The position numbers and the translations under genes were made by a program. A stretch of 56,295 nucleotides of DNA. Source: an uncultured Pelagibacteraceae bacterium. GTDB taxonomy: Bacteria; Pseudomonadota; Alphaproteobacteria; Pelagibacterales; Pelagibacteraceae. The DNA lies in NCBI GenBank assembly GCA_902574705.1, contig CACGOM010000007.1, positions 1-56,295 on the forward strand, written 5' to 3'. The notes beneath the pieces are model-generated. The model was not told where the DNA came from. It ran no database searches and saw only the letters and a list, made by a program, of their open reading frames with translations. Shown here one piece after another: positions 1 through 56,295 of this stretch. Positions within the stretch are counted from its first letter, which is position 1. Each line of letters opens with the position of its first letter.

Positions 1-843
1 GGAAATGAATTTAAATATTTTATTTCTGATACAATTTTAATTTTATCTGAAATTAATGCTATACACGGAATAATACATCCAATCCCATTCTCGGATGATC
101 CGAATGCTTCTCGAGCAACTAAAACAATAATGTTTATTCTTTTTACATTATTAATAAGTATTAATTTGTTATTTAAAAATAATTCAAAATATTCTTCAAA
201 TTTAAAAATTATATTTATATTATTGTCATTAATTTCTGTTTCATCTTATATTTATGCAATAGGTAGATCAGATGGTGGCCATATCAATCAAGCTTTTGGA
301 TATCCCTGTATTTTTCTGTCTGTATTTTTCAGTTATATGTTTTTAACAAGACTTAATATTTATTTAAAAAAAGGTTTAAATTCTTTCGAAAATATTTTCG
401 TTATTATTTCTTTAGTTATTTTTTTATTAAGTTTGAATTTAAATATTATCAATGTGTATAAATTTAAATCCAGATTGTCTGAATATGTTAAAATTGATGA
501 TCTAGAATATTTAAATGATTTGGATAAACAATTTGTTTTAGAAGCTAGAGAAATAACTCGTGATGAAAAATGTATACAATTATTTACTAATGATGTTGCT
601 TTACTTTATTTATTAAAAAAGCCAAGTTGTTCAAAATTTTATTTTACTTGGTCAATTGGGTCTTTAAAAAATCAAAAATTATTTATTGATGATTTAAAAA
701 ATGTAAACCTAGTTATTACAAATGGATTAACGGACTATTGGGATATTCCCCTAGAAACTAAATATCCTACTATAAAAGCATATATTGAAAAAGAATTTAA
801 AAAAGTAATTAATACAAGCTCAAGAGAAATAAGAGTTAAGTGA
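1..843 (+). CDS. Polytopic membrane protein, C-terminal part (5' end outside window)
   Basis: The reading frame is open from base 1, so this is the 3' part of a longer gene and the ATG at 130 is probably internal. The visible part has at least three hydrophobic helices (about codons 44-60, 72-86 and 95-110, then one near 130-145) and a soluble tail of about 130 residues. The helix-linking segment with Gly-Arg-Ser-Asp-Gly-Gly-His resembles the loop seen in multispanning membrane proteins of glycosyltransferase (ArnT/GT39-like) type, but I cannot assign a family firmly. It converges on the tau operon, with a gap of only 6 bases. Confidence 0.6.
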   Translation, partial: GNEFKYFISDTILILSEINAIHGIIHPIPFSDDPNASRATKTIMFILFTLLISINLLFKNNSKYSSNLKIIFILLSLISVSSYIYAIGRSDGGHINQAFGYPCIFLSVFFSYMFLTRLNIYLKKGLNSFENIFVIISLVIFLLSLNLNIINVYKFKSRLSEYVKIDDLEYLNDLDKQFVLEAREITRDEKCIQLFTNDVALLYLLKKPSCSKFYFTWSIGSLKNQKLFIDDLKNVNLVITNGLTDYWDIPLETKYPTIKAYIEKEFKKVINTSSREIRVK

Positions 844-849
844 TTTAAG

Positions 850-1074
850 TTAGAACCATCTAATCATACCAATAATACCTGCTGAAGCATAAAATGCTTG
901 AAGTAATAGTATTCCATTGTGTCTACCAATAAATGCCCAGAGACCTATTAAAACTGCTGATATCAACAATAAAGTAAAACCTATAAATTCAGCACCAATA
1001 TTCGCTGCAACTAATAATGAATATATTATTGCAGTTATTACTCCTAACCATTCTAAAATTTTTTGTTTTTTCAT
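850..1074 (-). CDS. Small membrane protein coupled to tauC (74 aa)
   Basis: The protein has two to three hydrophobic segments, a Lys-rich N-terminus (MKKQKILEWLG) and almost no soluble part. I place the start at 1074 rather than 1092 because the tauC stop and this ATG overlap as TAATG, a common coupling arrangement; the longer version would add six residues inside tauC. As last gene of tauA-tauB-tauC it may assist the permease. It resembles small membrane proteins of the DUF6552 kind, but that is only an impression. No function can be assigned. Confidence 0.6.
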   Translation of the reverse strand: MKKQKILEWLGVITAIIYSLLVAANIGAEFIGFTLLLISAVLIGLWAFIGRHNGILLLQAFYASAGIIGMIRWF

Positions 1075-2999
1075 TATCCTTTTCCCCTCCAAGGAATAGT
1101 TTTATCAATTATTTTTCTTAAGGTAATATCGAATAAAAGACCAAGCATTCCCATTATAAAAATTGTTATCCAAATTACTTCATACTGAAAATATTTTTTA
1201 GCAACATTTTCTACAAAACCAATACCTGTTGTTCCTGCAAGAAACTCTGCAGCAACTAATGTTCCCCAACACATTCCAACAGCTACTCTAATACCAGTAA
1301 GTATCTCTGGTAAAGAATTTGGAAAAATTACATATCTAAGTATCTGTTTTTTAGATGCCCCTAATGAATGGGCCGCATGAATTTTAGATAATTGAGTTCC
1401 AGAGGCACCAGCTCTAGCTGAAATAATCATAATAGATAAGGATACCATAAATAATAAAAATACTTTTCCTGTGTTATCTATTCCTAAAACCGAAATAATT
1501 AGAGGCGCCCAAGCTAGTGGAGGCACAGGTCTATAAAGTTCTATTAAAGGATCAAAGAAACCTTTTGCAAATCTATTCAAACCCATAAATAAACCAAGTG
1601 GCACACCTATAATTATCCCAAATACTAATCCAAGGAATACCCTTAAAAAAGAATCCCAAATATGACCATAAGGAACAGGTATTTTAAATAATTTAAAATC
1701 TCCAGTTACAATTTTAAGAACCTTACCTTTAAAATTTTGTTTAACAACTCCATCATTAGTATGAATTGGGTATTCTCCTGGAAGAACATCAGCAATCCAA
1801 TCAGGTAAAATAAATCCAATTATTTTACTAACATCCATCATATCAATCCAAAGCAATGGAATATTTTTGTAACCTACGCTTGGTTTTGACATTAAAATAA
1901 ATTTGTTGAGTGTATCAGATGGTTTCGGTAGCCATCTTCCAGAACCTTGTTCTGAGCAACTAGTACCACTTGAAACTATTGTCCCTGCAGGGAATAAAAG
2001 GATATCTATTATTCTTAATCCTCCTTGCTCTGATTTTTGAAGATTTTCAAATTCTATAATTGCTTTTTGCATGTTATTTAAAGCGTTAGGAGGGTAGATA
2101 CTTGCAAATTCAATTCTTCTTGTAATTTTTACGATATTTTTAGCATATGTTGATGCCACTTCCTCCGAATCACCTAAACCAGCTCTATATGCTTTTATTT
2201 CATCTTTGATTTGTTTTACCGAACTTTTAAATTGTGGATTATGGTTTCTCAACTTAAAAAATTCTTCATCAATAGCTTTAAGTTCTTCTGCGGCAGCATT
2301 AAATTTTAAACCCCTATCTGTTGCAGGAACCAATGGAACCTCAAAGGTATTTTCAATAGAACCAGTGCCTGCACTTACAGTAGTGATACCCCAATCACCT
2401 TGTTCTTTAACAGCTTGAAGTCTAATATTTAATTCTTCCTCCGTTTCAAATGGATAATCTGGTTTTTTGAAGTCTTCTATCAAAAGATTTATTTTTTCAG
2501 TTATTCCCTCTATTTTTTGTTTTGTTTCCATTTCCATTAAATTGTCTTTTGTAAGTAGAGGAATTAATTGACTAGTTTTATTTATAAAGCCAATCAAAAC
2601 TGTTTTTTGTTGACTATTTAAATCTTTTGAATTTTTAATTTCATTAGAAATTTTTTGAAGATTTTTATTTTCAATTTTAATTATTGAGGTACTTTTAAAT
2701 TCTCTTTCCTCTATTGGAAATTGATATTTTAATCCCAAAAGAGATTCATTAATTTTAGCTACCTGACATAATTCATTCGCTGACTTAGGATAAAAACCTT
2801 TTGCTATATCCCAAGAATAATATAGCCAAATCAATAAAATGGCACTACTTCCAACGATTACCCAGTGAGTTCCACCTTTTGCTCTTTCGGGGTTACCAAA
2901 TACGGCATCAACTTTTTCTGTTCTTATTAATTTTCTGCCATAAAGAATACATCCAACAATTGATACAAGAATTAATATTGTGATGATTTGGGTTAACAT
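1074..2999 (-). CDS. tauC: Taurine/sulfonate ABC transporter permease with large N-terminal domain
   Basis: The last ~200 residues (from about residue 440) are a normal binding-protein-dependent permease domain with about six helices and the cytoplasmic coupling loop typical of the TauC/SsuC group (HSLGASKKQILRYVIFPNSL). The protein is 641 residues, more than twice the usual ~280 for TauC. The extra N-terminal part has two membrane helices (about residues 1-20 and 45-65), then some 370 residues rich in charged helical segments that should lie on the periplasmic side. The gene follows tauB with no gap (TAAATG). Substrate assignment rests on TauA/TauB similarity and the divergent aminotransferase/Ald genes. 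Confidence 0.85.
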   Translation of the reverse strand: MLTQIITILILVSIVGCILYGRKLIRTEKVDAVFGNPERAKGGTHWVIVGSSAILLIWLYYSWDIAKGFYPKSANELCQVAKINESLLGLKYQFPIEEREFKSTSIIKIENKNLQKISNEIKNSKDLNSQQKTVLIGFINKTSQLIPLLTKDNLMEMETKQKIEGITEKINLLIEDFKKPDYPFETEEELNIRLQAVKEQGDWGITTVSAGTGSIENTFEVPLVPATDRGLKFNAAAEELKAIDEEFFKLRNHNPQFKSSVKQIKDEIKAYRAGLGDSEEVASTYAKNIVKITRRIEFASIYPPNALNNMQKAIIEFENLQKSEQGGLRIIDILLFPAGTIVSSGTSCSEQGSGRWLPKPSDTLNKFILMSKPSVGYKNIPLLWIDMMDVSKIIGFILPDWIADVLPGEYPIHTNDGVVKQNFKGKVLKIVTGDFKLFKIPVPYGHIWDSFLRVFLGLVFGIIIGVPLGLFMGLNRFAKGFFDPLIELYRPVPPLAWAPLIISVLGIDNTGKVFLLFMVSLSIMIISARAGASGTQLSKIHAAHSLGASKKQILRYVIFPNSLPEILTGIRVAVGMCWGTLVAAEFLAGTTGIGFVENVAKKYFQYEVIWITIFIMGMLGLLFDITLRKIIDKTIPWRGKG

Positions 3000-3797
3000 T
3001 TAATTATCTTTTCCCATAATTTCTTCTTCCATGTTCCAAATCATGGACAATATTTCCTCTCTTTTAGAAGAAAATTCTTTATCTTTTTTTATTTCTCTAA
3101 GATCCTCTTTAAGTCCCATTTCAGCAAAAGGAAGATTATATTCCTTATGAATTCTACCAGGTCTAGGAGCCATTACATATAATCTCTCTCCAAGTAGCAG
3201 AGCTTCTTCCACAGAGTGAGTGATTAAAATAATTGTCTTTCCTGTTTCTTTCCAAATTTTCAAAACTAGTGACTGCATTTTTTCTCTAGTTAGTGCATCA
3301 AGTGCCCCCAAAGGCTCATCCATTAAAATTAAATCTGGATCATTAATCAAACATCTGGCAAGAGCTACTCTTTGTTGCATACCGCCAGATAATTGATAAG
3401 TAGGAGTGTTACCAAATCCTTTAAGACCAACTATTTCTAACCATTCATCAACCTTTTTTGCCGTTTTAATTGGATCATCTTTTTTCATTCTTAATCCAAA
3501 GTTGACATTTTCAGAAACTGTTAACCATTCAAATAAAGCACCTTGTTGAAAAACCATACCTCTATCAACTCCAGGACCATTAATTTCATTATTACCTAGC
3601 CTAATGGTTCCAGACGTGGGTCTTATAAATCCTGCTGCAATATTTAATAATGTAGTTTTTCCACAACCTGATGGGCCTAAAACAGTTAAAAGTTCACCTT
3701 TCTTAATGGTAAAATTTAAATCTTTTAATGCGTGAACTGTTTCTCCTTTTGGAGACTTAAAAATCATATTTAAATTTTGAGAAACAAGATCGCTCAT
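3000..3797 (-). CDS. tauB: Taurine/sulfonate ABC transporter ATPase
   Basis: This 265-residue nucleotide-binding subunit has all ABC motifs in order: Walker A GPSGCGKTT near residue 41, Q-loop (VFQQGALFEW), signature LSGGMQQR near 137, Walker B LILMDEP, D-loop and switch His (LITHS). Length and sequence style fit the nitrate/taurine (TauB/SsuB) subfamily. It would sit on the cytoplasmic face and drive TauC. It is separated from tauA by a strong hairpin and joined directly to tauC. Confidence 0.93.
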   Translation of the reverse strand: MSDLVSQNLNMIFKSPKGETVHALKDLNFTIKKGELLTVLGPSGCGKTTLLNIAAGFIRPTSGTIRLGNNEINGPGVDRGMVFQQGALFEWLTVSENVNFGLRMKKDDPIKTAKKVDEWLEIVGLKGFGNTPTYQLSGGMQQRVALARCLINDPDLILMDEPLGALDALTREKMQSLVLKIWKETGKTIILITHSVEEALLLGERLYVMAPRPGRIHKEYNLPFAEMGLKEDLREIKKDKEFSSKREEILSMIWNMEEEIMGKDN

Positions 3798-3829
3798 AAA
3801 ATAACTTTACATTAATTTTTAAATAAAAA

Positions 3830-3863
3830 AAATAGGCACCAATTAAAAAATTGGCGCCTATTT
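3830..3863 (-). terminator. Stem-loop between tauA and tauB (attenuator/terminator)
   Basis: The arms 3830-3844 and 3849-3863 pair over 15 bp around a 4-base loop. The single non-complementary position (3838 with 3855) is a G-U pair in the minus-strand RNA but an A-C mismatch in the plus-strand RNA, so the structure belongs to the tau transcript. A U run follows (3825-3830 read on the minus strand). It would reduce read-through to tauBC and protect the tauA message. Confidence 0.8.
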
Positions 3864-3883
3864 AATTCTAATTTACCTTCAAA

Positions 3884-4825
3884 TTATAAAGGTAAGAAAC
3901 TAGTATCTACATTTCCTTTTGGTGTTCCCATACCATCTAGGAATCCTTTAAGATTTCCGCTTTCCATAGACTGTTTAGTTTCCTCTGGTGTAAGAAATTT
4001 AAAGCCACTTAAAGTATCTTTCATATCAGCAACTGTCATTTCTGAAGCTTTAGCCATAGAATTCATGTCAGCTTTACCAGCTTTATATCTAGCATTAGCT
4101 TCATGAGTTACTTCTATAAAAGTTCTAAGCATTCCAGGATTTTCTTTCATAAACTTTGTAGTTACTGAAGTGATATCTATACCCAAGATACCAGCATCTC
4201 TAGCTTCTTGAACTGAAAGTAATCTAGATCCAATAGCTGTAGCAGCTTTGATAGAGTTACCTCCAAATAAACATGCCATTACTACATCACCACTAACTAA
4301 AGCAGCAGCTCCTTCTTCAGGATCCATTTGAATTACATCCATCTTACTTCTGTCAGCACCAACAACTTTCATACTTTCATCGAAAACATACTCAGCCATT
4401 GTTCCAAGTGGAACAGCAACTTTTTTACCTTCTAATTCAGTAGCATTTGCTTTTGTAATTCCAGAAGCATTAGAAGTAACACAAGTTGTTCCTCCCATAC
4501 CGTATTCCATAGCAATATCTACTAATTTGATAGGTGCTTTAGATTTTACCGCATTTATAAATGGAACTAAACCTTGTGAGTAAGAAATATCGATATCTCC
4601 CGCTAACATAGCATCAGTCATTGCGCCACCATTAGTGAAGTTAGTCCATTTTACTGGTACACCAAGAGCTTTAGCAAAATTTTTCTTCTGCATATCTTCC
4701 AAGTTTGGACTTGGCCATTCTAGGAAATAAGCAACTCTAACTTCATTTGCAGCAGAATTTGCTACTGAAATATTTAAGCTTAGAGCTACAAAACATCCTA
4801 AAAGTAAACTAATTATTTTTTTCAT
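3884..4825 (-). CDS. tauA: Taurine-type periplasmic substrate-binding protein
   Basis: The 313-residue protein starts with a Sec signal peptide (MKKIISLLLGCFVALSLN, cleavage near ANSA-ANE) followed by a NMT1/TauA-like binding domain: 'VRVAYFLEWPSPN' at the mature N-terminus and a conserved 'LEGKKVAVPLGTMAEY' stretch near residue 130. It is first in tauA-tauB-tauC, preceded by an AGAGGA ribosome site and a good promoter (4900-4927). The exact ligand (taurine, hypotaurine or another sulfonate/omega-amino acid) cannot be read from the sequence; taurine is favoured by the permease and ATPase type and the divergent catabolic genes. Confidence 0.85.
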   Translation of the reverse strand: MKKIISLLLGCFVALSLNISVANSAANEVRVAYFLEWPSPNLEDMQKKNFAKALGVPVKWTNFTNGGAMTDAMLAGDIDISYSQGLVPFINAVKSKAPIKLVDIAMEYGMGGTTCVTSNASGITKANATELEGKKVAVPLGTMAEYVFDESMKVVGADRSKMDVIQMDPEEGAAALVSGDVVMACLFGGNSIKAATAIGSRLLSVQEARDAGILGIDITSVTTKFMKENPGMLRTFIEVTHEANARYKAGKADMNSMAKASEMTVADMKDTLSGFKFLTPEETKQSMESGNLKGFLDGMGTPKGNVDTSFLPL

Positions 4826-4899
4826 TTTTTCCTCTTTGTTAGTTTATAATTCCGTAAGTTAAAATTAAATTAATGAAGATGTAAAACAAAAAGTTCTGA

Positions 4900-4927
4900 A
4901 TTTTATTACAACCTTAAGTTGCGTCAA
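4900..4927 (-). promoter_or_regulatory. Putative tauA promoter with palindrome in the spacer
   Basis: On the minus strand TTGACG (4927-4922) and TAAAAT (4905-4900) are separated by 16 bases, a good sigma-70 match. The spacer carries a near-perfect inverted repeat, CAACCTTAAGTTG at 4909-4921, where only one pair fails. A repressor or activator bound there would sit between the -35 and -10 elements. The 173-base intergenic region also has to hold the promoter of the divergent aminotransferase. Confidence 0.5.
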
Positions 4928-4998
4928 TTATTTAGGTAGTCAATTATTCCTATATAGTCTAAAGAAATCTTATATTAAATATTTATAAATTTAAAATT

Positions 4999-6339
4999 AT
5001 GAGTTCAAAACCATCTGTTCCAAATTCTTTGAATGAACATTGGATGCCTTTTAGTTCCAATAGAGATTTTAAAGCTAACCCAAGACTTATTGTTGAAGCT
5101 AAAGGAGTTTATTTAAAAAATCACCAAGGGCAAACACAAATAGATGCAAGCTCAGGATTATTTTGTAATCCATTAGGTCATGGAAGAGAAGAAATCATAA
5201 ATGCTATTACAAATCAATTAAAAATATTAGATTATGCTCAACCATTCCAACAAGGGTTCGGTGGATCATTTGAATTAGCAACTAGAATTTCAAAACACAC
5301 TCCAGGAAATTTAAATAGAATGTTTTACACAATCTGCGGATCAACAGCAGTTGAAACAGCAATAAAAATTGCAGTTGCTTATCATAGAGCAAGAGGGGAT
5401 AGTCAAAGATTTAGGTTTGTTGGTCGAGAAAGAGGTTACCATGGTATGAATATTGGTGCTACATCAGTTGGTGGAATGGTTAACAATGTAAAAACATTTG
5501 CAAGTGTTTTGATGCCAGGTGTTGTTCATATGAGACATACACATTTGCCTGAACATAAATTTATTTCTGGTCAACCCGAAACAGGAGTTGAACTAGCTGA
5601 AGATTTAGAAAGAATTTGTACAAACTTTGGTGCAGAAAATATAGCTGCATGTATTGTTGAACCAATTGCTGGATCGACAGGAACATTAGTTCCACCAAAA
5701 GGCTATTTACAAAGATTAAGAGAGATATGTGATAAACATGGAATCCTTTTAATTTTTGACGAAGTGATTACAGGCTGGGGAAGAACAGGTTCTCCATTTG
5801 CATCTCAAGAGTACGGAGTTACTCCTGATTTAATGACCATGGCAAAAGCGACAACTAATGGAATTAGTCCAATGGGAGTAGTTGCATGTAAAGAAGAAAT
5901 CTATGATGCAATAGTTGATAATGCACCAAAAGGTTCGATTGAATTATTTCATGGATATACTTATTCAGGAATTCCAATATCAGTTGCAGCAGCATTAGCT
6001 GTACAAGATATATTTGAAAAAGATGATATTTTTAATAGAGCAAAAAACTTAGCTCCATATTTCCAAGAAGGATTGTTTTCATTAAAAGATATTGATGTTG
6101 TAGACAATATAAGAGGATATGGAATGATGGGCGGAATCGATATTAAAATGGATAAGAAGCCTGGAGCAGCTGGCTTTACTTGCTTTAAACACTGTTACGA
6201 TGCAGGAGTTAATTTCAAAGCAACTGGAGACTGTTTAATAATTGCACCAATGTTTATTTGTGAAAAAAAACATATTGATGAAATTATCGAAAAGCTAAGA
6301 ACAGGAATTACAAATTATTCAAAATCAAAAAAAAATTAG
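4999..6339 (+). CDS. Class III omega-amino acid (taurine/beta-alanine type):pyruvate aminotransferase
   Basis: This 446-residue PLP enzyme has the class III landmarks: the GSTAVETAIKIA cofactor phosphate loop near 110, YHG near 150, the Asp of LLIFDEVITGWGRTG, and the Schiff-base Lys in TMAKATTNGISPMG near 285. The N-terminus (HWMPFSSNRDFKANPRL) is typical of omega-amino acid:pyruvate aminotransferases. Such enzymes move the amino group of beta-alanine, taurine or related compounds to pyruvate, giving alanine. The gene is divergent from tauABC and 6 bases ahead of alanine dehydrogenase, which would regenerate pyruvate; this supports taurine (Tpa role) or a related omega-amine as substrate. 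Confidence 0.82.
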   Translation: MSSKPSVPNSLNEHWMPFSSNRDFKANPRLIVEAKGVYLKNHQGQTQIDASSGLFCNPLGHGREEIINAITNQLKILDYAQPFQQGFGGSFELATRISKHTPGNLNRMFYTICGSTAVETAIKIAVAYHRARGDSQRFRFVGRERGYHGMNIGATSVGGMVNNVKTFASVLMPGVVHMRHTHLPEHKFISGQPETGVELAEDLERICTNFGAENIAACIVEPIAGSTGTLVPPKGYLQRLREICDKHGILLIFDEVITGWGRTGSPFASQEYGVTPDLMTMAKATTNGISPMGVVACKEEIYDAIVDNAPKGSIELFHGYTYSGIPISVAAALAVQDIFEKDDIFNRAKNLAPYFQEGLFSLKDIDVVDNIRGYGMMGGIDIKMDKKPGAAGFTCFKHCYDAGVNFKATGDCLIIAPMFICEKKHIDEIIEKLRTGITNYSKSKKN

Positions 6340-6345
6340 TTCTTA

Positions 6346-7458
6346 ATGAAAATTGGCCTTCCGAAGGAAATAAAACCTCAAGAAAACAGAATTGGCCTTA
6401 CCCCTGATAGTGTAAAACAATTAATTTCAAACGGTCATGAAGTATTAGTTGAAAATAATGGAGGTTTTGAAGCAGGTTTTGAAAATGAACATTATACTAA
6501 TGCAGGAGCGAAAATTGTAGATAAACCGGAAGACATTTTTAACGATGCAGAAATCATTGTTAAAGTAAAAGAACCTTTATCAAATGAAGTTAAAATGATT
6601 AAAGAAAATCAAATAGTGTTTACTTATTTACATTTAGCAGCTGCAAAAGAACTAACCGCAGGATTAGTAAAGAGTAAATCAGTTTGTATAGCTTACGAAA
6701 CAGTAACAGACAATAACGGAAGACTTCCATTGTTAGCGCCAATGAGTGCCGTTGCAGGCAGAATGTCAGTTCAGGCAGGCGCACATTGTTTGGAGAAAAA
6801 TCAAAAAGGTAGAGGAATATTATTAGGAGGAGCTCCAGGCGGTGAACCAGCAAATGTTTTAATTCTTGGTGGAGGTGTTGTAGGAGAAAACGCCGCTACA
6901 ATAGCCTCTGGAATGAAAGCTAAAGTTCATATTGTTGATAAATCTGAGGCAAGACTTAAACAATTAGTTCAAATGTTTGGAGATAAAATTATTCCAGAAC
7001 AAAGTGATAAAATAGATTTAAATAAATTAGTTGCAGATGCAGATTTAATAGTTGGTGGAGTTTTAATCCCAGGTGCTGAAGCACCTAAATTAGTTACGAA
7101 AGATATGTTAAAATTAATGAAAAGAGGTTCTGTAATAGTTGATGTTGCTATTGATCAAGGTGGCTGTGTCGAAACAAGTAAACCAACTACTCATAGAGAT
7201 CCTACTTATATAGTAGATGATGTAGTACATTACTGTGTAGCAAACATGCCAGGTGGTGTTCCAAGAACCTCAACTTTTGCATTAAATAAAGCAACACTTC
7301 CTTATTTAATAAAATTAGCAAATAATGGTTATCAAAAAGCCTTAAGTGAAGATAAAAACTTTTTAGCAGGTTTAAATGTTTGCAAAGGTGAAGTAACATA
7401 CAAAGCTGTTGCAGATACTTTTGGTTATAATTTTACATCTGCATCTCAAGCAATTTAA
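6346..7458 (+). CDS. ald: Alanine dehydrogenase
   Basis: This is a full-length (370 residues) NAD-dependent L-alanine dehydrogenase that interconverts alanine with pyruvate plus ammonium. Key residues are visible: N-terminal MKIGLPKEIKPQENRIGLTP, substrate Lys in VKVKEPL, catalytic His in FTYLHLA, the Rossmann glycine loop LILGGGVVGENAA near 175, and the Asp in VDVAIDQGG. It lies in one transcription unit between the aminotransferase and the FAD oxidoreductase, so it likely removes the alanine made by transamination and releases ammonium for growth. Confidence 0.95.
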   Translation: MKIGLPKEIKPQENRIGLTPDSVKQLISNGHEVLVENNGGFEAGFENEHYTNAGAKIVDKPEDIFNDAEIIVKVKEPLSNEVKMIKENQIVFTYLHLAAAKELTAGLVKSKSVCIAYETVTDNNGRLPLLAPMSAVAGRMSVQAGAHCLEKNQKGRGILLGGAPGGEPANVLILGGGVVGENAATIASGMKAKVHIVDKSEARLKQLVQMFGDKIIPEQSDKIDLNKLVADADLIVGGVLIPGAEAPKLVTKDMLKLMKRGSVIVDVAIDQGGCVETSKPTTHRDPTYIVDDVVHYCVANMPGGVPRTSTFALNKATLPYLIKLANNGYQKALSEDKNFLAGLNVCKGEVTYKAVADTFGYNFTSASQAI

Positions 7459-7463
7459 ATTTA

Positions 7464-8768
7464 ATGTCTATTTTAAATGATCCAAATTGTGGATGGATCA
7501 ATAGTTTGCCTATAAGAACTAATATTAAACAATTAAATAATAATTTAATATGCGATTATTTAATTGTTGGAGCAGGATACACAGGATTATCAGCCGCAAG
7601 ACAACTGGCAAATAATTTAAAATCATCAAAAATAGTTTTAATTGACTCACAGTTAGCAGGAGAGGGCTCTAGCGCGAGAAATTCTGGTTATTTAGTTGAT
7701 ACAACATTAAACGATGGATTTGCATCTAGTAGCGATATTGAAAATTATAAAAAAAAAATTAAAATTTACCAAGAGGGCATAAGTTCAGTTGAAAGATTTG
7801 TTAAAGAATATCAAGTTGATTGTGAATGGAATTCGTGTGGAAAATACTTTGCCTCGTCTCAAATATCTGATGAAAAATTAGCTATCAAATTTAGCAATCT
7901 ATTATCATCTCTTAAATTCGATAATAAAATTTTATACAAACATAATCTTCAGGAAAAATTAGGAACTTCATTTTATAATGTGGGTGTTTACACATCTGGA
8001 GGAATATTACTGAATCCTGGAAAATTAATTAGGGCGATGGTTGATACATTGCCTGAGAATGTTGAATTATTTGAAAATACCCACCTAGAAAAATGGGAAA
8101 TAAATTCTGATAAAATTAACTGTATTTTTAAAAATTATACAATCTCAACGAAAAAAATAATATTTTGTACAAATGGTTTTTTAAAATCTTTAAATGTCCA
8201 AAAAAATTATAGTTTCCCTTTAACACTAACGGCAAGTCTAACAAGACCACTAAGTAATAGTGAATATGAAAATATAGGAAGACCTAAAGAGTGGGGCGTA
8301 TTACCAATTAGACCAATGGGAGCCACGATAAGAATGACAAAAGATAAAAGAATATTAATCAGAAATACTGCCGAATTAAGTAATCCAAATAATTTTCCTA
8401 GTGATCGTCTAGAAACTAGAAAAAAAATTCACGAAAAGGGTATAAAGAAAAGATTTCCAAGTCTGCCAAACAATATAATTGAAAGCACTTGGTCAGGTGT
8501 AGTCTGCAGAAGTAGAAATGGATCGCAAATTTTTAAAAAAATAAATGATAATATTTTTGTTGCTGGATGCTACAATGGATCTGGAATTGGATCAGGAACG
8601 TTTTTTGGAGAGCAAATAGCTTTAATGGCATCTAATCAAGATTCTGATAAAATTAGTATAATTGAAAATAGAGTAAAACCTACAAAGCTACCAACTGACA
8701 TATTACTAAATATAGGGGTTTACACTCGCTTAATTTATGAGAGATTAAGAGCTAGAACAGAAATTTAA
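7464..8768 (+). CDS. FAD-dependent amine/amino acid oxidoreductase (DAO family)
   Basis: The 434-residue protein has an N-terminal FAD-binding Rossmann motif (LIVGAGYTGLSAARQLA, near residue 31), the GSSARNSGY segment that follows in DAO-family enzymes, and a C-terminal FAD motif (VAGCYNGSGIGSG). It belongs with PuuB/OrdL and glycine-oxidase-like flavoproteins that oxidise amines or secondary amino acids. It follows ald by 5 bases and overlaps the next small gene as TAATG. Position suggests oxidation of an amine imported by TauABC or a related compound, but the substrate is unknown. Confidence 0.8.
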   Translation: MSILNDPNCGWINSLPIRTNIKQLNNNLICDYLIVGAGYTGLSAARQLANNLKSSKIVLIDSQLAGEGSSARNSGYLVDTTLNDGFASSSDIENYKKKIKIYQEGISSVERFVKEYQVDCEWNSCGKYFASSQISDEKLAIKFSNLLSSLKFDNKILYKHNLQEKLGTSFYNVGVYTSGGILLNPGKLIRAMVDTLPENVELFENTHLEKWEINSDKINCIFKNYTISTKKIIFCTNGFLKSLNVQKNYSFPLTLTASLTRPLSNSEYENIGRPKEWGVLPIRPMGATIRMTKDKRILIRNTAELSNPNNFPSDRLETRKKIHEKGIKKRFPSLPNNIIESTWSGVVCRSRNGSQIFKKINDNIFVAGCYNGSGIGSGTFFGEQIALMASNQDSDKISIIENRVKPTKLPTDILLNIGVYTRLIYERLRARTEI

Positions 8769-8968
8769 TGAAAAAATATAAATCTATAATTTTTATAATA
8801 GTTGCGCTTGCACTTTTATATATAGCTAAAGATAAATATAGTTCATTTAACCTTAGCAAAAGTATTCAAGCTTGTTTAATGGGTCAAAAAAAATTAAATC
8901 CCGATTTATCTAGACAAGAAGCTGAAAAAATTTGTGTAGATTACGTAAACGAACAAGTAAGTAAATAA
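8768..8968 (+). CDS. Small membrane-anchored protein (66 aa)
   Basis: One N-terminal hydrophobic helix (about residues 6-22) is followed by a short polar tail with two Cys (CLMGQ, ICVDYV) and a helical SRQEAEKICVDY stretch. Its ATG overlaps the stop of the flavoprotein gene, so it is probably translationally coupled and expressed with the taurine block. The two Cys could form a disulfide in the periplasm. I do not recognise the family. Confidence 0.6.
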   Translation: MKKYKSIIFIIVALALLYIAKDKYSSFNLSKSIQACLMGQKKLNPDLSRQEAEKICVDYVNEQVSK

Positions 8969-8973
8969 CAATA

Positions 8974-9375
8974 TTATAAAGACATTATTTTTGTTTCAAT
9001 TTTCATTTTTGGAAATTTTTTCTTAAGTTTTTGTTTTATTAATTTAAAAGATTTTACATGAATTTTTTTTTCTATATTTAAATTAAATGGTTTTTTTCCA
9101 TTAATAATTTTTGCCGCGCCACAGTCTTGATGATTGAGTACTATTAACTTTTTAATTTTATGTAATGTTATAGAGGTTTCTAGGTTTTGCCAAAATGTCG
9201 AATGCCACTTTTTAAACTTGCTTGAAGTAACCCCAATAGCAGCTCCAGCAATAGTAAATGAACTATACTTTCCAGTAAGTTTTTTCTTTTTTAGATAGTT
9301 AAAGACTTTTGGTTGAAACCTTGGATCAATACACGATAGAACCATTGCCTTATAATCCTTTCTCTTTTTTTTCAT
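8974..9375 (-). CDS. Short beta-carbonic-anhydrase-like protein
   Basis: The 133-residue protein keeps the zinc-site signature of beta-carbonic anhydrases: Cys-x-Asp-x-Arg (SCIDPRF, residue 14-19) and the His-x-x-Cys pair (NHQDCGA, near residue 80-86). It is clearly shorter than the usual ~190-220 residues and lacks most of the C-terminal region; the basic tail ends soon after the zinc site. It may be a reduced carbonic anhydrase or a zinc protein of another role. It is convergent with the preceding gene and has no evident operon partner. Confidence 0.7.
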   Translation of the reverse strand: MKKKRKDYKAMVLSCIDPRFQPKVFNYLKKKKLTGKYSSFTIAGAAIGVTSSKFKKWHSTFWQNLETSITLHKIKKLIVLNHQDCGAAKIINGKKPFNLNIEKKIHVKSFKLIKQKLKKKFPKMKIETKIMSL

Positions 9376-9438
9376 ACCTTGCAGTTATACATAGTAACAC
9401 ATTGATTTAAAAATGAATTTGTTAAATAATGTCTATAA

Positions 9439-9897
9439 ATGAAGAATATATTTTCCATAATTTTAATTTTCTTATTTTTAAACTTAAGTGCTAATGCAGC
9501 ATTTTTAAATGTTACAATTGATTATAACAAAAGCTCAAATTGTAAACTCGACAAACAGATTTTAAAAAATGAGATTTATGATTATAAAGAATTTTCTGCA
9601 GATCAAATCAAAGAAAACCATTATAAAAAAATAAATATAAAAGCAATTAAATCGCAACAACTTAATATAATTGGTTTATCAAATTTTTTTACAAATACAC
9701 CAAATGGTGCAATTTATGATACTCAAATTATCAAAGATAATACAATTTTACTTCGGGTTTTAACAAATGATGAAAAGTATTCTGAATCTGTTTTTATAAA
9801 TAAATCTACAGGTGATATGCTTCATGAAATTACAACAAACATTAATACTGAGAATCAAGGTAAAGAAATTTCTTTTTATACGTGTGATATGCAATAA
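9439..9897 (+). CDS. Secreted protein of unknown function (152 aa)
   Basis: A signal peptide is clear (MKNIFSIILIFLFLNLSANA, cleavage near ANA-AFL). The mature part is about 130 residues with two Cys (NCKLD and the C-terminal YTCDM), probably a disulfide linking the ends, and beta-rich stretches. It ends just before the tandem Fur-like sites, which point to the next gene. No family recognised. Confidence 0.65.
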   Translation: MKNIFSIILIFLFLNLSANAAFLNVTIDYNKSSNCKLDKQILKNEIYDYKEFSADQIKENHYKKINIKAIKSQQLNIIGLSNFFTNTPNGAIYDTQIIKDNTILLRVLTNDEKYSESVFINKSTGDMLHEITTNINTENQGKEISFYTCDMQ

Positions 9898-9904
9898 AAA
9901 AAAA

Positions 9905-9919
9905 TGATAATGATTATCA
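9905..9919. promoter_or_regulatory. Fur box 1 (perfect 7-1-7 inverted repeat)
   Basis: TGATAATGATTATCA is an exact match to the 7-1-7 Fur operator core; the inverted repeat extends to 19 bases (9903-9921). It lies about 115 bases upstream of the ATG at 10020 and directly after the stop of the previous gene. Confidence 0.85.
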
Positions 9920-9954
9920 TTATTAATTTTTTTTAAGTAAAAAAAAACTTTTTT

Positions 9955-9969
9955 TGAGAATGATTATCA
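9955..9969. promoter_or_regulatory. Fur box 2 (7-1-7 repeat with one mismatch)
   Basis: TGAGAATGATTATCA differs from the ideal Fur core at one base. Its centre (9962) is 50 bases, close to five helical turns, from the centre of box 1 (9912), so two dimers would bind the same DNA face. It is 51 bases ahead of the ATG at 10020. Confidence 0.82.
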
Positions 9970-10019
9970 TTAAAACTAAAACTTCTTGAATTAATTTTAC
10001 AAATTATTATTTCTAATTC

Positions 10020-10202
10020 ATGGATACACAAACATATAACTGTAAAAAATGTGGTTTAACAATTTCATCTACATGCTCTAAATGCGATAGAGTTGTTGAT
10101 GTTAAAGTAATGGACGATGGTTGTTTAGTACAGGTTACTAAATGTGGAGATTGTGCAAATGTTCCAGTAATAAAAGATATTTGTACAGTTCAAAATAAGT
10201 AA
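10020..10202 (+). CDS. 60-residue Cys-rich protein under tandem Fur operators
   Basis: This very small soluble protein has eight Cys: CKKC near residue 8, CSKC near 19, one at 35, CGDC near 42-45, and one near 55. The pattern suggests one or two metal-binding knuckles or a zinc ribbon. No signal peptide or membrane segment is seen. Two Fur-type operators lie directly upstream and no other gene begins there, so iron- or metal-dependent control is a direct prediction. The family is unknown to me; a metal-binding or metal-sparing role is inference only. Confidence 0.8.
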   Translation: MDTQTYNCKKCGLTISSTCSKCDRVVDVKVMDDGCLVQVTKCGDCANVPVIKDICTVQNK

Positions 10203-11354
10203 TTAAAGAACAACTAAATCTAACTTTTGTTTACCTAATCTTTCATTACCTTGTTCTGTAACAAGGTAAGTTTCACCTAGGTTCATTGCTAGTTGATTAT
10301 CTGAGTTCATTAATATCATATGCATAAAGAACACATTGCCTGTCTCTATGACATAAGGGTTGCCCGTATACAGCATAGGCACATCCATCCAATTTGGAGA
10401 AAAAGTAGTTCCTAAAGAATAACCGCAAGCATTCATTCTTGCTTTATTATAACCATGATCATCAAATGTTTTGGCATGAATATCAAAAACTTCACCAATT
10501 TTATTTCCTGGCTTTAATTTACTTTCACAATTTTTTAATGCTTCAATACACGCTTCGTGCATTTTATGATGCTCAGGATCAGCTTTACCAATCGGAATAG
10601 TTCTAAACATTGCAGAGTGATAATGCCTATATGTACCAGCCCATTCAATAGTTAATTGATCTGGATTTTTTAAAATTTGTTTTTCTGCTTGATAACGACA
10701 GAGTAGGGCGTTCTTTCCTGAACCAATAATAAATTCATTAGCAGGATAATCACCACCACCTTCAAATATAACTCTATTCATTTCAGCTAATATTTTAGAC
10801 TCACTTACTCCTGCTTTTGCATGCTTCCAAACCTCATCTAAAGCTTTGTCAGCAAGTTCTGCAGCTTTTCTTACGTAAACAATTTCCTCTTTTGATTTAA
10901 TAACTCTTAACTTTGTAATTAGATCAGATTTATCTTCAATTGAGCAATAGTTTTCTAAAGATTTATTTAATCTTAAAGCATTTCTTCCAGTTAAACCGTA
11001 AGCCTCATACTCAATTCCTAATTTTTTTCCTTTAAGATTAAGTTCATTCAAAATAACTTTAAGATCATCTGTTGGATTAGAGCCATCTTTATCAATCCAA
11101 ATTCTAATGTCTTCAATATTAGAAGTATTTTGTGCTTGTCTTAGATCAGGAGCCCTAGTTAATAAAATTATATTTCCTTTTTGATCAAGAATTAATGTTT
11201 GAAAAAAAACATAACCAAAAGTGTCATAACCAGTTAGCCAATACATAGATTCTTGTCTAAACATTAAAAGTGCATCAATATTTTGCTCATTCATTGAATT
11301 TAAAACTTTAGATTTTCTTGATTTAAATTCTTCTTGTGAAAAGTGAAGACCCAT
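10203..11354 (-). CDS. M24-fold hydrolase without metal ligands (ectoine-hydrolase/creatinase-like)
   Basis: The 383 residues show a creatinase N-terminal domain (about 10-145) and a pita-bread M24 domain (about 155-375). At the places where aminopeptidase P has its two metal-binding Asp, this protein has Glu and Ala (TIEWAGTYRHYHSAMFRT); the HGIG His is replaced (CGYSLGTTFSPNWMDVP), and the EPG Glu is Met (FFMHMILM). Such loss is known for metal-independent members, namely creatinase and ectoine hydrolase (DoeA/EutD), and the C-terminal wording resembles DoeA. An amidase on a compatible solute or other small molecule fits better than Xaa-Pro peptidase. Confidence 0.75.
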   Translation of the reverse strand: MGLHFSQEEFKSRKSKVLNSMNEQNIDALLMFRQESMYWLTGYDTFGYVFFQTLILDQKGNIILLTRAPDLRQAQNTSNIEDIRIWIDKDGSNPTDDLKVILNELNLKGKKLGIEYEAYGLTGRNALRLNKSLENYCSIEDKSDLITKLRVIKSKEEIVYVRKAAELADKALDEVWKHAKAGVSESKILAEMNRVIFEGGGDYPANEFIIGSGKNALLCRYQAEKQILKNPDQLTIEWAGTYRHYHSAMFRTIPIGKADPEHHKMHEACIEALKNCESKLKPGNKIGEVFDIHAKTFDDHGYNKARMNACGYSLGTTFSPNWMDVPMLYTGNPYVIETGNVFFMHMILMNSDNQLAMNLGETYLVTEQGNERLGKQKLDLVVL

Positions 11355-11391
11355 GATGTAAATACTATAATTTCAATCAAAAACATATTCA

Positions 11392-11988
11392 ATGGAAATA
11401 ATATATTTTTTAATTGCAAGTTTCTTAGTTGTAGTTGTTCCTGGTCCAACAGTTAGTTTAATCATAGCCAACTCATTAAAATCTGGAATGAGAGCTGGAA
11501 TTTTAAATGTAGTTGGAACTCAAATAGGTTTGATTATATTAATTTTGCTTCTCGCATTAGGATTTAAAGCTATATCTCCTATTTTAGAAGATGTAATAAA
11601 AGTTGTTAGAATAATCGGTGCAGTTTATTTAATGACATTGGGGTACTTAAGTTTTACCTCAAAAAATCTTTCAGATAATTCAGAAAAAATAAATAAATTT
11701 GATAAGAAATATGTACTACAAGGATTAATAGTTATCTTATCTAATCCTAAAGCCTTTTTATTTCTTGGAGCATTTATTCCTCAGTTCATTGAAATTAATC
11801 AACCACTCGGAAGTCAGATAATTTATTTTGGAATTTTATTTATGATTGTAGGTGCAATATTTGATGGAATGTATGCAGTAGTATTTGGAAAATTTAGAGA
11901 AATAATAATTAATAAATATATAAATATTTTAAATAAATTAGGTGGAACTTTATTATTTTTTGTAGGTCTTTGGTTGTTATTTTATTGA
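11392..11988 (+). CDS. LysE/RhtB-family amino acid exporter
   Basis: The 198-residue inner-membrane protein has about six helices. The N-terminal VVPGPTVSLIIANSLKSGMRAG and the central NPKAFLFLGAFIPQF segments are typical of the LysE/RhtB superfamily, which exports amino acids or related metabolites by proton exchange. It is divergent from the M24 gene with 37 bases between and convergent with the M23 gene. The substrate cannot be predicted. Confidence 0.85.
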   Translation: MEIIYFLIASFLVVVVPGPTVSLIIANSLKSGMRAGILNVVGTQIGLIILILLLALGFKAISPILEDVIKVVRIIGAVYLMTLGYLSFTSKNLSDNSEKINKFDKKYVLQGLIVILSNPKAFLFLGAFIPQFIEINQPLGSQIIYFGILFMIVGAIFDGMYAVVFGKFREIIINKYINILNKLGGTLLFFVGLWLLFY

Positions 11989-12007
11989 TGGATAGCGGAC
12001 CTATTGA

Positions 12008-12802
12008 TTACAAATCAGGTAACACTGACATTGGATCTAATCTTGTTTGAAACCAATTAATCCTAAAATCTAAATGAGGACCTGTTGATCTTCCAGTTGA
12101 ACCAACAGTTCCAATAATATCGCCTTGATTAATTTTATCTCCAACAGAAACTATTACAGTTTCTAAATGTGAATAAATTGTAGAGATACCATGACCGTGA
12201 TCCATAATTACAGTTCCACCAGTATAATAAAGATCATCTTCCGCCATTGTAACAACACCTGTTCCTGAAGATTTAATTTTAGTTCCTTTTTTTGCGGCAA
12301 TATCAATTCCATAGTGTGGCCATCTAGGTTTTCCATTTAAAATTCTTTGACTTCCATAAACACCACTAATGATACCTTCGACTGGCATAATGAATTGATC
12401 TTTAAAAAAAGGTAAATCAGAGTTAATAGCTCTTGCTTCACCAATTCTATTATTTTCAGCTTTAATTCTTTGATAAACTTCCTCAGGAGGAGTTACCTTA
12501 CTCTCCTCTAAGCCATCTATTCTTTGAATATTATATTTTCTTTTAAGAACTTTTTTAATTATTTTTTCTTTTTTGCCTTCAAAAACTTTTGTAATCGTTA
12601 CATCAAACTTTCTGTCACGATCAATTCCAAAAACAAAATAACCATCTTCTGATACTTTTACTTCTTTTTTACCTACAATTATTTTTGACCCTGGTTCTGT
12701 TATCCCAATTATAAAATGACCTTGTAAAAATTTACCTTTAAATTCAACAGCAAATGCATTTGTGGAGAATATAATTGCTACTAAAAGCAATAATTTTTTC
12801 AT
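12008..12802 (-). CDS. M23 (LytM-like) metallopeptidase, secreted
   Basis: I choose the ATG at 12802, which overlaps the stop of the SDR gene as TAATG and places a signal peptide (MKKLLLLVAIIFSTNAFA) at the N-terminus; the ATG at 12817 would add five residues. The C-terminal half is an M23 domain with the zinc motif His-x-x-x-Asp (HYGID) and the catalytic His-Leu (GPHLDF). The usual second His of HxH is Asp here, a variant I associate with an alphaproteobacterial subgroup. It should cut peptidoglycan cross-links in the periplasm. Confidence 0.87.
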   Translation of the reverse strand: MKKLLLLVAIIFSTNAFAVEFKGKFLQGHFIIGITEPGSKIIVGKKEVKVSEDGYFVFGIDRDRKFDVTITKVFEGKKEKIIKKVLKRKYNIQRIDGLEESKVTPPEEVYQRIKAENNRIGEARAINSDLPFFKDQFIMPVEGIISGVYGSQRILNGKPRWPHYGIDIAAKKGTKIKSSGTGVVTMAEDDLYYTGGTVIMDHGHGISTIYSHLETVIVSVGDKINQGDIIGTVGSTGRSTGPHLDFRINWFQTRLDPMSVLPDL

Positions 12803-13569
12803 TATTTGGCTGTCCATCCACCATCTACCAATAAGGAGGTTCCAGTAATCATTGATGCAGCATCAGAGGCAAGAAAAACTGTAGCTGAGGCAACTTCTGA
12901 TAATTCTGCAAACCTTCCTAGTGGAATATTATTTAATGTTTCTTTTTTGAATTTTTTATTTTTTAAAAATTTTTTAGTCATTGGTGTAACTACAAAAGTT
13001 GGACAAATGGTGTTAACTCTAATGTTATACTTGGCTAAATCTAGCGACATTCCTTTTGTTAAACCTTCTAAACCCCATTTATTCATATTATATACGCTTC
13101 TAATTGGACCTCCTACATGACCCATTTGAGATGACATATTAACTATTGCACCACCAATTCTTTTTCTATTTTTTGCTTTGATCATTTTTATTGCGCATAA
13201 CTGAGCAAGATTGAAAGTTGCTATCGTGTTTATTTTGACAAGATATTCCATATTTTTAGTTTTTACTTGAGTAAAATGTTCAGGAATATTATTTCCAGCA
13301 TTATTTATTAAAATATCTATTTTTGGTTGTTTATTAATAATGCTTTTAATTTCATTGTGATTTGTAATATCACAAACATAAGATTTGCATTTTGACTTTA
13401 ATTTTTTAATTTTTTTTGAGACTTCATCTAAATCTTTTTTAGTTCTGCTAATTATGATCAGATTTGCACCAGCTTCAGCTAAGGCTATAGCGCACGCTCT
13501 TCCAAGACCTTTGCCAGCTCCTGTTACAATAGCTGTTTTATTTTTTAGGTTATATTTTTTTAAATACAT
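12802..13569 (-). CDS. Short-chain dehydrogenase/reductase
   Basis: The 255-residue protein is a classical SDR: TGAGKGLGRA cofactor loop near residue 17, NNAGNN near 90, catalytic Ser in NMSSQMG, and Tyr-x-x-x-Lys in YNMNKWG near 165, ending in the usual LLVDGGWTAK. The substrate is not deducible; the FabG-like layout covers many 3-oxoacyl and polyol reductases. It is third in a minus-strand operon (GMC oxidoreductase, TerC, SDR, M23). Confidence 0.9.
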   Translation of the reverse strand: MYLKKYNLKNKTAIVTGAGKGLGRACAIALAEAGANLIIISRTKKDLDEVSKKIKKLKSKCKSYVCDITNHNEIKSIINKQPKIDILINNAGNNIPEHFTQVKTKNMEYLVKINTIATFNLAQLCAIKMIKAKNRKRIGGAIVNMSSQMGHVGGPIRSVYNMNKWGLEGLTKGMSLDLAKYNIRVNTICPTFVVTPMTKKFLKNKKFKKETLNNIPLGRFAELSEVASATVFLASDAASMITGTSLLVDGGWTAK

Positions 13570-13571
13570 TT

Positions 13572-14147
13572 TTATATAAATAGTTTTATATCAGTATAAA
13601 TCAAATCAACAGCAACAACCAGTATTGCAATTAATCCAAGCCAAGCGATCCATTTATATTTTTTAATCCAACCAGAAATTAAAGTGGCTCCAACCGCCAT
13701 AATAGCTATTGATAAAAGCAATCCAAATATCAGCAAGAAATAATGATCTTTTGCAGCCCCAGCTACTCCTAAAACATTATCCAGGCTCATCGTAAAATCT
13801 GCAATTAAAACAGTAGTTATAGCTTTTAAGAAACTTGAATTATCAACTTTAATATTTTCATGATCTTCTGTTTGTTTTTTAATTACATCTACATAAAGTT
13901 TGTAAACAATATAAAGTAGAGCCAATCCACCAATAAGCCTTAGCCCTTGAATTTGTAAGAGATAAGCTGTCAATAAAGTAAGTATTATTCTAAGTACAAC
14001 TGCTCCACTAATTCCCCAAAATATAATTTTTTTTCTTTGTTCAGCAGGGAATTGAGAGGCAACCATGCCAATTATAATTGCATTATCACCTGCCAAAACT
14101 AAATCAATTAAAACTATTTGAATAAATATAATGATTTGTTCGGACAT
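13572..14147 (-). CDS. TerC-family integral membrane protein
   Basis: The 191 residues form about six membrane helices with the two conserved acidic motifs of the family, LAGDNAIIIGM near residue 18 and MSLDNVLGVAGAA near 120. TerC/YjbE/Alx-type proteins are linked to metal ion (notably manganese) export. The gene lies 1 base after the GMC gene stop and 2 bases before the SDR start, so it is co-transcribed with unrelated enzymes. Confidence 0.87.
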   Translation of the reverse strand: MSEQIIIFIQIVLIDLVLAGDNAIIIGMVASQFPAEQRKKIIFWGISGAVVLRIILTLLTAYLLQIQGLRLIGGLALLYIVYKLYVDVIKKQTEDHENIKVDNSSFLKAITTVLIADFTMSLDNVLGVAGAAKDHYFLLIFGLLLSIAIMAVGATLISGWIKKYKWIAWLGLIAILVVAVDLIYTDIKLFI

Positions 14148-14148
14148 T

Positions 14149-15759
14149 TTATCCGTTCAATATCATATCAGCACCCTTTTCAGCAATCATAATTGTTGGA
14201 GCATTAGTATTACCTGATGTAATGTTAGGCATTATGGATGCATCGATCACTCTTAAATTTTGAATACCTTTTACTTTTAAAGAATCGTCTACTACAGCCA
14301 TTTCATCATTGCCCATTTTACATGTTCCAACAGGATGAAATATAGTTTGTGCAAAATCTGATCCTGCTTTTACTAATTCCTCATCATCGGTAATATGTAC
14401 ACCAGGTCTATATTCTTCAGGTTCATATTTTTTAAATGTTTCTGTTTCTAACATTATTTTTCTAACTATTTTTAATCCTTGCGCAGCTACCTTTCGGTCA
14501 TCATCGGTAGATAAATAATTCATTTTTATTTTTGGATAATCTCTACTATCTTTGCTTATTATATTTATTTCACCTCTGCTAGAAGGTCTCACATTTGCTA
14601 CGGTAGGAGTGATTCCTTCAAAATCATGTAATTTTGTTGCACCTAGAATATCTGTACTTATAGGTTGGACGTGAAATTGTAAATTTGGTGTTGCACGGGA
14701 TTGATCACTTTTTACAAAACCACATACTTGACTAGCCCCCATGGTTAATGGTCCACTTTGATTAATAACATATTCTAATCCCATTAAAAATCTTCCAAAT
14801 AAACTATTAACTTTCTTATTAAGAGATTTAAGATTTTTAACTTTATATACTGGCCTAAACATCAAGTGGTCCTGTAAATTTTTACCAACCCCATTTGATT
14901 CTTGAATGACATCTATTCCAAGATTTCTTAGCTTATCACTATTACCTATTCCAGATACTTGAAGAATATGTGGGGAACCAATGGATCCTGCTGATAAAAT
15001 TATTTCTTTATTAGCATTTACAGTGTTTAATTTATTGCCTAAGTAATAATTTATTCCATTAGCCTTTTTACCTTCAAAATTTATTTTTTGGACATGTGCA
15101 TTTACTACAATTTTTAAATTTGTCCTTTTTTTAATAGGGTTTAAATATCCTTTTGCTGCACTACACCTTAACTTTAAACCCATCTTATTAAAACTTGTTG
15201 TAAATTGAAAAAAACCTACTCCAAAATTGTCTCCAGTATTAAAATCTTTTGTTTTAGGTATTCCAAACTCCTCTGCAGCATTTTGAAATTCATCTAATAA
15301 TTTTAAATCTATTTTCTTATTAGCAACTGAAATTGGTCCTTTATCATTATGAAACTCACTTTTACCTAACTCATTATTTTCCGATTTAATAAAATATGGC
15401 AAAACATCATCCCAACCCCAGCCAGTATTGCCTAGTTGTCTCCATATATTGTAATCTTCTTTTTGACCTCTAATCCATAGAAGTCCGTTGATTGAGGAAC
15501 TTCCTCCTAAAGTTTTTCCTCTTGGATATCTTATTGATCGGTTATTCATTGTTTCATCAGGTTCAGTTTTAAAACACCAATCAACTTTTGGATTATGCAT
15601 TGTCTTGTAATAACCAACAGGAATATGTATCCATGGATAAGTATCTTTTCCACCCGCCTCAATTAGAAGAACTTTGTTTTTAGGATTTGATGAAAGTCTA
15701 TTAGCTAAAACGCATCCAGCTGACCCTGCACCAATTATAATGTAATCAAAGTTCTGCAT
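14149..15759 (-). CDS. GMC-family FAD oxidoreductase (choline/alcohol dehydrogenase type)
   Basis: The 536-residue flavoenzyme begins with [18 protein letters not shown] (FAD loop), has the GMC signature [15 protein letters not shown] near residue 80, the second GMC signature ([17 protein letters not shown]) near 255, and the catalytic His-Asn pair near the C-terminus ([11 protein letters not shown] and [11 protein letters not shown]). It resembles BetA choline dehydrogenase and related alcohol dehydrogenases; the exact substrate is not certain and no betaine aldehyde dehydrogenase is adjacent. It heads a minus-strand operon and is divergent from dctP. Confidence 0.9.
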
Positions 15760-15902
15760 AGTAGAATTGTTCTAATCTAAATTTAATTTATTAACATATT
15801 ATAATATTAATCTTTAACATATGCATGATTTGTCGCTTGTAATCAAAGTCTTTTTTTGAGAGGATATCAGAACATTAATTTAAATTAATAAGAGGGGAAA
15901 TA

Positions 15903-16997
15903 ATGAAAAAAATCATTTCAGCGTTATTTGCAGTATTTTTTTTGATGGGACTTATGACAAGTGCCAATGCTGCGAAAACATTTAAATGTCAGACCGTCTT
16001 AAATGCAAAAGGTGATGAAGTAAAAATGCTTAAAGACTTTACTGACAATGTAACAAAACTTACAAGCGGATCATTAAAATTTGATATCATGCCTGCTGGA
16101 ACAGTTGTTGGTGTAAAAGAAACACTTGATGCTGTTGACAAAGGATTGATTGACTGTGGATTTGCTTGGACTCACTATTGGTCAGGAGAACATCCTGCAG
16201 CGATGTTATTTGGATCGCCAGTAGCAGGAGGTGGTGTAGGTATTGATAACATTGCCTTCCTATCTTGGTTCCTAATGGGTGGAGGTGAAGAACTTTATGA
16301 TAGACTTTGGAAAGAAATGGACAGAGACATCAAAGGTTTCATGCTTCAGCCAGTTGGACCAGAGGCTCTTGGGTGGTTTCCGAGAAAAATAGAAAATATG
16401 GATGACTTTAGAACATTCAAATTTAGAACACCTCCAGGAATTCCAGGACAAACATATAAAGACATAGGTATTGCATCTGTTGCAATGGGTGGTGGAGATA
16501 TTTTGCCAGCTTTAGAAGCAGGTACTATCGATGCTGCTGAGTGGTGTTGTCCAAAACCAGACATGGTATTTGGTATTCATAAAGTCTTAAAACATTATTA
16601 CTTACAAGGTTTACACCAAGTAGTGGTTAATGCTGACTTTTACATCAATGGATCAAAATATAATAAACTTTCAGATCATGAGAAGAATGCTCTTAAGGTT
16701 GCTGCTGATGCATCTTTAATGAGATCTTTAGCTTACAGGATCAAAGTAAATGGAGAAGCTCTAAAAGAACTTACAACAAAACATGGTGTAATTCTTGAAG
16801 ACACTCCAGCAGACTATTTTCCTGAGTATATGGCAGCTGCAAAAGCAACTTTAGATAAAAACTCTAAAGAGAATGCTTTCTTTAAAGAAGTTTATGACTC
16901 AATGATAAGCTTCGCTAATGTTGCAGTTCCATTTTGGTCAGGAGCTCAATCTTCAAATGCTAAGCTAGGAATGGCTTATGCAAATTCTTTGAAGTAA
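15903..16997 (+). CDS. dctP: TRAP transporter substrate-binding protein
   Basis: A signal peptide (MKKIISALFAVFFLMGLMTS, cleavage near NANA-AKT) precedes a 340-residue DctP-type domain. The FRTFKFRTPPGIPGQTY and LPALEAGTIDAAEW segments are those of the TRAP subgroup that includes TakP (2-keto acids) and the mannitol/chloroaromatic-type binding proteins; in TRAP proteins the conserved Arg (FKFRTP) binds the ligand carboxylate. The ribosome site AGAGGGGA lies 5 bases ahead of the ATG. A carboxylic acid, perhaps a keto acid or lactate, is the likely ligand. Confidence 0.9.
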   Translation: MKKIISALFAVFFLMGLMTSANAAKTFKCQTVLNAKGDEVKMLKDFTDNVTKLTSGSLKFDIMPAGTVVGVKETLDAVDKGLIDCGFAWTHYWSGEHPAAMLFGSPVAGGGVGIDNIAFLSWFLMGGGEELYDRLWKEMDRDIKGFMLQPVGPEALGWFPRKIENMDDFRTFKFRTPPGIPGQTYKDIGIASVAMGGGDILPALEAGTIDAAEWCCPKPDMVFGIHKVLKHYYLQGLHQVVVNADFYINGSKYNKLSDHEKNALKVAADASLMRSLAYRIKVNGEALKELTTKHGVILEDTPADYFPEYMAAAKATLDKNSKENAFFKEVYDSMISFANVAVPFWSGAQSSNAKLGMAYANSLK

Positions 16998-17010
16998 ATT
17001 AAACTTTATA

Positions 17011-17035
17011 AAAGCGGGCATTCATTGCCCGCTTT
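17011..17035 (+). terminator. Stem-loop between dctP and dctQ
   Basis: AAAGCGGGCA (17011-17020) pairs perfectly with TGCCCGCTTT (17026-17035) around a 5-base loop, followed by a short T run. It has the form of a rho-independent terminator but sits within the transporter operon, 15 bases ahead of dctQ, so it probably acts as an attenuator giving more binding protein than permease. Confidence 0.85.
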
Positions 17036-17050
17036 TTCCACTTTTTTACG

Positions 17051-17662
17051 ATGACTGATAAACCTACCAACCTAGATATATCAGATGAAATGATAGCCGA
17101 AAGACGTGGCGGATCAGGCAAGATGCCTGATGATATGCCTAAGTGGATGGCTAAAACAATAGTATCAATTGATAAATTTAATAAAATTATTGGAAATATT
17201 GTTTGCTGGATAACAATTCCATTAATGTTAGGTATGGTTTACGAAGTCTTAGCGCGAAAACTTTTTTTAGCACCAACAATCTGGGCATATGACATGAGTC
17301 GTTTTTTTTATGGAGCTTTATTTATGCTAGGTGCTGGATATGCTCTTTCAAAAGGAGTTCATATCAGAGCAGATTTTTTATATAGAAATTTTAAAACCAA
17401 AAACCAAGGTAAAATTGATTTTTGGCTTTATCTTTTATTTTATTTCCCAGGTTTAATTGTGTTTCTATACATGACAACTATATTTGTACAAGAATCAATT
17501 ATGCGAAACGAAAGAGGGATGGACACAACATGGATGCCTTATATGTGGCCCATCAAATCATGTTTATGGTTTGGAATAATATTTTTATTAGTTCAGGGAG
17601 TTTCAGAATTATTGAAAAGTTATTATGCTATGACTAAAGGAAGGTGGCCAGGACAAGAATGA
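17051..17662 (+). CDS. dctQ: TRAP transporter small permease
   Basis: The 203-residue protein has a polar N-terminal tail of about 50 residues and four membrane helices, with the family's YDMSRFFYGALFMLGAGYAL and GVHIRADFLY segments. It pairs with DctM in the inner membrane to couple uptake to sodium. Its stop overlaps the dctM start as ATGA. The N-terminal tail (IAERRGGSGKMPDDMP) is longer than in many DctQ proteins. Confidence 0.9.
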   Translation: MTDKPTNLDISDEMIAERRGGSGKMPDDMPKWMAKTIVSIDKFNKIIGNIVCWITIPLMLGMVYEVLARKLFLAPTIWAYDMSRFFYGALFMLGAGYALSKGVHIRADFLYRNFKTKNQGKIDFWLYLLFYFPGLIVFLYMTTIFVQESIMRNERGMDTTWMPYMWPIKSCLWFGIIFLLVQGVSELLKSYYAMTKGRWPGQE

Positions 17663-18993
17663 TTTCACATTTAATTGATCCAGCTATATTGGGCTTCATA
17701 TTAATTGGAGTAATGTTATTTGCAATATTTATAGGGTTTCCTATATCATTTACATTAATTTTCTTGGGATTTGTTTTTGGTTATCTTGGATTTGGAAAGT
17801 TAGTTTTTTATTTAATGACCTTACAGTTTTCAATGGTCATGACCGAACAAACCTTAGCTGCCGTACCGCTCTTTGTCTTTATGGGAATAATGATGGAGCA
17901 AGCGGGTTTAATGGAAAGATTATTTTCAGCTTTTCAAATGATGTTAGCAAAAGTAAGAGGGTCTTTATATTACGCAGTTTTATTTGTTTCTGTTATTTTT
18001 GCAGCTGCAACTGGTATTGTAGGTGCTTCAGTAACAATATTGGGAATAATGGCAGCTAAATCAATGAATAAGTCTGGTTATGATGTAAGACTAGCTGCTG
18101 GAACTATTACTGCCGGTGGAACTTTAGGTATATTAATTCCTCCAAGTATAATGCTTGTTGTGATGGGTCCAATTATGGAAATTCCTGTTACTGATTTATT
18201 TGCAGCAGCAATTCTTCCGGGAATTTTATTAGCATGTTTGTATGCAGCTTATACTACAGTGAGATGTATGATAAATCCTAAGTTAGGACCAACAGTACCT
18301 GAGGAGCTTAGAGCAAAAAGCATGAAGGCTGTTTGGATTGAATTTTTTCTTGGATTAGTTCCACCTGCAGCTTTAGTTTTTGCAGCACTTGGAAGTATAT
18401 TATTTGGTTTTGCAACACCTACAGAAGCTGCCGGATGTGGTGCAGCTGGTTCTCTTCTACTAGCTCTTGCTTATAGAAAATTATCATTACCAAAATTACA
18501 AGATGCATTAGTTAAAACTTTAGAGATATCTGCTTTGATAATGGTGTTAGTAGCAGCATCAAATTTTTTTGGAGCTGTGTTTGCAAGATTGGGAACACCG
18601 ATGGTTTTGACTGATTTTCTTCTCTCTCTAGAAATGAATAAATACCTGATTTTAGCAATGGTAATGGTTATGATTTTCTTATTGGGTTGGCCTTTAGAAT
18701 GGGTACCGATTGTAATGATAATAGTGCCAATTATTTTGCCACTAATTGAAGCATTGGAATTTAGTTTAATATGGTTTGCAATCTTAGTTGCCGTAAACCT
18801 TCAAACCGCCTGGTTATCACCACCTGTTGCATTGTCCGCTTATTTCTTGAAAGGTGTGGTTCCAGAGTGGGATTTAAAAGATATTTATCTAGGAATGATG
18901 CAATTTATGGTTCTTCAAGTAATTGGATTGATTATAATAATTGCATTTCCTAAAATTGTTCTTTGGTTACCTACACTGTTGTATGGACAGTAG
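17659..18993 (+). CDS. dctM: TRAP transporter large permease
   Basis: I place the start at the ATG at 17659, which gives a 4-base ATGA overlap with dctQ, rather than the GTG at 17644; the protein is then 444 residues. It has about 12 helices and the family's motifs GIVGASVTILGIMAAKSM and GGTLGILIPPSIMLVVMGP, typical of DctM. It forms the sodium-driven channel of the uptake system that receives ligand from DctP. Confidence 0.93.
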   Translation: MISHLIDPAILGFILIGVMLFAIFIGFPISFTLIFLGFVFGYLGFGKLVFYLMTLQFSMVMTEQTLAAVPLFVFMGIMMEQAGLMERLFSAFQMMLAKVRGSLYYAVLFVSVIFAAATGIVGASVTILGIMAAKSMNKSGYDVRLAAGTITAGGTLGILIPPSIMLVVMGPIMEIPVTDLFAAAILPGILLACLYAAYTTVRCMINPKLGPTVPEELRAKSMKAVWIEFFLGLVPPAALVFAALGSILFGFATPTEAAGCGAAGSLLLALAYRKLSLPKLQDALVKTLEISALIMVLVAASNFFGAVFARLGTPMVLTDFLLSLEMNKYLILAMVMVMIFLLGWPLEWVPIVMIIVPIILPLIEALEFSLIWFAILVAVNLQTAWLSPPVALSAYFLKGVVPEWDLKDIYLGMMQFMVLQVIGLIIIIAFPKIVLWLPTLLYGQ

Positions 18994-19018
18994 TAAATAA
19001 TTGTTTATTATCTAAAAA

Positions 19019-20476
19019 GTGAGTCAAGAAAAAGCAAATATTCATCTTACTAATTGGGATATCGTTGGAATTAATCCGAACGATAAGAATTGGTCTCGTG
19101 GTGATCTTTTTTGCTTTTGGGCGAATAATATCCAAAGCTTAATAGGGTTTTCATTAATATCCTCACTTTATTTAGTATACGATTTAAATATTATTATAGT
19201 TTTGGCGTCATCTTTATTGGCAGGACTTCTTGTTATTATATTTTCAAATTTAATTGGTCAACCATCACAAAAATATGGGTTACCATTTCCAGTAATAATA
19301 AGAAGCTCATTTGGAGTAAATGGAGCAAGATACGTAGCAATGCTTAGGGGAATTGTAGGATTGTTCATGTTTGGAGTACAAACATTTTTTATTTCAAAAT
19401 CTATTGGATATTTAATTAGAATATTAATCTTCAATGTAAATGACACTGTTTTAGAAACAGATATGTTTCTTATATTTGTTATGGGAATGGATCTTATAGA
19501 TTGGTCTAGCTTTATATTTGCTTTGATTTTACAATTTTATTTATTTAAACAAGGACAAAATTTTATACGTATAATTTTAAATTTTTCAGCGTGGTTTGTT
19601 TATACAGGTTTAGCAGTATTTATTATTGTTCTTGCGGGAGAAAACTCAAAAGAAATTATAAGTGCATTTAAACTTAGTATCTCAACTGATAATCTAGTTT
19701 CTAAAGAAAATTTATTGGCATTAATAAGTGTAACAGGAACATTGTTTGCATTTTTTTCAATTGTTATATTAAATATTGGTGATTTTTCACGATATGTAAA
19801 AAACAACACTGAAAATTTAAATGGAAATTTTTCTTTGATCTTTAATTTAATTATTTTTTCATTTGCATCTGTATTTATTGTATTAGGTGCTGACATAGTA
19901 ATGGCAAAAAAATTTTTAGAGGTTGATCAATTATTAACTAATCCAACAGATATTATTGGAAAAATTGACAATAGTTTTTTAACTATAATTGCAATTTTAT
20001 TTATATTAGTTGCCTCGCTATCGACCAACATGATTGCAAATTATATACCTACACAAAATGCTTTATTAAATTTTTTCCCTAAGAATTTAGATAAATCAAA
20101 TACAGGTTTATTGATTATTATTTTAGGTTTGATTTTTGGTAGTTTATGGCTTCCAATATTAAGTAGGTCTGGAGCATTATCCATACTTGATACAGTAGGA
20201 TCATTTTTCGGTCCAATAGCAGGTATTATAATTGCTGATTATTTTTTAATTAAAAATAAAGAATATGTTTCAAAAGATATATTTTCAAATTTAAAAACTG
20301 GCGCGTATTTTTATACAAGTGGATGGCATATAAAAGGCTTATACGCGATGACAATTGGGTTTGTTTTTGCAGCTTCTACAATTTGGAATGTTGAATTAAG
20401 ATTTTTACAAAGCTTCGCATGGTTAATTGGTGCATTTGTATCTTACATTTTATATTATTTACTAGCGAGCGATTAA
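19019..20476 (+). CDS. NCS1-family nucleobase/hydantoin-type permease
   Basis: Starting at GTG, the 485-residue protein has about 12 helices and N-terminal features of nucleobase:cation symporter-1 proteins (LTNWDIVGINPNDKNWSRGD, then SLIGFSLISSLYLVYDL, and the FPVIIRSSFGVNGARY loop). Members carry purines, pyrimidines, allantoin, hydantoins or thiamine-like compounds. It follows dctM by 25 bases and precedes the alcohol dehydrogenase by one base. The ligand is unknown. Confidence 0.87.
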   Translation: MSQEKANIHLTNWDIVGINPNDKNWSRGDLFCFWANNIQSLIGFSLISSLYLVYDLNIIIVLASSLLAGLLVIIFSNLIGQPSQKYGLPFPVIIRSSFGVNGARYVAMLRGIVGLFMFGVQTFFISKSIGYLIRILIFNVNDTVLETDMFLIFVMGMDLIDWSSFIFALILQFYLFKQGQNFIRIILNFSAWFVYTGLAVFIIVLAGENSKEIISAFKLSISTDNLVSKENLLALISVTGTLFAFFSIVILNIGDFSRYVKNNTENLNGNFSLIFNLIIFSFASVFIVLGADIVMAKKFLEVDQLLTNPTDIIGKIDNSFLTIIAILFILVASLSTNMIANYIPTQNALLNFFPKNLDKSNTGLLIIILGLIFGSLWLPILSRSGALSILDTVGSFFGPIAGIIIADYFLIKNKEYVSKDIFSNLKTGAYFYTSGWHIKGLYAMTIGFVFAASTIWNVELRFLQSFAWLIGAFVSYILYYLLASD

Positions 20477-20477
20477 T

Positions 20478-21482
20478 ATGAAAGCTTTAGTTTACACAGG
20501 TACTCAAGAATTAGTTTATAGAGATGAACAAAACCCAACAGAAATTGAAGGGGAGAGTATTTTAAAAGTACACGCTTCAGGAATTTGCGGGTCTGATATG
20601 CACGCTTACCATGGAAAAGATGAAAGAAGGATACCGCCATTAATACTTGGTCATGAAGTGAGTGGTCAAATTCAAAACGGAAAATTTAAAGGAAAGGATG
20701 TAGTTTTAAATCCTTTAATCACATGTGGAAAATGTGAGTATTGTTCAAGAGGAAGAGAACATTTGTGTCCAACCAGAATTATTTTAGGTATGAACAGACC
20801 AATAGAAAGACAAGGAGTATTTGCAGAGTTTGTATCCACTCCAGATAAGAATATTTATGAAATACCAAAAGGTTTAGATAAAAATGATGCGCCAGTAGCA
20901 GAACCAACAGCGGTTTCTTTACATGCAGTTTTGATTGGCGAAGAATCTCTAAAAAAACCATTATCTGAATGTAGAACTTTAATACAAGGAGGCGGTGCCA
21001 TAGGGTTATTATGTGGATTAATATTGTCAAAGATCAAAGAAAATAAAAATATTGTACTTTCAGACCCAAATAAGCTGAGATTAAATGAGTGCTCTAAATA
21101 TTTGGATGCAAAATTTGTTGCTCCAGATGATAAAGAAATTAAGAGTAATAGCTTTGATATTGTTTTTGATACAGTTGGTTTGGAGGTTTCAAGACAACAA
21201 GCAATTGATGTAGTAAACCCGGGTGGATCAATAATTCATATCGGTCTAACACAGCCTGCAGGACCATTTAATTTTAGAAAAATGACGCTTCAAGAGGTCA
21301 CCGTTATAGGCACCTATTGTTATACAAACAAAGATTTTGAACATACTTTAAAGATTTTAGCGAATAAAGACATTGGACCTTTAGATTGGATTGAATTTAG
21401 AGATCTGAAAAATGGTGGTGCTGCTTTTAAACAAATCCACGATGGAACATGTGTAGCTCCAAAGATTATCTTATTACCTTAG
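20478..21482 (+). CDS. Zinc-dependent medium-chain alcohol/polyol dehydrogenase
   Basis: The 334-residue enzyme has the catalytic zinc Cys (GICGSDMHAYHG near residue 38) and His-Glu (GHEVSG), the four-Cys structural zinc lobe (CGKCEYCSRGREHLC near 87-101), and a Rossmann loop (QGGGAIGLL near 165). It is of the sorbitol/threonine/galactitol dehydrogenase type. Being one base after the NCS1 permease and downstream of the TRAP genes, it may act on a substrate they import, but the identity is open. Confidence 0.88.
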   Translation: MKALVYTGTQELVYRDEQNPTEIEGESILKVHASGICGSDMHAYHGKDERRIPPLILGHEVSGQIQNGKFKGKDVVLNPLITCGKCEYCSRGREHLCPTRIILGMNRPIERQGVFAEFVSTPDKNIYEIPKGLDKNDAPVAEPTAVSLHAVLIGEESLKKPLSECRTLIQGGGAIGLLCGLILSKIKENKNIVLSDPNKLRLNECSKYLDAKFVAPDDKEIKSNSFDIVFDTVGLEVSRQQAIDVVNPGGSIIHIGLTQPAGPFNFRKMTLQEVTVIGTYCYTNKDFEHTLKILANKDIGPLDWIEFRDLKNGGAAFKQIHDGTCVAPKIILLP

Positions 21483-21609
21483 AAACAGGTGTTATTCGAC
21501 CTTCATTATTCAATTTTCCTCTACTTAGCTTGATATCTTTAGACATAACAGGAGCTAAGATCATTATTGACCAGTAAATAAGGAGTATAAAAATAGAAAT
21601 TGTCTTCAT
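21466..21609 (-). CDS. Possible small exported/membrane peptide (47 aa)
   Basis: The reading frame begins MKTISIFILLIYWSIMILAP, a good hydrophobic helix, followed by a short polar tail. Its last 17 bases overlap the 3' end of the convergent dehydrogenase gene. A TATAAT-like hexamer lies only a few bases ahead of the ATG at 21609, so a near-leaderless message is possible. A longer start at 21660 adds a polar leader and seems less likely. Real coding status is uncertain. Confidence 0.4.
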   Translation of the reverse strand: MKTISIFILLIYWSIMILAPVMSKDIKLSRGKLNNEGRITPVSKVIR

Positions 21610-21691
21610 ATTTATTATATACTGATCAAAGTTGATTTTTGATTGTTTAAATTTTGTCAAAATAATGTATTAAGAATTTTTTTAATTAAAT

Positions 21692-22342
21692 ATGAAAATA
21701 TTTTTCTCATCAGTAATTTTTATCTTTGCGGTAACCATCGTATCGATTGCAGAAGAAGTTAAGATATTCGAGTTTACACAAGAGGAATTGGAACTTCTTG
21801 AGGTAAGAAAAGTAAGAGGCGCAAGTGCAAAAACTGAATATTTTTTAGGATCAGACGAAAATGGCAATTTTTTAAAGGCAGTCGCTAATAATGCTGCATC
21901 TGGATTAGGAAAGGAAATAAAGATAGACCTTAATAAAACTCCTTACCTAAACATCACGTGGAAGGTTGAAAAGGACCTTAGAGGAATTGATGAGAGAAGT
22001 AAAAAGGGGCATGACTATGCAGCTAGAGTGTTTGTTGTAAAAAAAACTGGTGCTACACCCTTGTCAAATAGAGCAATAAATTATGTGTTTTCAAGCAACG
22101 AAGATGTCGGTGTTTCGCACCCAAGTCCTTATACCAAAAAATCAATAGATTTCGTCCTAGCCACAACTAAAGAGAACCTAAATGAGTGGGTTACAGTCAA
22201 AGCAAATGTAAAAGAACATTTTAAACAATTTCATGATCTGGATTTAAACGAGATAAATGGAGTAGCAATAATGGCTGATACAGATAATTCTAAATTAAGT
22301 TCAACAGCTTATTATCAAAACATTTATTTTTCATCAAACTAA
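21692..22342 (+). CDS. DUF3047 secreted protein
   Basis: A signal peptide (MKIFFSSVIFIFAVTIVSIA) leads into a ~195-residue DUF3047 domain. Hallmarks are WKVEKDLRGIDERSKKGHDY, AARVFVV, AINYVFSS and the C-terminal NGVAIMADTDNSKLSSTAYY. The family is widespread in proteobacteria, is predicted to be periplasmic with a jelly-roll-like carbohydrate-module look, and has no established function. It is a single gene, convergent with the 46-residue protein. Confidence 0.87.
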   Translation: MKIFFSSVIFIFAVTIVSIAEEVKIFEFTQEELELLEVRKVRGASAKTEYFLGSDENGNFLKAVANNAASGLGKEIKIDLNKTPYLNITWKVEKDLRGIDERSKKGHDYAARVFVVKKTGATPLSNRAINYVFSSNEDVGVSHPSPYTKKSIDFVLATTKENLNEWVTVKANVKEHFKQFHDLDLNEINGVAIMADTDNSKLSSTAYYQNIYFSSN

Positions 22343-22483
22343 TCAATTTTTAATAAATTTTTTAAGATACAAACTTATAAAAGAAAGTATTATAGCAGCT
22401 AAAACATCTTCCAATGGGGAAGCAGAGGGGTAACCAAAGTTCCACAAAATCACTCCAAATAGCCAAATAATAAAAACTTTCAT
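22343..22483 (-). CDS. 46-residue conserved-looking small membrane protein
   Basis: Translating 22483 to 22343 gives a 46-residue frame with two hydrophobic segments: MKVFIIWLFGVILWNFGYP, then LEDVLAAIILSFISLYLK. The Trp-Asn-Phe-Gly-x-Pro ... Glu-Asp-Val pattern between the helices looks like that of short uncharacterised membrane proteins found across bacteria. The stop directly abuts the end of the DUF3047 gene. It fills what would otherwise be a 178-base gap. Confidence 0.65.
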   Translation of the reverse strand: MKVFIIWLFGVILWNFGYPSASPLEDVLAAIILSFISLYLKKFIKN

Positions 22484-22520
22484 ATAAAAATTAATTTCAA
22501 TATAATTAATAATATTAATT

Positions 22521-22919
22521 ATGGCAAAAAAATTCAGTTTTACAGTTAAAGTTTATTACGAAGATACAGATGCAGGTGGAGTCGTGTATTATGCAAACTA
22601 TCTAAAATTTTTAGAGCGTGCTAGGTCAGAAGCAATTTACTCATTGGGATATACTAATTCATCTATACTAGAAAAATTTGGAATTTTGCTTATAGTTAAA
22701 TCATGCAATATTGATTACAAGAAACCAGCTAAATTTGAAGACATACTTGAGATTATTTCTGAAATTAAATCATTTACCAAAACATCTTTTTTAATGAAAC
22801 AAAGCATTTTAAGAAATAATGAAATTATATCAGATTCAGAAATTCATTTAGTTTCTGTTGATAAAAATGGCAAACCATCAAAAATACCCGAAGATCTAAA
22901 GAAAAAATTAGAAAATTAA
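22521..22919 (+). CDS. ybgC: Acyl-CoA thioesterase, YbgC/4-hydroxybenzoyl-CoA type
   Basis: The 132-residue hot-dog protein has the catalytic YYEDTDAGGVVYYANYLKF motif (Asp near residue 14-16) followed by FLERARSEAI, characteristic of the YbgC group often linked to the Tol-Pal system or phospholipid acyl metabolism. No tol genes are visible in this window. Its end overlaps the convergent glycosylase gene by 4 bases. Confidence 0.9.
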   Translation: MAKKFSFTVKVYYEDTDAGGVVYYANYLKFLERARSEAIYSLGYTNSSILEKFGILLIVKSCNIDYKKPAKFEDILEIISEIKSFTKTSFLMKQSILRNNEIISDSEIHLVSVDKNGKPSKIPEDLKKKLEN

Positions 22920-23590
22920 TCTAGTCTTTTTACTTTTTGAAATAGCTGTGTCATCATTTTTTCATTTATACGACCAGTATTTACATTTCTTGGACTTGGA
23001 TGGTAACACCCAACTAAATTTACCCCGTTTTTTAATTTAAATGTTTTTCCATGTCCAAACTTAACATTTTTTGGTATTTCGAATTTTTCACTATAAAAAA
23101 TTTTACATGTATCAAACGCAATCTTTCCTAATGCTACAACTACCTTCAAATTTGTTAAAATATTTAATTCATTGTTGAAAAATTTAGAACAATTATCTAA
23201 TTCAATCTTTAAAGGTTTATCTTCGGGTGGAACACATTTAAGGGCTGGTGTAATAAATGCATTTTTAAGTTTTAACCCATCATTTATATGATCAGATGTA
23301 CTTTGATTTGAAATCTTTGCATTAAATAAACATTTATAAAGAAAGTCAGAAGACTTATCACCAGTAAACACTCTACCTGTTCTTGTGCCACCATGTGCAG
23401 CTGGAGCCAAACCAACAAAAAGTATTTTTCCCCTGGGATCCCCAAAACCTGTTATTGGTTTTCCCCAATAAACTTCATCTTTAAATTGTTTTCTTTTATT
23501 TTTAACTATTTTATTTCTAAATTTTATTAGCCTAGGACATGCTCTACATTTTATAATTTTATTATTGAGAGAAATTAGATTAAGATTCAT
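22916..23590 (-). CDS. Family 5-type uracil-DNA glycosylase (UdgB-like)
   Basis: The 224-residue protein shows the Fe-S cluster Cys at the N-terminus (KCRACPRL) with later Cys (LKCVPPEDK, NCSKF), motif 1 GLAPAAHGGTRTGR with the family 5 feature of Ala in place of the usual catalytic Asp/Asn, and the C-terminal GCYHPSPRNVNTGR loop. It removes uracil and possibly other deaminated bases from DNA. It is divergent from the phosphatase gene with only two bases between the start codons. Confidence 0.88.
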   Translation of the reverse strand: MNLNLISLNNKIIKCRACPRLIKFRNKIVKNKRKQFKDEVYWGKPITGFGDPRGKILFVGLAPAAHGGTRTGRVFTGDKSSDFLYKCLFNAKISNQSTSDHINDGLKLKNAFITPALKCVPPEDKPLKIELDNCSKFFNNELNILTNLKVVVALGKIAFDTCKIFYSEKFEIPKNVKFGHGKTFKLKNGVNLVGCYHPSPRNVNTGRINEKMMTQLFQKVKRLD

Positions 23591-23592
23591 TT

Positions 23593-24147
23593 GTGAAATA
23601 TTTTATTTTAATATTATATTTAATTCTATCTATAATTTTTCCAACATCCACACTTTCTAATGATGAAGTAATCTCAAAATTACAATCTGGAGGAAACATA
23701 GTTTTTATAAGACATGCTTTAGCACCTGGAAATGGTGATCCAGATAACATAGATTTAAATGACTGCAACACTCAGAGAAATTTGAGTAAAACTGGAATTG
23801 ATCAATCTAAAAAGATTGGTCTTTTTTTTGAAAAAAACAACATACCAATTGATAAAGTCTTATCTAGCGAATGGTGTAGGTGTAAGGATACTGCAAAATA
23901 TGCTTTTAAATATTTTCAAACATTTAAAGGTTTAAATTCATTTTATGATGAAAAATTTTATAAATTTAAAAAGAGCCAGCTAAAAAATTTACGAAAATAT
24001 ATAAACGAATGGAATGGAACAAAAAACTTAATACTAGTTACACATTACGTAGTTATATCAGAAATGTTAAATATTGGTGTTTCGTCAGGTGAAATAGTAG
24101 TTATAAATAAAAATTATAATATAATTGGATCTATAGATACTTACTGA
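23593..24147 (+). CDS. Secreted histidine phosphatase family protein
   Basis: Beginning at GTG, a signal peptide (MKYFILILYLILSIIFPTS) is followed by a phosphoglycerate-mutase-like domain with the phosphohistidine motif FIRHALAPG near residue 39 and the second catalytic His in VTHYVV near 150. At 184 residues it is a small, probably periplasmic member. The substrate is unknown. A later ATG would remove the signal peptide, so the GTG is preferred. Confidence 0.82.
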   Translation: MKYFILILYLILSIIFPTSTLSNDEVISKLQSGGNIVFIRHALAPGNGDPDNIDLNDCNTQRNLSKTGIDQSKKIGLFFEKNNIPIDKVLSSEWCRCKDTAKYAFKYFQTFKGLNSFYDEKFYKFKKSQLKNLRKYINEWNGTKNLILVTHYVVISEMLNIGVSSGEIVVINKNYNIIGSIDTY

Positions 24148-24190
24148 TAATCTAAATAAAAATTTTAAAGTTTTAGAGAGATCGTTATAT

Positions 24191-24898
24191 ATGGCAATGT
24201 CTAATTGTAGAGAATGTGGTAAATCAGTTTCAACGCTTGCAAAAACTTGCCCTCATTGTGGAGTTCCAAAACCTGTCAAAAAAATAAAAAAAGTTTCTAA
24301 AAAAACAAAACCAAATAAAAAAAACAAAGATAAAATTTGGGTACATTGCAGAGATTATAAATGTAAAGATTACACCCAGATGTACCAAATTTATAAAGAT
24401 TATTTAGATTTAGATAGATGTAATTTATGTAAATCAATGTTTATGGAGGCTAAAATAATAAATGGAAGACCTGTGATGCCAACAGATGGTACTTATGGAA
24501 AATCCAGAAATAAAAGAGCAGAAACTTATTCACAAAAAACTTCGTATACTTCTAGTAATAGTAATTATTCTTCATCTGAAAAAGGTGCTTATGATAAATT
24601 TTTAGATGGTAATTTAGATTTAGCTACTGCTTTTTGGGTATTTGGAATTTTTGGATCATTCATAGCAAGTATCGTGTTAACTTTAATCGCTGAGAATTTT
24701 AGTAAAATTTTTTATATAGGTTTCTTTGCAGTCAATGCTGGAATAATTGCATGTTTATGGGAATGCGCTGAAAATTATAAAAAAGAAAAATTACAAAAAA
24801 AACAAAGTGCAGTATGGGGATATTTAACACAGGTATTCTGTGTTTTTGGTGCACTAGGATTAATTTCAACAGCCTATGATATTATTACAACTTTATAA
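24191..24898 (+). CDS. Zinc-ribbon membrane protein of unknown function
   Basis: The 235-residue protein opens with a zinc ribbon (CRECGKSVSTLAKTCPHCGVP), then a Lys-rich linker, a second possible zinc site (CRDYKC ... CNLCKSMF), a Ser/Tyr-rich stretch, and at least three C-terminal hydrophobic helices (from about residue 155). A cytoplasmic zinc-binding head attached to a membrane tail is the simplest reading. No operon partner; the tRNA gene begins 99 bases later. Confidence 0.75.
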   Translation: MAMSNCRECGKSVSTLAKTCPHCGVPKPVKKIKKVSKKTKPNKKNKDKIWVHCRDYKCKDYTQMYQIYKDYLDLDRCNLCKSMFMEAKIINGRPVMPTDGTYGKSRNKRAETYSQKTSYTSSNSNYSSSEKGAYDKFLDGNLDLATAFWVFGIFGSFIASIVLTLIAENFSKIFYIGFFAVNAGIIACLWECAENYKKEKLQKKQSAVWGYLTQVFCVFGALGLISTAYDIITTL

Positions 24899-24997
24899 AA
24901 TCAGAAAATTAGAAACGCATAGGACTCACTAAAAAAATATTTTAGACAAAACTTGTTTGCAACAAAATTTAAAAGTAGTATAAACCAAATTATTTAT

Positions 24998-25074
24998 GGC
25001 GGGGTAGCTCAGTTGGTTAGAGCGCGGGACTCATAAGCCCGAGGTCAGTGGTTCGATCCCACTTCCCGCTACCA
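24998..25074 (+). tRNA. tRNA with CAU anticodon, probably elongator Met
   Basis: A 77-base cloverleaf with encoded CCA: acceptor GGCGGGG (with G-U pairs at both ends), D-arm GCTCAGTTGGTTAGAGC, anticodon loop CTCATAA, T-arm AGTGGTTCGATCCCACT, end ACCA. The pair closing the anticodon loop (A31-G39) is non-canonical as I align it. CAU could also be a lysidine-modified Ile tRNA; the body resembles elongator Met. The sugar island starts 3 bases after it. Confidence 0.93.
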
Positions 25075-25077
25075 AGA

Positions 25078-25791
25078 TTACTTACTTTTTAAAATTTTTT
25101 TTAATTTAGATATATTCATTGATGGATTTGGAGGAAAAAATTTCTTACCTGAGGATTTTTTTATATTTTTATTATATTTCTTTGCAAAATTATAAACTGT
25201 TTGAATTTTGCCACCTAAATTAATTATACCTTTTTTATTAAGTAGCTTTGGTAAAAATTTTGATACCTCATCATGAAAGATAAAATTTGTTTTAATATCA
25301 AAAAAAGCAGATTTATGTGTGAATGGTTTCTCACACATAATAATTCTCAATATTAATGAATTATCATACATACGTACAGCTGATTCACCACCCAATTTTG
25401 ATAAAGCATATTTGTTTATTGGGTTAACCGGATCTATTTCCTTATAATTACCTTTTGTACCTGGATAGACGTACCCTGTAGAAAAATAAATTAATTTAAT
25501 TTTAAATTTTTCACACACCTTGACCACATTACAAGTTCCAATGATATTTAAATCAATACTTTTAGAAATTTGCTTATTATGTATTTCCATTGGCCTAGAT
25601 AAACCGGCCGTATGCACAAAGTATGCAGGCTTAACTTTAGTAACATAATTTTCAAGAGAACGTATATTTAAAATATTTAGCTTTTTTTTGTCAGGAAAAT
25701 AGTAGTTTTTAGAATTAATTTGATTTTTCAATACTCTTGCAAATCTACCATTGCCACCACTAACAATTACTTTTTTTTTATCTAATCTCAA
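25078..25791 (-). CDS. NAD(P)-dependent sugar reductase/epimerase (RmlD-like SDR)
   Basis: The 237-residue protein has a glycine loop (VSGGNGRFARVL, residues 10-20), a HTAGLSRP segment, catalytic Thr/Ser-x-x-Tyr (YFSTGYVYPG) and the Tyr-x-x-x-Lys pair (YALSKLGGE near 128). It is an extended SDR of the RmlD/epimerase group, somewhat short. In this island it is the best candidate for the 4-ketoreductase that completes a dTDP-deoxysugar. It is divergent from the methyltransferase gene (34 bases). Confidence 0.8.
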   Translation of the reverse strand: MRLDKKKVIVSGGNGRFARVLKNQINSKNYYFPDKKKLNILNIRSLENYVTKVKPAYFVHTAGLSRPMEIHNKQISKSIDLNIIGTCNVVKVCEKFKIKLIYFSTGYVYPGTKGNYKEIDPVNPINKYALSKLGGESAVRMYDNSLILRIIMCEKPFTHKSAFFDIKTNFIFHDEVSKFLPKLLNKKGIINLGGKIQTVYNFAKKYNKNIKKSSGKKFFPPNPSMNISKLKKILKSK

Positions 25792-25825
25792 TTTTTTTTT
25801 ATGAATTATTTATTTTTATATATAT

Positions 25826-27040
25826 ATGGATATATTCAATTTAACAATGAATAAAGTTTTTTTAAATCTTGGAAAGCAGCCTCTAGCAAATTCATTTTTA
25901 ACTAATGTTAAAAAAAAAACTTTAGATCAAGAGTTTTTTTATAATTTAAAAATTTGTTTTAATACGAAAAACTTTTTAGTTTCTATACAAAAACCTGTAA
26001 ATCCAAAAAAGCAATATACTGACAAATATGCTCATAGAGCCTCAGAGTCGAAAACTATGAGATCAGCTTTTAAACTTGTTGCAAAAAAATTACATAAAAG
26101 ATTCAAGCCTAAAAAAATTATGGAAATTGGAAGTAATGATGGTGTGTTTTTAAAAAACTTTGATAAAAAATCTGTCATAGCAGTTGAACCATGTAAAAAT
26201 CTAGCAAAAATAACAAAAAAAAGATTTAAAACATACGATGAATTTTGGAATTTAAAACTTTCTAAAAAAATAATTAAACAAAAAAAGGAAAAAATAGATT
26301 TAATTTTTTCTGCAAATACAATTTCTCATATTCCAAATCTCAAAGAAACCTTTATGGGAATAAATAATATTCTTTCAGATAAAGGTGTATTAGTAATTGA
26401 AGATCCTTCTCTACAAAAAGTAATTAAAAACAATAGTTATGATCAATTTTATGATGAACATGTTTATGTTTTTTCAGCAATTGCAATTCAAAATATTGTT
26501 AAAAATTATGGTTTAAGACTTTTTGATGTAGAGCAAATTTCGACACATGGTGGTTCTAATAGATATTATATATGCAAAAATAACAGTAAGCACAAAAACA
26601 CATTAAGGCTTAAACATAATTTGATAAGTGAAAAATTCTTAAAACTTAATACGATTGAGAGCTACAAAAAATTTGCAAAAAGGGTTTTGAGCTCAAAATT
26701 AAGATTAGTTAAATTATTAAGAAAACTAAAAAAAAATAATAAAAAAATAATAAGTTATGGAGCTACTTATAAGTCAACAACTGTATTTAATTTTTGTAAA
26801 ATTGACACAAGATTAATTGATTATGTAACAGATACGACTGTAAATAAGCAGGGGAAATATACTCCCGGTATGCATTTAAAAATTATTGCACCTAATGAAG
26901 GTATTAACAATCATGTAGATTATGCTTTTTTAGGTGCTTGGAACTTTAAAAAAGAAATTTTTCAAAAAGAGAAGATGTTTTTAAAAAGAGGTGGTAAATT
27001 TATCACTCATGTTCCCAAGGTAATGATAATTGATAAATGA
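25826..27040 (+). CDS. NDP-sugar C-methyltransferase lacking the usual zinc knuckle
   Basis: The 404 residues show the three-part build of TylC3/NovU-type sugar C-methyltransferases: an N-terminal region (FLNLGKQPLANSF, then YTDKYAHRASES), a SAM-binding domain (KIMEIGSNDGVFLKNF near 105), and the C-terminal domain (SYGATYKSTTVFNFCKIDTR, later TPGMHLKI). The N-terminal zinc-binding CxxC pairs of the family are missing; only one Cys is seen, and no longer start exists because of an in-frame stop at 25802. Expected reaction: methylation at C-3 of a 4-keto sugar nucleotide. It overlaps the dehydratase gene by 4 bases. Confidence 0.85.
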   Translation: MDIFNLTMNKVFLNLGKQPLANSFLTNVKKKTLDQEFFYNLKICFNTKNFLVSIQKPVNPKKQYTDKYAHRASESKTMRSAFKLVAKKLHKRFKPKKIMEIGSNDGVFLKNFDKKSVIAVEPCKNLAKITKKRFKTYDEFWNLKLSKKIIKQKKEKIDLIFSANTISHIPNLKETFMGINNILSDKGVLVIEDPSLQKVIKNNSYDQFYDEHVYVFSAIAIQNIVKNYGLRLFDVEQISTHGGSNRYYICKNNSKHKNTLRLKHNLISEKFLKLNTIESYKKFAKRVLSSKLRLVKLLRKLKKNNKKIISYGATYKSTTVFNFCKIDTRLIDYVTDTTVNKQGKYTPGMHLKIIAPNEGINNHVDYAFLGAWNFKKEIFQKEKMFLKRGGKFITHVPKVMIIDK

Positions 27041-28299
27041 TTAAATTAAAATTATTAAAATGGATAAAAAAGCAAAATAAAGCACAAAAACTCAATGTAA
27101 AAAAAATTAAATTAAGTTCATTAACTAATTGGAAAATAGATAATCAACAAATTTACCATATAAGTAAAAAATTTTTCAAAATAATTGGAGTTAGAATCAA
27201 ATCAAATTTCTATGAAAAAAGCTGGGACCAACCTATTATATTACAAAATGAAATTGGCATCTTAGGAATTATAAAAAATATAAATACAAATAAATATCTT
27301 TTACAAGCCAAAGCTGAACCAGGAAATATAAATAAAATCCAAATTTCTCCTTCAGTTCAAGCAACTAAAAGCAATTATTCCAGAGTACATGGAGGTAAAT
27401 CGATTCCTTATTTAAAATATTTTTTAAAAAAGAATAAATATTTTTCACTACAATCCGAGCAAGCATTTAGGTATTATAAAAAATATAACTCTAATATAAT
27501 TTCATTTAGATCAAAGAATATTAGCTTATTGCCAACCTTCAGATGGTTTTCAAAAAAAGAAATTTTGTTTTTATTAAAAAAGAAAAATCTTATAAATATG
27601 GACACACTCTCAGTTTTTTCTTCATTTATTACAAAAAATAAGACTGAAAACCCTCTAAATAATAAAAAACAAATTAACAAATGGACTACAGCACTAAATA
27701 AAAAATTTTATCTTAAAACTAAAAAAATTAATTTAGGACAGTTAAAAGATTGGAAAATTAATGATAGAGATATAAGTCATACAAAAAAAAGTTTTTTTTC
27801 AATTATAGGAATAAAAGTTAAAACAAATAAAAGAGAAATTAAAGAGTGGTCGCAGCCAATAGTTCAAGGTTCAAAAATGGCATTTTCAGGTTTTATTATG
27901 AAAGAATTTAACAAAACAGATCATTATTTGTGCAGATATATACTTAAACCTGGGGCAAAAAATAATACATTCACATGTACCGCAAATACCTCAAACATTT
28001 CTAATTATATGAAAAATTCTAATATAGAAAAATTTCAAAAAAAAGTAATGAAGGAATATTTCTTTAATAAAAAAATTAATAAATCATATAACAATATTTT
28101 ATCTGATGAAGGTGGCAGATTTTTTCATTCACAAATTAATTATATTGCATGCAAATTAAAAAATAATCAAAGTATCAAAGTACCATCAAACTATATTTGG
28201 CTTTCAACAAATCAGATTATTGATTTAATTAAAAAAAAAAGAGTAGATATAGAGGCACGTTTATTATTTGGAATAATAAATTTTAAAGGAATATTATAA
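27037..28299 (+). CDS. NDP-hexose 2,3-dehydratase (EvaA/TylX3 family)
   Basis: The 420-residue protein consists of two homologous halves, as in known EvaA-family enzymes: LTNWKIDNQQIYHISKKFF...IIGVRIK...SWDQPII in the first half and LKDWKINDRDISHTKKSFF...IIGIKVK...EWSQPIV in the second. Signature segments include LLQAKAEPGN and SPSVQATKSNYSRVHGG. The family eliminates the 2-hydroxyl of dTDP-4-keto-6-deoxyglucose, the entry step to 2,6-dideoxy sugars. Coding is strongly Lys/Asn-rich. It is second in the plus-strand operon. Confidence 0.88.
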   Translation: MIKLKLLKWIKKQNKAQKLNVKKIKLSSLTNWKIDNQQIYHISKKFFKIIGVRIKSNFYEKSWDQPIILQNEIGILGIIKNINTNKYLLQAKAEPGNINKIQISPSVQATKSNYSRVHGGKSIPYLKYFLKKNKYFSLQSEQAFRYYKKYNSNIISFRSKNISLLPTFRWFSKKEILFLLKKKNLINMDTLSVFSSFITKNKTENPLNNKKQINKWTTALNKKFYLKTKKINLGQLKDWKINDRDISHTKKSFFSIIGIKVKTNKREIKEWSQPIVQGSKMAFSGFIMKEFNKTDHYLCRYILKPGAKNNTFTCTANTSNISNYMKNSNIEKFQKKVMKEYFFNKKINKSYNNILSDEGGRFFHSQINYIACKLKNNQSIKVPSNYIWLSTNQIIDLIKKKRVDIEARLLFGIINFKGIL

Positions 28300-28300
28300 A

Positions 28301-29212
28301 TTGAAAATATTAATTATAGGATACTCAAATATTGTTAGAAAAAGAATATTTAAACTTTTTCTAAAAAAAAATATAAAATTATTTATTGCCAGCAAATCAT
28401 TCAGAGGAGATATTATTGGAATAGAAAAACAATATAAATCATACAATTATGCTATTAAAAATAGCAAACCTGATTTAATTTATATCTCTTTGCCAAATTC
28501 CAAACATTTTTATTGGGCTAAAAAAAGCTTAAACAATAATTGCCACACAATTGTTGACAAGCCCATAACTAGTAATTTGAATGAATTAAAGTCATTAATT
28601 AAAATAGCAAAAAAGAAAAAAAAACTTTTATCAGAATCCACTTTTTTTAATTACCATTCTCAAGTTAAAAAATTAATAAAGATATATAAAAAAAATAAAT
28701 TAAATAATATTTTTGCAAAATTTATTATCCCTATGCCTGAAAAAAAAAGTATTCTTCTTTCAAGAAATTTAGGTGGAGGTGTGCTTATGGATATGGGTCC
28801 ATATATTTCTGCTATACCAAGGATATTTAATTTAAAAAAAATTATAACTAAGAACATTGTTATAAAAAAAAATAATAAAAAAATAATAACTTTTATTAAG
28901 TTTAAAATTAAATTTAAGGATTGCACATATAATGGTATATTTAAATTTGGCGGGAAATATAAAAATCAAATTGAAATTAACAAAGATTATGAGACAGTCA
29001 CAGTTCAAAGAGTATTTTCACCACCGGATAATGAGGTATTATTATTGAAAACAAAAAATAAAAATAAAACTAAAATTTTAAAATTTAAAAAAGAAGACTG
29101 CTTTAAAAATTATTTTGAAGAAATTCAAAAAAATTTAAAAAATAAAAAGTTTGACTTTTATTGTAAAAGAATGATTGCTGATTGTGAGTTTAGATCTAAT
29201 TTAACTTTATAA
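28301..29212 (+). CDS. Gfo/Idh/MocA oxidoreductase, likely dTDP-sugar 3-ketoreductase
   Basis: Starting at TTG two bases after the dehydratase stop, the 303-residue protein has an N-terminal Rossmann fold (LIIGYSNIVRKRI), the DKPITSNLNEL loop with the catalytic-type Lys-Pro, and a GGGVLMDMGPYISAIPRIF segment typical of this family. In 2,6-dideoxysugar pathways the partner of the 2,3-dehydratase is exactly such a 3-ketoreductase (TylC1, SpnN, UrdT type). The pairing with an EvaA-type gene supports that role. Confidence 0.82.
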   Translation: MKILIIGYSNIVRKRIFKLFLKKNIKLFIASKSFRGDIIGIEKQYKSYNYAIKNSKPDLIYISLPNSKHFYWAKKSLNNNCHTIVDKPITSNLNELKSLIKIAKKKKKLLSESTFFNYHSQVKKLIKIYKKNKLNNIFAKFIIPMPEKKSILLSRNLGGGVLMDMGPYISAIPRIFNLKKIITKNIVIKKNNKKIITFIKFKIKFKDCTYNGIFKFGGKYKNQIEINKDYETVTVQRVFSPPDNEVLLLKTKNKNKTKILKFKKEDCFKNYFEEIQKNLKNKKFDFYCKRMIADCEFRSNLTL

Positions 29213-29731
29213 ATTTTTAAAATAAGATTTTAAACTATTGGCATTTTTATCTCTTTTACTTACAATAGGTTTTTTAATAGGCCACTTAATCTTTAAATCC
29301 GGATCGGCATAATGCAGAGATCTTTCATCTTTTTTTGATCTGTAATCTGTGCAACTGTAACAAACAATATTTTCTTTTTTTAAAGTTAAAAAACCATGCG
29401 CAAAACCTTTTGGAATAAATACTGAGGTACAATTTTTTTCACTTAATTTGATGCCAAAATATTTTCCAAATGTTTTTGAATTTCGTCTTAAATCTACTGC
29501 CACATCAAATATTTCTCCTTTTATAACAGAAATTAATTTTCCTTGTGGTTTGTTAACCTGAAAATGTAGGCCTCTAAGTATATTCTTTTTTGATACAGAT
29601 GTTATTTGAAACTTGAAATGTTTATTAATTCTTTTTTCTAATATTAGCTCTCGTAAATATCCACGATTATCCAAGTGCCTATTTCCTTTAATAATCAATA
29701 TACCTTTAATTTTAGTTTTAATTATTTTCAT
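29207..29731 (-). CDS. rmlC: dTDP-4-keto-6-deoxysugar 3,5- or 5-epimerase (RmlC type)
   Basis: The 174-residue cupin has the family's RGLHFQ motif with catalytic His near residue 55, the KLISVIKGEIFDVAVDLR strand, PKGFAHGFLTL, and the CTDYRSKKDERSLHYADPD C-terminal part. It epimerises C-5 or C-3/C-5 of a 4-keto-6-deoxy dTDP-sugar. RmlC, EvaD and TylK types cannot be told apart by eye. Its start overlaps the DUF4422 gene by 4 bases, and its 3' end overlaps the convergent reductase gene by 6 bases. Confidence 0.88.
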   Translation of the reverse strand: MKIIKTKIKGILIIKGNRHLDNRGYLRELILEKRINKHFKFQITSVSKKNILRGLHFQVNKPQGKLISVIKGEIFDVAVDLRRNSKTFGKYFGIKLSEKNCTSVFIPKGFAHGFLTLKKENIVCYSCTDYRSKKDERSLHYADPDLKIKWPIKKPIVSKRDKNANSLKSYFKNL

Positions 29732-30537
29732 TTTCTTAAATCATGGAATAACACAGGCCATTCTAAATATTTTGTATTTTCTTTAAACCAATATGATAAA
29801 AATCTTTCGGCTAAAAACGCATAAATTCTTGTTTTGCCGTATCCTTCTAATTTAAAACCAAAAATATTTTCACATTTTTCCAACCATTCAAATAGAACAG
29901 AATAATATTCATTCATTATTTTTTTTGATCTCGTTACAAACATATTTCCCTGATTAAAAGAGTTTTTATTATTAATATATTCATAAAATTTTATTTTGTC
30001 ATTGTGATTAAGTAGTTCTATAGCTTTATCTAAAATACCGTTTCCATGAAACATATCAAAATGAAATTTTATATTTCTATATTTTTCATTAAAAATAGCT
30101 TTTGGATTTCTTAATATAGCAAGCTTACCGTATTTCATTACTTTACTCCATTTTAAACCTCTAACATCTAATTTGTCACCAATTATTGTTTCGTAATCAT
30201 TCCACTCTTCAGGAATTTCTTTTATAACTTGATCTGTAATTTTGTTGTTCGATTGTGACATATTTTTATTTTTCCAAAATCTTCTATATCCACAAAATCC
30301 AACCCATTCATTTTCTGGTATTTCTTTTAATAAATTTTTCCAAAAAAAATAATGAAATGTATATTCACCGTAATATTTATTTTTCTCAGATATATTAATA
30401 AGTATTTTATCAGTAATCCAATCAGATGAGAATTTAGCATCCCCTAAACCTACAGGAATATAATTTAAGTCTAATATTTTATGTAAAATTTTATCATCAA
30501 TACTAATACAATACATGTATTTGATAAAATTATTCAT
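29728..30537 (-). CDS. DUF4422 putative glycosyltransferase
   Basis: The 269-residue protein fits DUF4422: YYGEYTFHYFFWKN, EWVGFCGYRRFW, FHGNGILDKAIELL, NQGNMFVTRSKKIMNEYY and the C-terminal RIYAFLAERFLSYWF. The family sits in capsule and O-antigen loci and has a GT-A-like form. Here it lies between rmlA and rmlC in one operon, so it may attach the sugar made by the neighbours. No signal peptide or membrane segment is seen. Confidence 0.82.
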   Translation of the reverse strand: MNNFIKYMYCISIDDKILHKILDLNYIPVGLGDAKFSSDWITDKILINISEKNKYYGEYTFHYFFWKNLLKEIPENEWVGFCGYRRFWKNKNMSQSNNKITDQVIKEIPEEWNDYETIIGDKLDVRGLKWSKVMKYGKLAILRNPKAIFNEKYRNIKFHFDMFHGNGILDKAIELLNHNDKIKFYEYINNKNSFNQGNMFVTRSKKIMNEYYSVLFEWLEKCENIFGFKLEGYGKTRIYAFLAERFLSYWFKENTKYLEWPVLFHDLRK

Positions 30538-30548
30538 TAATAATAGGA

Positions 30549-31418
30549 TTAAATTTTAACAAGTTTTTTTAAGTATTCAGAATATGCACAATTGCCATAA
30601 AATTTAATGGCAGCTTTTAATTTCTTTTGGTTAATCCATTTTTTATTAAAAGCAATTTCTTCCAAGCAGGCAACTTTAAATCCTTGTCTATTTTCTATAG
30701 AAGAGACAAAGTTACTAGTTTTATAAAAATCATCAATTGAACCTGTGTCTAGCCATGCACCACCTCTCCCAATTAATTCAGCAGATAATTTTCCTTTTTT
30801 TAGATATTTATTCAATAAATCTACTATTTCTAGTTCACCTCTTTTTGATGGTTTTAATGATTTTGCAAGACCTGATACTTTGCTGTCAAAAAAATATAAT
30901 CCAGTAATTGCTAGATCAGAAATAAATTTTTTTGGTTTTTCTTTAATTTGTTTGATTTTTTTTCCATTTATCTTAGCTACTCCAAAAAGTTGAGGATTAT
31001 TTACCTTGTGGAGTAAAACTTTTGCACCATTTTTTAATTGTGTACATTTTTTAAGTATTGATGATAAATTTTGGCCATAAAAAAAATTGTCTCCTAAAAT
31101 AAGGCAAACATTTCTTTTATTTATAAATTTTTCTCCTAAAATAAAAGCATCAGGAAGACCTCTAGGATGATCTTGCTCTAAATATTGTATCTTAACACCA
31201 AAGTTATTTCCATTTGGAATTATTTTTTTATATTGATTAAGCTGACCTTTGTTTACAATTATTAATATATCTCTTATTCCAGCAAGCATAAGAATAGACA
31301 AAGGATAAAAAATCAAAGGTTTATCATAAATTGGTAATAATTGTTTATTTACCGCTTTTGTCAAAGGACTCATTCTAGTTCCTTTGCCACCTGCCAATAT
31401 AATTCCTTTTTTTATCAT
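30549..31418 (-). CDS. rmlA: Glucose-1-phosphate thymidylyltransferase
   Basis: At 289 residues this is full length. The nucleotide-binding loop LAGGKGTRMSPLT, KQLLPIYDKPLIFYPL, LILGDNFFYG and the C-terminal GGAWLDTGS all match RmlA, which makes dTDP-glucose from glucose-1-phosphate and dTTP. It overlaps rmlB by 4 bases. Typical RmlA has Ser in the loop (GGSGTR); here it is Lys, which does not remove the catalytic Arg. Confidence 0.94.
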   Translation of the reverse strand: MIKKGIILAGGKGTRMSPLTKAVNKQLLPIYDKPLIFYPLSILMLAGIRDILIIVNKGQLNQYKKIIPNGNNFGVKIQYLEQDHPRGLPDAFILGEKFINKRNVCLILGDNFFYGQNLSSILKKCTQLKNGAKVLLHKVNNPQLFGVAKINGKKIKQIKEKPKKFISDLAITGLYFFDSKVSGLAKSLKPSKRGELEIVDLLNKYLKKGKLSAELIGRGGAWLDTGSIDDFYKTSNFVSSIENRQGFKVACLEEIAFNKKWINQKKLKAAIKFYGNCAYSEYLKKLVKI

Positions 31419-32428
31419 TTTTTTAAACCAATTCTGCCTACTATATCCTTTTTATTTAAACTTGAAAAATATTTTTGATTTTCAAAATACCAATCGAATG
31501 TTTTTTTTAGACCAATATAAAAACTAATTTTTGGCTTCCATTTAAGTTTATGTTTAATTTTATTACTATTAATCGCATATCTCATATCGTGTCCTGGTCT
31601 ATCTTTGACAAATTTTACTTTAACGTTTTTTCCTAAAATAACTTTATTTTTTGCAACATTAATTAATTCTTTAACTACTTCTAAATTATTTAAATTATAA
31701 TTTGACCCAATATTATAAAACTCTCCAATATTTCCTGATTTAAAAATTTTTATTAAAGCCTCGCAATGATCTTCGACATATATCCACTCTCTTGAATTTT
31801 TACCTTTTCCATATATTGGTAAATTTTTGTTATTCAATATATTATAAATTAACTTTGGAATTAGTTTTTCAGGATGTTGTCTTGGACCAAAATTGTTTGA
31901 GCAATTAGTAACAATCGCTGGAATTTTAAAAGTTCTAATATATGAATAAACCAAATGATCTGATGAGGCCTTAGAAGCAGCATATGGCGAACTAGGTTTG
32001 TAAGCGTCATCTTCTTTTGATCGACCACGAATAACATCTCCATAAACTTCATCTGTAGAAACATGAATTAGTTTTATTTTTTTTTTTGAATTTCTAATGA
32101 TTTCTAAAATATTAAATACTCCTAGTATGTTTGAATAAATGAAATTTTTTGGTCCATCTATAGATCTGTCAACATGAGTTTCGGCTGCAATATTAAAAAT
32201 TCCATCAGGTTTATATGAGTCAATAATTGTTTTTAATTTATTTTTATTATTTAAGTCACATTTTATAAACTTATAATTTCTATTTTTTTTGTAATCTCGA
32301 GTATTATAAAAATTTGAGGCATATGTTATTTTATCAATATTTAATACTTTATAATTTTTTTTTAAAAGAATATTAATTAAATTACTTCCAATAAAACCAA
32401 GGCCACCAGTTACTAATATTTTGTTCAT
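31415..32428 (-). CDS. rmlB: dTDP-glucose 4,6-dehydratase
   Basis: The 337-residue extended SDR has the NAD loop TGGLGFIGSNLI, AAETHVDRSIDGP, the catalytic STDEVYG, Tyr-x-x-x-Lys in YAASKASSDH, and NNFGPRQHPEKLIP. It converts dTDP-glucose to dTDP-4-keto-6-deoxyglucose, the branch point used by the dehydratase, reductase, methyltransferase and epimerase encoded next to it. It is first gene of the minus-strand operon rmlB-rmlA-DUF4422-rmlC. Confidence 0.95.
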   Translation of the reverse strand: MNKILVTGGLGFIGSNLINILLKKNYKVLNIDKITYASNFYNTRDYKKNRNYKFIKCDLNNKNKLKTIIDSYKPDGIFNIAAETHVDRSIDGPKNFIYSNILGVFNILEIIRNSKKKIKLIHVSTDEVYGDVIRGRSKEDDAYKPSSPYAASKASSDHLVYSYIRTFKIPAIVTNCSNNFGPRQHPEKLIPKLIYNILNNKNLPIYGKGKNSREWIYVEDHCEALIKIFKSGNIGEFYNIGSNYNLNNLEVVKELINVAKNKVILGKNVKVKFVKDRPGHDMRYAINSNKIKHKLKWKPKISFYIGLKKTFDWYFENQKYFSSLNKKDIVGRIGLKK

Positions 32429-32475
32429 TATTTTTTTTACATCAATATATGAATTAAGTATACTTCTTAAATCCT

Positions 32476-33336
32476 ATGAAATTAAATTTACAAGATATAA
32501 CATTTATAATTGTTAGTTTTAGAGCTGAAAAAGTAATTCATAGTTGCATAGACTCATTGCCAGAAAATTCAAAAATAATTATTATTGAAAATTCAAATAA
32601 TATAAATCTCAAAAAAGATTTAGAGACAAAATATGACAACATTGAGGTAATTATTAATGAGAATCAAGGGATGGGAGCTTCGAATAATATTGGAATTAAA
32701 AAAGCTCAAACAAAGTATGTTTATATCCTAAATCCAGATGTTACTTTTAGAGAAAATACTTTTACGAATTTAGTTAATTCCTTAAATCTAATTGATGATT
32801 TTTCAATTATATCACCAATTAATGAAGATAAAAATTTACCAAATTACGAAGTTAAAAATAAATACTTTAATAATACTAGCGAAATATTAGAAGTTGATAC
32901 AATAGATGGCTTTTCAATGTTGCTTAATAAATCAAAATTTAAAGATGATCAATATTTTGATGAAAATTTTTTTTTATATCTTGAAAACACTGATTTATGT
33001 TTGAGACAAAAGATTAAGAATGAAAAAATATTTATAATTAAAAATTCATCAATTAAACATTTAGGTGCATATACATCTAAACACGATCAATCAAATAATA
33101 TTGAATACATAAGAAACTGGCATTGGATGTGGTCAAAATTCTATTATAATAAAAAACACCATGGTTATTTAGTAGCTTTTTTAAAAACATTTAATAATTT
33201 ATTTTCAGCATTTGCAAAATATTTGTTCTATTCAATTATTTTAAATGCTCATAAAAAAAATATATATAAAATGAGATTAAGCGGTCTTATTAGTTCAATG
33301 ATTGGTAAGAATTCTTATCTTAGACCTTTGAATTAA
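32476..33336 (+). CDS. Family 2 glycosyltransferase
   Basis: The 286-residue protein starts with a GT-A fold: FIIVSFRAEKVIHSCIDSL, the ENQGMGASNNIGIKKAQTKY segment, and the metal-binding motif (YILNPDVTF) near residue 90. The C-terminal part (WHWMWSKFYYNKKHHGYL) with a hydrophobic stretch is typical of rhamnosyltransferase-like enzymes working at the membrane. It is divergent from rmlB and is the last island gene, overlapping apt by 4 bases at its 3' end. Confidence 0.87.
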   Translation: MKLNLQDITFIIVSFRAEKVIHSCIDSLPENSKIIIIENSNNINLKKDLETKYDNIEVIINENQGMGASNNIGIKKAQTKYVYILNPDVTFRENTFTNLVNSLNLIDDFSIISPINEDKNLPNYEVKNKYFNNTSEILEVDTIDGFSMLLNKSKFKDDQYFDENFFLYLENTDLCLRQKIKNEKIFIIKNSSIKHLGAYTSKHDQSNNIEYIRNWHWMWSKFYYNKKHHGYLVAFLKTFNNLFSAFAKYLFYSIILNAHKKNIYKMRLSGLISSMIGKNSYLRPLN

Positions 33337-33857
33337 TGTCCTGGAAATGAAATAAGACTTTCCACTTTATAATTCTTAATTAATAAATCCTGACCACCTA
33401 AATCAAATAAATTAATAACAAAAATAAATCCCGCAACATGAGCTTTAGACATTTGTACTAACTTTGCTGCTGCTTCAGCAGTTCCTCCAGTAGCTATCAA
33501 GTCATCAATTATTAAAACTTTTTCATTTTGGCCAATCGAATCTTTATGGACTTCAATTGTTGCAGTTCCGTACTCTAATTCAAAATCAATAGAATGTACT
33601 TCAGCTGGTAATTTATTTTTCTTTCTTAACATTATAAAGGGTTTCTTTAATATATAGGACACAGCTGATGCAAAAACAAAACCTCTAGACTCAATAGCGG
33701 CTATTTTGTCAAAATCAAAAAGTTTTGATTTTTCAACTATTTGATCAATACATGAAGCAAAAGCTTCTTTGTCCTTAATTAATGTAGTTATATCTCTAAA
33801 TAAAATACCTTTTTTTGGATAATCTGGAATAGATCTAATAAATTCTTTTAAATTCAT
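33333..33857 (-). CDS. apt: Adenine phosphoribosyltransferase
   Basis: The 174-residue enzyme has PDYPKKGILFRDITTLI at the N-terminus, IESRGFVFASAV, and the PRPP-binding loop VLIIDDLIATGGTAEAA near residue 120. It joins adenine to PRPP to form AMP. It is divergent (41 bases) from mtnP, whose reaction releases adenine from methylthioadenosine, so the two genes make a salvage pair. Confidence 0.95.
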   Translation of the reverse strand: MNLKEFIRSIPDYPKKGILFRDITTLIKDKEAFASCIDQIVEKSKLFDFDKIAAIESRGFVFASAVSYILKKPFIMLRKKNKLPAEVHSIDFELEYGTATIEVHKDSIGQNEKVLIIDDLIATGGTAEAAAKLVQMSKAHVAGFIFVINLFDLGGQDLLIKNYKVESLISFPGH

Positions 33858-33898
33858 AATAGTAATTTATAAATACTAAATAGTTTAAATCTTAATAT

Positions 33899-34771
33899 AT
33901 GACAACACACAAATTAGCAATTATTGGTGGAAGTGGTCTTTATGATGTTGAGGAATTCAAACAAAGAGAGTTGCTTGATATAGAAACACCTTGGGGAAAA
34001 CCATCTGACCAGATATTAAAAACTAAATATAATGGTAAGGAGGTTTATTTTTTACCAAGACATGGAAGGGGTCATTTTATACCTCCTTCAAATATTAATT
34101 TTAGAGCAAATATCGATGCACTTAAACAATTAGGTGTAACCGACATTGTTTCAGTTTCAGCTGTTGGGTCTCTAAAGGAGAATCTTCCACCGGGAAAATT
34201 TATAATTATTGATCAATTTATTGATAGAACTTTCGCAAGAGTAAAAACATTTTTTGATGATGAAATTGTGGCTCATGTATCTATGGCTCATCCTACTTCT
34301 AATGGATTGATGAACGCATGCGAAGATGCAATTAAAAAATCAAATATAGATTATCAAAGAAATGGAACTTATGTTGTTATGGAAGGACCGCAATTTTCTA
34401 CATTAGCAGAATCTAATTTATATAGATCTTGGAAAGCGGATGTAATTGGAATGACAAATATGCCTGAGGCAAAATTAGCTAGAGAAGCTGAAATTAGATA
34501 TGCATCAGTTTCTATGGTTACAGATTTCGATTGTTGGCATCCAGACCATGAAAATGTTGATGTTCAGCAAGTAATTAAAGTTTTATTGGGAAATGCTGAA
34601 AAAGCAAAAATAATGATTAAAAAATTAATTGATAATTTTGAAGAACATATTGATCCAGATGATCCTGCAAACAACTGCTTAGATGTAGCTATAATAACTG
34701 CTCCAGAAAAAAGAACTAAAAAAACGATTGAGAAACTTAAAACAATAGCTGGAAGAGTACTATCTAAATGA
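33899..34771 (+). CDS. mtnP: 5'-Methylthioadenosine phosphorylase
   Basis: The 290-residue protein has IIGGSGLYDVEEF at the start, phosphate-binding LPRHGRGHFIPPSNINFRAN, and the MEGPQFSTLAES and GMTNMPEAKLAREAEI motifs, with TDFDCWH, typical of MTA (rather than inosine) phosphorylases. It splits methylthioadenosine into adenine and methylthioribose-1-phosphate. Its stop overlaps the mtnA start as ATGA. Confidence 0.95.
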   Translation: MTTHKLAIIGGSGLYDVEEFKQRELLDIETPWGKPSDQILKTKYNGKEVYFLPRHGRGHFIPPSNINFRANIDALKQLGVTDIVSVSAVGSLKENLPPGKFIIIDQFIDRTFARVKTFFDDEIVAHVSMAHPTSNGLMNACEDAIKKSNIDYQRNGTYVVMEGPQFSTLAESNLYRSWKADVIGMTNMPEAKLAREAEIRYASVSMVTDFDCWHPDHENVDVQQVIKVLLGNAEKAKIMIKKLIDNFEEHIDPDDPANNCLDVAIITAPEKRTKKTIEKLKTIAGRVLSK

Positions 34772-35841
34772 AAGTTCATGGAAAAGAGTATCGAACAATA
34801 TGGTATGAGGGAAACGTTGTTAAAATAATTGACCAAACCAAACTTCCTCATAAGTTTGTAATTAAAGAACTTAAAACAGTTAAAGACGCAATCAATGCTA
34901 TTAAAATAATGGAAGTAAGAGGAGCGCCTTTAATAGGAGGAACAGCTGCCTACGGTATAGTTTTAGCAGTTCAAGAAAATAATGATCCAGAATTTATTAA
35001 AATAAGTTCAGAGGCATTAATGCAATCCAGACCTACTGCTATTAATTTAAAATGGGCAGTAGATCGTATGATGAAAAAACTATCAGGAATTAACAGTAAT
35101 CAAATTTTAGATATTGCTTTAAATGAAGCTAAAGAAATCTGCGATGAGGATGAAAAGTTCTGTGAAAATATAGGTATTAATGGATTAAAAATAATTGAAG
35201 AAATATATATTAAAAAAAAAGATACAGTAAATATATTAACACATTGCAATGCGGGTTGGTTAGCAACAATTAATTGGGGAACTGCCACATCGCCTATTTA
35301 TCATGCTCACAAGAAAGGAATTCCAGTTCATGTATGGGTAGATGAAACAAGACCAAGAAACCAAGGTGCAAATTTAACTTCATATGAATTAAATGAAGAG
35401 AAAATTCCAAATACAATTATTGCAGACAATACTGGAGGTATTTTAATGCAGAGAGGTGAAGTTGATATGTGCATCGTAGGAACTGATAGAACTTTATCAA
35501 ATGGAGATGTTTGTAATAAAATCGGCACCTATCTTAAAGCTCTAGCAGCTTATGATAATAATGTTCCTTTTTATGTGGCCCTCCCAAGTTCAACAATTGA
35601 TTGGAATATTAAAGATGCAAAAGACATTCCTATAGAAGAAAGAAACTCGGAGGAATTATCTCATGTTGAAGGTGTTGACGAAAATAATCAAATTAAAAAA
35701 GTATTAATATACCCAAATAATAGCAAGGCTATGAATTTAGCTTTTGACGTAACACCAGCGAAATATGTATCAGGACTAATTACTGAAAGAGGAATTTCCG
35801 AAGCATCATCTACTGGTTTAAGAAAGTTATTTAAGAATTAA
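34768..35841 (+). CDS. mtnA: Methylthioribose-1-phosphate isomerase
   Basis: The 357-residue enzyme shows EVRGAPLIGGTAAYG, the catalytic Cys region THCNAGWLAT near residue 157, and the catalytic Asp region VGTDRTLSNGDVCNKIGTY near 240. It converts methylthioribose-1-phosphate to methylthioribulose-1-phosphate. The next step would be MtnB in the full methionine salvage pathway or a class II aldolase in the DHAP shunt; only the aldolase (38360) is present here. Confidence 0.95.
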   Translation: MKVHGKEYRTIWYEGNVVKIIDQTKLPHKFVIKELKTVKDAINAIKIMEVRGAPLIGGTAAYGIVLAVQENNDPEFIKISSEALMQSRPTAINLKWAVDRMMKKLSGINSNQILDIALNEAKEICDEDEKFCENIGINGLKIIEEIYIKKKDTVNILTHCNAGWLATINWGTATSPIYHAHKKGIPVHVWVDETRPRNQGANLTSYELNEEKIPNTIIADNTGGILMQRGEVDMCIVGTDRTLSNGDVCNKIGTYLKALAAYDNNVPFYVALPSSTIDWNIKDAKDIPIEERNSEELSHVEGVDENNQIKKVLIYPNNSKAMNLAFDVTPAKYVSGLITERGISEASSTGLRKLFKN

Positions 35842-36934
35842 TTTTAGTGCAAATTAACCCATCAAGTGGTTTTGGATGAAACCATGTTGATTTTTGTGGC
35901 ATATATTTTTTCTTTTCGGCAAATGATAAAACCTGAGAAATATTAGTTGGATATAATCTAAAAGCTAAATCATATTTTTTAAAATTTACATAGTTTTCTA
36001 AGGCTTTTTTGCCTTTAAAGCCTGATACAAATTTTATATTTTTTTTATTTTTAAGGATTTTATTTAATATTAATTTTCTCAATAACGTTACGTCTAATTC
36101 GTTTGATTTTTTAAATGGCTTTAGCAAGTACCATTTTCTGTTTATATACATCTCAATTTCGTTTTGTTTAAGTTTCTTATTGTTTCTAGATAAATTTATA
36201 GAAAAGTTTTTTGAAATTATTTTTTCTATTTTCTCAAATTCCAGGTTTGTTTTTATTACTCTATTATAGTCTAATATATTTACCTGTTTATCTGGAAAAG
36301 CAATTATCATAGGGGCAATTTTTTTATTACTTTTTAACATTGCCTGAATTCGATGATGACCATCACATATATATAATTTTTTTATTTTTTTTAGATAGTT
36401 TTTAATTAATTTTTCTATATTTAATTTTCTAACAACCCAAAGCTCATGTCTACATTTGTCTTCAGATTTAATATTATAATCTGGTTCATTTTTAAAAATA
36501 TTTTTCAATTTTTTATAAGTATCTTTGCTTGTTTTGTATGTGGTATAAATTGGGCTTATTTGAATATTGAATTGCAATAATTGTTCTTTTCTTTTTTTAA
36601 TCCTTTCTTTAAATGTCTCCTCATGACCTAATATTTTCTTATCATCATAATTATTTAGGTTTATTTTTCCAACTACACCAAGTAATTTTTTATCATTGTA
36701 TGTTATTCGATATAAATAGAAATGATTAGATCGGTCTTGTTGCATAATACCTTTGTCTCTTAGACCCTTAAGTATTTTTTTGGAATCATTTATGTTGGAA
36801 GTATTTAATAGATTGAGAAAGTTTAATTTTTTGTTTTTTTTATACTTATCAATGTAGCTTATGTTTGGGTAGACAACCTTTTGTGCAAACTTCTTTTTTG
36901 GCCTTATACCGCTAAATGGTTTTATTAGACTCAA
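35831..36934 (-). CDS. DUF1015 family protein
   Basis: The 367-residue protein matches the DUF1015 layout: an N-terminal PFSGIRPKKKFAQKV start, DRSNHFYLYRITYNDKKLLG, a LGHEETFKERIKKR motif, and the central ICDGHHRIQAML segment with its Asp-Gly-His-His. The family is predicted to be an enzyme, but its function is not established. It overlaps the 3' end of mtnA by 11 bases in convergent orientation. Coding is strongly Lys-rich. Confidence 0.82.
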   Translation of the reverse strand: MSLIKPFSGIRPKKKFAQKVVYPNISYIDKYKKNKKLNFLNLLNTSNINDSKKILKGLRDKGIMQQDRSNHFYLYRITYNDKKLLGVVGKINLNNYDDKKILGHEETFKERIKKRKEQLLQFNIQISPIYTTYKTSKDTYKKLKNIFKNEPDYNIKSEDKCRHELWVVRKLNIEKLIKNYLKKIKKLYICDGHHRIQAMLKSNKKIAPMIIAFPDKQVNILDYNRVIKTNLEFEKIEKIISKNFSINLSRNNKKLKQNEIEMYINRKWYLLKPFKKSNELDVTLLRKLILNKILKNKKNIKFVSGFKGKKALENYVNFKKYDLAFRLYPTNISQVLSFAEKKKYMPQKSTWFHPKPLDGLICTKINS

Positions 36935-36942
36935 AGTTAATA

Positions 36943-38304
36943 TTAAGCAATTTTTGGAAGTTCTTCTAAAGCTTTGTCTACACTCGCTTGGTCAAATTTG
37001 TCTTCAGCCAAGTTTCCTTCAAAGAAATCACCATAAGCTTTCATATCAAAGTGACCGTGTCCACAAAGATTAAATAGAATTGATTTAGCTTCGCCATTCT
37101 TTTTACATTCTAGTGCCGCATCTACAGCACCTTTAACTGCATGAGTTGCTTCAGGCGCAGGCACTATTCCCTCAGTTCTTGCAAAATTAACTCCTGCTTC
37201 AAAACATTCTTTTTGACCATATGCTTTTGCGTCTATTGCGCCAATTTCTTTAAGATGACTAACCATTGGTGCCATTGCATGATATCTTAATCCTCCAGAA
37301 TGTGTAGCTGGTGGAATAAATTGAGATCCCAAAGTGTGTGTTTTCATTAATGGTGTTAGTCTTCCAGTATCTCCAAAATCATAAACAAACTTACCTTTTG
37401 TAAGTGAAGGACATGATTTTGGTTCGCAAGCTATTACTTTAGTATTCTTTCCTTCTCTAAAATTTTTACCTATGAAAGGAAAAACTAATCCTGAAAAATT
37501 ACTTCCACCACCAGTGCAACCAACTAAAATATCTGGATAATCATCAGCCATTTCCATTTGAATCAAAGCTTCGTTACCAACGATCGTTTGATGCATTAGA
37601 ACATGATTTAAGACACTCCCAAGAGCGTATTTTGTATCAGGATTTTTAGCAGCCATCTCAACAGCTTCAGAAATAGCTATACCTAAGCTACCAGTATTAT
37701 TCGGATCTTTTGCCAATATAGCTTTTCCACTGTCAGTCTCATCCGATGGACTTGCAACACATCTTGCACCATATGTTTGCATAACTAATTTTCTATATGG
37801 TTTTTGTTCAAAACTAACTTTAACCATATAAACATCTAATTCTATTCCAAATAGTTTGCACGCAAAAGCAAGCGATGTTCCCCATTGGCCAGCTCCAGTT
37901 TCAGTAGTTATTTTTTTTGTACCTTCTTCTTTATTATAAAATGCTTGTGCAACTGCTGTATTTGGTTTGTGACTACCTGATGGGCTTACTCCCTCGTATT
38001 TATAGTAAATTCTTGCAGGTGTATCTAAAAATTTCTCTAACTTTCTTGCTCTATAAAGAGGAGAAGGTCTCCATTGTTTATAAATATCTCTTACAGGCCC
38101 AGGAATTTCTATCTCTCTTTCTTGAGATACTTCTTGTCCTATTAATGCCATTGGAAATAAAGGAGCTAAATCATCTGGTCCAATTGGTTTTAAAGTCCCT
38201 GGATGTAAAACTGGATCTAAAGGTTTGGGCAGATCTGCAGCAATATTATACCAAGTTTTTGGCATTTTGCTTTCTTCCAAAAAATATTTTATTGTGTCAG
38301 TCAT
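36943..38304 (-). CDS. TrpB2-type PLP enzyme (tryptophan synthase beta-like)
   Basis: At 453 residues this is longer than classic TrpB (~400) and has the TrpB2 features: an N-terminal extension (PKTWYNIAADLPKPLDPVL), RPSPLYRARKLEKFL, the PLP Lys in GSHKPNTAVAQAF, TETGAGQWGTSLA, and the GCTGGGSNFSGL phosphate loop. It condenses indole with serine (or phosphoserine) in known members. No trpA or other trp gene is adjacent, consistent with a stand-alone indole-salvage role. Confidence 0.9.
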   Translation of the reverse strand: MTDTIKYFLEESKMPKTWYNIAADLPKPLDPVLHPGTLKPIGPDDLAPLFPMALIGQEVSQEREIEIPGPVRDIYKQWRPSPLYRARKLEKFLDTPARIYYKYEGVSPSGSHKPNTAVAQAFYNKEEGTKKITTETGAGQWGTSLAFACKLFGIELDVYMVKVSFEQKPYRKLVMQTYGARCVASPSDETDSGKAILAKDPNNTGSLGIAISEAVEMAAKNPDTKYALGSVLNHVLMHQTIVGNEALIQMEMADDYPDILVGCTGGGSNFSGLVFPFIGKNFREGKNTKVIACEPKSCPSLTKGKFVYDFGDTGRLTPLMKTHTLGSQFIPPATHSGGLRYHAMAPMVSHLKEIGAIDAKAYGQKECFEAGVNFARTEGIVPAPEATHAVKGAVDAALECKKNGEAKSILFNLCGHGHFDMKAYGDFFEGNLAEDKFDQASVDKALEELPKIA

Positions 38305-38359
38305 AATTTATATTTTTTTAAGTTTGTAGTTAATCTTAAGGAAAATCAAGTGCTTATTT

Positions 38360-39022
38360 ATGAATGATGATTTAAAAAAACAAATAATTGAATACGCAAT
38401 TAAGCTTAATAGTACAAATTTATCACCTCTTAGATCAGGAAATTTATCAATAAGAGCAAAAATTGATGATGACGAAGGTTTTTATATTACTCCATCTGGC
38501 ATTAAATATGAAAATTTAAAGTTAACCGATATTGTATTTTTATCTTTAAGGACAGAATATGACTATTTAAAAATTGCAAATTCAGGTTTAAATCCATCGT
38601 CAGAGTGGCGTTTTCATCAAGATATTTATAGAAAAAAATCTGAAGCAAAAGCAATTGTTCATACTCATTCAGCCCATGCCACAGCAATATCTACTCATAG
38701 AAAATCTATTCCGCCTTTTCATTACATGATTGCATTAATGGGTGGTGACGACATTAAATGTGCAGAATATGCAACATTTGGAACGAAAGAATTATCTCAA
38801 AATATTTTAAAAGCACTTGAAAAAAGAAAAGCATGTTTGATGGCAAATCACGGCCAGATTGCATTTGCAGAAAGTTTAAGCAAAGCATTCGAGCTTGCAC
38901 AAGAGGTAGAAAACATTTGCCACCAATACTTTCTTGCGATAAAGCTAGGAGAGCCAAAGAATCTAACATTTGCAGAAATGCAAAAAATTTTGGAAAAAGT
39001 AAAAGGTTATAAGAGGGGATAA
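38360..39022 (+). CDS. Class II aldolase, FucA/Ald2-like
   Basis: The 220-residue protein keeps the zinc site of fuculose-phosphate aldolase: Glu in SSEWRFH near residue 77, His-x-His in VHTHSAHATA near 100, and His in ANHGQIAF near 160, plus SGNLSIR and TPSGIKYE phosphate-binding loops. Members called Ald2 split methylthioribulose-1-phosphate into DHAP and methylthioacetaldehyde. With mtnP-mtnA nearby and speDE 6 bases downstream, that reaction fits better than fucose breakdown, for which no other gene is present. Confidence 0.85.
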   Translation: MNDDLKKQIIEYAIKLNSTNLSPLRSGNLSIRAKIDDDEGFYITPSGIKYENLKLTDIVFLSLRTEYDYLKIANSGLNPSSEWRFHQDIYRKKSEAKAIVHTHSAHATAISTHRKSIPPFHYMIALMGGDDIKCAEYATFGTKELSQNILKALEKRKACLMANHGQIAFAESLSKAFELAQEVENICHQYFLAIKLGEPKNLTFAEMQKILEKVKGYKRG

Positions 39023-39028
39023 TTTTTT

Positions 39029-40069
39029 ATGGTTAAAGTTGGGGAGCATATTACTCTTGATATTATTGGTACCGCCGGAGAATACGATTCATCTTTCTTT
39101 GAGAGTTTAGTTCATAAAATAGCAGAAAAAGCAAAAGTAACTGTATTAAATATATCTAAATATAAGTTTGAACCACAAGGTTTTACACTAGTTGCTTTAT
39201 TAGCTGAAAGTCATATAAGTTTTCATACTTTTCCTGAACATGGAATAATTAGTTTTGATTTTTTTACCTGTGGTAAAGTATCTCCGAGTGTTGCATTAGA
39301 TGTAATTAAAAATGAAATTAAATGCAAAAGAATTGTAAAAAAATCTTTTGACCGTCATACAGTTGAAAATTATTTTGATACTTCAAGTACACCAGGTATG
39401 CAAAAGTCTTATGTTGTAAAAGAAGCTTTGGAAGATTTTGTATCAAAGGTCGGTCAACACATTCAAATTTTAGATTTAGAGGAATTTGGTAAATCTTTAT
39501 TTATAGATAAAGATTTACAGGTAGCATCGAGTGATGAGCATTTATATAGTTCAACATTTGTTGATTCTGGATTGAAATTAAACCCTGCAAAAGATAGAGC
39601 GGCAATCATTGGCGGTGGAGATGGCGGTGTAGCAAGAGAATGTATATCTAAAAACTTTGGTTTTATAGATTGGTTTGAATTAGATCCAGAAGTGGTTGAA
39701 GTTTGTGACAAGCATCTCGGAACGATTGGACAAAAAGCTACAGAAAAGAATTCAGTTAAATGTGTTTGGGGAGATGCATTTGAAAGTATTAAAAATGTAG
39801 AAACAGATACATACGACAAAATATATATAGATCTAAATGATGATCAATTTTGTATTGATCTTGCAGCAAAAAATATGGATCAAATAATAAGAATACTCAA
39901 ACCAAATGGTGTGGTTACAGCTCAGGTTGGGAGTCAAGATAAAAGGCCAAAACAGGTCGAAAATTGGAGAGATGTATTCAATAAAAACTTTGGAAATGCT
40001 ACTCTTGATAGAGTTTATATTCCAAGTTTTGATAGTTCATGGAATTTTTATACATCTATAAATCACTAA
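39029..40069 (+). CDS. speDE: Fused S-adenosylmethionine decarboxylase-spermidine synthase
   Basis: Residues 1 to about 120 form a bacterial AdoMet decarboxylase with the self-processing Ser in AESHISFHTFPEHG and the following FDFFTCG. Residues about 140-346 form a spermidine synthase with the GGGDGGVAREC aminopropyl-donor loop, the acidic FELDPEVVEVCD strand and YDKIYIDLND. One chain would thus decarboxylate SAM and pass the product to putrescine, releasing methylthioadenosine. Similar fusions have been described in some bacteria. No stop or frameshift separates the halves. Confidence 0.93.
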   Translation: MVKVGEHITLDIIGTAGEYDSSFFESLVHKIAEKAKVTVLNISKYKFEPQGFTLVALLAESHISFHTFPEHGIISFDFFTCGKVSPSVALDVIKNEIKCKRIVKKSFDRHTVENYFDTSSTPGMQKSYVVKEALEDFVSKVGQHIQILDLEEFGKSLFIDKDLQVASSDEHLYSSTFVDSGLKLNPAKDRAAIIGGGDGGVARECISKNFGFIDWFELDPEVVEVCDKHLGTIGQKATEKNSVKCVWGDAFESIKNVETDTYDKIYIDLNDDQFCIDLAAKNMDQIIRILKPNGVVTAQVGSQDKRPKQVENWRDVFNKNFGNATLDRVYIPSFDSSWNFYTSINH

Positions 40070-40130
40070 TTAATTCTTTTTAATTTCTTAATTTTGTGAA
40101 ATACTTATTTTTTAATTAAAGGAGAAAATA

Positions 40131-40982
40131 ATGAATATATTCAAAAAAACTATAATTTCGGTTTTAGCTTCTTTATTTATCATGACTAACGTATACGCTG
40201 ATAAAATAAAAATTGGAACTGAAGGTGCTTACCCTCCATGGAATTCAAAAGATGCCTCTGGAAAGCTAATCGGTTTTGAAGTCGAATTAGCTTGGACACT
40301 TTGCAGATATATTGGAAAACAATGTGAGATCGTAGAGCAAGACTGGGATGGAATGATACCAGCTTTACTTATGAGAAAGTTTGATGCAATTATGGCCGGT
40401 ATGTCAATTACTGACGAAAGATTAAAAACAATTAATTTTTCACAAGGTTATGCAGATGAAGTTGCTCAATTAGCTGTAATGAAAGGTTCAGATCTTGAAG
40501 GGATGGATACGCCATCAGGAATAAACTTATCTATAGGTGGAAGTTCAGTTAAAAAAGCGCTTAAGACAATCGAAGGTGCATTAGCTGGCAAAACGGTTTG
40601 CGTCCAAACAGCAACTATTCACCAAAACTTTTTAGATTCTGGTGATGTTGGAAGTGTAAACGTAAGAACTTACAAAACTCAGGATGAAGTAAACCTAGAC
40701 TTAGCTGCTGGAAGATGTGATGTTGCATTAGCTGCAGCAGTAGCATTTACAGACTATGCTGAAAAATCTGGCAAACCTGTAGTACTAGTTGGACCAACAT
40801 TTTCAGGTGGAGCATTTGGAAATGGTGTAGGTGTTGGAATTAGAAAAGGTGGAAGTGGTGCAATCGGTGAAAGAGATGCACAACTTTTAAAAGATTTCAA
40901 TATGGCCATTAATAAAGCAAGAAAAAATGGTGATATAAGCAGAATCGCTACTAAGTGGTTCGGTTTTGACGCTTCTATGTAA
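40131..40982 (+). CDS. Basic amino acid/opine-type ABC binding protein
   Basis: A signal peptide (MNIFKKTIISVLASLFIMTN, cleavage near VYA-DKI) precedes a family 3 solute-binding domain: IGTEGAYPPWNSKD, GFEVELAWTLCRYIGKQCE, QDWDGMIPALLMRKFDAIMA and MSITDERLKTINFS. It resembles lysine/arginine/ornithine and octopine/nopaline (OccT-type) receptors. A strong AAGGAG ribosome site is 7 bases ahead of the ATG. The ligand is likely a cationic amino acid or derivative. Confidence 0.87.
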   Translation: MNIFKKTIISVLASLFIMTNVYADKIKIGTEGAYPPWNSKDASGKLIGFEVELAWTLCRYIGKQCEIVEQDWDGMIPALLMRKFDAIMAGMSITDERLKTINFSQGYADEVAQLAVMKGSDLEGMDTPSGINLSIGGSSVKKALKTIEGALAGKTVCVQTATIHQNFLDSGDVGSVNVRTYKTQDEVNLDLAAGRCDVALAAAVAFTDYAEKSGKPVVLVGPTFSGGAFGNGVGVGIRKGGSGAIGERDAQLLKDFNMAINKARKNGDISRIATKWFGFDASM

Positions 40983-40995
40983 ATAATTTTAGATT

Positions 40996-41020
40996 TGGCG
41001 ACTATAATGTATAGTCGCCA
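40996..41020 (+). terminator. Stem-loop between binding protein and permease genes
   Basis: TGGCGACTATA (40996-41006) pairs perfectly with TATAGTCGCCA (41010-41020) around a 3-base loop. It ends 6 bases ahead of the permease ATG, where a ribosome site would be, and has no real U run. RNA stabilisation of the binding-protein message and lower permease translation are more likely than full termination. Confidence 0.8.
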
Positions 41021-41026
41021 GTCTTT

Positions 41027-41719
41027 ATGGAACTTCTAGCATTTGGAAAAACAGGTTGGGGAGATGAATTATTTTATGCTACCCTAATGACTATAGCTGT
41101 TTCAATAACAGCAATGTTAATTGGCTTTTTATTTGCTTTAATATTCACACCATTAAAATTATCTAAATATAAATCACTAAATTTAATCGGAAATTTTTAT
41201 ACCACGGTTATTAGGGGAGTTCCTGAGTTATTAGTTATTTATTTATTTTTTTTTGGAGGCAGTGGTGCAATTATGTTTGTTGCCTCTATGTTTGGTTATT
41301 ACGAGTATATAGAGATAAACGCTTTTATTACTGGATCATTTGCAATAGGAATTATCTCAGGAGCTTATTCAACTGAAGTTTTTAGAGGAGCTATTCAATC
41401 AATTGATAAAGGACAGTTTGAAGCTGCAAAAGTATTAGGAATAAAGAAATACATTCAATTTTATAAAATTATATTACCTCAAATGTTAAGACTAGCTATA
41501 CCGAACTTAAGTAATGTTTGGCAAATTACATTAAAAGATACATCATTAATTTCTGTAACTGGGTTAGTTGAAATTATGAGGCAATCATATATTGCAGCTG
41601 GATCAACAAGAGATCCTCTGTTTTTTTATTCCTTTGCTGCAGTTTTGTACTTGTTACTTACTTTTCTTAGTATGAAACTAATAAATAAATTAGAAATTAA
41701 ATATAGTAGGGGTTTTTAA
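41027..41719 (+). CDS. Amino acid ABC permease, HisQ/OccQ-like
   Basis: The 230-residue inner-membrane protein has about five helices, RGVPELLVIYLFFFG, and the permease EAA loop (FEAAKVLGIKKYIQFYKIILPQ near residue 145). It pairs with the next permease, whose ATG overlaps its stop by one base, to form the channel served by the 40131 binding protein. Confidence 0.92.
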   Translation: MELLAFGKTGWGDELFYATLMTIAVSITAMLIGFLFALIFTPLKLSKYKSLNLIGNFYTTVIRGVPELLVIYLFFFGGSGAIMFVASMFGYYEYIEINAFITGSFAIGIISGAYSTEVFRGAIQSIDKGQFEAAKVLGIKKYIQFYKIILPQMLRLAIPNLSNVWQITLKDTSLISVTGLVEIMRQSYIAAGSTRDPLFFYSFAAVLYLLLTFLSMKLINKLEIKYSRGF

Positions 41720-42390
41720 TGGATTTGGAACTAATGATTAATAGTTTTCCCAAGTTGTTAAATGCGACTGTTGTAACGCTTAAATTATTATCATTATCAT
41801 TATTCTTTGGGTTGTTTATTGGTTTACTTTTTGCAGTCATGAGAATGAGTAAAAATCTTATAATAAATAAGTTTGCATATGGTTACTCATATTTATTTAG
41901 AGGAACACCTTTGCTGGTTCAAATTTTTATAATCTATTTTGGTTTTGGACAAATAGAATTAATAAGAGAAAGTTTTTTATGGGTAATTTTAAAGGAACCA
42001 TATTGGTGCGCAATAATAGCTTTTGCTCTAAATACAGGAGCTTATACGTCAGAAATACTAAGATCAGCATTCCAAACAATTAAAAAAGGTTATATAGAGG
42101 CTGGAAAAAGTTTAGGTATATCAAGTAAAATTATATTTTATAAAATTCAAATCCCAATTGCTATTAGACAATCTCTTCCAGCATACGGCAATGAAATAAT
42201 ATTAATGTTAAAGGGAACTTCGCTAGCTAGCACAGTTACACTAATGGATTTAACGGGTGTAGCAAAGTATATTATATCAACAACATTTAAACCAATAGAG
42301 GTATTTATAGTAGCTGGAAGTATTTATCTTTTTATGACATTTATAATACACAATTTAATTAAGTTTCTTGAAAGAAAATATAACTATTAA
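41719..42390 (+). CDS. Amino acid ABC permease, HisM/OccM-like
   Basis: The 223-residue protein has about five helices, FRGTPLLVQIFIIYFG near residue 65 and the coupling loop EAGKSLGISSKIIFYKIQIP near 135. Genes of this class are usually followed or preceded by a HisP-like ATPase, but the next gene is a nitrilase-family amidase that overlaps the stop by one base. The ATPase must therefore be encoded elsewhere. Confidence 0.92.
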   Translation: MDLELMINSFPKLLNATVVTLKLLSLSLFFGLFIGLLFAVMRMSKNLIINKFAYGYSYLFRGTPLLVQIFIIYFGFGQIELIRESFLWVILKEPYWCAIIAFALNTGAYTSEILRSAFQTIKKGYIEAGKSLGISSKIIFYKIQIPIAIRQSLPAYGNEIILMLKGTSLASTVTLMDLTGVAKYIISTTFKPIEVFIVAGSIYLFMTFIIHNLIKFLERKYNY

Positions 42391-43175
42391 TGAAAGTTGC
42401 TTGTATTCAATCATCAGCTGGTGAAAATTATAATAAAAATTTCAAACAAATAGTTAAACTAATAAATCAATCAATTAAAAATAAAGCAGATTTAATCATT
42501 ACTCCTGAAACAACTTCACTTATCACAAGTGATAAAAATATATTATATAAAAATACGTTTAAAATGAGTTCTGATCCTTTAATTAAAAAAGTAAAAGAAA
42601 TAGCAAAACAAAATAAAAAATGGATATTAATAGGTTCATTGCCGATTAAGGATAAAACAAAATACAGAAACAGGTCAATAATGATTAATCCAAATGGAAA
42701 AATTGCAACTTATTATGACAAAATTAAAATGTTTGATGTTAAACTTCCCAATAATGAACAACATAAAGAAAGCAAAACGTTTAAACCTGGCAACAAACTT
42801 ATTTCAGTAAAACTACCTTGGGGTAGATTAGGTCTAACAATATGTTTTGATTTACGATTTCCAGAAATTTATAGAAATTTGTCAAAAAAGAATTTAAATT
42901 TTATTACAGTTCCATCTGCATTTACAAAAATAACAGGTGAAAAACACTGGCTAGCATTACTTAAAGCGAGAGCAATTGAAAATTTTTGTTACATATTTGC
43001 ACCTAACCAAGTTGGTAGAAATACAAAAAAAAGAGAAACCTTTGGGCATAGTGCAATAATTTCTCCAGATGGAAAAATTTTAAAACTAAAAAAAAAAGGT
43101 GTAGGAATTATTTACTGTAATATTGATCCACGCTTATCTATTAAATTAAGAAAAGTTATACCAAGCTTGAATTAA
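42390..43175 (+). CDS. Nitrilase-superfamily amidase (Nit2/omega-amidase-like)
   Basis: The 261-residue hydrolase shows the Glu-Lys-Cys triad: Glu in LIITPETTSL, Lys in YDKIKMFDVKLP, and Cys in GLTICFDLRFPEIYR near residue 153. The group hydrolyses amides such as 2-oxoglutaramate or deaminated glutathione. Start overlaps the permease stop, so it may process an imported amide, but this is inference. Its 3' end overlaps DUF6165 by 4 bases. Confidence 0.87.
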   Translation: MKVACIQSSAGENYNKNFKQIVKLINQSIKNKADLIITPETTSLITSDKNILYKNTFKMSSDPLIKKVKEIAKQNKKWILIGSLPIKDKTKYRNRSIMINPNGKIATYYDKIKMFDVKLPNNEQHKESKTFKPGNKLISVKLPWGRLGLTICFDLRFPEIYRNLSKKNLNFITVPSAFTKITGEKHWLALLKARAIENFCYIFAPNQVGRNTKKRETFGHSAIISPDGKILKLKKKGVGIIYCNIDPRLSIKLRKVIPSLN

Positions 43176-43561
43176 TATTTTGTATATTCTTTTATTTCTT
43201 TAATTTTAGAACCAGTGTGATCGTTAATTTGAAGTTTAATTTTTGCTCTATCATCATTTAGAAAGTGAACATCCCTGGAGAGTTTAATAAATTTTTCACT
43301 AAAATCAGAATTTTTTTCACACATTCTTTTATCATCTTCTATTATCCAAAGTTTTGAATTGATTTCTTTTAAAGATCTAAATAACTCATTTAATTTATCA
43401 TCAGAGGTAACATTTATAGATAGCTGTTCTTTTAAAACTTTATACTCATCATGAATATATTTAAGTTTTTCTGCATCTTTTATTTTTTCTTGTTTAATTT
43501 CTAAGATAGAAATTTTGTCGAGTAACTCTCCTATAGAAACTTCAACTAAAATTTTATTCAT
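43172..43561 (-). CDS. DUF6165 family protein
   Basis: The 129-residue soluble protein has the MNKILVEVSIGELLDKISIL start and alternating charged helical pattern of DUF6165, which is often found near glycosyltransferase and surface-sugar genes. It seems to be a helical bundle or coiled coil. It is divergent from the GT9 gene by 36 bases, in keeping with such a context. No function known. Confidence 0.72.
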   Translation of the reverse strand: MNKILVEVSIGELLDKISILEIKQEKIKDAEKLKYIHDEYKVLKEQLSINVTSDDKLNELFRSLKEINSKLWIIEDDKRMCEKNSDFSEKFIKLSRDVHFLNDDRAKIKLQINDHTGSKIKEIKEYTKY

Positions 43562-43597
43562 ATAAATAATTGTATAGTATGTTAAATTGTTAAAAAT

Positions 43598-44539
43598 ATG
43601 TCTAATATTTTAATAATTAAACATGGATCATTAGGAGATATAGCTCAAGCAAGTGGTGCTATTCAAGATATTTCTGAATTTCATAAAGAGGATGACATAT
43701 ATTTATTAACAACTAAACCTTATTTTGAATTATTCAAAAATAATCCTCATTTAAAAGCAGTTATATTAGACAAAAGACTGTCCAGATTTAATCTCATTTA
43801 CCTTTTTATTCTTATGCGTGTGATAAAAAAATACAAATTTGTAAAAGTTTTTGATTTACAAAATTCCTCAAGAACAAATTTTTATAAAAGAATTTTATTT
43901 CCTAATGCAAATAATATAATTTGGTCTTCTTCTGATACTACTTTACCTAAAGACAAGTCAAAACTAGAGTTTGATAAAAATCCTGTTTTAGACAGATTCA
44001 AACATCAATTAGAAGTTTCTGGAGTGAAAACAAATAAAACTATGAAACCAGATTTTAATTGGGCTTGTGCCAACATAGATAAAATTAAAAACGAATATGA
44101 CTTAAATAAATATATAATTTTATTTCCTTTTTGCTCCCCTCATTTAACAATAAAAAAATGGCCTCATTATAATAAGTTTATAGAATTGGTAAAAAATAAA
44201 TTTAATGATGAGTATAAAATTATAGTAGCACCTGGTCCCTTAGAAATACCTATGACAAAAGATATAAACGCAATATCTGTTTTAAATAATAATAAAGCAC
44301 TAAATATTTCTGAGCTTGCAACATTAATAAAACAAAGCTCCTATGTTGTTGCTAATGATACAGGTCCTGCACATATGGCTGCTCATTTAGGCGCAAAAGG
44401 AATAACTCTATTTGGCTCACATACAACAGCTTATAAAGTAAGTATAGAAAGAGAAAATTTTAAGGCAATTCAAGTAGCAGATTTAAATAAATTAACACCT
44501 GAAAAGGTATTTGAAAAATTTATAGAAAATATAAATTAA
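43598..44539 (+). CDS. Family 9 glycosyltransferase (heptosyltransferase-like)
   Basis: The 313-residue protein has the GT9 layout: ILIIKHGSLGDIAQASGAI at the start and the C-terminal donor-binding VVANDTGPAHMAAHLGAKGI with FGSH. GT9 enzymes add heptose or related sugars to the LPS core. Because SAR11-type cells have reduced outer-membrane glycans, the acceptor and donor are open. Its stop overlaps the IclR gene by 4 bases. Confidence 0.88.
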   Translation: MSNILIIKHGSLGDIAQASGAIQDISEFHKEDDIYLLTTKPYFELFKNNPHLKAVILDKRLSRFNLIYLFILMRVIKKYKFVKVFDLQNSSRTNFYKRILFPNANNIIWSSSDTTLPKDKSKLEFDKNPVLDRFKHQLEVSGVKTNKTMKPDFNWACANIDKIKNEYDLNKYIILFPFCSPHLTIKKWPHYNKFIELVKNKFNDEYKIIVAPGPLEIPMTKDINAISVLNNNKALNISELATLIKQSSYVVANDTGPAHMAAHLGAKGITLFGSHTTAYKVSIERENFKAIQVADLNKLTPEKVFEKFIENIN

Positions 44540-45216
44540 ATTTGTTTTTCTAATTTTAATCTTGAATTTTTAAGTATTGATAAAAAATTATATGTATTAG
44601 TTTTGTTAAAATTTGAAACGTGTCCTGAAACAGATATTGCTCCTAATAAAGTTTTTTGTTTTGACAACAATGGAACTGTTACTGAAGCTTTCTCAGGATC
44701 AATCTCTCCATGTGAAATTGAAAACTCATCCTTAAGTACTTTATTTTTATTTTGTGTTTTTAAATCATGATAAGTAGATATAATATGTCCACTAGATCCT
44801 CTTTCTAATGACCTTGGTTGACCCAAGATAAGATTATGTCTCATATCTTTCTCTGGTTCACTTTTCAAAATACAAACTCGTGCATTATCACTTTTAATCC
44901 AAAAACTTGCAGTTTCATTTGTTTTATCTTTAATAAAGTTTAATTGTTTTTGTATTAGATCATTAATATGAAATGTATCATCATAAACGTTAATTAATCT
45001 GTTTATTGCATTACCAAGTTTGTATTTTTTACTTGGTAGTCTCTCTATGTATCCAAATTTTAATAATGAGGCGCACAATCTTGAAGTTGTACTTTTATAT
45101 TGACTAATTTGTTTTGATATTTCTGTTAAAGTTAATTCTTCTCTTTTTTCGCTGAAAGCATTCAGAATCTGCAAAGCTTTATCTACAGCTTCGACACCCG
45201 CATTTTTTTTTTCCAT
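44536..45216 (-). CDS. IclR-family transcription regulator
   Basis: The N-terminal winged helix-turn-helix is clear (ALQILNAFSEKREELTLTEI, then STTSRLCASLLKFGYIERL) followed by the IclR effector domain, ending near VSGHVSNFNKTNTYNF. At 226 residues the effector domain is a bit short. Targets are unknown; the upstream region 45217-45308 contains CTGTTGGAACAG, a 12-base inverted repeat that could be an autoregulatory site. Confidence 0.85.
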   Translation of the reverse strand: MEKKNAGVEAVDKALQILNAFSEKREELTLTEISKQISQYKSTTSRLCASLLKFGYIERLPSKKYKLGNAINRLINVYDDTFHINDLIQKQLNFIKDKTNETASFWIKSDNARVCILKSEPEKDMRHNLILGQPRSLERGSSGHIISTYHDLKTQNKNKVLKDEFSISHGEIDPEKASVTVPLLSKQKTLLGAISVSGHVSNFNKTNTYNFLSILKNSRLKLEKQI

Positions 45217-45308
45217 AGATTATCTTACGACAAATTTTTCTAAAAAAAATAATTAATTATGTAATTCTACCTATTAGAACTCCAAATTACGCCTGTTGGA
45301 ACAGTTAT

Positions 45309-45725
45309 TTATATATAAATTTTATCTGCTAATCCGTAGCAAAGTATCGCACTTAATAACGTTAAAATTCCAGGCGCAATAATTCCTTCAATGGATGTTT
45401 TTTCTGTGTGTCCTAATTTGTTAATTTTAATTGTATAAACTCCAACAACAAATGCAGAAAGGTTTTGTAAAAATATTAAATTGAAAAATCCCCATGTTCC
45501 ATTAACACCACCTGATCTTACAAACATTATATACATTGCCATTATGAATGAAGCTAAAAAAATTGAACCAAAAAATCTTGTCATGATGGCCCCTGAGTCA
45601 TGCATTGCATATTGATCCAGAAATGATTTTGTTCCAAACACACATCTAAAGCCGTAAACACCGTGGCCAATAAAGTGTAGGATAAAAACAATTAAAAGAA
45701 ATATTCCATTAAATTTTTCAATCAT
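45309..45725 (-). CDS. Four-helix membrane protein of unknown function
   Basis: The 138 residues give four hydrophobic helices with few polar links (IFLLIVFILHFIGHGVYG, FFGSIFLASFIMAMYIMFV, FFNLIFLQNLSAFVVGVYT, and a C-terminal GILTLLSAILCYG). A conserved-looking His-Asp-Ser-Gly loop (YAMHDSGAIMTR) faces one side. No recognised family. It lies 13 bases downstream of the GT4 gene and could be read with it. Confidence 0.6.
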   Translation of the reverse strand: MIEKFNGIFLLIVFILHFIGHGVYGFRCVFGTKSFLDQYAMHDSGAIMTRFFGSIFLASFIMAMYIMFVRSGGVNGTWGFFNLIFLQNLSAFVVGVYTIKINKLGHTEKTSIEGIIAPGILTLLSAILCYGLADKIYI

Positions 45726-45738
45726 GATTCGTATAATA

Positions 45739-46821
45739 TCATAATAATTTTAAATATTCTTTGATAATTTTATCCCAGTGAAAATTATTAGAGAACTGCT
45801 TAGCTTTTTGACCAAATTCTTTGTAAGAATTATTTTTCAAAATTAAATCTATACTAGAATAAATATCATCTAAATTATTGCCATCACAAATTAAACCTGT
45901 TTCATTATGTTTAATTGCATCTGATGCGCCACCATCCTTGCCACCAATTGATGGAATTCCAAATTGTGCAGCTTCAACGTAAGCAATTCCAAAACCCTCT
46001 ACAGATTTTTTATATGCAATAGATGGCATAACAAAAACATGAGATTTTGCAATTAATGCATTTTTTAAATCAGCACTAATATTTTTTAAGAACAACACCT
46101 GATCATTCAAATTAAGTTCATTAGTCAATTTTTTAATATTTTCCTCTTCTTCGCCGTATCCAATAGAGGTATAAATAATATTTGGATATATTTGTTTCAA
46201 ATTTCTTAATGCCATAATTATTTTTTCATGGCTTTTTCTTTTATCATATCTTGATACGGTAATTAATCTTGGATTTTTTCCCTTAAGTATTTTTTCAGCT
46301 TCTTTAAGACTTTTATCATCTATTTTTTCGACAGGATCTATACCTGGATTAATGACAATTATTTTTTCAGCTATTACTCCTAAGGAAATAGCAAGTTCTT
46401 TTGTAAAGTTTGAATTAGCTACAATCTTATCCACATTGTTAAGTACTTTTAAAACTCTTTTATTTAAGAATGATCCTTTATTATGATTTATTTCTTTTGA
46501 ATGGATTAAACATATTTTTTTTACATTTGTTTTTATTTTTTCTAAACTTTTCCAATGATCAGCAATTACCGTTTTAATTTTTTTATTATTTTCAAGATAA
46601 TTATTTACTAAAAAAGACTTTCTGTATTTTTTAATTAATTTTGGTCCACCAATTCTTTCTATAGTAAAAGAAACTTTTTCATCAAACTGCTTTGCATTAT
46701 CATGATCGTCGGCAAAAACTTTTATCAAATCATGCTTAGATAAAGAATTTGTAAGACCCCACATTAAATTTTGCATACCGCCAATTTCTGGAGGATAACT
46801 TCTAGTAACAACTAAATGCAT
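45739..46821 (-). CDS. Family 4 glycosyltransferase
   Basis: The 360-residue GT-B protein has TRSYPPEIGGMQNLMWGL at the N-terminus and, in the donor-binding half, VSRYDKRKSHEKIIMAL, SIGYGEEEENIKKL and the Glu-x7-Glu motif in EGFGIAYVEAAQFGIP near residue 275. Likely role: transfer of a hexose from a nucleotide donor to a lipid or glycan. It is 4 bases after the redoxin gene. Confidence 0.88.
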   Translation of the reverse strand: MHLVVTRSYPPEIGGMQNLMWGLTNSLSKHDLIKVFADDHDNAKQFDEKVSFTIERIGGPKLIKKYRKSFLVNNYLENNKKIKTVIADHWKSLEKIKTNVKKICLIHSKEINHNKGSFLNKRVLKVLNNVDKIVANSNFTKELAISLGVIAEKIIVINPGIDPVEKIDDKSLKEAEKILKGKNPRLITVSRYDKRKSHEKIIMALRNLKQIYPNIIYTSIGYGEEEENIKKLTNELNLNDQVLFLKNISADLKNALIAKSHVFVMPSIAYKKSVEGFGIAYVEAAQFGIPSIGGKDGGASDAIKHNETGLICDGNNLDDIYSSIDLILKNNSYKEFGQKAKQFSNNFHWDKIIKEYLKLL

Positions 46822-46825
46822 CTAA

Positions 46826-47374
46826 TTATTTCCACTTAATACTACAGCCAGCACTTGGTACTTGACTTTCAGGCCCATTACCAGTTTCAGCAATTTGCTT
46901 CATTGCTTTTAATAAATCACTATGCCCTTCTTTAACAGGAACTAAATTTTTAAGCTGTCTTAATCTTCCTCTATATTGAAGTTCAAGATTTTTATTGTAA
47001 CCAAAAAAGTCTGGTGTACATACTGCACCATAAGTTTTCGCAATTTCTTGAGTTTCATCTGTGAGATAGGGAAAATTAAAATTATTATTCTTTGCAAATT
47101 TAATCATATTTTCAAATGAGTCTTCGGGATAATTTTCAGCGTCATTAGCACATATCGCAACAGCATTAATGCCAATTTTTTTTAATTCAGTACAATCTTC
47201 TACTATTTCTTTTGTAACCGCCTTAACATAAGGGCAATGGTTACAAATAAACATTATCAGAGTTCCATTTTCACCTTTTAAGTCATTAAGAGATAAAATT
47301 TTATTATCAGTTGATTTAAGTTTAAAGTCAGGCGCCTTCTTACCAAAATCACATATTGGAGTTTCTATAGCCAT
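46826..47374 (-). CDS. Thioredoxin-like/redoxin protein
   Basis: The 182-residue protein begins with a peroxiredoxin-like FGKKAPDFKLKSTDNK strand and has a Cys-x-x-Cys site (ICNHCPYVKAV, near residue 45) in the position of the peroxidatic/TlpA active site, then TYGAVCTPDFFGY. This matches the cytoplasmic redoxin group found in many alphaproteobacteria; the substrate is unknown. It is divergent from the gamma-carbonic anhydrase gene by 20 bases. Confidence 0.85.
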   Translation of the reverse strand: MAIETPICDFGKKAPDFKLKSTDNKILSLNDLKGENGTLIMFICNHCPYVKAVTKEIVEDCTELKKIGINAVAICANDAENYPEDSFENMIKFAKNNNFNFPYLTDETQEIAKTYGAVCTPDFFGYNKNLELQYRGRLRQLKNLVPVKEGHSDLLKAMKQIAETGNGPESQVPSAGCSIKWK

Positions 47375-47394
47375 AATGTATTATTATATAAATT

Positions 47395-47907
47395 ATGTTT
47401 TACGATTTAAAAGATAAAAAACCAAAAAACTCTGGCGAAAATTGGGTAGCCCCAAACGCAGTAGTAATAGGAGATGTCACATTAGACAAGAATTCTAGTA
47501 TTTGGTTTAATGCGACATTAAGAGGAGATATTGAAAATATTCATATAGGCGAAGGGTCAAACGTTCAAGACGGCAGTGTTTTACACACAGATCCTGGATG
47601 TCCATTAAAAGTCGGAAAAAATGTTACAGTTGGTCATATGGTTATGCTTCATGGATGTACGATAGGGGACAATAGTCTAATTGGAATTGGTGCAGTGATT
47701 CTTAATAACGCTAAGATTGGTAAAAATTGTATCATTGGCGCAAAAGCTTTAATTACAGAAAACAAAGAAATACCAGATAACTCATTGGTAATTGGTTCAC
47801 CAGGCAAAGTAGTAAGAGAAGTTACCGAAGAGGAAAAGAAAGCAGTTTGGGAAAATACCAAACATTATCAGGAAAATTGGAAAAAATATTCTAAATCAAT
47901 TTTTTGA
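47395..47907 (+). CDS. Gamma-carbonic anhydrase family hexapeptide protein
   Basis: The 170-residue left-handed beta-helix protein has the turns typical of the family: [40 protein letters not shown], and the zinc His residues in VLHTDPGCP and [14 protein letters not shown]. Members may be carbonic anhydrases or CoA-transferase-like enzymes (PaaY/CaiE). It is convergent with the DUF805 gene. Confidence 0.87.
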
Positions 47908-48273
47908 TTATTTTTTTACTGGGCTGCCGTACTTATTTTTTTTATTTTCACCCATTGTGGCTTGCCATATAAGAACTAAAATTCCGCCTATAATGGTGAT
48001 CCATAATAATTGCCACCAGCCTGTTTTATCAGTATCATGTAGACGTCTTGCCCCAACAGCCAACGATGGAAGAGCAGTAGCAATAGTTATTATCCAACCC
48101 ATTGGTCCAGTAACATCAGATGAATAACCAAATATCATCACATCAATAATCCAACCAATCATACCGATTATTAAAATAAATAAAGCAAACCACCAAAACT
48201 CAGACCGTGATGCTCTTCCTGAAAAAACTGCATATTTATTAAAACAGGTTTTAATTGATGTTTGAAAATCCAT
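47908..48273 (-). CDS. DUF805 membrane protein
   Basis: The 121-residue protein shows the DUF805 pattern: FSGRASRSEFWWFALF near residue 18, several membrane helices, and VGARRLHDTDKTGWWQLL near 77. The family is common in bacteria and has no proven role. It directly abuts the stop of the gamma-carbonic anhydrase gene on the other strand. Confidence 0.9.
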   Translation of the reverse strand: MDFQTSIKTCFNKYAVFSGRASRSEFWWFALFILIIGMIGWIIDVMIFGYSSDVTGPMGWIITIATALPSLAVGARRLHDTDKTGWWQLLWITIIGGILVLIWQATMGENKKNKYGSPVKK

Positions 48274-48291
48274 AATATTTTATAACTTATT

Positions 48292-48891
48292 CTAAGGAAC
48301 TAGCCAAGCACTTTTGTTGGTTTCTAAATTAAACTTTGCTCTTCTATGTCCTTTGGCTGCAAGATATAGCCATTCAATAGATTTAATTTTACATTTAATT
48401 ACAGTAAAGTTTTTATAACCCTCTTCACTTTGTTCCATCGTATAATCAAAATCTTCTAATTTAGATATCATACCAGATGTAGGATTTTTCGATGTAGTTC
48501 CAGGAGGACTATCTGTTAAATAGCATCTTCTACTTATATGTTGAGTTTTTTTCCAAGATTCTTCAGTTGTGGAGTTTTGATTATTTATTTCACATTCCAC
48601 TTTTACCCTTAATTGAATTTTTTCCTCTTTGTCATAAAAAAGGAGTGAAGCTTTATTGTTTTTCTTTAGTATATCTACTTTTGGAGATCTAAGATCAGTA
48701 TGAAATTGTAATAGATTATTTTCTCTATCAGATTTTCTTAGAACAACTATTCTTCCATCAATTTCATCTTGATGAGCACACATAAAAACAGGAATTCTAA
48801 AAGGAGAGGCTCTATTGGTAACAGCATCATCTAACATAGACCAGTACTTGTTTTGAATTTCTTTTAAATTTTCGTAGTATGCTGGTTGCAT
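48292..48891 (-). CDS. Pyridoxamine-phosphate-oxidase-like FMN-binding protein
   Basis: The 199-residue protein has a split-barrel form: FRIPVFMCAHQDEIDGRIVV, LLQFHTDLRSPKVDIL and the C-terminal WLYLAAKGHRRAKF, typical of PNPOx-like proteins that bind FMN. The PdxH catalytic C-terminus is only partly present, so a general flavin reductase or stress protein is as likely as PLP synthesis. It sits 6 bases after the beta-hydroxyacid dehydrogenase gene. Confidence 0.75.
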   Translation of the reverse strand: MQPAYYENLKEIQNKYWSMLDDAVTNRASPFRIPVFMCAHQDEIDGRIVVLRKSDRENNLLQFHTDLRSPKVDILKKNNKASLLFYDKEEKIQLRVKVECEINNQNSTTEESWKKTQHISRRCYLTDSPPGTTSKNPTSGMISKLEDFDYTMEQSEEGYKNFTVIKCKIKSIEWLYLAAKGHRRAKFNLETNKSAWLVP

Positions 48892-48897
48892 ACAATA

Positions 48898-49767
48898 TTA
48901 CTTTCTAAATCTCCTGATTAAACTCGATGTATCCCAACGGTTGCCACCAATTTCTTGAACTTCTCCGTAATATTTATCTACAAGTTCAGTGATAGGTAAC
49001 AATGAGCCATTATTTTTAGCTTCATCCATTGCAATTTTTAAATCTTTCCTCATCCAATCAACTGCAAAACCAAAATCAAATTTATCATCAATCATCGTTT
49101 TGTATCTATTTTCCATCTGCCAGGACTGAGCAGCACCTTTTGATATAACTTCAATTACATCTTCCATGTTTAATCCAGCTTTCATACCAAAGTTAATTCC
49201 TTCAGATAAACCTTGAACCAATCCTGCAATACATATTTGATTAACCATCTTTGCAAGTTGACCACTACCAGCTTTTCCAAGAAGCTTCATTTTTTTGCTA
49301 TAACAATCTATTTTATCTTTTGCTTTATCGAAGTCTGCTTGATCTCCACCAATCATAACTGTTAAAGCTCCATTTTCTGCACCAGCTTGTCCACCTGAAA
49401 CTGGAGCATCTAAAAAACCCCAACCATGTGCTTTAGAATTTTTATATAATTTTCTAGCAATTTCAGCTGATGCAGTAGTATTATCTATATGAACCGCACC
49501 TTTTTTAATTGTGTTGTAAATTCCATCTTTACCAATTGTAACTTCTGACAAATCATCATCATTTCCAACGCATGTAAAAACAAAGTCGGCACCTTCAGCA
49601 GCTTTTGCCGGTGTGTCTGCTTTTGATCCTTTGTGTTCTGATACCCACTTTTCAGCTTTTGATTTTGTTCGATTAAAAACAGTTACATTATGGCCACCTT
49701 TTGATATATAACCAGCCATTGGATAACCCATTACACCAAGACCGATGAAAGCAACATTACAAGTCAT
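48898..49767 (-). CDS. Beta-hydroxyacid dehydrogenase (HIBADH/GarR family)
   Basis: The 289-residue NAD(P) enzyme has the glycine loop GLGVMGYPMAG, FNRTKSKAEKW (NADP-type Arg), DAPVSGGQAGAENG and the catalytic Lys in GQLAKMVNQ near residue 173. It reduces or oxidises a short 3-hydroxy acid, such as 3-hydroxyisobutyrate, tartronate semialdehyde or succinic semialdehyde. Context does not choose between these. It is divergent from the MFS gene by 8 bases. Confidence 0.9.
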   Translation of the reverse strand: MTCNVAFIGLGVMGYPMAGYISKGGHNVTVFNRTKSKAEKWVSEHKGSKADTPAKAAEGADFVFTCVGNDDDLSEVTIGKDGIYNTIKKGAVHIDNTTASAEIARKLYKNSKAHGWGFLDAPVSGGQAGAENGALTVMIGGDQADFDKAKDKIDCYSKKMKLLGKAGSGQLAKMVNQICIAGLVQGLSEGINFGMKAGLNMEDVIEVISKGAAQSWQMENRYKTMIDDKFDFGFAVDWMRKDLKIAMDEAKNNGSLLPITELVDKYYGEVQEIGGNRWDTSSLIRRFRK

Positions 49768-49775
49768 AATTTTTT

Positions 49776-50984
49776 ATGTTTAAAAGTTTAAGTTTAAAAG
49801 TAATTATATTTGGATTTATATTTACATTTTTTTCTAGCTTTGGACAGAGTTTTTTTTTAGGACTTTTTAACTCAAGCATAAGAAATGAACTATCTATTAC
49901 TCACGGTCAATTTGGCTCGATATACGCTTCGGCAACCTTGCTTAGTAGTTTTCTTTTAATTTGGGTAGGAAAAAAAATAGATGATATTAACATTTCAAAA
50001 TTTGCACTATTTGTAATTTTATTGTTGTCTTTCTCATCTTTTTTCTTCTCAAAAATATCATCAGTAGCATTTTTATTTTTTGCAATTTTCCTTATGAGAT
50101 TTGCTGGACAAGGTATGATGTCCCATACTGCGACAACAACTATTTCTAGATATTTTACAAAATCTAGAGGAAAAGCACTAAGCACTGGATGGTTTGGACT
50201 ATCAACTGCTGAATTTATTCTTCCAGTATTAATTGTATATCTTTTAGCAATTTATAATTGGAAAAACATTTGGATAACAATAGCGATAATTGTAATAATT
50301 TTTCTTCCTTTTGCTTCTTACTTTCTTGTTAGAAATTTAAATTTCGATTCTAGAGAAACTCAGGAAGACGCAAATTCTCTAGATGATAAAATTAAAGACT
50401 GGACACGAATTGAAGTTATTAAAGATTTTAGATTTTATATAATATGCGCAAATATGTTAGCAATGCCTTGGATTGCAACTGGTACCTTTGTATATCAATC
50501 TTTCATATTAGAATCTAAAAACTGGGGTCCTTTTATTATTGCTCAATCATTCATGGTTTATTCAATATTATCTGTAATAACTTTGTTTTTATCAGGTTTT
50601 TTAATAGATAAATTTACTAGTAGAAAATTATTAATTTTCATGAATATCCCGCTTTTGCTTTCGGTTATTGTGATAATTTATTTTAATCATCCTATAACAG
50701 CTTTCGTTTTTCTTGGTTTAATTGGCGTTTCCAATGGATTTGCTAACGTACTAGGTTCTTCTACTTGGGCAGAGATTTATGGTGTAAAATATATAGGCTC
50801 AATAAAAGCATTAACAACTGCTCTAATGGTTTTCGCAACAGCCTTTGGTACTGCCTTTTTTGGAGTGTTGATTGATAGGGGTTTTTCAATAGAGCAGATC
50901 GCGATAATTTCCTTAATTTATATCTCAGTTTCTATAATTTTGCTTTTTTTAATAAGAAATAAGCTAAATCCTACAAAAATATAA
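49776..50984 (+). CDS. MFS transporter
   Basis: The 402-residue protein has 12 predicted helices and a cytoplasmic loop of charged residues in the middle (about 195-215). It begins with FFSSFGQSFFLGLFNSSIRN and shows a MFS-type RxxGQG-like segment (FAGQGMMSHTATTTISR) near residue 110. It may carry organic acids or sugars; the ligand is not evident. The promoter would have to lie in the divergent dehydrogenase gene. Confidence 0.85.
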   Translation: MFKSLSLKVIIFGFIFTFFSSFGQSFFLGLFNSSIRNELSITHGQFGSIYASATLLSSFLLIWVGKKIDDINISKFALFVILLLSFSSFFFSKISSVAFLFFAIFLMRFAGQGMMSHTATTTISRYFTKSRGKALSTGWFGLSTAEFILPVLIVYLLAIYNWKNIWITIAIIVIIFLPFASYFLVRNLNFDSRETQEDANSLDDKIKDWTRIEVIKDFRFYIICANMLAMPWIATGTFVYQSFILESKNWGPFIIAQSFMVYSILSVITLFLSGFLIDKFTSRKLLIFMNIPLLLSVIVIIYFNHPITAFVFLGLIGVSNGFANVLGSSTWAEIYGVKYIGSIKALTTALMVFATAFGTAFFGVLIDRGFSIEQIAIISLIYISVSIILLFLIRNKLNPTKI

Positions 50985-51025
50985 AAAACCTTGATTTTGT
51001 TTTATTCGGAGTATAAATACCTCGC

Positions 51026-51541
51026 ATGGCAAGAGTAACTGTAGAAGATTGTATTGATAAAGTAGATAGCCCATATCAATTAGTATTAGTAGCAAAAGAA
51101 AGAGTAACACAACTTAACTCTGGAATTGAACCAACTTTACCTAGAGACAATGATAAAAATACTGTCATTTCATTAAGAGAAATAGCTGAAGAAAAAGTTA
51201 AAGTCTCAGAGTTAGTTGATAGTGCAGTTTACAAATTAAGAAAACATGTTGAACAAATAGACGAGACATCTGATGAAGATGAGGAAATTGGTGATGATTT
51301 TGAAAATCTTTATAAAGGTGAAATTTCAAAAAGTGGAGTACCTATATTGCCATCAAAAAGAGCCAGAAAAATTCCAGAAAAAATTCAAGTTTCAAAAGAA
51401 GATCTTGCAGAATTAACCAATTCACCCGAGGTTAAAGTAGAAGATTCGGAAGAACAAAATGAAGATGTTTCATTAGATCAAATGACAGAAGATGAAAATA
51501 ACGAAGTAGTCACTGATGAATCAGAAACTTCAAATAGTTAA
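51026..51541 (+). CDS. rpoZ: RNA polymerase omega subunit with acidic tail
   Basis: The first ~75 residues are a normal omega subunit ([20 protein letters not shown], then [14 protein letters not shown]). The remaining ~95 residues are strongly acidic and probably disordered ([18 protein letters not shown] and a Glu/Asp/Asn-rich end), making 171 residues in all against roughly 90-130 elsewhere. Omega supports beta-prime folding in the cytoplasm. Usual spoT/relA neighbours are absent from the window. Confidence 0.93.
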
Positions 51542-51570
51542 TCAAATAATATATTAATTTCCTAATTTTT

Positions 51571-52554
51571 ATGAATAGATTAGTTTCAGTTGCACCTATG
51601 ATGGATTGTACAGACCGTCATGAAAGATATTTCCTAAGATTAATAAGTAAAAATGTTCTCCTATATACAGAAATGATTGTTTCAGAGGCAATCGATAGAG
51701 GAGATAAAAAAAAACTTTTAGAGTTTAATATTAAAGAAAAACCCGTTGCTCTACAACTAGGCGGATCTTCACCTAAGCTTTTAGCTAATGCGACTAAAGT
51801 TGGAGAAAGTTTTGGCTACGACGAAATAAATTTAAATTTAGGTTGCCCAAGTAAAAAAGTACAAAAAAATAAATTTGGAGCATGTTTGATGAAAGAACCA
51901 AATCTTGTTGCTGATTGCCTTAATGAAATGGTTTCATCCACCAAATTACCAGTTACAGTTAAAACAAGAATTGGTTATGATAATGTTGAGAATTATGAAA
52001 ATATTTATAATTTTTTAAATTTATTATCTAAAACCGGCGTTAAAACTTTTATCATGCACGCTAGAAAAGCAATGCTAGGTAAATTTACTCCAAAGCAAAA
52101 TCTAAATATACCACCTCTAAAATATGATGTGGTTTACAAACTCAAAAAAGATTTTCCTAATCTTGAAATAATTATTAATGGAGGAGTAACATCGACAGAT
52201 CAAATAAAAAATCATCTTAAACAAGTTGATGGAGTTATGATTGGTAGATCAATCTACCATTCTCCATATTTTTTAGCAGATATAGAAAAAGATATATTTT
52301 CAAATAATAATGTTTCTACAAGAGAAGAAGTAATAAGGGAATTAATTGATTATGTTAAATTTGAAATTGAAAAAGGAACAAAACTACATCATATTATGAG
52401 ACACACATTAGGTTTATTTCATGGTATATCTGGCTCAAGTTTTTGGAAAAGATATTTAAGTGAAAATATGTGTGTTAGAGATGCCGATGTACAAAAAGTT
52501 GAACATATTTTAGATAAAGTTAAATATCCGCAACATCAAGAAGCGAGTATTTAA
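51571..52554 (+). CDS. dusA: tRNA-dihydrouridine synthase A
   Basis: The 327-residue flavoenzyme has SVAPMMDCTDRHERYFLRLI at the start, LQLGGSSP, the catalytic-Cys region NLGCPSKKVQKNKFGACLM near residue 90, VTVKTRIG and INGGVTSTDQIKNHL, all typical of DusA, which reduces uridine 20 (and 20a) of tRNAs. It is 29 bases after rpoZ and ahead of the TauE/SafE gene by one base. Confidence 0.94.
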   Translation: MNRLVSVAPMMDCTDRHERYFLRLISKNVLLYTEMIVSEAIDRGDKKKLLEFNIKEKPVALQLGGSSPKLLANATKVGESFGYDEINLNLGCPSKKVQKNKFGACLMKEPNLVADCLNEMVSSTKLPVTVKTRIGYDNVENYENIYNFLNLLSKTGVKTFIMHARKAMLGKFTPKQNLNIPPLKYDVVYKLKKDFPNLEIIINGGVTSTDQIKNHLKQVDGVMIGRSIYHSPYFLADIEKDIFSNNNVSTREEVIRELIDYVKFEIEKGTKLHHIMRHTLGLFHGISGSSFWKRYLSENMCVRDADVQKVEHILDKVKYPQHQEASI

Positions 52555-52555
52555 A

Positions 52556-53389
52556 TTGATTACACAAATTTTAGAAAATCAATATTCATTATTTATAATT
52601 TTAATGATCATTACTGCATTTCCTGTAGGTTTTTTTGCTGGATTATTTGGAATAGGTGGAGGATTGATAACAGTTCCTTTCTTATTTTTTATATTTAGTT
52701 CTTTAGACATTGACCCCAATTACGTAATGCATTTAGCTGTAGGAACCTCATTTTCAATTATTATTCCTACCTCTTTTGTATCGGTTTATACTCATAACAA
52801 ACATGGGGCTGTAGATCTCCAAGTAATAAAATCTTATGCAATTTTTGTAATTATTGGAGTTATTGTTGGGACTTCACTCGCATCAATTTTAAAAACAAAG
52901 GGATTAATATTATTTTTCACAGTAGTTGTTTATTTTTTAAGTATTTATCTATTATTTTTGAAAGAAAAAGCTCAAGATACGAAGCCTAATTTTAATTTAT
53001 TGCCTAAGATAGTTTTCGGGTTTATTTCAGGATTTGTATCAGCCCCAATGGGTATTGGAGGAGCAGTAATGAATGTTCCAATTTTGAAATATTTTGGCTA
53101 TCCAATTAATAAAGCGATTGGAAGTGCAGCAGCTATTGGTTTTTTTATAGCATTATTTGGCGCTATTGGATTTTTAATTTCTGGATCATATTTAAATGTA
53201 AAGTTACCCTTAAGCATTGGTTTTATTAATATTCCAGCACTTTTAATATTTATACCAATTACAACTTTTATGGCTAGAGTTGGCGCAAATGCTGTACACA
53301 GAATAGAAAAAGCAAAAATTACAAAGTTTTTTGGAATATTTCTTTTAGCTGTAGGAACAGTTTTTCTTTATAGATATATAAATATATAA
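52556..53389 (+). CDS. TauE/SafE-family membrane permease
   Basis: Starting at TTG, the 277-residue protein has about eight helices in two related halves, each with a glycine-rich loop (FGIGGGLITVPFLFF and PMGIGGAVMNVPILKYFGYP). The family exports sulfite, sulfoacetate or other organosulfur anions in known members. It is 44 kb from the taurine block, so a link is possible but unsupported by position. Confidence 0.88.
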   Translation: MITQILENQYSLFIILMIITAFPVGFFAGLFGIGGGLITVPFLFFIFSSLDIDPNYVMHLAVGTSFSIIIPTSFVSVYTHNKHGAVDLQVIKSYAIFVIIGVIVGTSLASILKTKGLILFFTVVVYFLSIYLLFLKEKAQDTKPNFNLLPKIVFGFISGFVSAPMGIGGAVMNVPILKYFGYPINKAIGSAAAIGFFIALFGAIGFLISGSYLNVKLPLSIGFINIPALLIFIPITTFMARVGANAVHRIEKAKITKFFGIFLLAVGTVFLYRYINI

Positions 53390-53393
53390 AATC

Positions 53394-53425
53394 GGGAGCG
53401 GTTTCAGTCTCCCTCTGCCACTCCC
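53394..53425. terminator. G+C-rich stem-loop between convergent genes
   Basis: GGGAGCGG (53394-53401) faces CCACTCCC (53418-53425); the one bad pair is G-U only in minus-strand RNA, which then reads into TTTTAT, so it may terminate the phosphomutase transcript. GGGAG can instead pair with CTCCC at 53409-53413, giving two exclusive hairpins. The run is much richer in G+C than its surroundings. Confidence 0.5.
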
Positions 53426-53486
53426 TTAATACTCTTATATCCGATTCTCTCTTTTTGGATAAACTCTTATTAATTGAATCTTTAAG

Positions 53487-54932
53487 TTAAATTTTTTGAT
53501 CATAGTCCCCGATTTTACCAGTTTCCTGAAGAAGTTTATCTATAAAATAAAATATATTTTTCTTTCTTTCATCTGATGTTGGGCTTTCTGTAACAATTAC
53601 TAATGACGGTTTATTTGATGAAGCTCTAATTAAACCCCAAGATCCATCAGAAAGACTGAATCTGACACCGTTTACAGTTAAAATATTAATAATTTCTTCA
53701 TTGTCAATTTTTTTACCAGTTTCTTTTAAATTTATGATTTTTTTTGTGACTTCTTCAATTACGCCGTATTTTTCCTCATCTTTACAAAAGGGACCCATTG
53801 TTGGGCTTTGATATGTTTTAGGTAAAGATTCTAACAATTCACTTAGTTTTAACTTTTCATTATCTAGTAATTTACATACTTGTATTGCTGAATTAATCCC
53901 ATCATCATAACCGTATCCCAATGGTTGATTGAAAAAGAAATGTCCACTCTTTTCAAAACCAGCGATTGCATTATCTTCATTAACCTTCCTTTTGATATAT
54001 GAGTGGCCTGTTTTCCAATAAATAGTTTCACAATTATTTTTTTTTAAAATTTTATCATTTTCATACAAACCAGTAGATTTTACATCTACTACAAATTTAT
54101 TTTTAGGGTAGCTATTTGATATATCTCTTGCAAGCAGAAGTCCGATCTTATCTGAGAAGATTTCATTGCCTAATTCGTCAATAACCCCAACACGATCACC
54201 ATCACCATCAAAACCAAAACCAACATCTGCATTATTTTCTTTCACACATCTCGCAATTTCATGAAGCATTTTAAGATCTTCAGGGTTTGGATTATATTTA
54301 GGAAAGTTAAAATCTAAATTACAATCTAACTCAATTACTTCACAACCTATATTTCTCAATATATCTGGCGCAAAAATTCCTGCCGTTCCATTCCCACATG
54401 CAGCTACTACTTTTAGTTGTTTTCTAATTTTATTTTTTGATAAATTTTCTATGTATTTAGATTTATAATTTTCTATTTTCTTATAAGTTCCAGTACCGAT
54501 TTCAAATTTTTTGTCTAAAACAATCTCTTTTAATTCCTTCATTTCTTCATAACAATGCGTTAAACCTTTTTTGATACCCATCTTAATGCCTGTCCAACCA
54601 TTTTCATTATGGCTTGCTGTAATCATTGCTACAGCATCAAAATTTAGATCAAATTGTGAAAAGTAAACTGTTGGAGAAAGACATAAACCAAGATCTTCCA
54701 CATTACATCCTGTTGAAATTAAACCTTCTACAAAACTATCTTTTACCTCTTCACTGTAAGATCTATAATCATATCCAACTGCAACTCTTGGATTTTTTTT
54801 ATTTTTAATTACCTGTGAACCGAAGCCTTTTCCGACCTCCTTGATTCCTGCTCGGTTTATGTTTTTTGGGTACAACCACCGTGCGTCATATTCTCTAAAT
54901 CCAAAAGGGTCTATTTTTATTGTTTCAGACAT
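53487..54932 (-). CDS. Phosphomannomutase/phosphoglucomutase
   Basis: I use the ATG at 54932 because MSETIKIDPFGFREYDARW is the normal family start; the ATG at 55046 adds 38 residues that look non-coding. The 481-residue enzyme has the phosphoserine loop MITASHNENGWTGIKMG near residue 105, the metal loop FGFDGDGDRVGVID near 240, and the sugar-phosphate-binding C-terminus (ASSNKPSLVIVTE). It interconverts hexose-6- and -1-phosphates and would supply glucose-1-phosphate for RmlA or mannose-1-phosphate for other glycans. Confidence 0.92.
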   Translation of the reverse strand: MSETIKIDPFGFREYDARWLYPKNINRAGIKEVGKGFGSQVIKNKKNPRVAVGYDYRSYSEEVKDSFVEGLISTGCNVEDLGLCLSPTVYFSQFDLNFDAVAMITASHNENGWTGIKMGIKKGLTHCYEEMKELKEIVLDKKFEIGTGTYKKIENYKSKYIENLSKNKIRKQLKVVAACGNGTAGIFAPDILRNIGCEVIELDCNLDFNFPKYNPNPEDLKMLHEIARCVKENNADVGFGFDGDGDRVGVIDELGNEIFSDKIGLLLARDISNSYPKNKFVVDVKSTGLYENDKILKKNNCETIYWKTGHSYIKRKVNEDNAIAGFEKSGHFFFNQPLGYGYDDGINSAIQVCKLLDNEKLKLSELLESLPKTYQSPTMGPFCKDEEKYGVIEEVTKKIINLKETGKKIDNEEIINILTVNGVRFSLSDGSWGLIRASSNKPSLVIVTESPTSDERKKNIFYFIDKLLQETGKIGDYDQKI

Positions 54933-55039
54933 GTGGATATATCTACATTTTTTTTGGTTTTTTGTTGAATAAAAAAACAAATTTTCTATAAATGTTCTCT
55001 TGAATTGTCGTTTATATAGTATATTAACCTTTTCAACAC

Positions 55040-55079
55040 ACAACATATAGTTGTTTTACATAAGTTTAACGTTTATAAT
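55040..55079 (+). promoter_or_regulatory. Reductase gene promoter with overlapping palindrome
   Basis: TATAAT (55074-55079) is a perfect -10 element, 17 bases after TTGTTT (55051-55056). The inverted repeat ACAACATATAGTTGT (55040-55054) overlaps the -35 element and could be an operator. AAGGAAG follows, 5 bases ahead of the ATG at 55091. Confidence 0.55.
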
Positions 55080-55090
55080 AAGGAAGATAC

Positions 55091-56295
55091 ATGAATAAAG
55101 TCTTGTCTCAAGCCATCAAAAAGGCTGTCTCTGAATATACTAGTAACAATGTAGTTAATATAGAAGATAATAATCAAAAAAGACCAGACTTATTTTCACT
55201 TTCAGACAATACTGAGTTATTTCAAAATTCAAAAGGCATCACAATTAAAATCGACAGATCTAAAGATGAAAATTTAACTGATTTTGGAAAAGCAACATTA
55301 AGCGACAGATATTTGGGTCACAATGAATCTTTTCAGGATTTATTTGCAAGAGTTGCAAGTCATTATGCTGATGACAATTTACATGCTCAAAGATTATATA
55401 ATTATATTAGTAATTTATGGTTTATGCCAGCAACGCCTGTCCTATCAAATGGTGGAACAAAGAGAGGTTTACCTATCTCATGCTTTTTGAATGAGGCTGG
55501 AGATAGTTTACATGGGATTTTAGATTTATGGAGTGAGAATGTTTGGCTTGCTGCAAAAGGTGGTGGTATCGGAAGTTATTGGGGAAACTTAAGATCGATC
55601 GGTGAAAAAATTGGAAGAGTAGGAAAGACATCTGGAATTATTCCTTTCATAAAAGTTATGGACTCTTTAACAATGGCTATTAGCCAAGGTTCATTAAGAA
55701 GAGGATCTGCGGCTTGTTATCTTCCTATTGATCATCCTGAAATAGAAGAATTTATTGAAATGAGAAGACCAACTGGTGGAGATCCAAATAGAAGATCATT
55801 AAACCTACATCATGGAGTTCTTGTAAGTGACGCTTTCATGAGAGCAGTCGAATTAGATGAACAGTGGGCTCTAAAAAGCCCAAAAGATGGAGCAGTTCAG
55901 TCAACAGTTTCAGCAAGAAATTTATGGATAAGACTTTTAACAGCTAGAGTTGAAACTGGCGAGCCATATATAATTTATATAGATACAGTTAATAGACAAA
56001 TTCCTCAGCATCATAAACTTGCAAATTTAACTGTTAAAACTTCAAACTTGTGTAGTGAAATTACATTGCCAACTGGAGTTGATAAAGAAGGCAGAGATAG
56101 AACCGCTGTTTGTTGTTTGTCATCTTTAAATTTAGAAAAATATGATGAGTGGAAAGATGATAAAAACTTTGTAAAAGATGTGATGAGATTTTTAGATAAC
56201 GTATTAACTGATTTTATTGAGAGAGCACCTGAGGAATTTAGCGATGCAACCTATTCTGCAATGAAAGAAAGAAGTGTAGGTTTGGGAGTTATGGG
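55091..56295 (+). CDS. Ribonucleotide reductase large subunit, N-terminal part (3' end outside window)
   Basis: The frame starts MNKVLSQAIKKAVSEY and is open to the last base (about 401 codons), so the gene is partial. The MPATPVLSNGGTKRGLPISC segment with the first redox Cys, the AAKGGGIGSYWGNLR loop, the active-site NLCSEITLPTG and CCLSSLNL are those of the RNR catalytic chain. The N-terminal ATP-cone domain is not evident. Class I NrdA is more likely than B12-dependent NrdJ, but the class-defining C-terminus lies outside the window. A good AAGGAAG ribosome site supports the start. Confidence 0.88.
   Translation, partial: MNKVLSQAIKKAVSEYTSNNVVNIEDNNQKRPDLFSLSDNTELFQNSKGITIKIDRSKDENLTDFGKATLSDRYLGHNESFQDLFARVASHYADDNLHAQRLYNYISNLWFMPATPVLSNGGTKRGLPISCFLNEAGDSLHGILDLWSENVWLAAKGGGIGSYWGNLRSIGEKIGRVGKTSGIIPFIKVMDSLTMAISQGSLRRGSAACYLPIDHPEIEEFIEMRRPTGGDPNRRSLNLHHGVLVSDAFMRAVELDEQWALKSPKDGAVQSTVSARNLWIRLLTARVETGEPYIIYIDTVNRQIPQHHKLANLTVKTSNLCSEITLPTGVDKEGRDRTAVCCLSSLNLEKYDEWKDDKNFVKDVMRFLDNVLTDFIERAPEEFSDATYSAMKERSVGLGVM

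Follow-up and report, generated by a model that had tools for sequence, protein, structure and literature searches.

Predicted Fur-family operators, conserved and helically phased, upstream of a putatively leaderless gene for a small cysteine-rich protein in SAR11 bacteria

Fur-activated genes carry Fur boxes upstream, and Fur-repressed genes carry them over the polymerase site (PMC3788343). The activated set includes Neisseria norB, aniA/pan1 and nuoA, H. pylori oorB and V. cholerae ompT; in these, the box resembles that of repressed genes and lies 5′ of the polymerase site, as one site about 90-130 bp upstream (PMC3788343). E. coli ftnA, which encodes a ferritin, is likewise an iron-handling gene turned on by upstream-bound Fur (PMC3788343), acting there by displacement of H-NS. 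In SAR11, Ca. P. ubique has no ferritin, and HTCC1062 sfuC mRNA rises 16-fold under iron limitation (PMC2864753).

The window analyzed here (56,295 nucleotides) is contig C7 of a 1.07-Mb, 40-contig Pelagibacteraceae (SAR11) genome. It contains a gene for a small eight-cysteine protein, here termed Cys60, preceded by two candidate operators, op1 and op2 (Table 1). As in the activated genes of Neisseria, H. pylori and V. cholerae, the boxes lie 5′ of the likely polymerase site and resemble those of a repressed gene. Unlike that set, Cys60 has a pair of sites, of which the nearer is at -55, with conserved whole-turn spacing and a predicted leaderless start. The proposed likeness to ftnA is that of an iron-handling gene switched on by upstream-bound Fur, although Cys60 is not a ferritin.

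Table 1. Positions in the window of the Cys60 gene, its predicted control elements and the adjoining genes
Feature	Position	Strand	Remarks
Distal operator op1, GATAATGATTATCATTATT	9906..9924	+	Core centre 9915, -105 from ATG; similar to the classical 19-bp Fur box
Proximal operator op2, GAGAATGATTATCATTAAA	9956..9974	+	Core centre 9965, -55 from ATG
Predicted -35 element, TTGAAT	9986..9991	+	TTG conserved in homologues
Predicted -10 element, TATTTC (consensus TANTTT)	10008..10013	+	16-bp spacer; imperfect in the window's clade
Cys60, 60-aa, eight-Cys protein	10020..10202	+	CxxC-x7-CxxC plus C35, C42xxC45, C55
152-aa co-directional ORF 5′ of op1, signal-peptide-like start	9439..9897	+	Clade-specific neighbor, outside the unit
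M24 peptidase, convergent	10203..11354	-	Clade-specific neighbor; abuts the Cys60 stop codon

An initial annotation had described two 7-1-7 inverted repeats, one perfect and one with a single mismatch, 50 bp apart and followed by this 60-residue gene, and had proposed a genome scan for further copies. Both repeats are present 5′ of the eight-cysteine reading frame, with centers separated by 50 bp: the perfect palindrome TGATAATGATTATCA at 9905-9919 (center 9912) and TGAGAATGATTATCA, with one mismatch, at 9955-9969 (center 9962). Both operators share the 13-bp core AATGATTATCATT, whose centers are offset by three bases from the 7-1-7 centers because site 1 holds two overlapping 7-1-7 registers. 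When a Fur box is defined as a 7-1-7 inverted repeat, TGATAATnATTATCA, or as the 19-bp GATAATGATAATCATTATC, op1 and op2 depart from the first form at 0 and 1 positions, and as 19-mers they have 1 and 2 mismatches to GANAATGATNATCATTNTC.

The genome scan found exact AATGATNATCATT only twice in 1.07 Mb, as the op1 and op2 cores. At one mismatch there are 26 sites genome-wide, as compared to 12 for the reversed control pattern. The window alone contains 5 matches at up to two mismatches against 1.97 expected, which is unremarkable; the strength of the operator case is its exactness and conservation, not the within-window match count. The only other strong intergenic operator in this genome lies at fbpA/sfuA (C12:8091-8131), so the operator is common to a known iron gene of the same organism. 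An apparent exact operator match in a different genome (G046:C5, L236) was discarded, as it coincides with the beginning of a coding sequence.

Conservation was assessed in 98 upstream regions of homologues taken from 80 contigs and many further genomes. At a threshold of at least 10 of 12 core positions, the proximal site is present in 90/98, the distal site in 90/98 and both in 82/98 (shuffled means of 0.24, 2.8 and 0, respectively). The few loci without a good distal site are L022 and some of those linked to katG. The proximal core is centered at -55/-56 from the ATG in nearly all homologues; an apparent -49 in L093 reflects a wrong start codon (MGMQ...) and becomes -55 once corrected. The distal core lies at -85, -96, -105 or about -116/-117.

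Across 19 dereplicated promoters, this gives op1-op2 spacings of 22 (in two), 30-31, 41, 50-51 and 60-62, all of which are whole helical turns. A Rayleigh test places the peak period at 9.9-10.1 bp with R 0.90 (n=19 dereplicated), and its nominal p of about 2e-7 is too small, as the sequences are related and fall into just five distinct spacing classes. The spacing of 41 occurs in a different genus, and spacings of 30 and 50 both occur within one neighborhood (c7+/c2-). Judged from these alignments, five near-whole-turn classes distributed in this way would not easily arise unless phase were under selection. The pairing and helical phasing ascribed to these sites in the initial annotation are therefore borne out in the family, and op1 and op2 are almost certainly conserved operators of a Fur-family protein.

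The genes surrounding Cys60 are less constant. Its homologues occur in 17 neighbor combinations, or roughly 12-17 distinct neighborhoods, which include katG with peroxiredoxin, the M24 peptidase, dapB/dnaJ and a bile-acid-type transporter; in one, the upstream gene is divergent. As the operators are kept across these varied neighborhoods, they go with Cys60, not with the genes beside it, and the region would represent a self-contained, relocatable regulatory unit. In many relatives (L014-L051, L065-L080), Cys60 is located directly 3′ of irr-katG and beside the peroxiredoxin gene; the window genome has irr-katG at another place (C13, L002). A beta-carbonic-anhydrase-like ORF (Pro_CA_2, 133 aa; 8974-9375, strand -) adjoins the locus and is present in some close relatives only. 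At 10200-10203, zero bases separate the stop codons of Cys60 and the convergent peptidase gene. A search of IMG/VR for a viral origin of Cys60 returned zero relatives, and no Rfam family of structured RNA matched the locus.

The neighborhoods also bear on whether op1 serves chiefly to end the upstream gene, as a bidirectional A/U-rich terminator, which would leave op2 as the sole operator. In the window, op1 begins beside the stop codon of that gene, and the op1 RNA gives a strong fold followed by a U-tail, at -11.3 kcal/mol (z -4.1). This main role was rejected as highly improbable, because loci with a divergent upstream gene (c21-, L045 and relatives) retain op1, at whole-turn spacings, and because the op1 stem has few G-C pairs; a terminator scan calls none. 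The A/U-rich hairpin at 9895-9935 may nonetheless double as a weak terminator.

Between op2 and the ATG, 32 dereplicated sequences show three conserved blocks and no others: TTG (-34 to -32), a T-rich stretch (about -25 to -21) and TANTTT (-12 to -7). With a tolerance of 2 bp, TTG at -34 is found in 98/98 upstream regions and TANNNT at -12 in 77/98; the two occur together in 77/98, against a shuffle mean of 2.8 and maximum of 8. A start was considered leaderless if a -10 hexamer lies 6-7 bp 5′ of the start codon and a Shine-Dalgarno sequence is absent. Here, the hexamer is at this distance, as TATTTC in the window itself, and a Shine-Dalgarno-like stretch appears in just 2/98 regions. The conserved TTG and TANTTT and the lack of a Shine-Dalgarno sequence thus make a sigma70-type promoter near the ATG likely, positioned 3′ of both operators and giving a leaderless mRNA predicted to begin at the ATG or beside it. 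Measured against the E. coli consensus, these elements are weak, and they are not called by a standard scan. This fits an activator-dependent promoter and is also a reason for caution.

Both operators lie upstream of this likely promoter and none lies over it. The cores are at -55 and -85 to -117 and the TTG is at -34, which is the placement of sites at Fur-activated genes; the overlap of -35/-10 elements or start that marks Fur repression is absent. In almost all clades, a gap of about 11 bp or more lies between the 19-bp op2 site and the -35 element.

The genome encodes three Fur-family proteins. L001 is the sole canonical Fur, and its nearest solved structures are 5fd5/5fd6 (the best PDB match) and Magnetospirillum Fur (4ray-4rb3). 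L002 is Irr-like and adjoins katG, and L003 is Zur-like and adjoins znuC/znuB. The Fur-family protein using op1 and op2 is very probably Fur. From sequence comparison, the motif is most likely that of Fur and iron-linked, because it is common to sfuA, whose mRNA responds to iron, and because the Zur palindrome differs; iron and manganese are both possible as the sensed metal. It is very unlikely that a regulator other than iron-Fur, such as a Mn-sensing Mur, Zur or Irr, acts here. The encoded Irr-like and Zur-like proteins would allow this, as would the best PDB match of L001, which we take to be a rhizobial protein and possibly Mur. Against it, the same operator is found at an iron(III) transporter gene with iron-responsive mRNA in HTCC1062 (PMC2864753), and the likely Zur site is a different palindrome. 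That site was identified by eye in the znuA-znuC gap, which contains TGTTATATTATAAC-type palindromes in place of the op1/op2 motif. In the window genome, the palindromes of this divergent gap (L237 1915-1980, G000:C3) likely represent the SAR11 Zur box.

The SAR11 sfuA/sfuC promoter offers a comparison within the same genomes, with the same operator sequence and also a tandem arrangement. Upstream of sfuA/fbpA, which encodes an iron(III)-binding protein, 24 dereplicated relatives share a nearly invariant 40-bp block containing two sites 22 bp apart. (The alignment left out five loci, and a few entries have a too-early ATG that leaves operator-anchored columns unaffected.) In contrast to Cys60, the sfuA operators cover the only plausible core promoter, which sits inside the block, and are followed by a Shine-Dalgarno leader at a variable distance from the ATG. 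Nothing is conserved between the block and the Shine-Dalgarno sequence. This is the arrangement of a Fur-repressed gene, and operator and promoter conservation are inseparable there. In the HTCC1062 genome (G155, matched by coordinates), sfuC ends at 1,181,971, one base before the published intergenic region (from 1,181,972); sfuC carries the tandem operator (L232). The Cys60 gene was not found in HTCC1062, the strain of the published iron arrays. In Ca. P. ubique, the pre-sfu intergenic region has appeared in a list of putative structured RNAs (PMC2864753, PMC2704228); the 40-bp tandem Fur operator (L130/L143, G000:C12:8091-8131; L144-L173) may largely explain that listing.

The direction of control is suggested by this difference. 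At Cys60 the conserved promoter lies 3′ of both sites, unlike that of sfuA, and published Fur-activated genes have upstream boxes; it is thus moderately probable that metal-loaded Fur activates the gene when cells are iron-replete. By analogy with these systems, the best reading is that Cys60 is a variant of the Fur-activated promoter and sfuA is of the repressed kind. With op2 fixed at -55/-56 and about 11 bp short of the -35 element, an activator that touches polymerase would be expected. From the operators, their conservation and phase, and the promoter elements, we infer the following sequence of events. The genome's Fur, loaded with metal, would bind both operators cooperatively, so that two dimers occupy one face of the helix 5′ of the weak promoter. 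The dimer at -55 would recruit RNA polymerase in a class I-like manner, and transcription would begin at the ATG of the small metal-binding protein. The gene would be ON under sufficient iron, opposite to sfuA. Taken in full, a relocatable two-operator unit through which Fur activates a leaderless gene for a metal-binding protein is, on balance, a plausible account.

The initial annotation had noted strong double control of the kind usually reserved for major iron genes and a possible role of the protein in iron-limited cells, a direction that corresponds to iron-dependent repression. The same operators and Fur could repress from upstream, with phased dimers looping or oligomerizing and blocking alpha-CTD/UP-element contact, such that iron-starved cells would produce the protein. 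Repression is the commonest Fur mode and the other strong target, sfuA, is of the repressed kind (PMC2864753); Fur oligomerizes along DNA (PMC3788343), and phasing suits looping as well as activation. Upstream repression is a serious alternative but less likely than activation, given that both sites end about 11 bp or more before the -35 element in almost all clades, that op2 keeps a set distance of -55/-56 in the manner of a polymerase-touching activator, and that the promoter elements are weak, as in an activator-dependent promoter. Of the initial interpretation, the Fur-type operators and the uncurated protein family stand, and the direction of control is probably the opposite.

The Cys60 protein itself is strongly constrained. 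All eight cysteines and 17 other positions are invariant in 28 homologues, and the median dN/dS of 0.09 shows purifying selection. C8, C11, C19 and C22 form the CxxC-x7-CxxC set; C35, C42, C45 and C55 are the remainder. No Pfam or NCBIfam model matches above its cut-off, in agreement with the annotated lack of a recognized family. The double zinc ribbon (PF12773, DZR) and rubredoxin-like small proteins also have CxxC pairs about 8 residues apart, but the DZR score is far below the gathering cut-off (18.5 versus 27.3 bits) and the match is confined to Cys60 residues 6-29. No Pfam or NCBIfam model of bacterial metallothionein is among the matches listed up to E 10, and a PDB sequence search gave no match below E 0.38. 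Judged by these searches, Cys60 is an unnamed small protein family outside the curated families.

Structure prediction from the 28 homologues gave an unreliable fold (pLDDT 51), so the predicted metal sites are read from the cysteine pattern alone; a natural guess is that Cys60 binds two metal ions with four cysteines each. A sister family of 60-70 aa (MATYECxKCGMSVNATCGKC...CCGxDM), which lacks a functional name, is found in SAR11 and other marine Alphaproteobacteria. C8, C11, C19, C22, C42 and C55 and their surroundings align between the families, whereas the second site of the sister is altered (C35 lost, His or CC). Because this second set changes, partly to a possible His, zinc and iron are equally possible as the Cys60 metal. 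Most sister copies read also differ in having a Shine-Dalgarno sequence and no Fur operators. Each of the Pelagibacterales genomes with a match has a single one, either Cys60 or the MATYEC sister and never both (126 genomes; noted at G160, G177, G178, G216, G222, G244, G270, G349); G693, from another order, has both. This mutual exclusion may reflect replacement or simply phylogeny. A tentative role for Cys60 is to buffer or hand on metal in a ferritin-free cell.

SAR11 bacteria rank with the most numerous cells on Earth, possess few regulators, lack ferritin and are not readily manipulated genetically, so their regulation must be read from sequence. For this purpose, the Cys60 locus defines the SAR11 Fur motif, with sfuA as internal control, and constitutes a clean natural experiment on helical phasing, as its spacing varies by whole turns only. 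A joint reading, in which SAR11 Fur is a position-dependent dual regulator and Cys60 a new iron- or zinc-buffering family replacing the missing ferritin, is unlikely to hold in its entirety. If true, Fur would repress over the sfuA promoter and, in iron-replete cells, activate Cys60 in a class I-like manner through two phased dimers and a leaderless mRNA. Given a known direction of control, the Cys60 transcript might serve as a marker of iron status in ocean metatranscriptomes.
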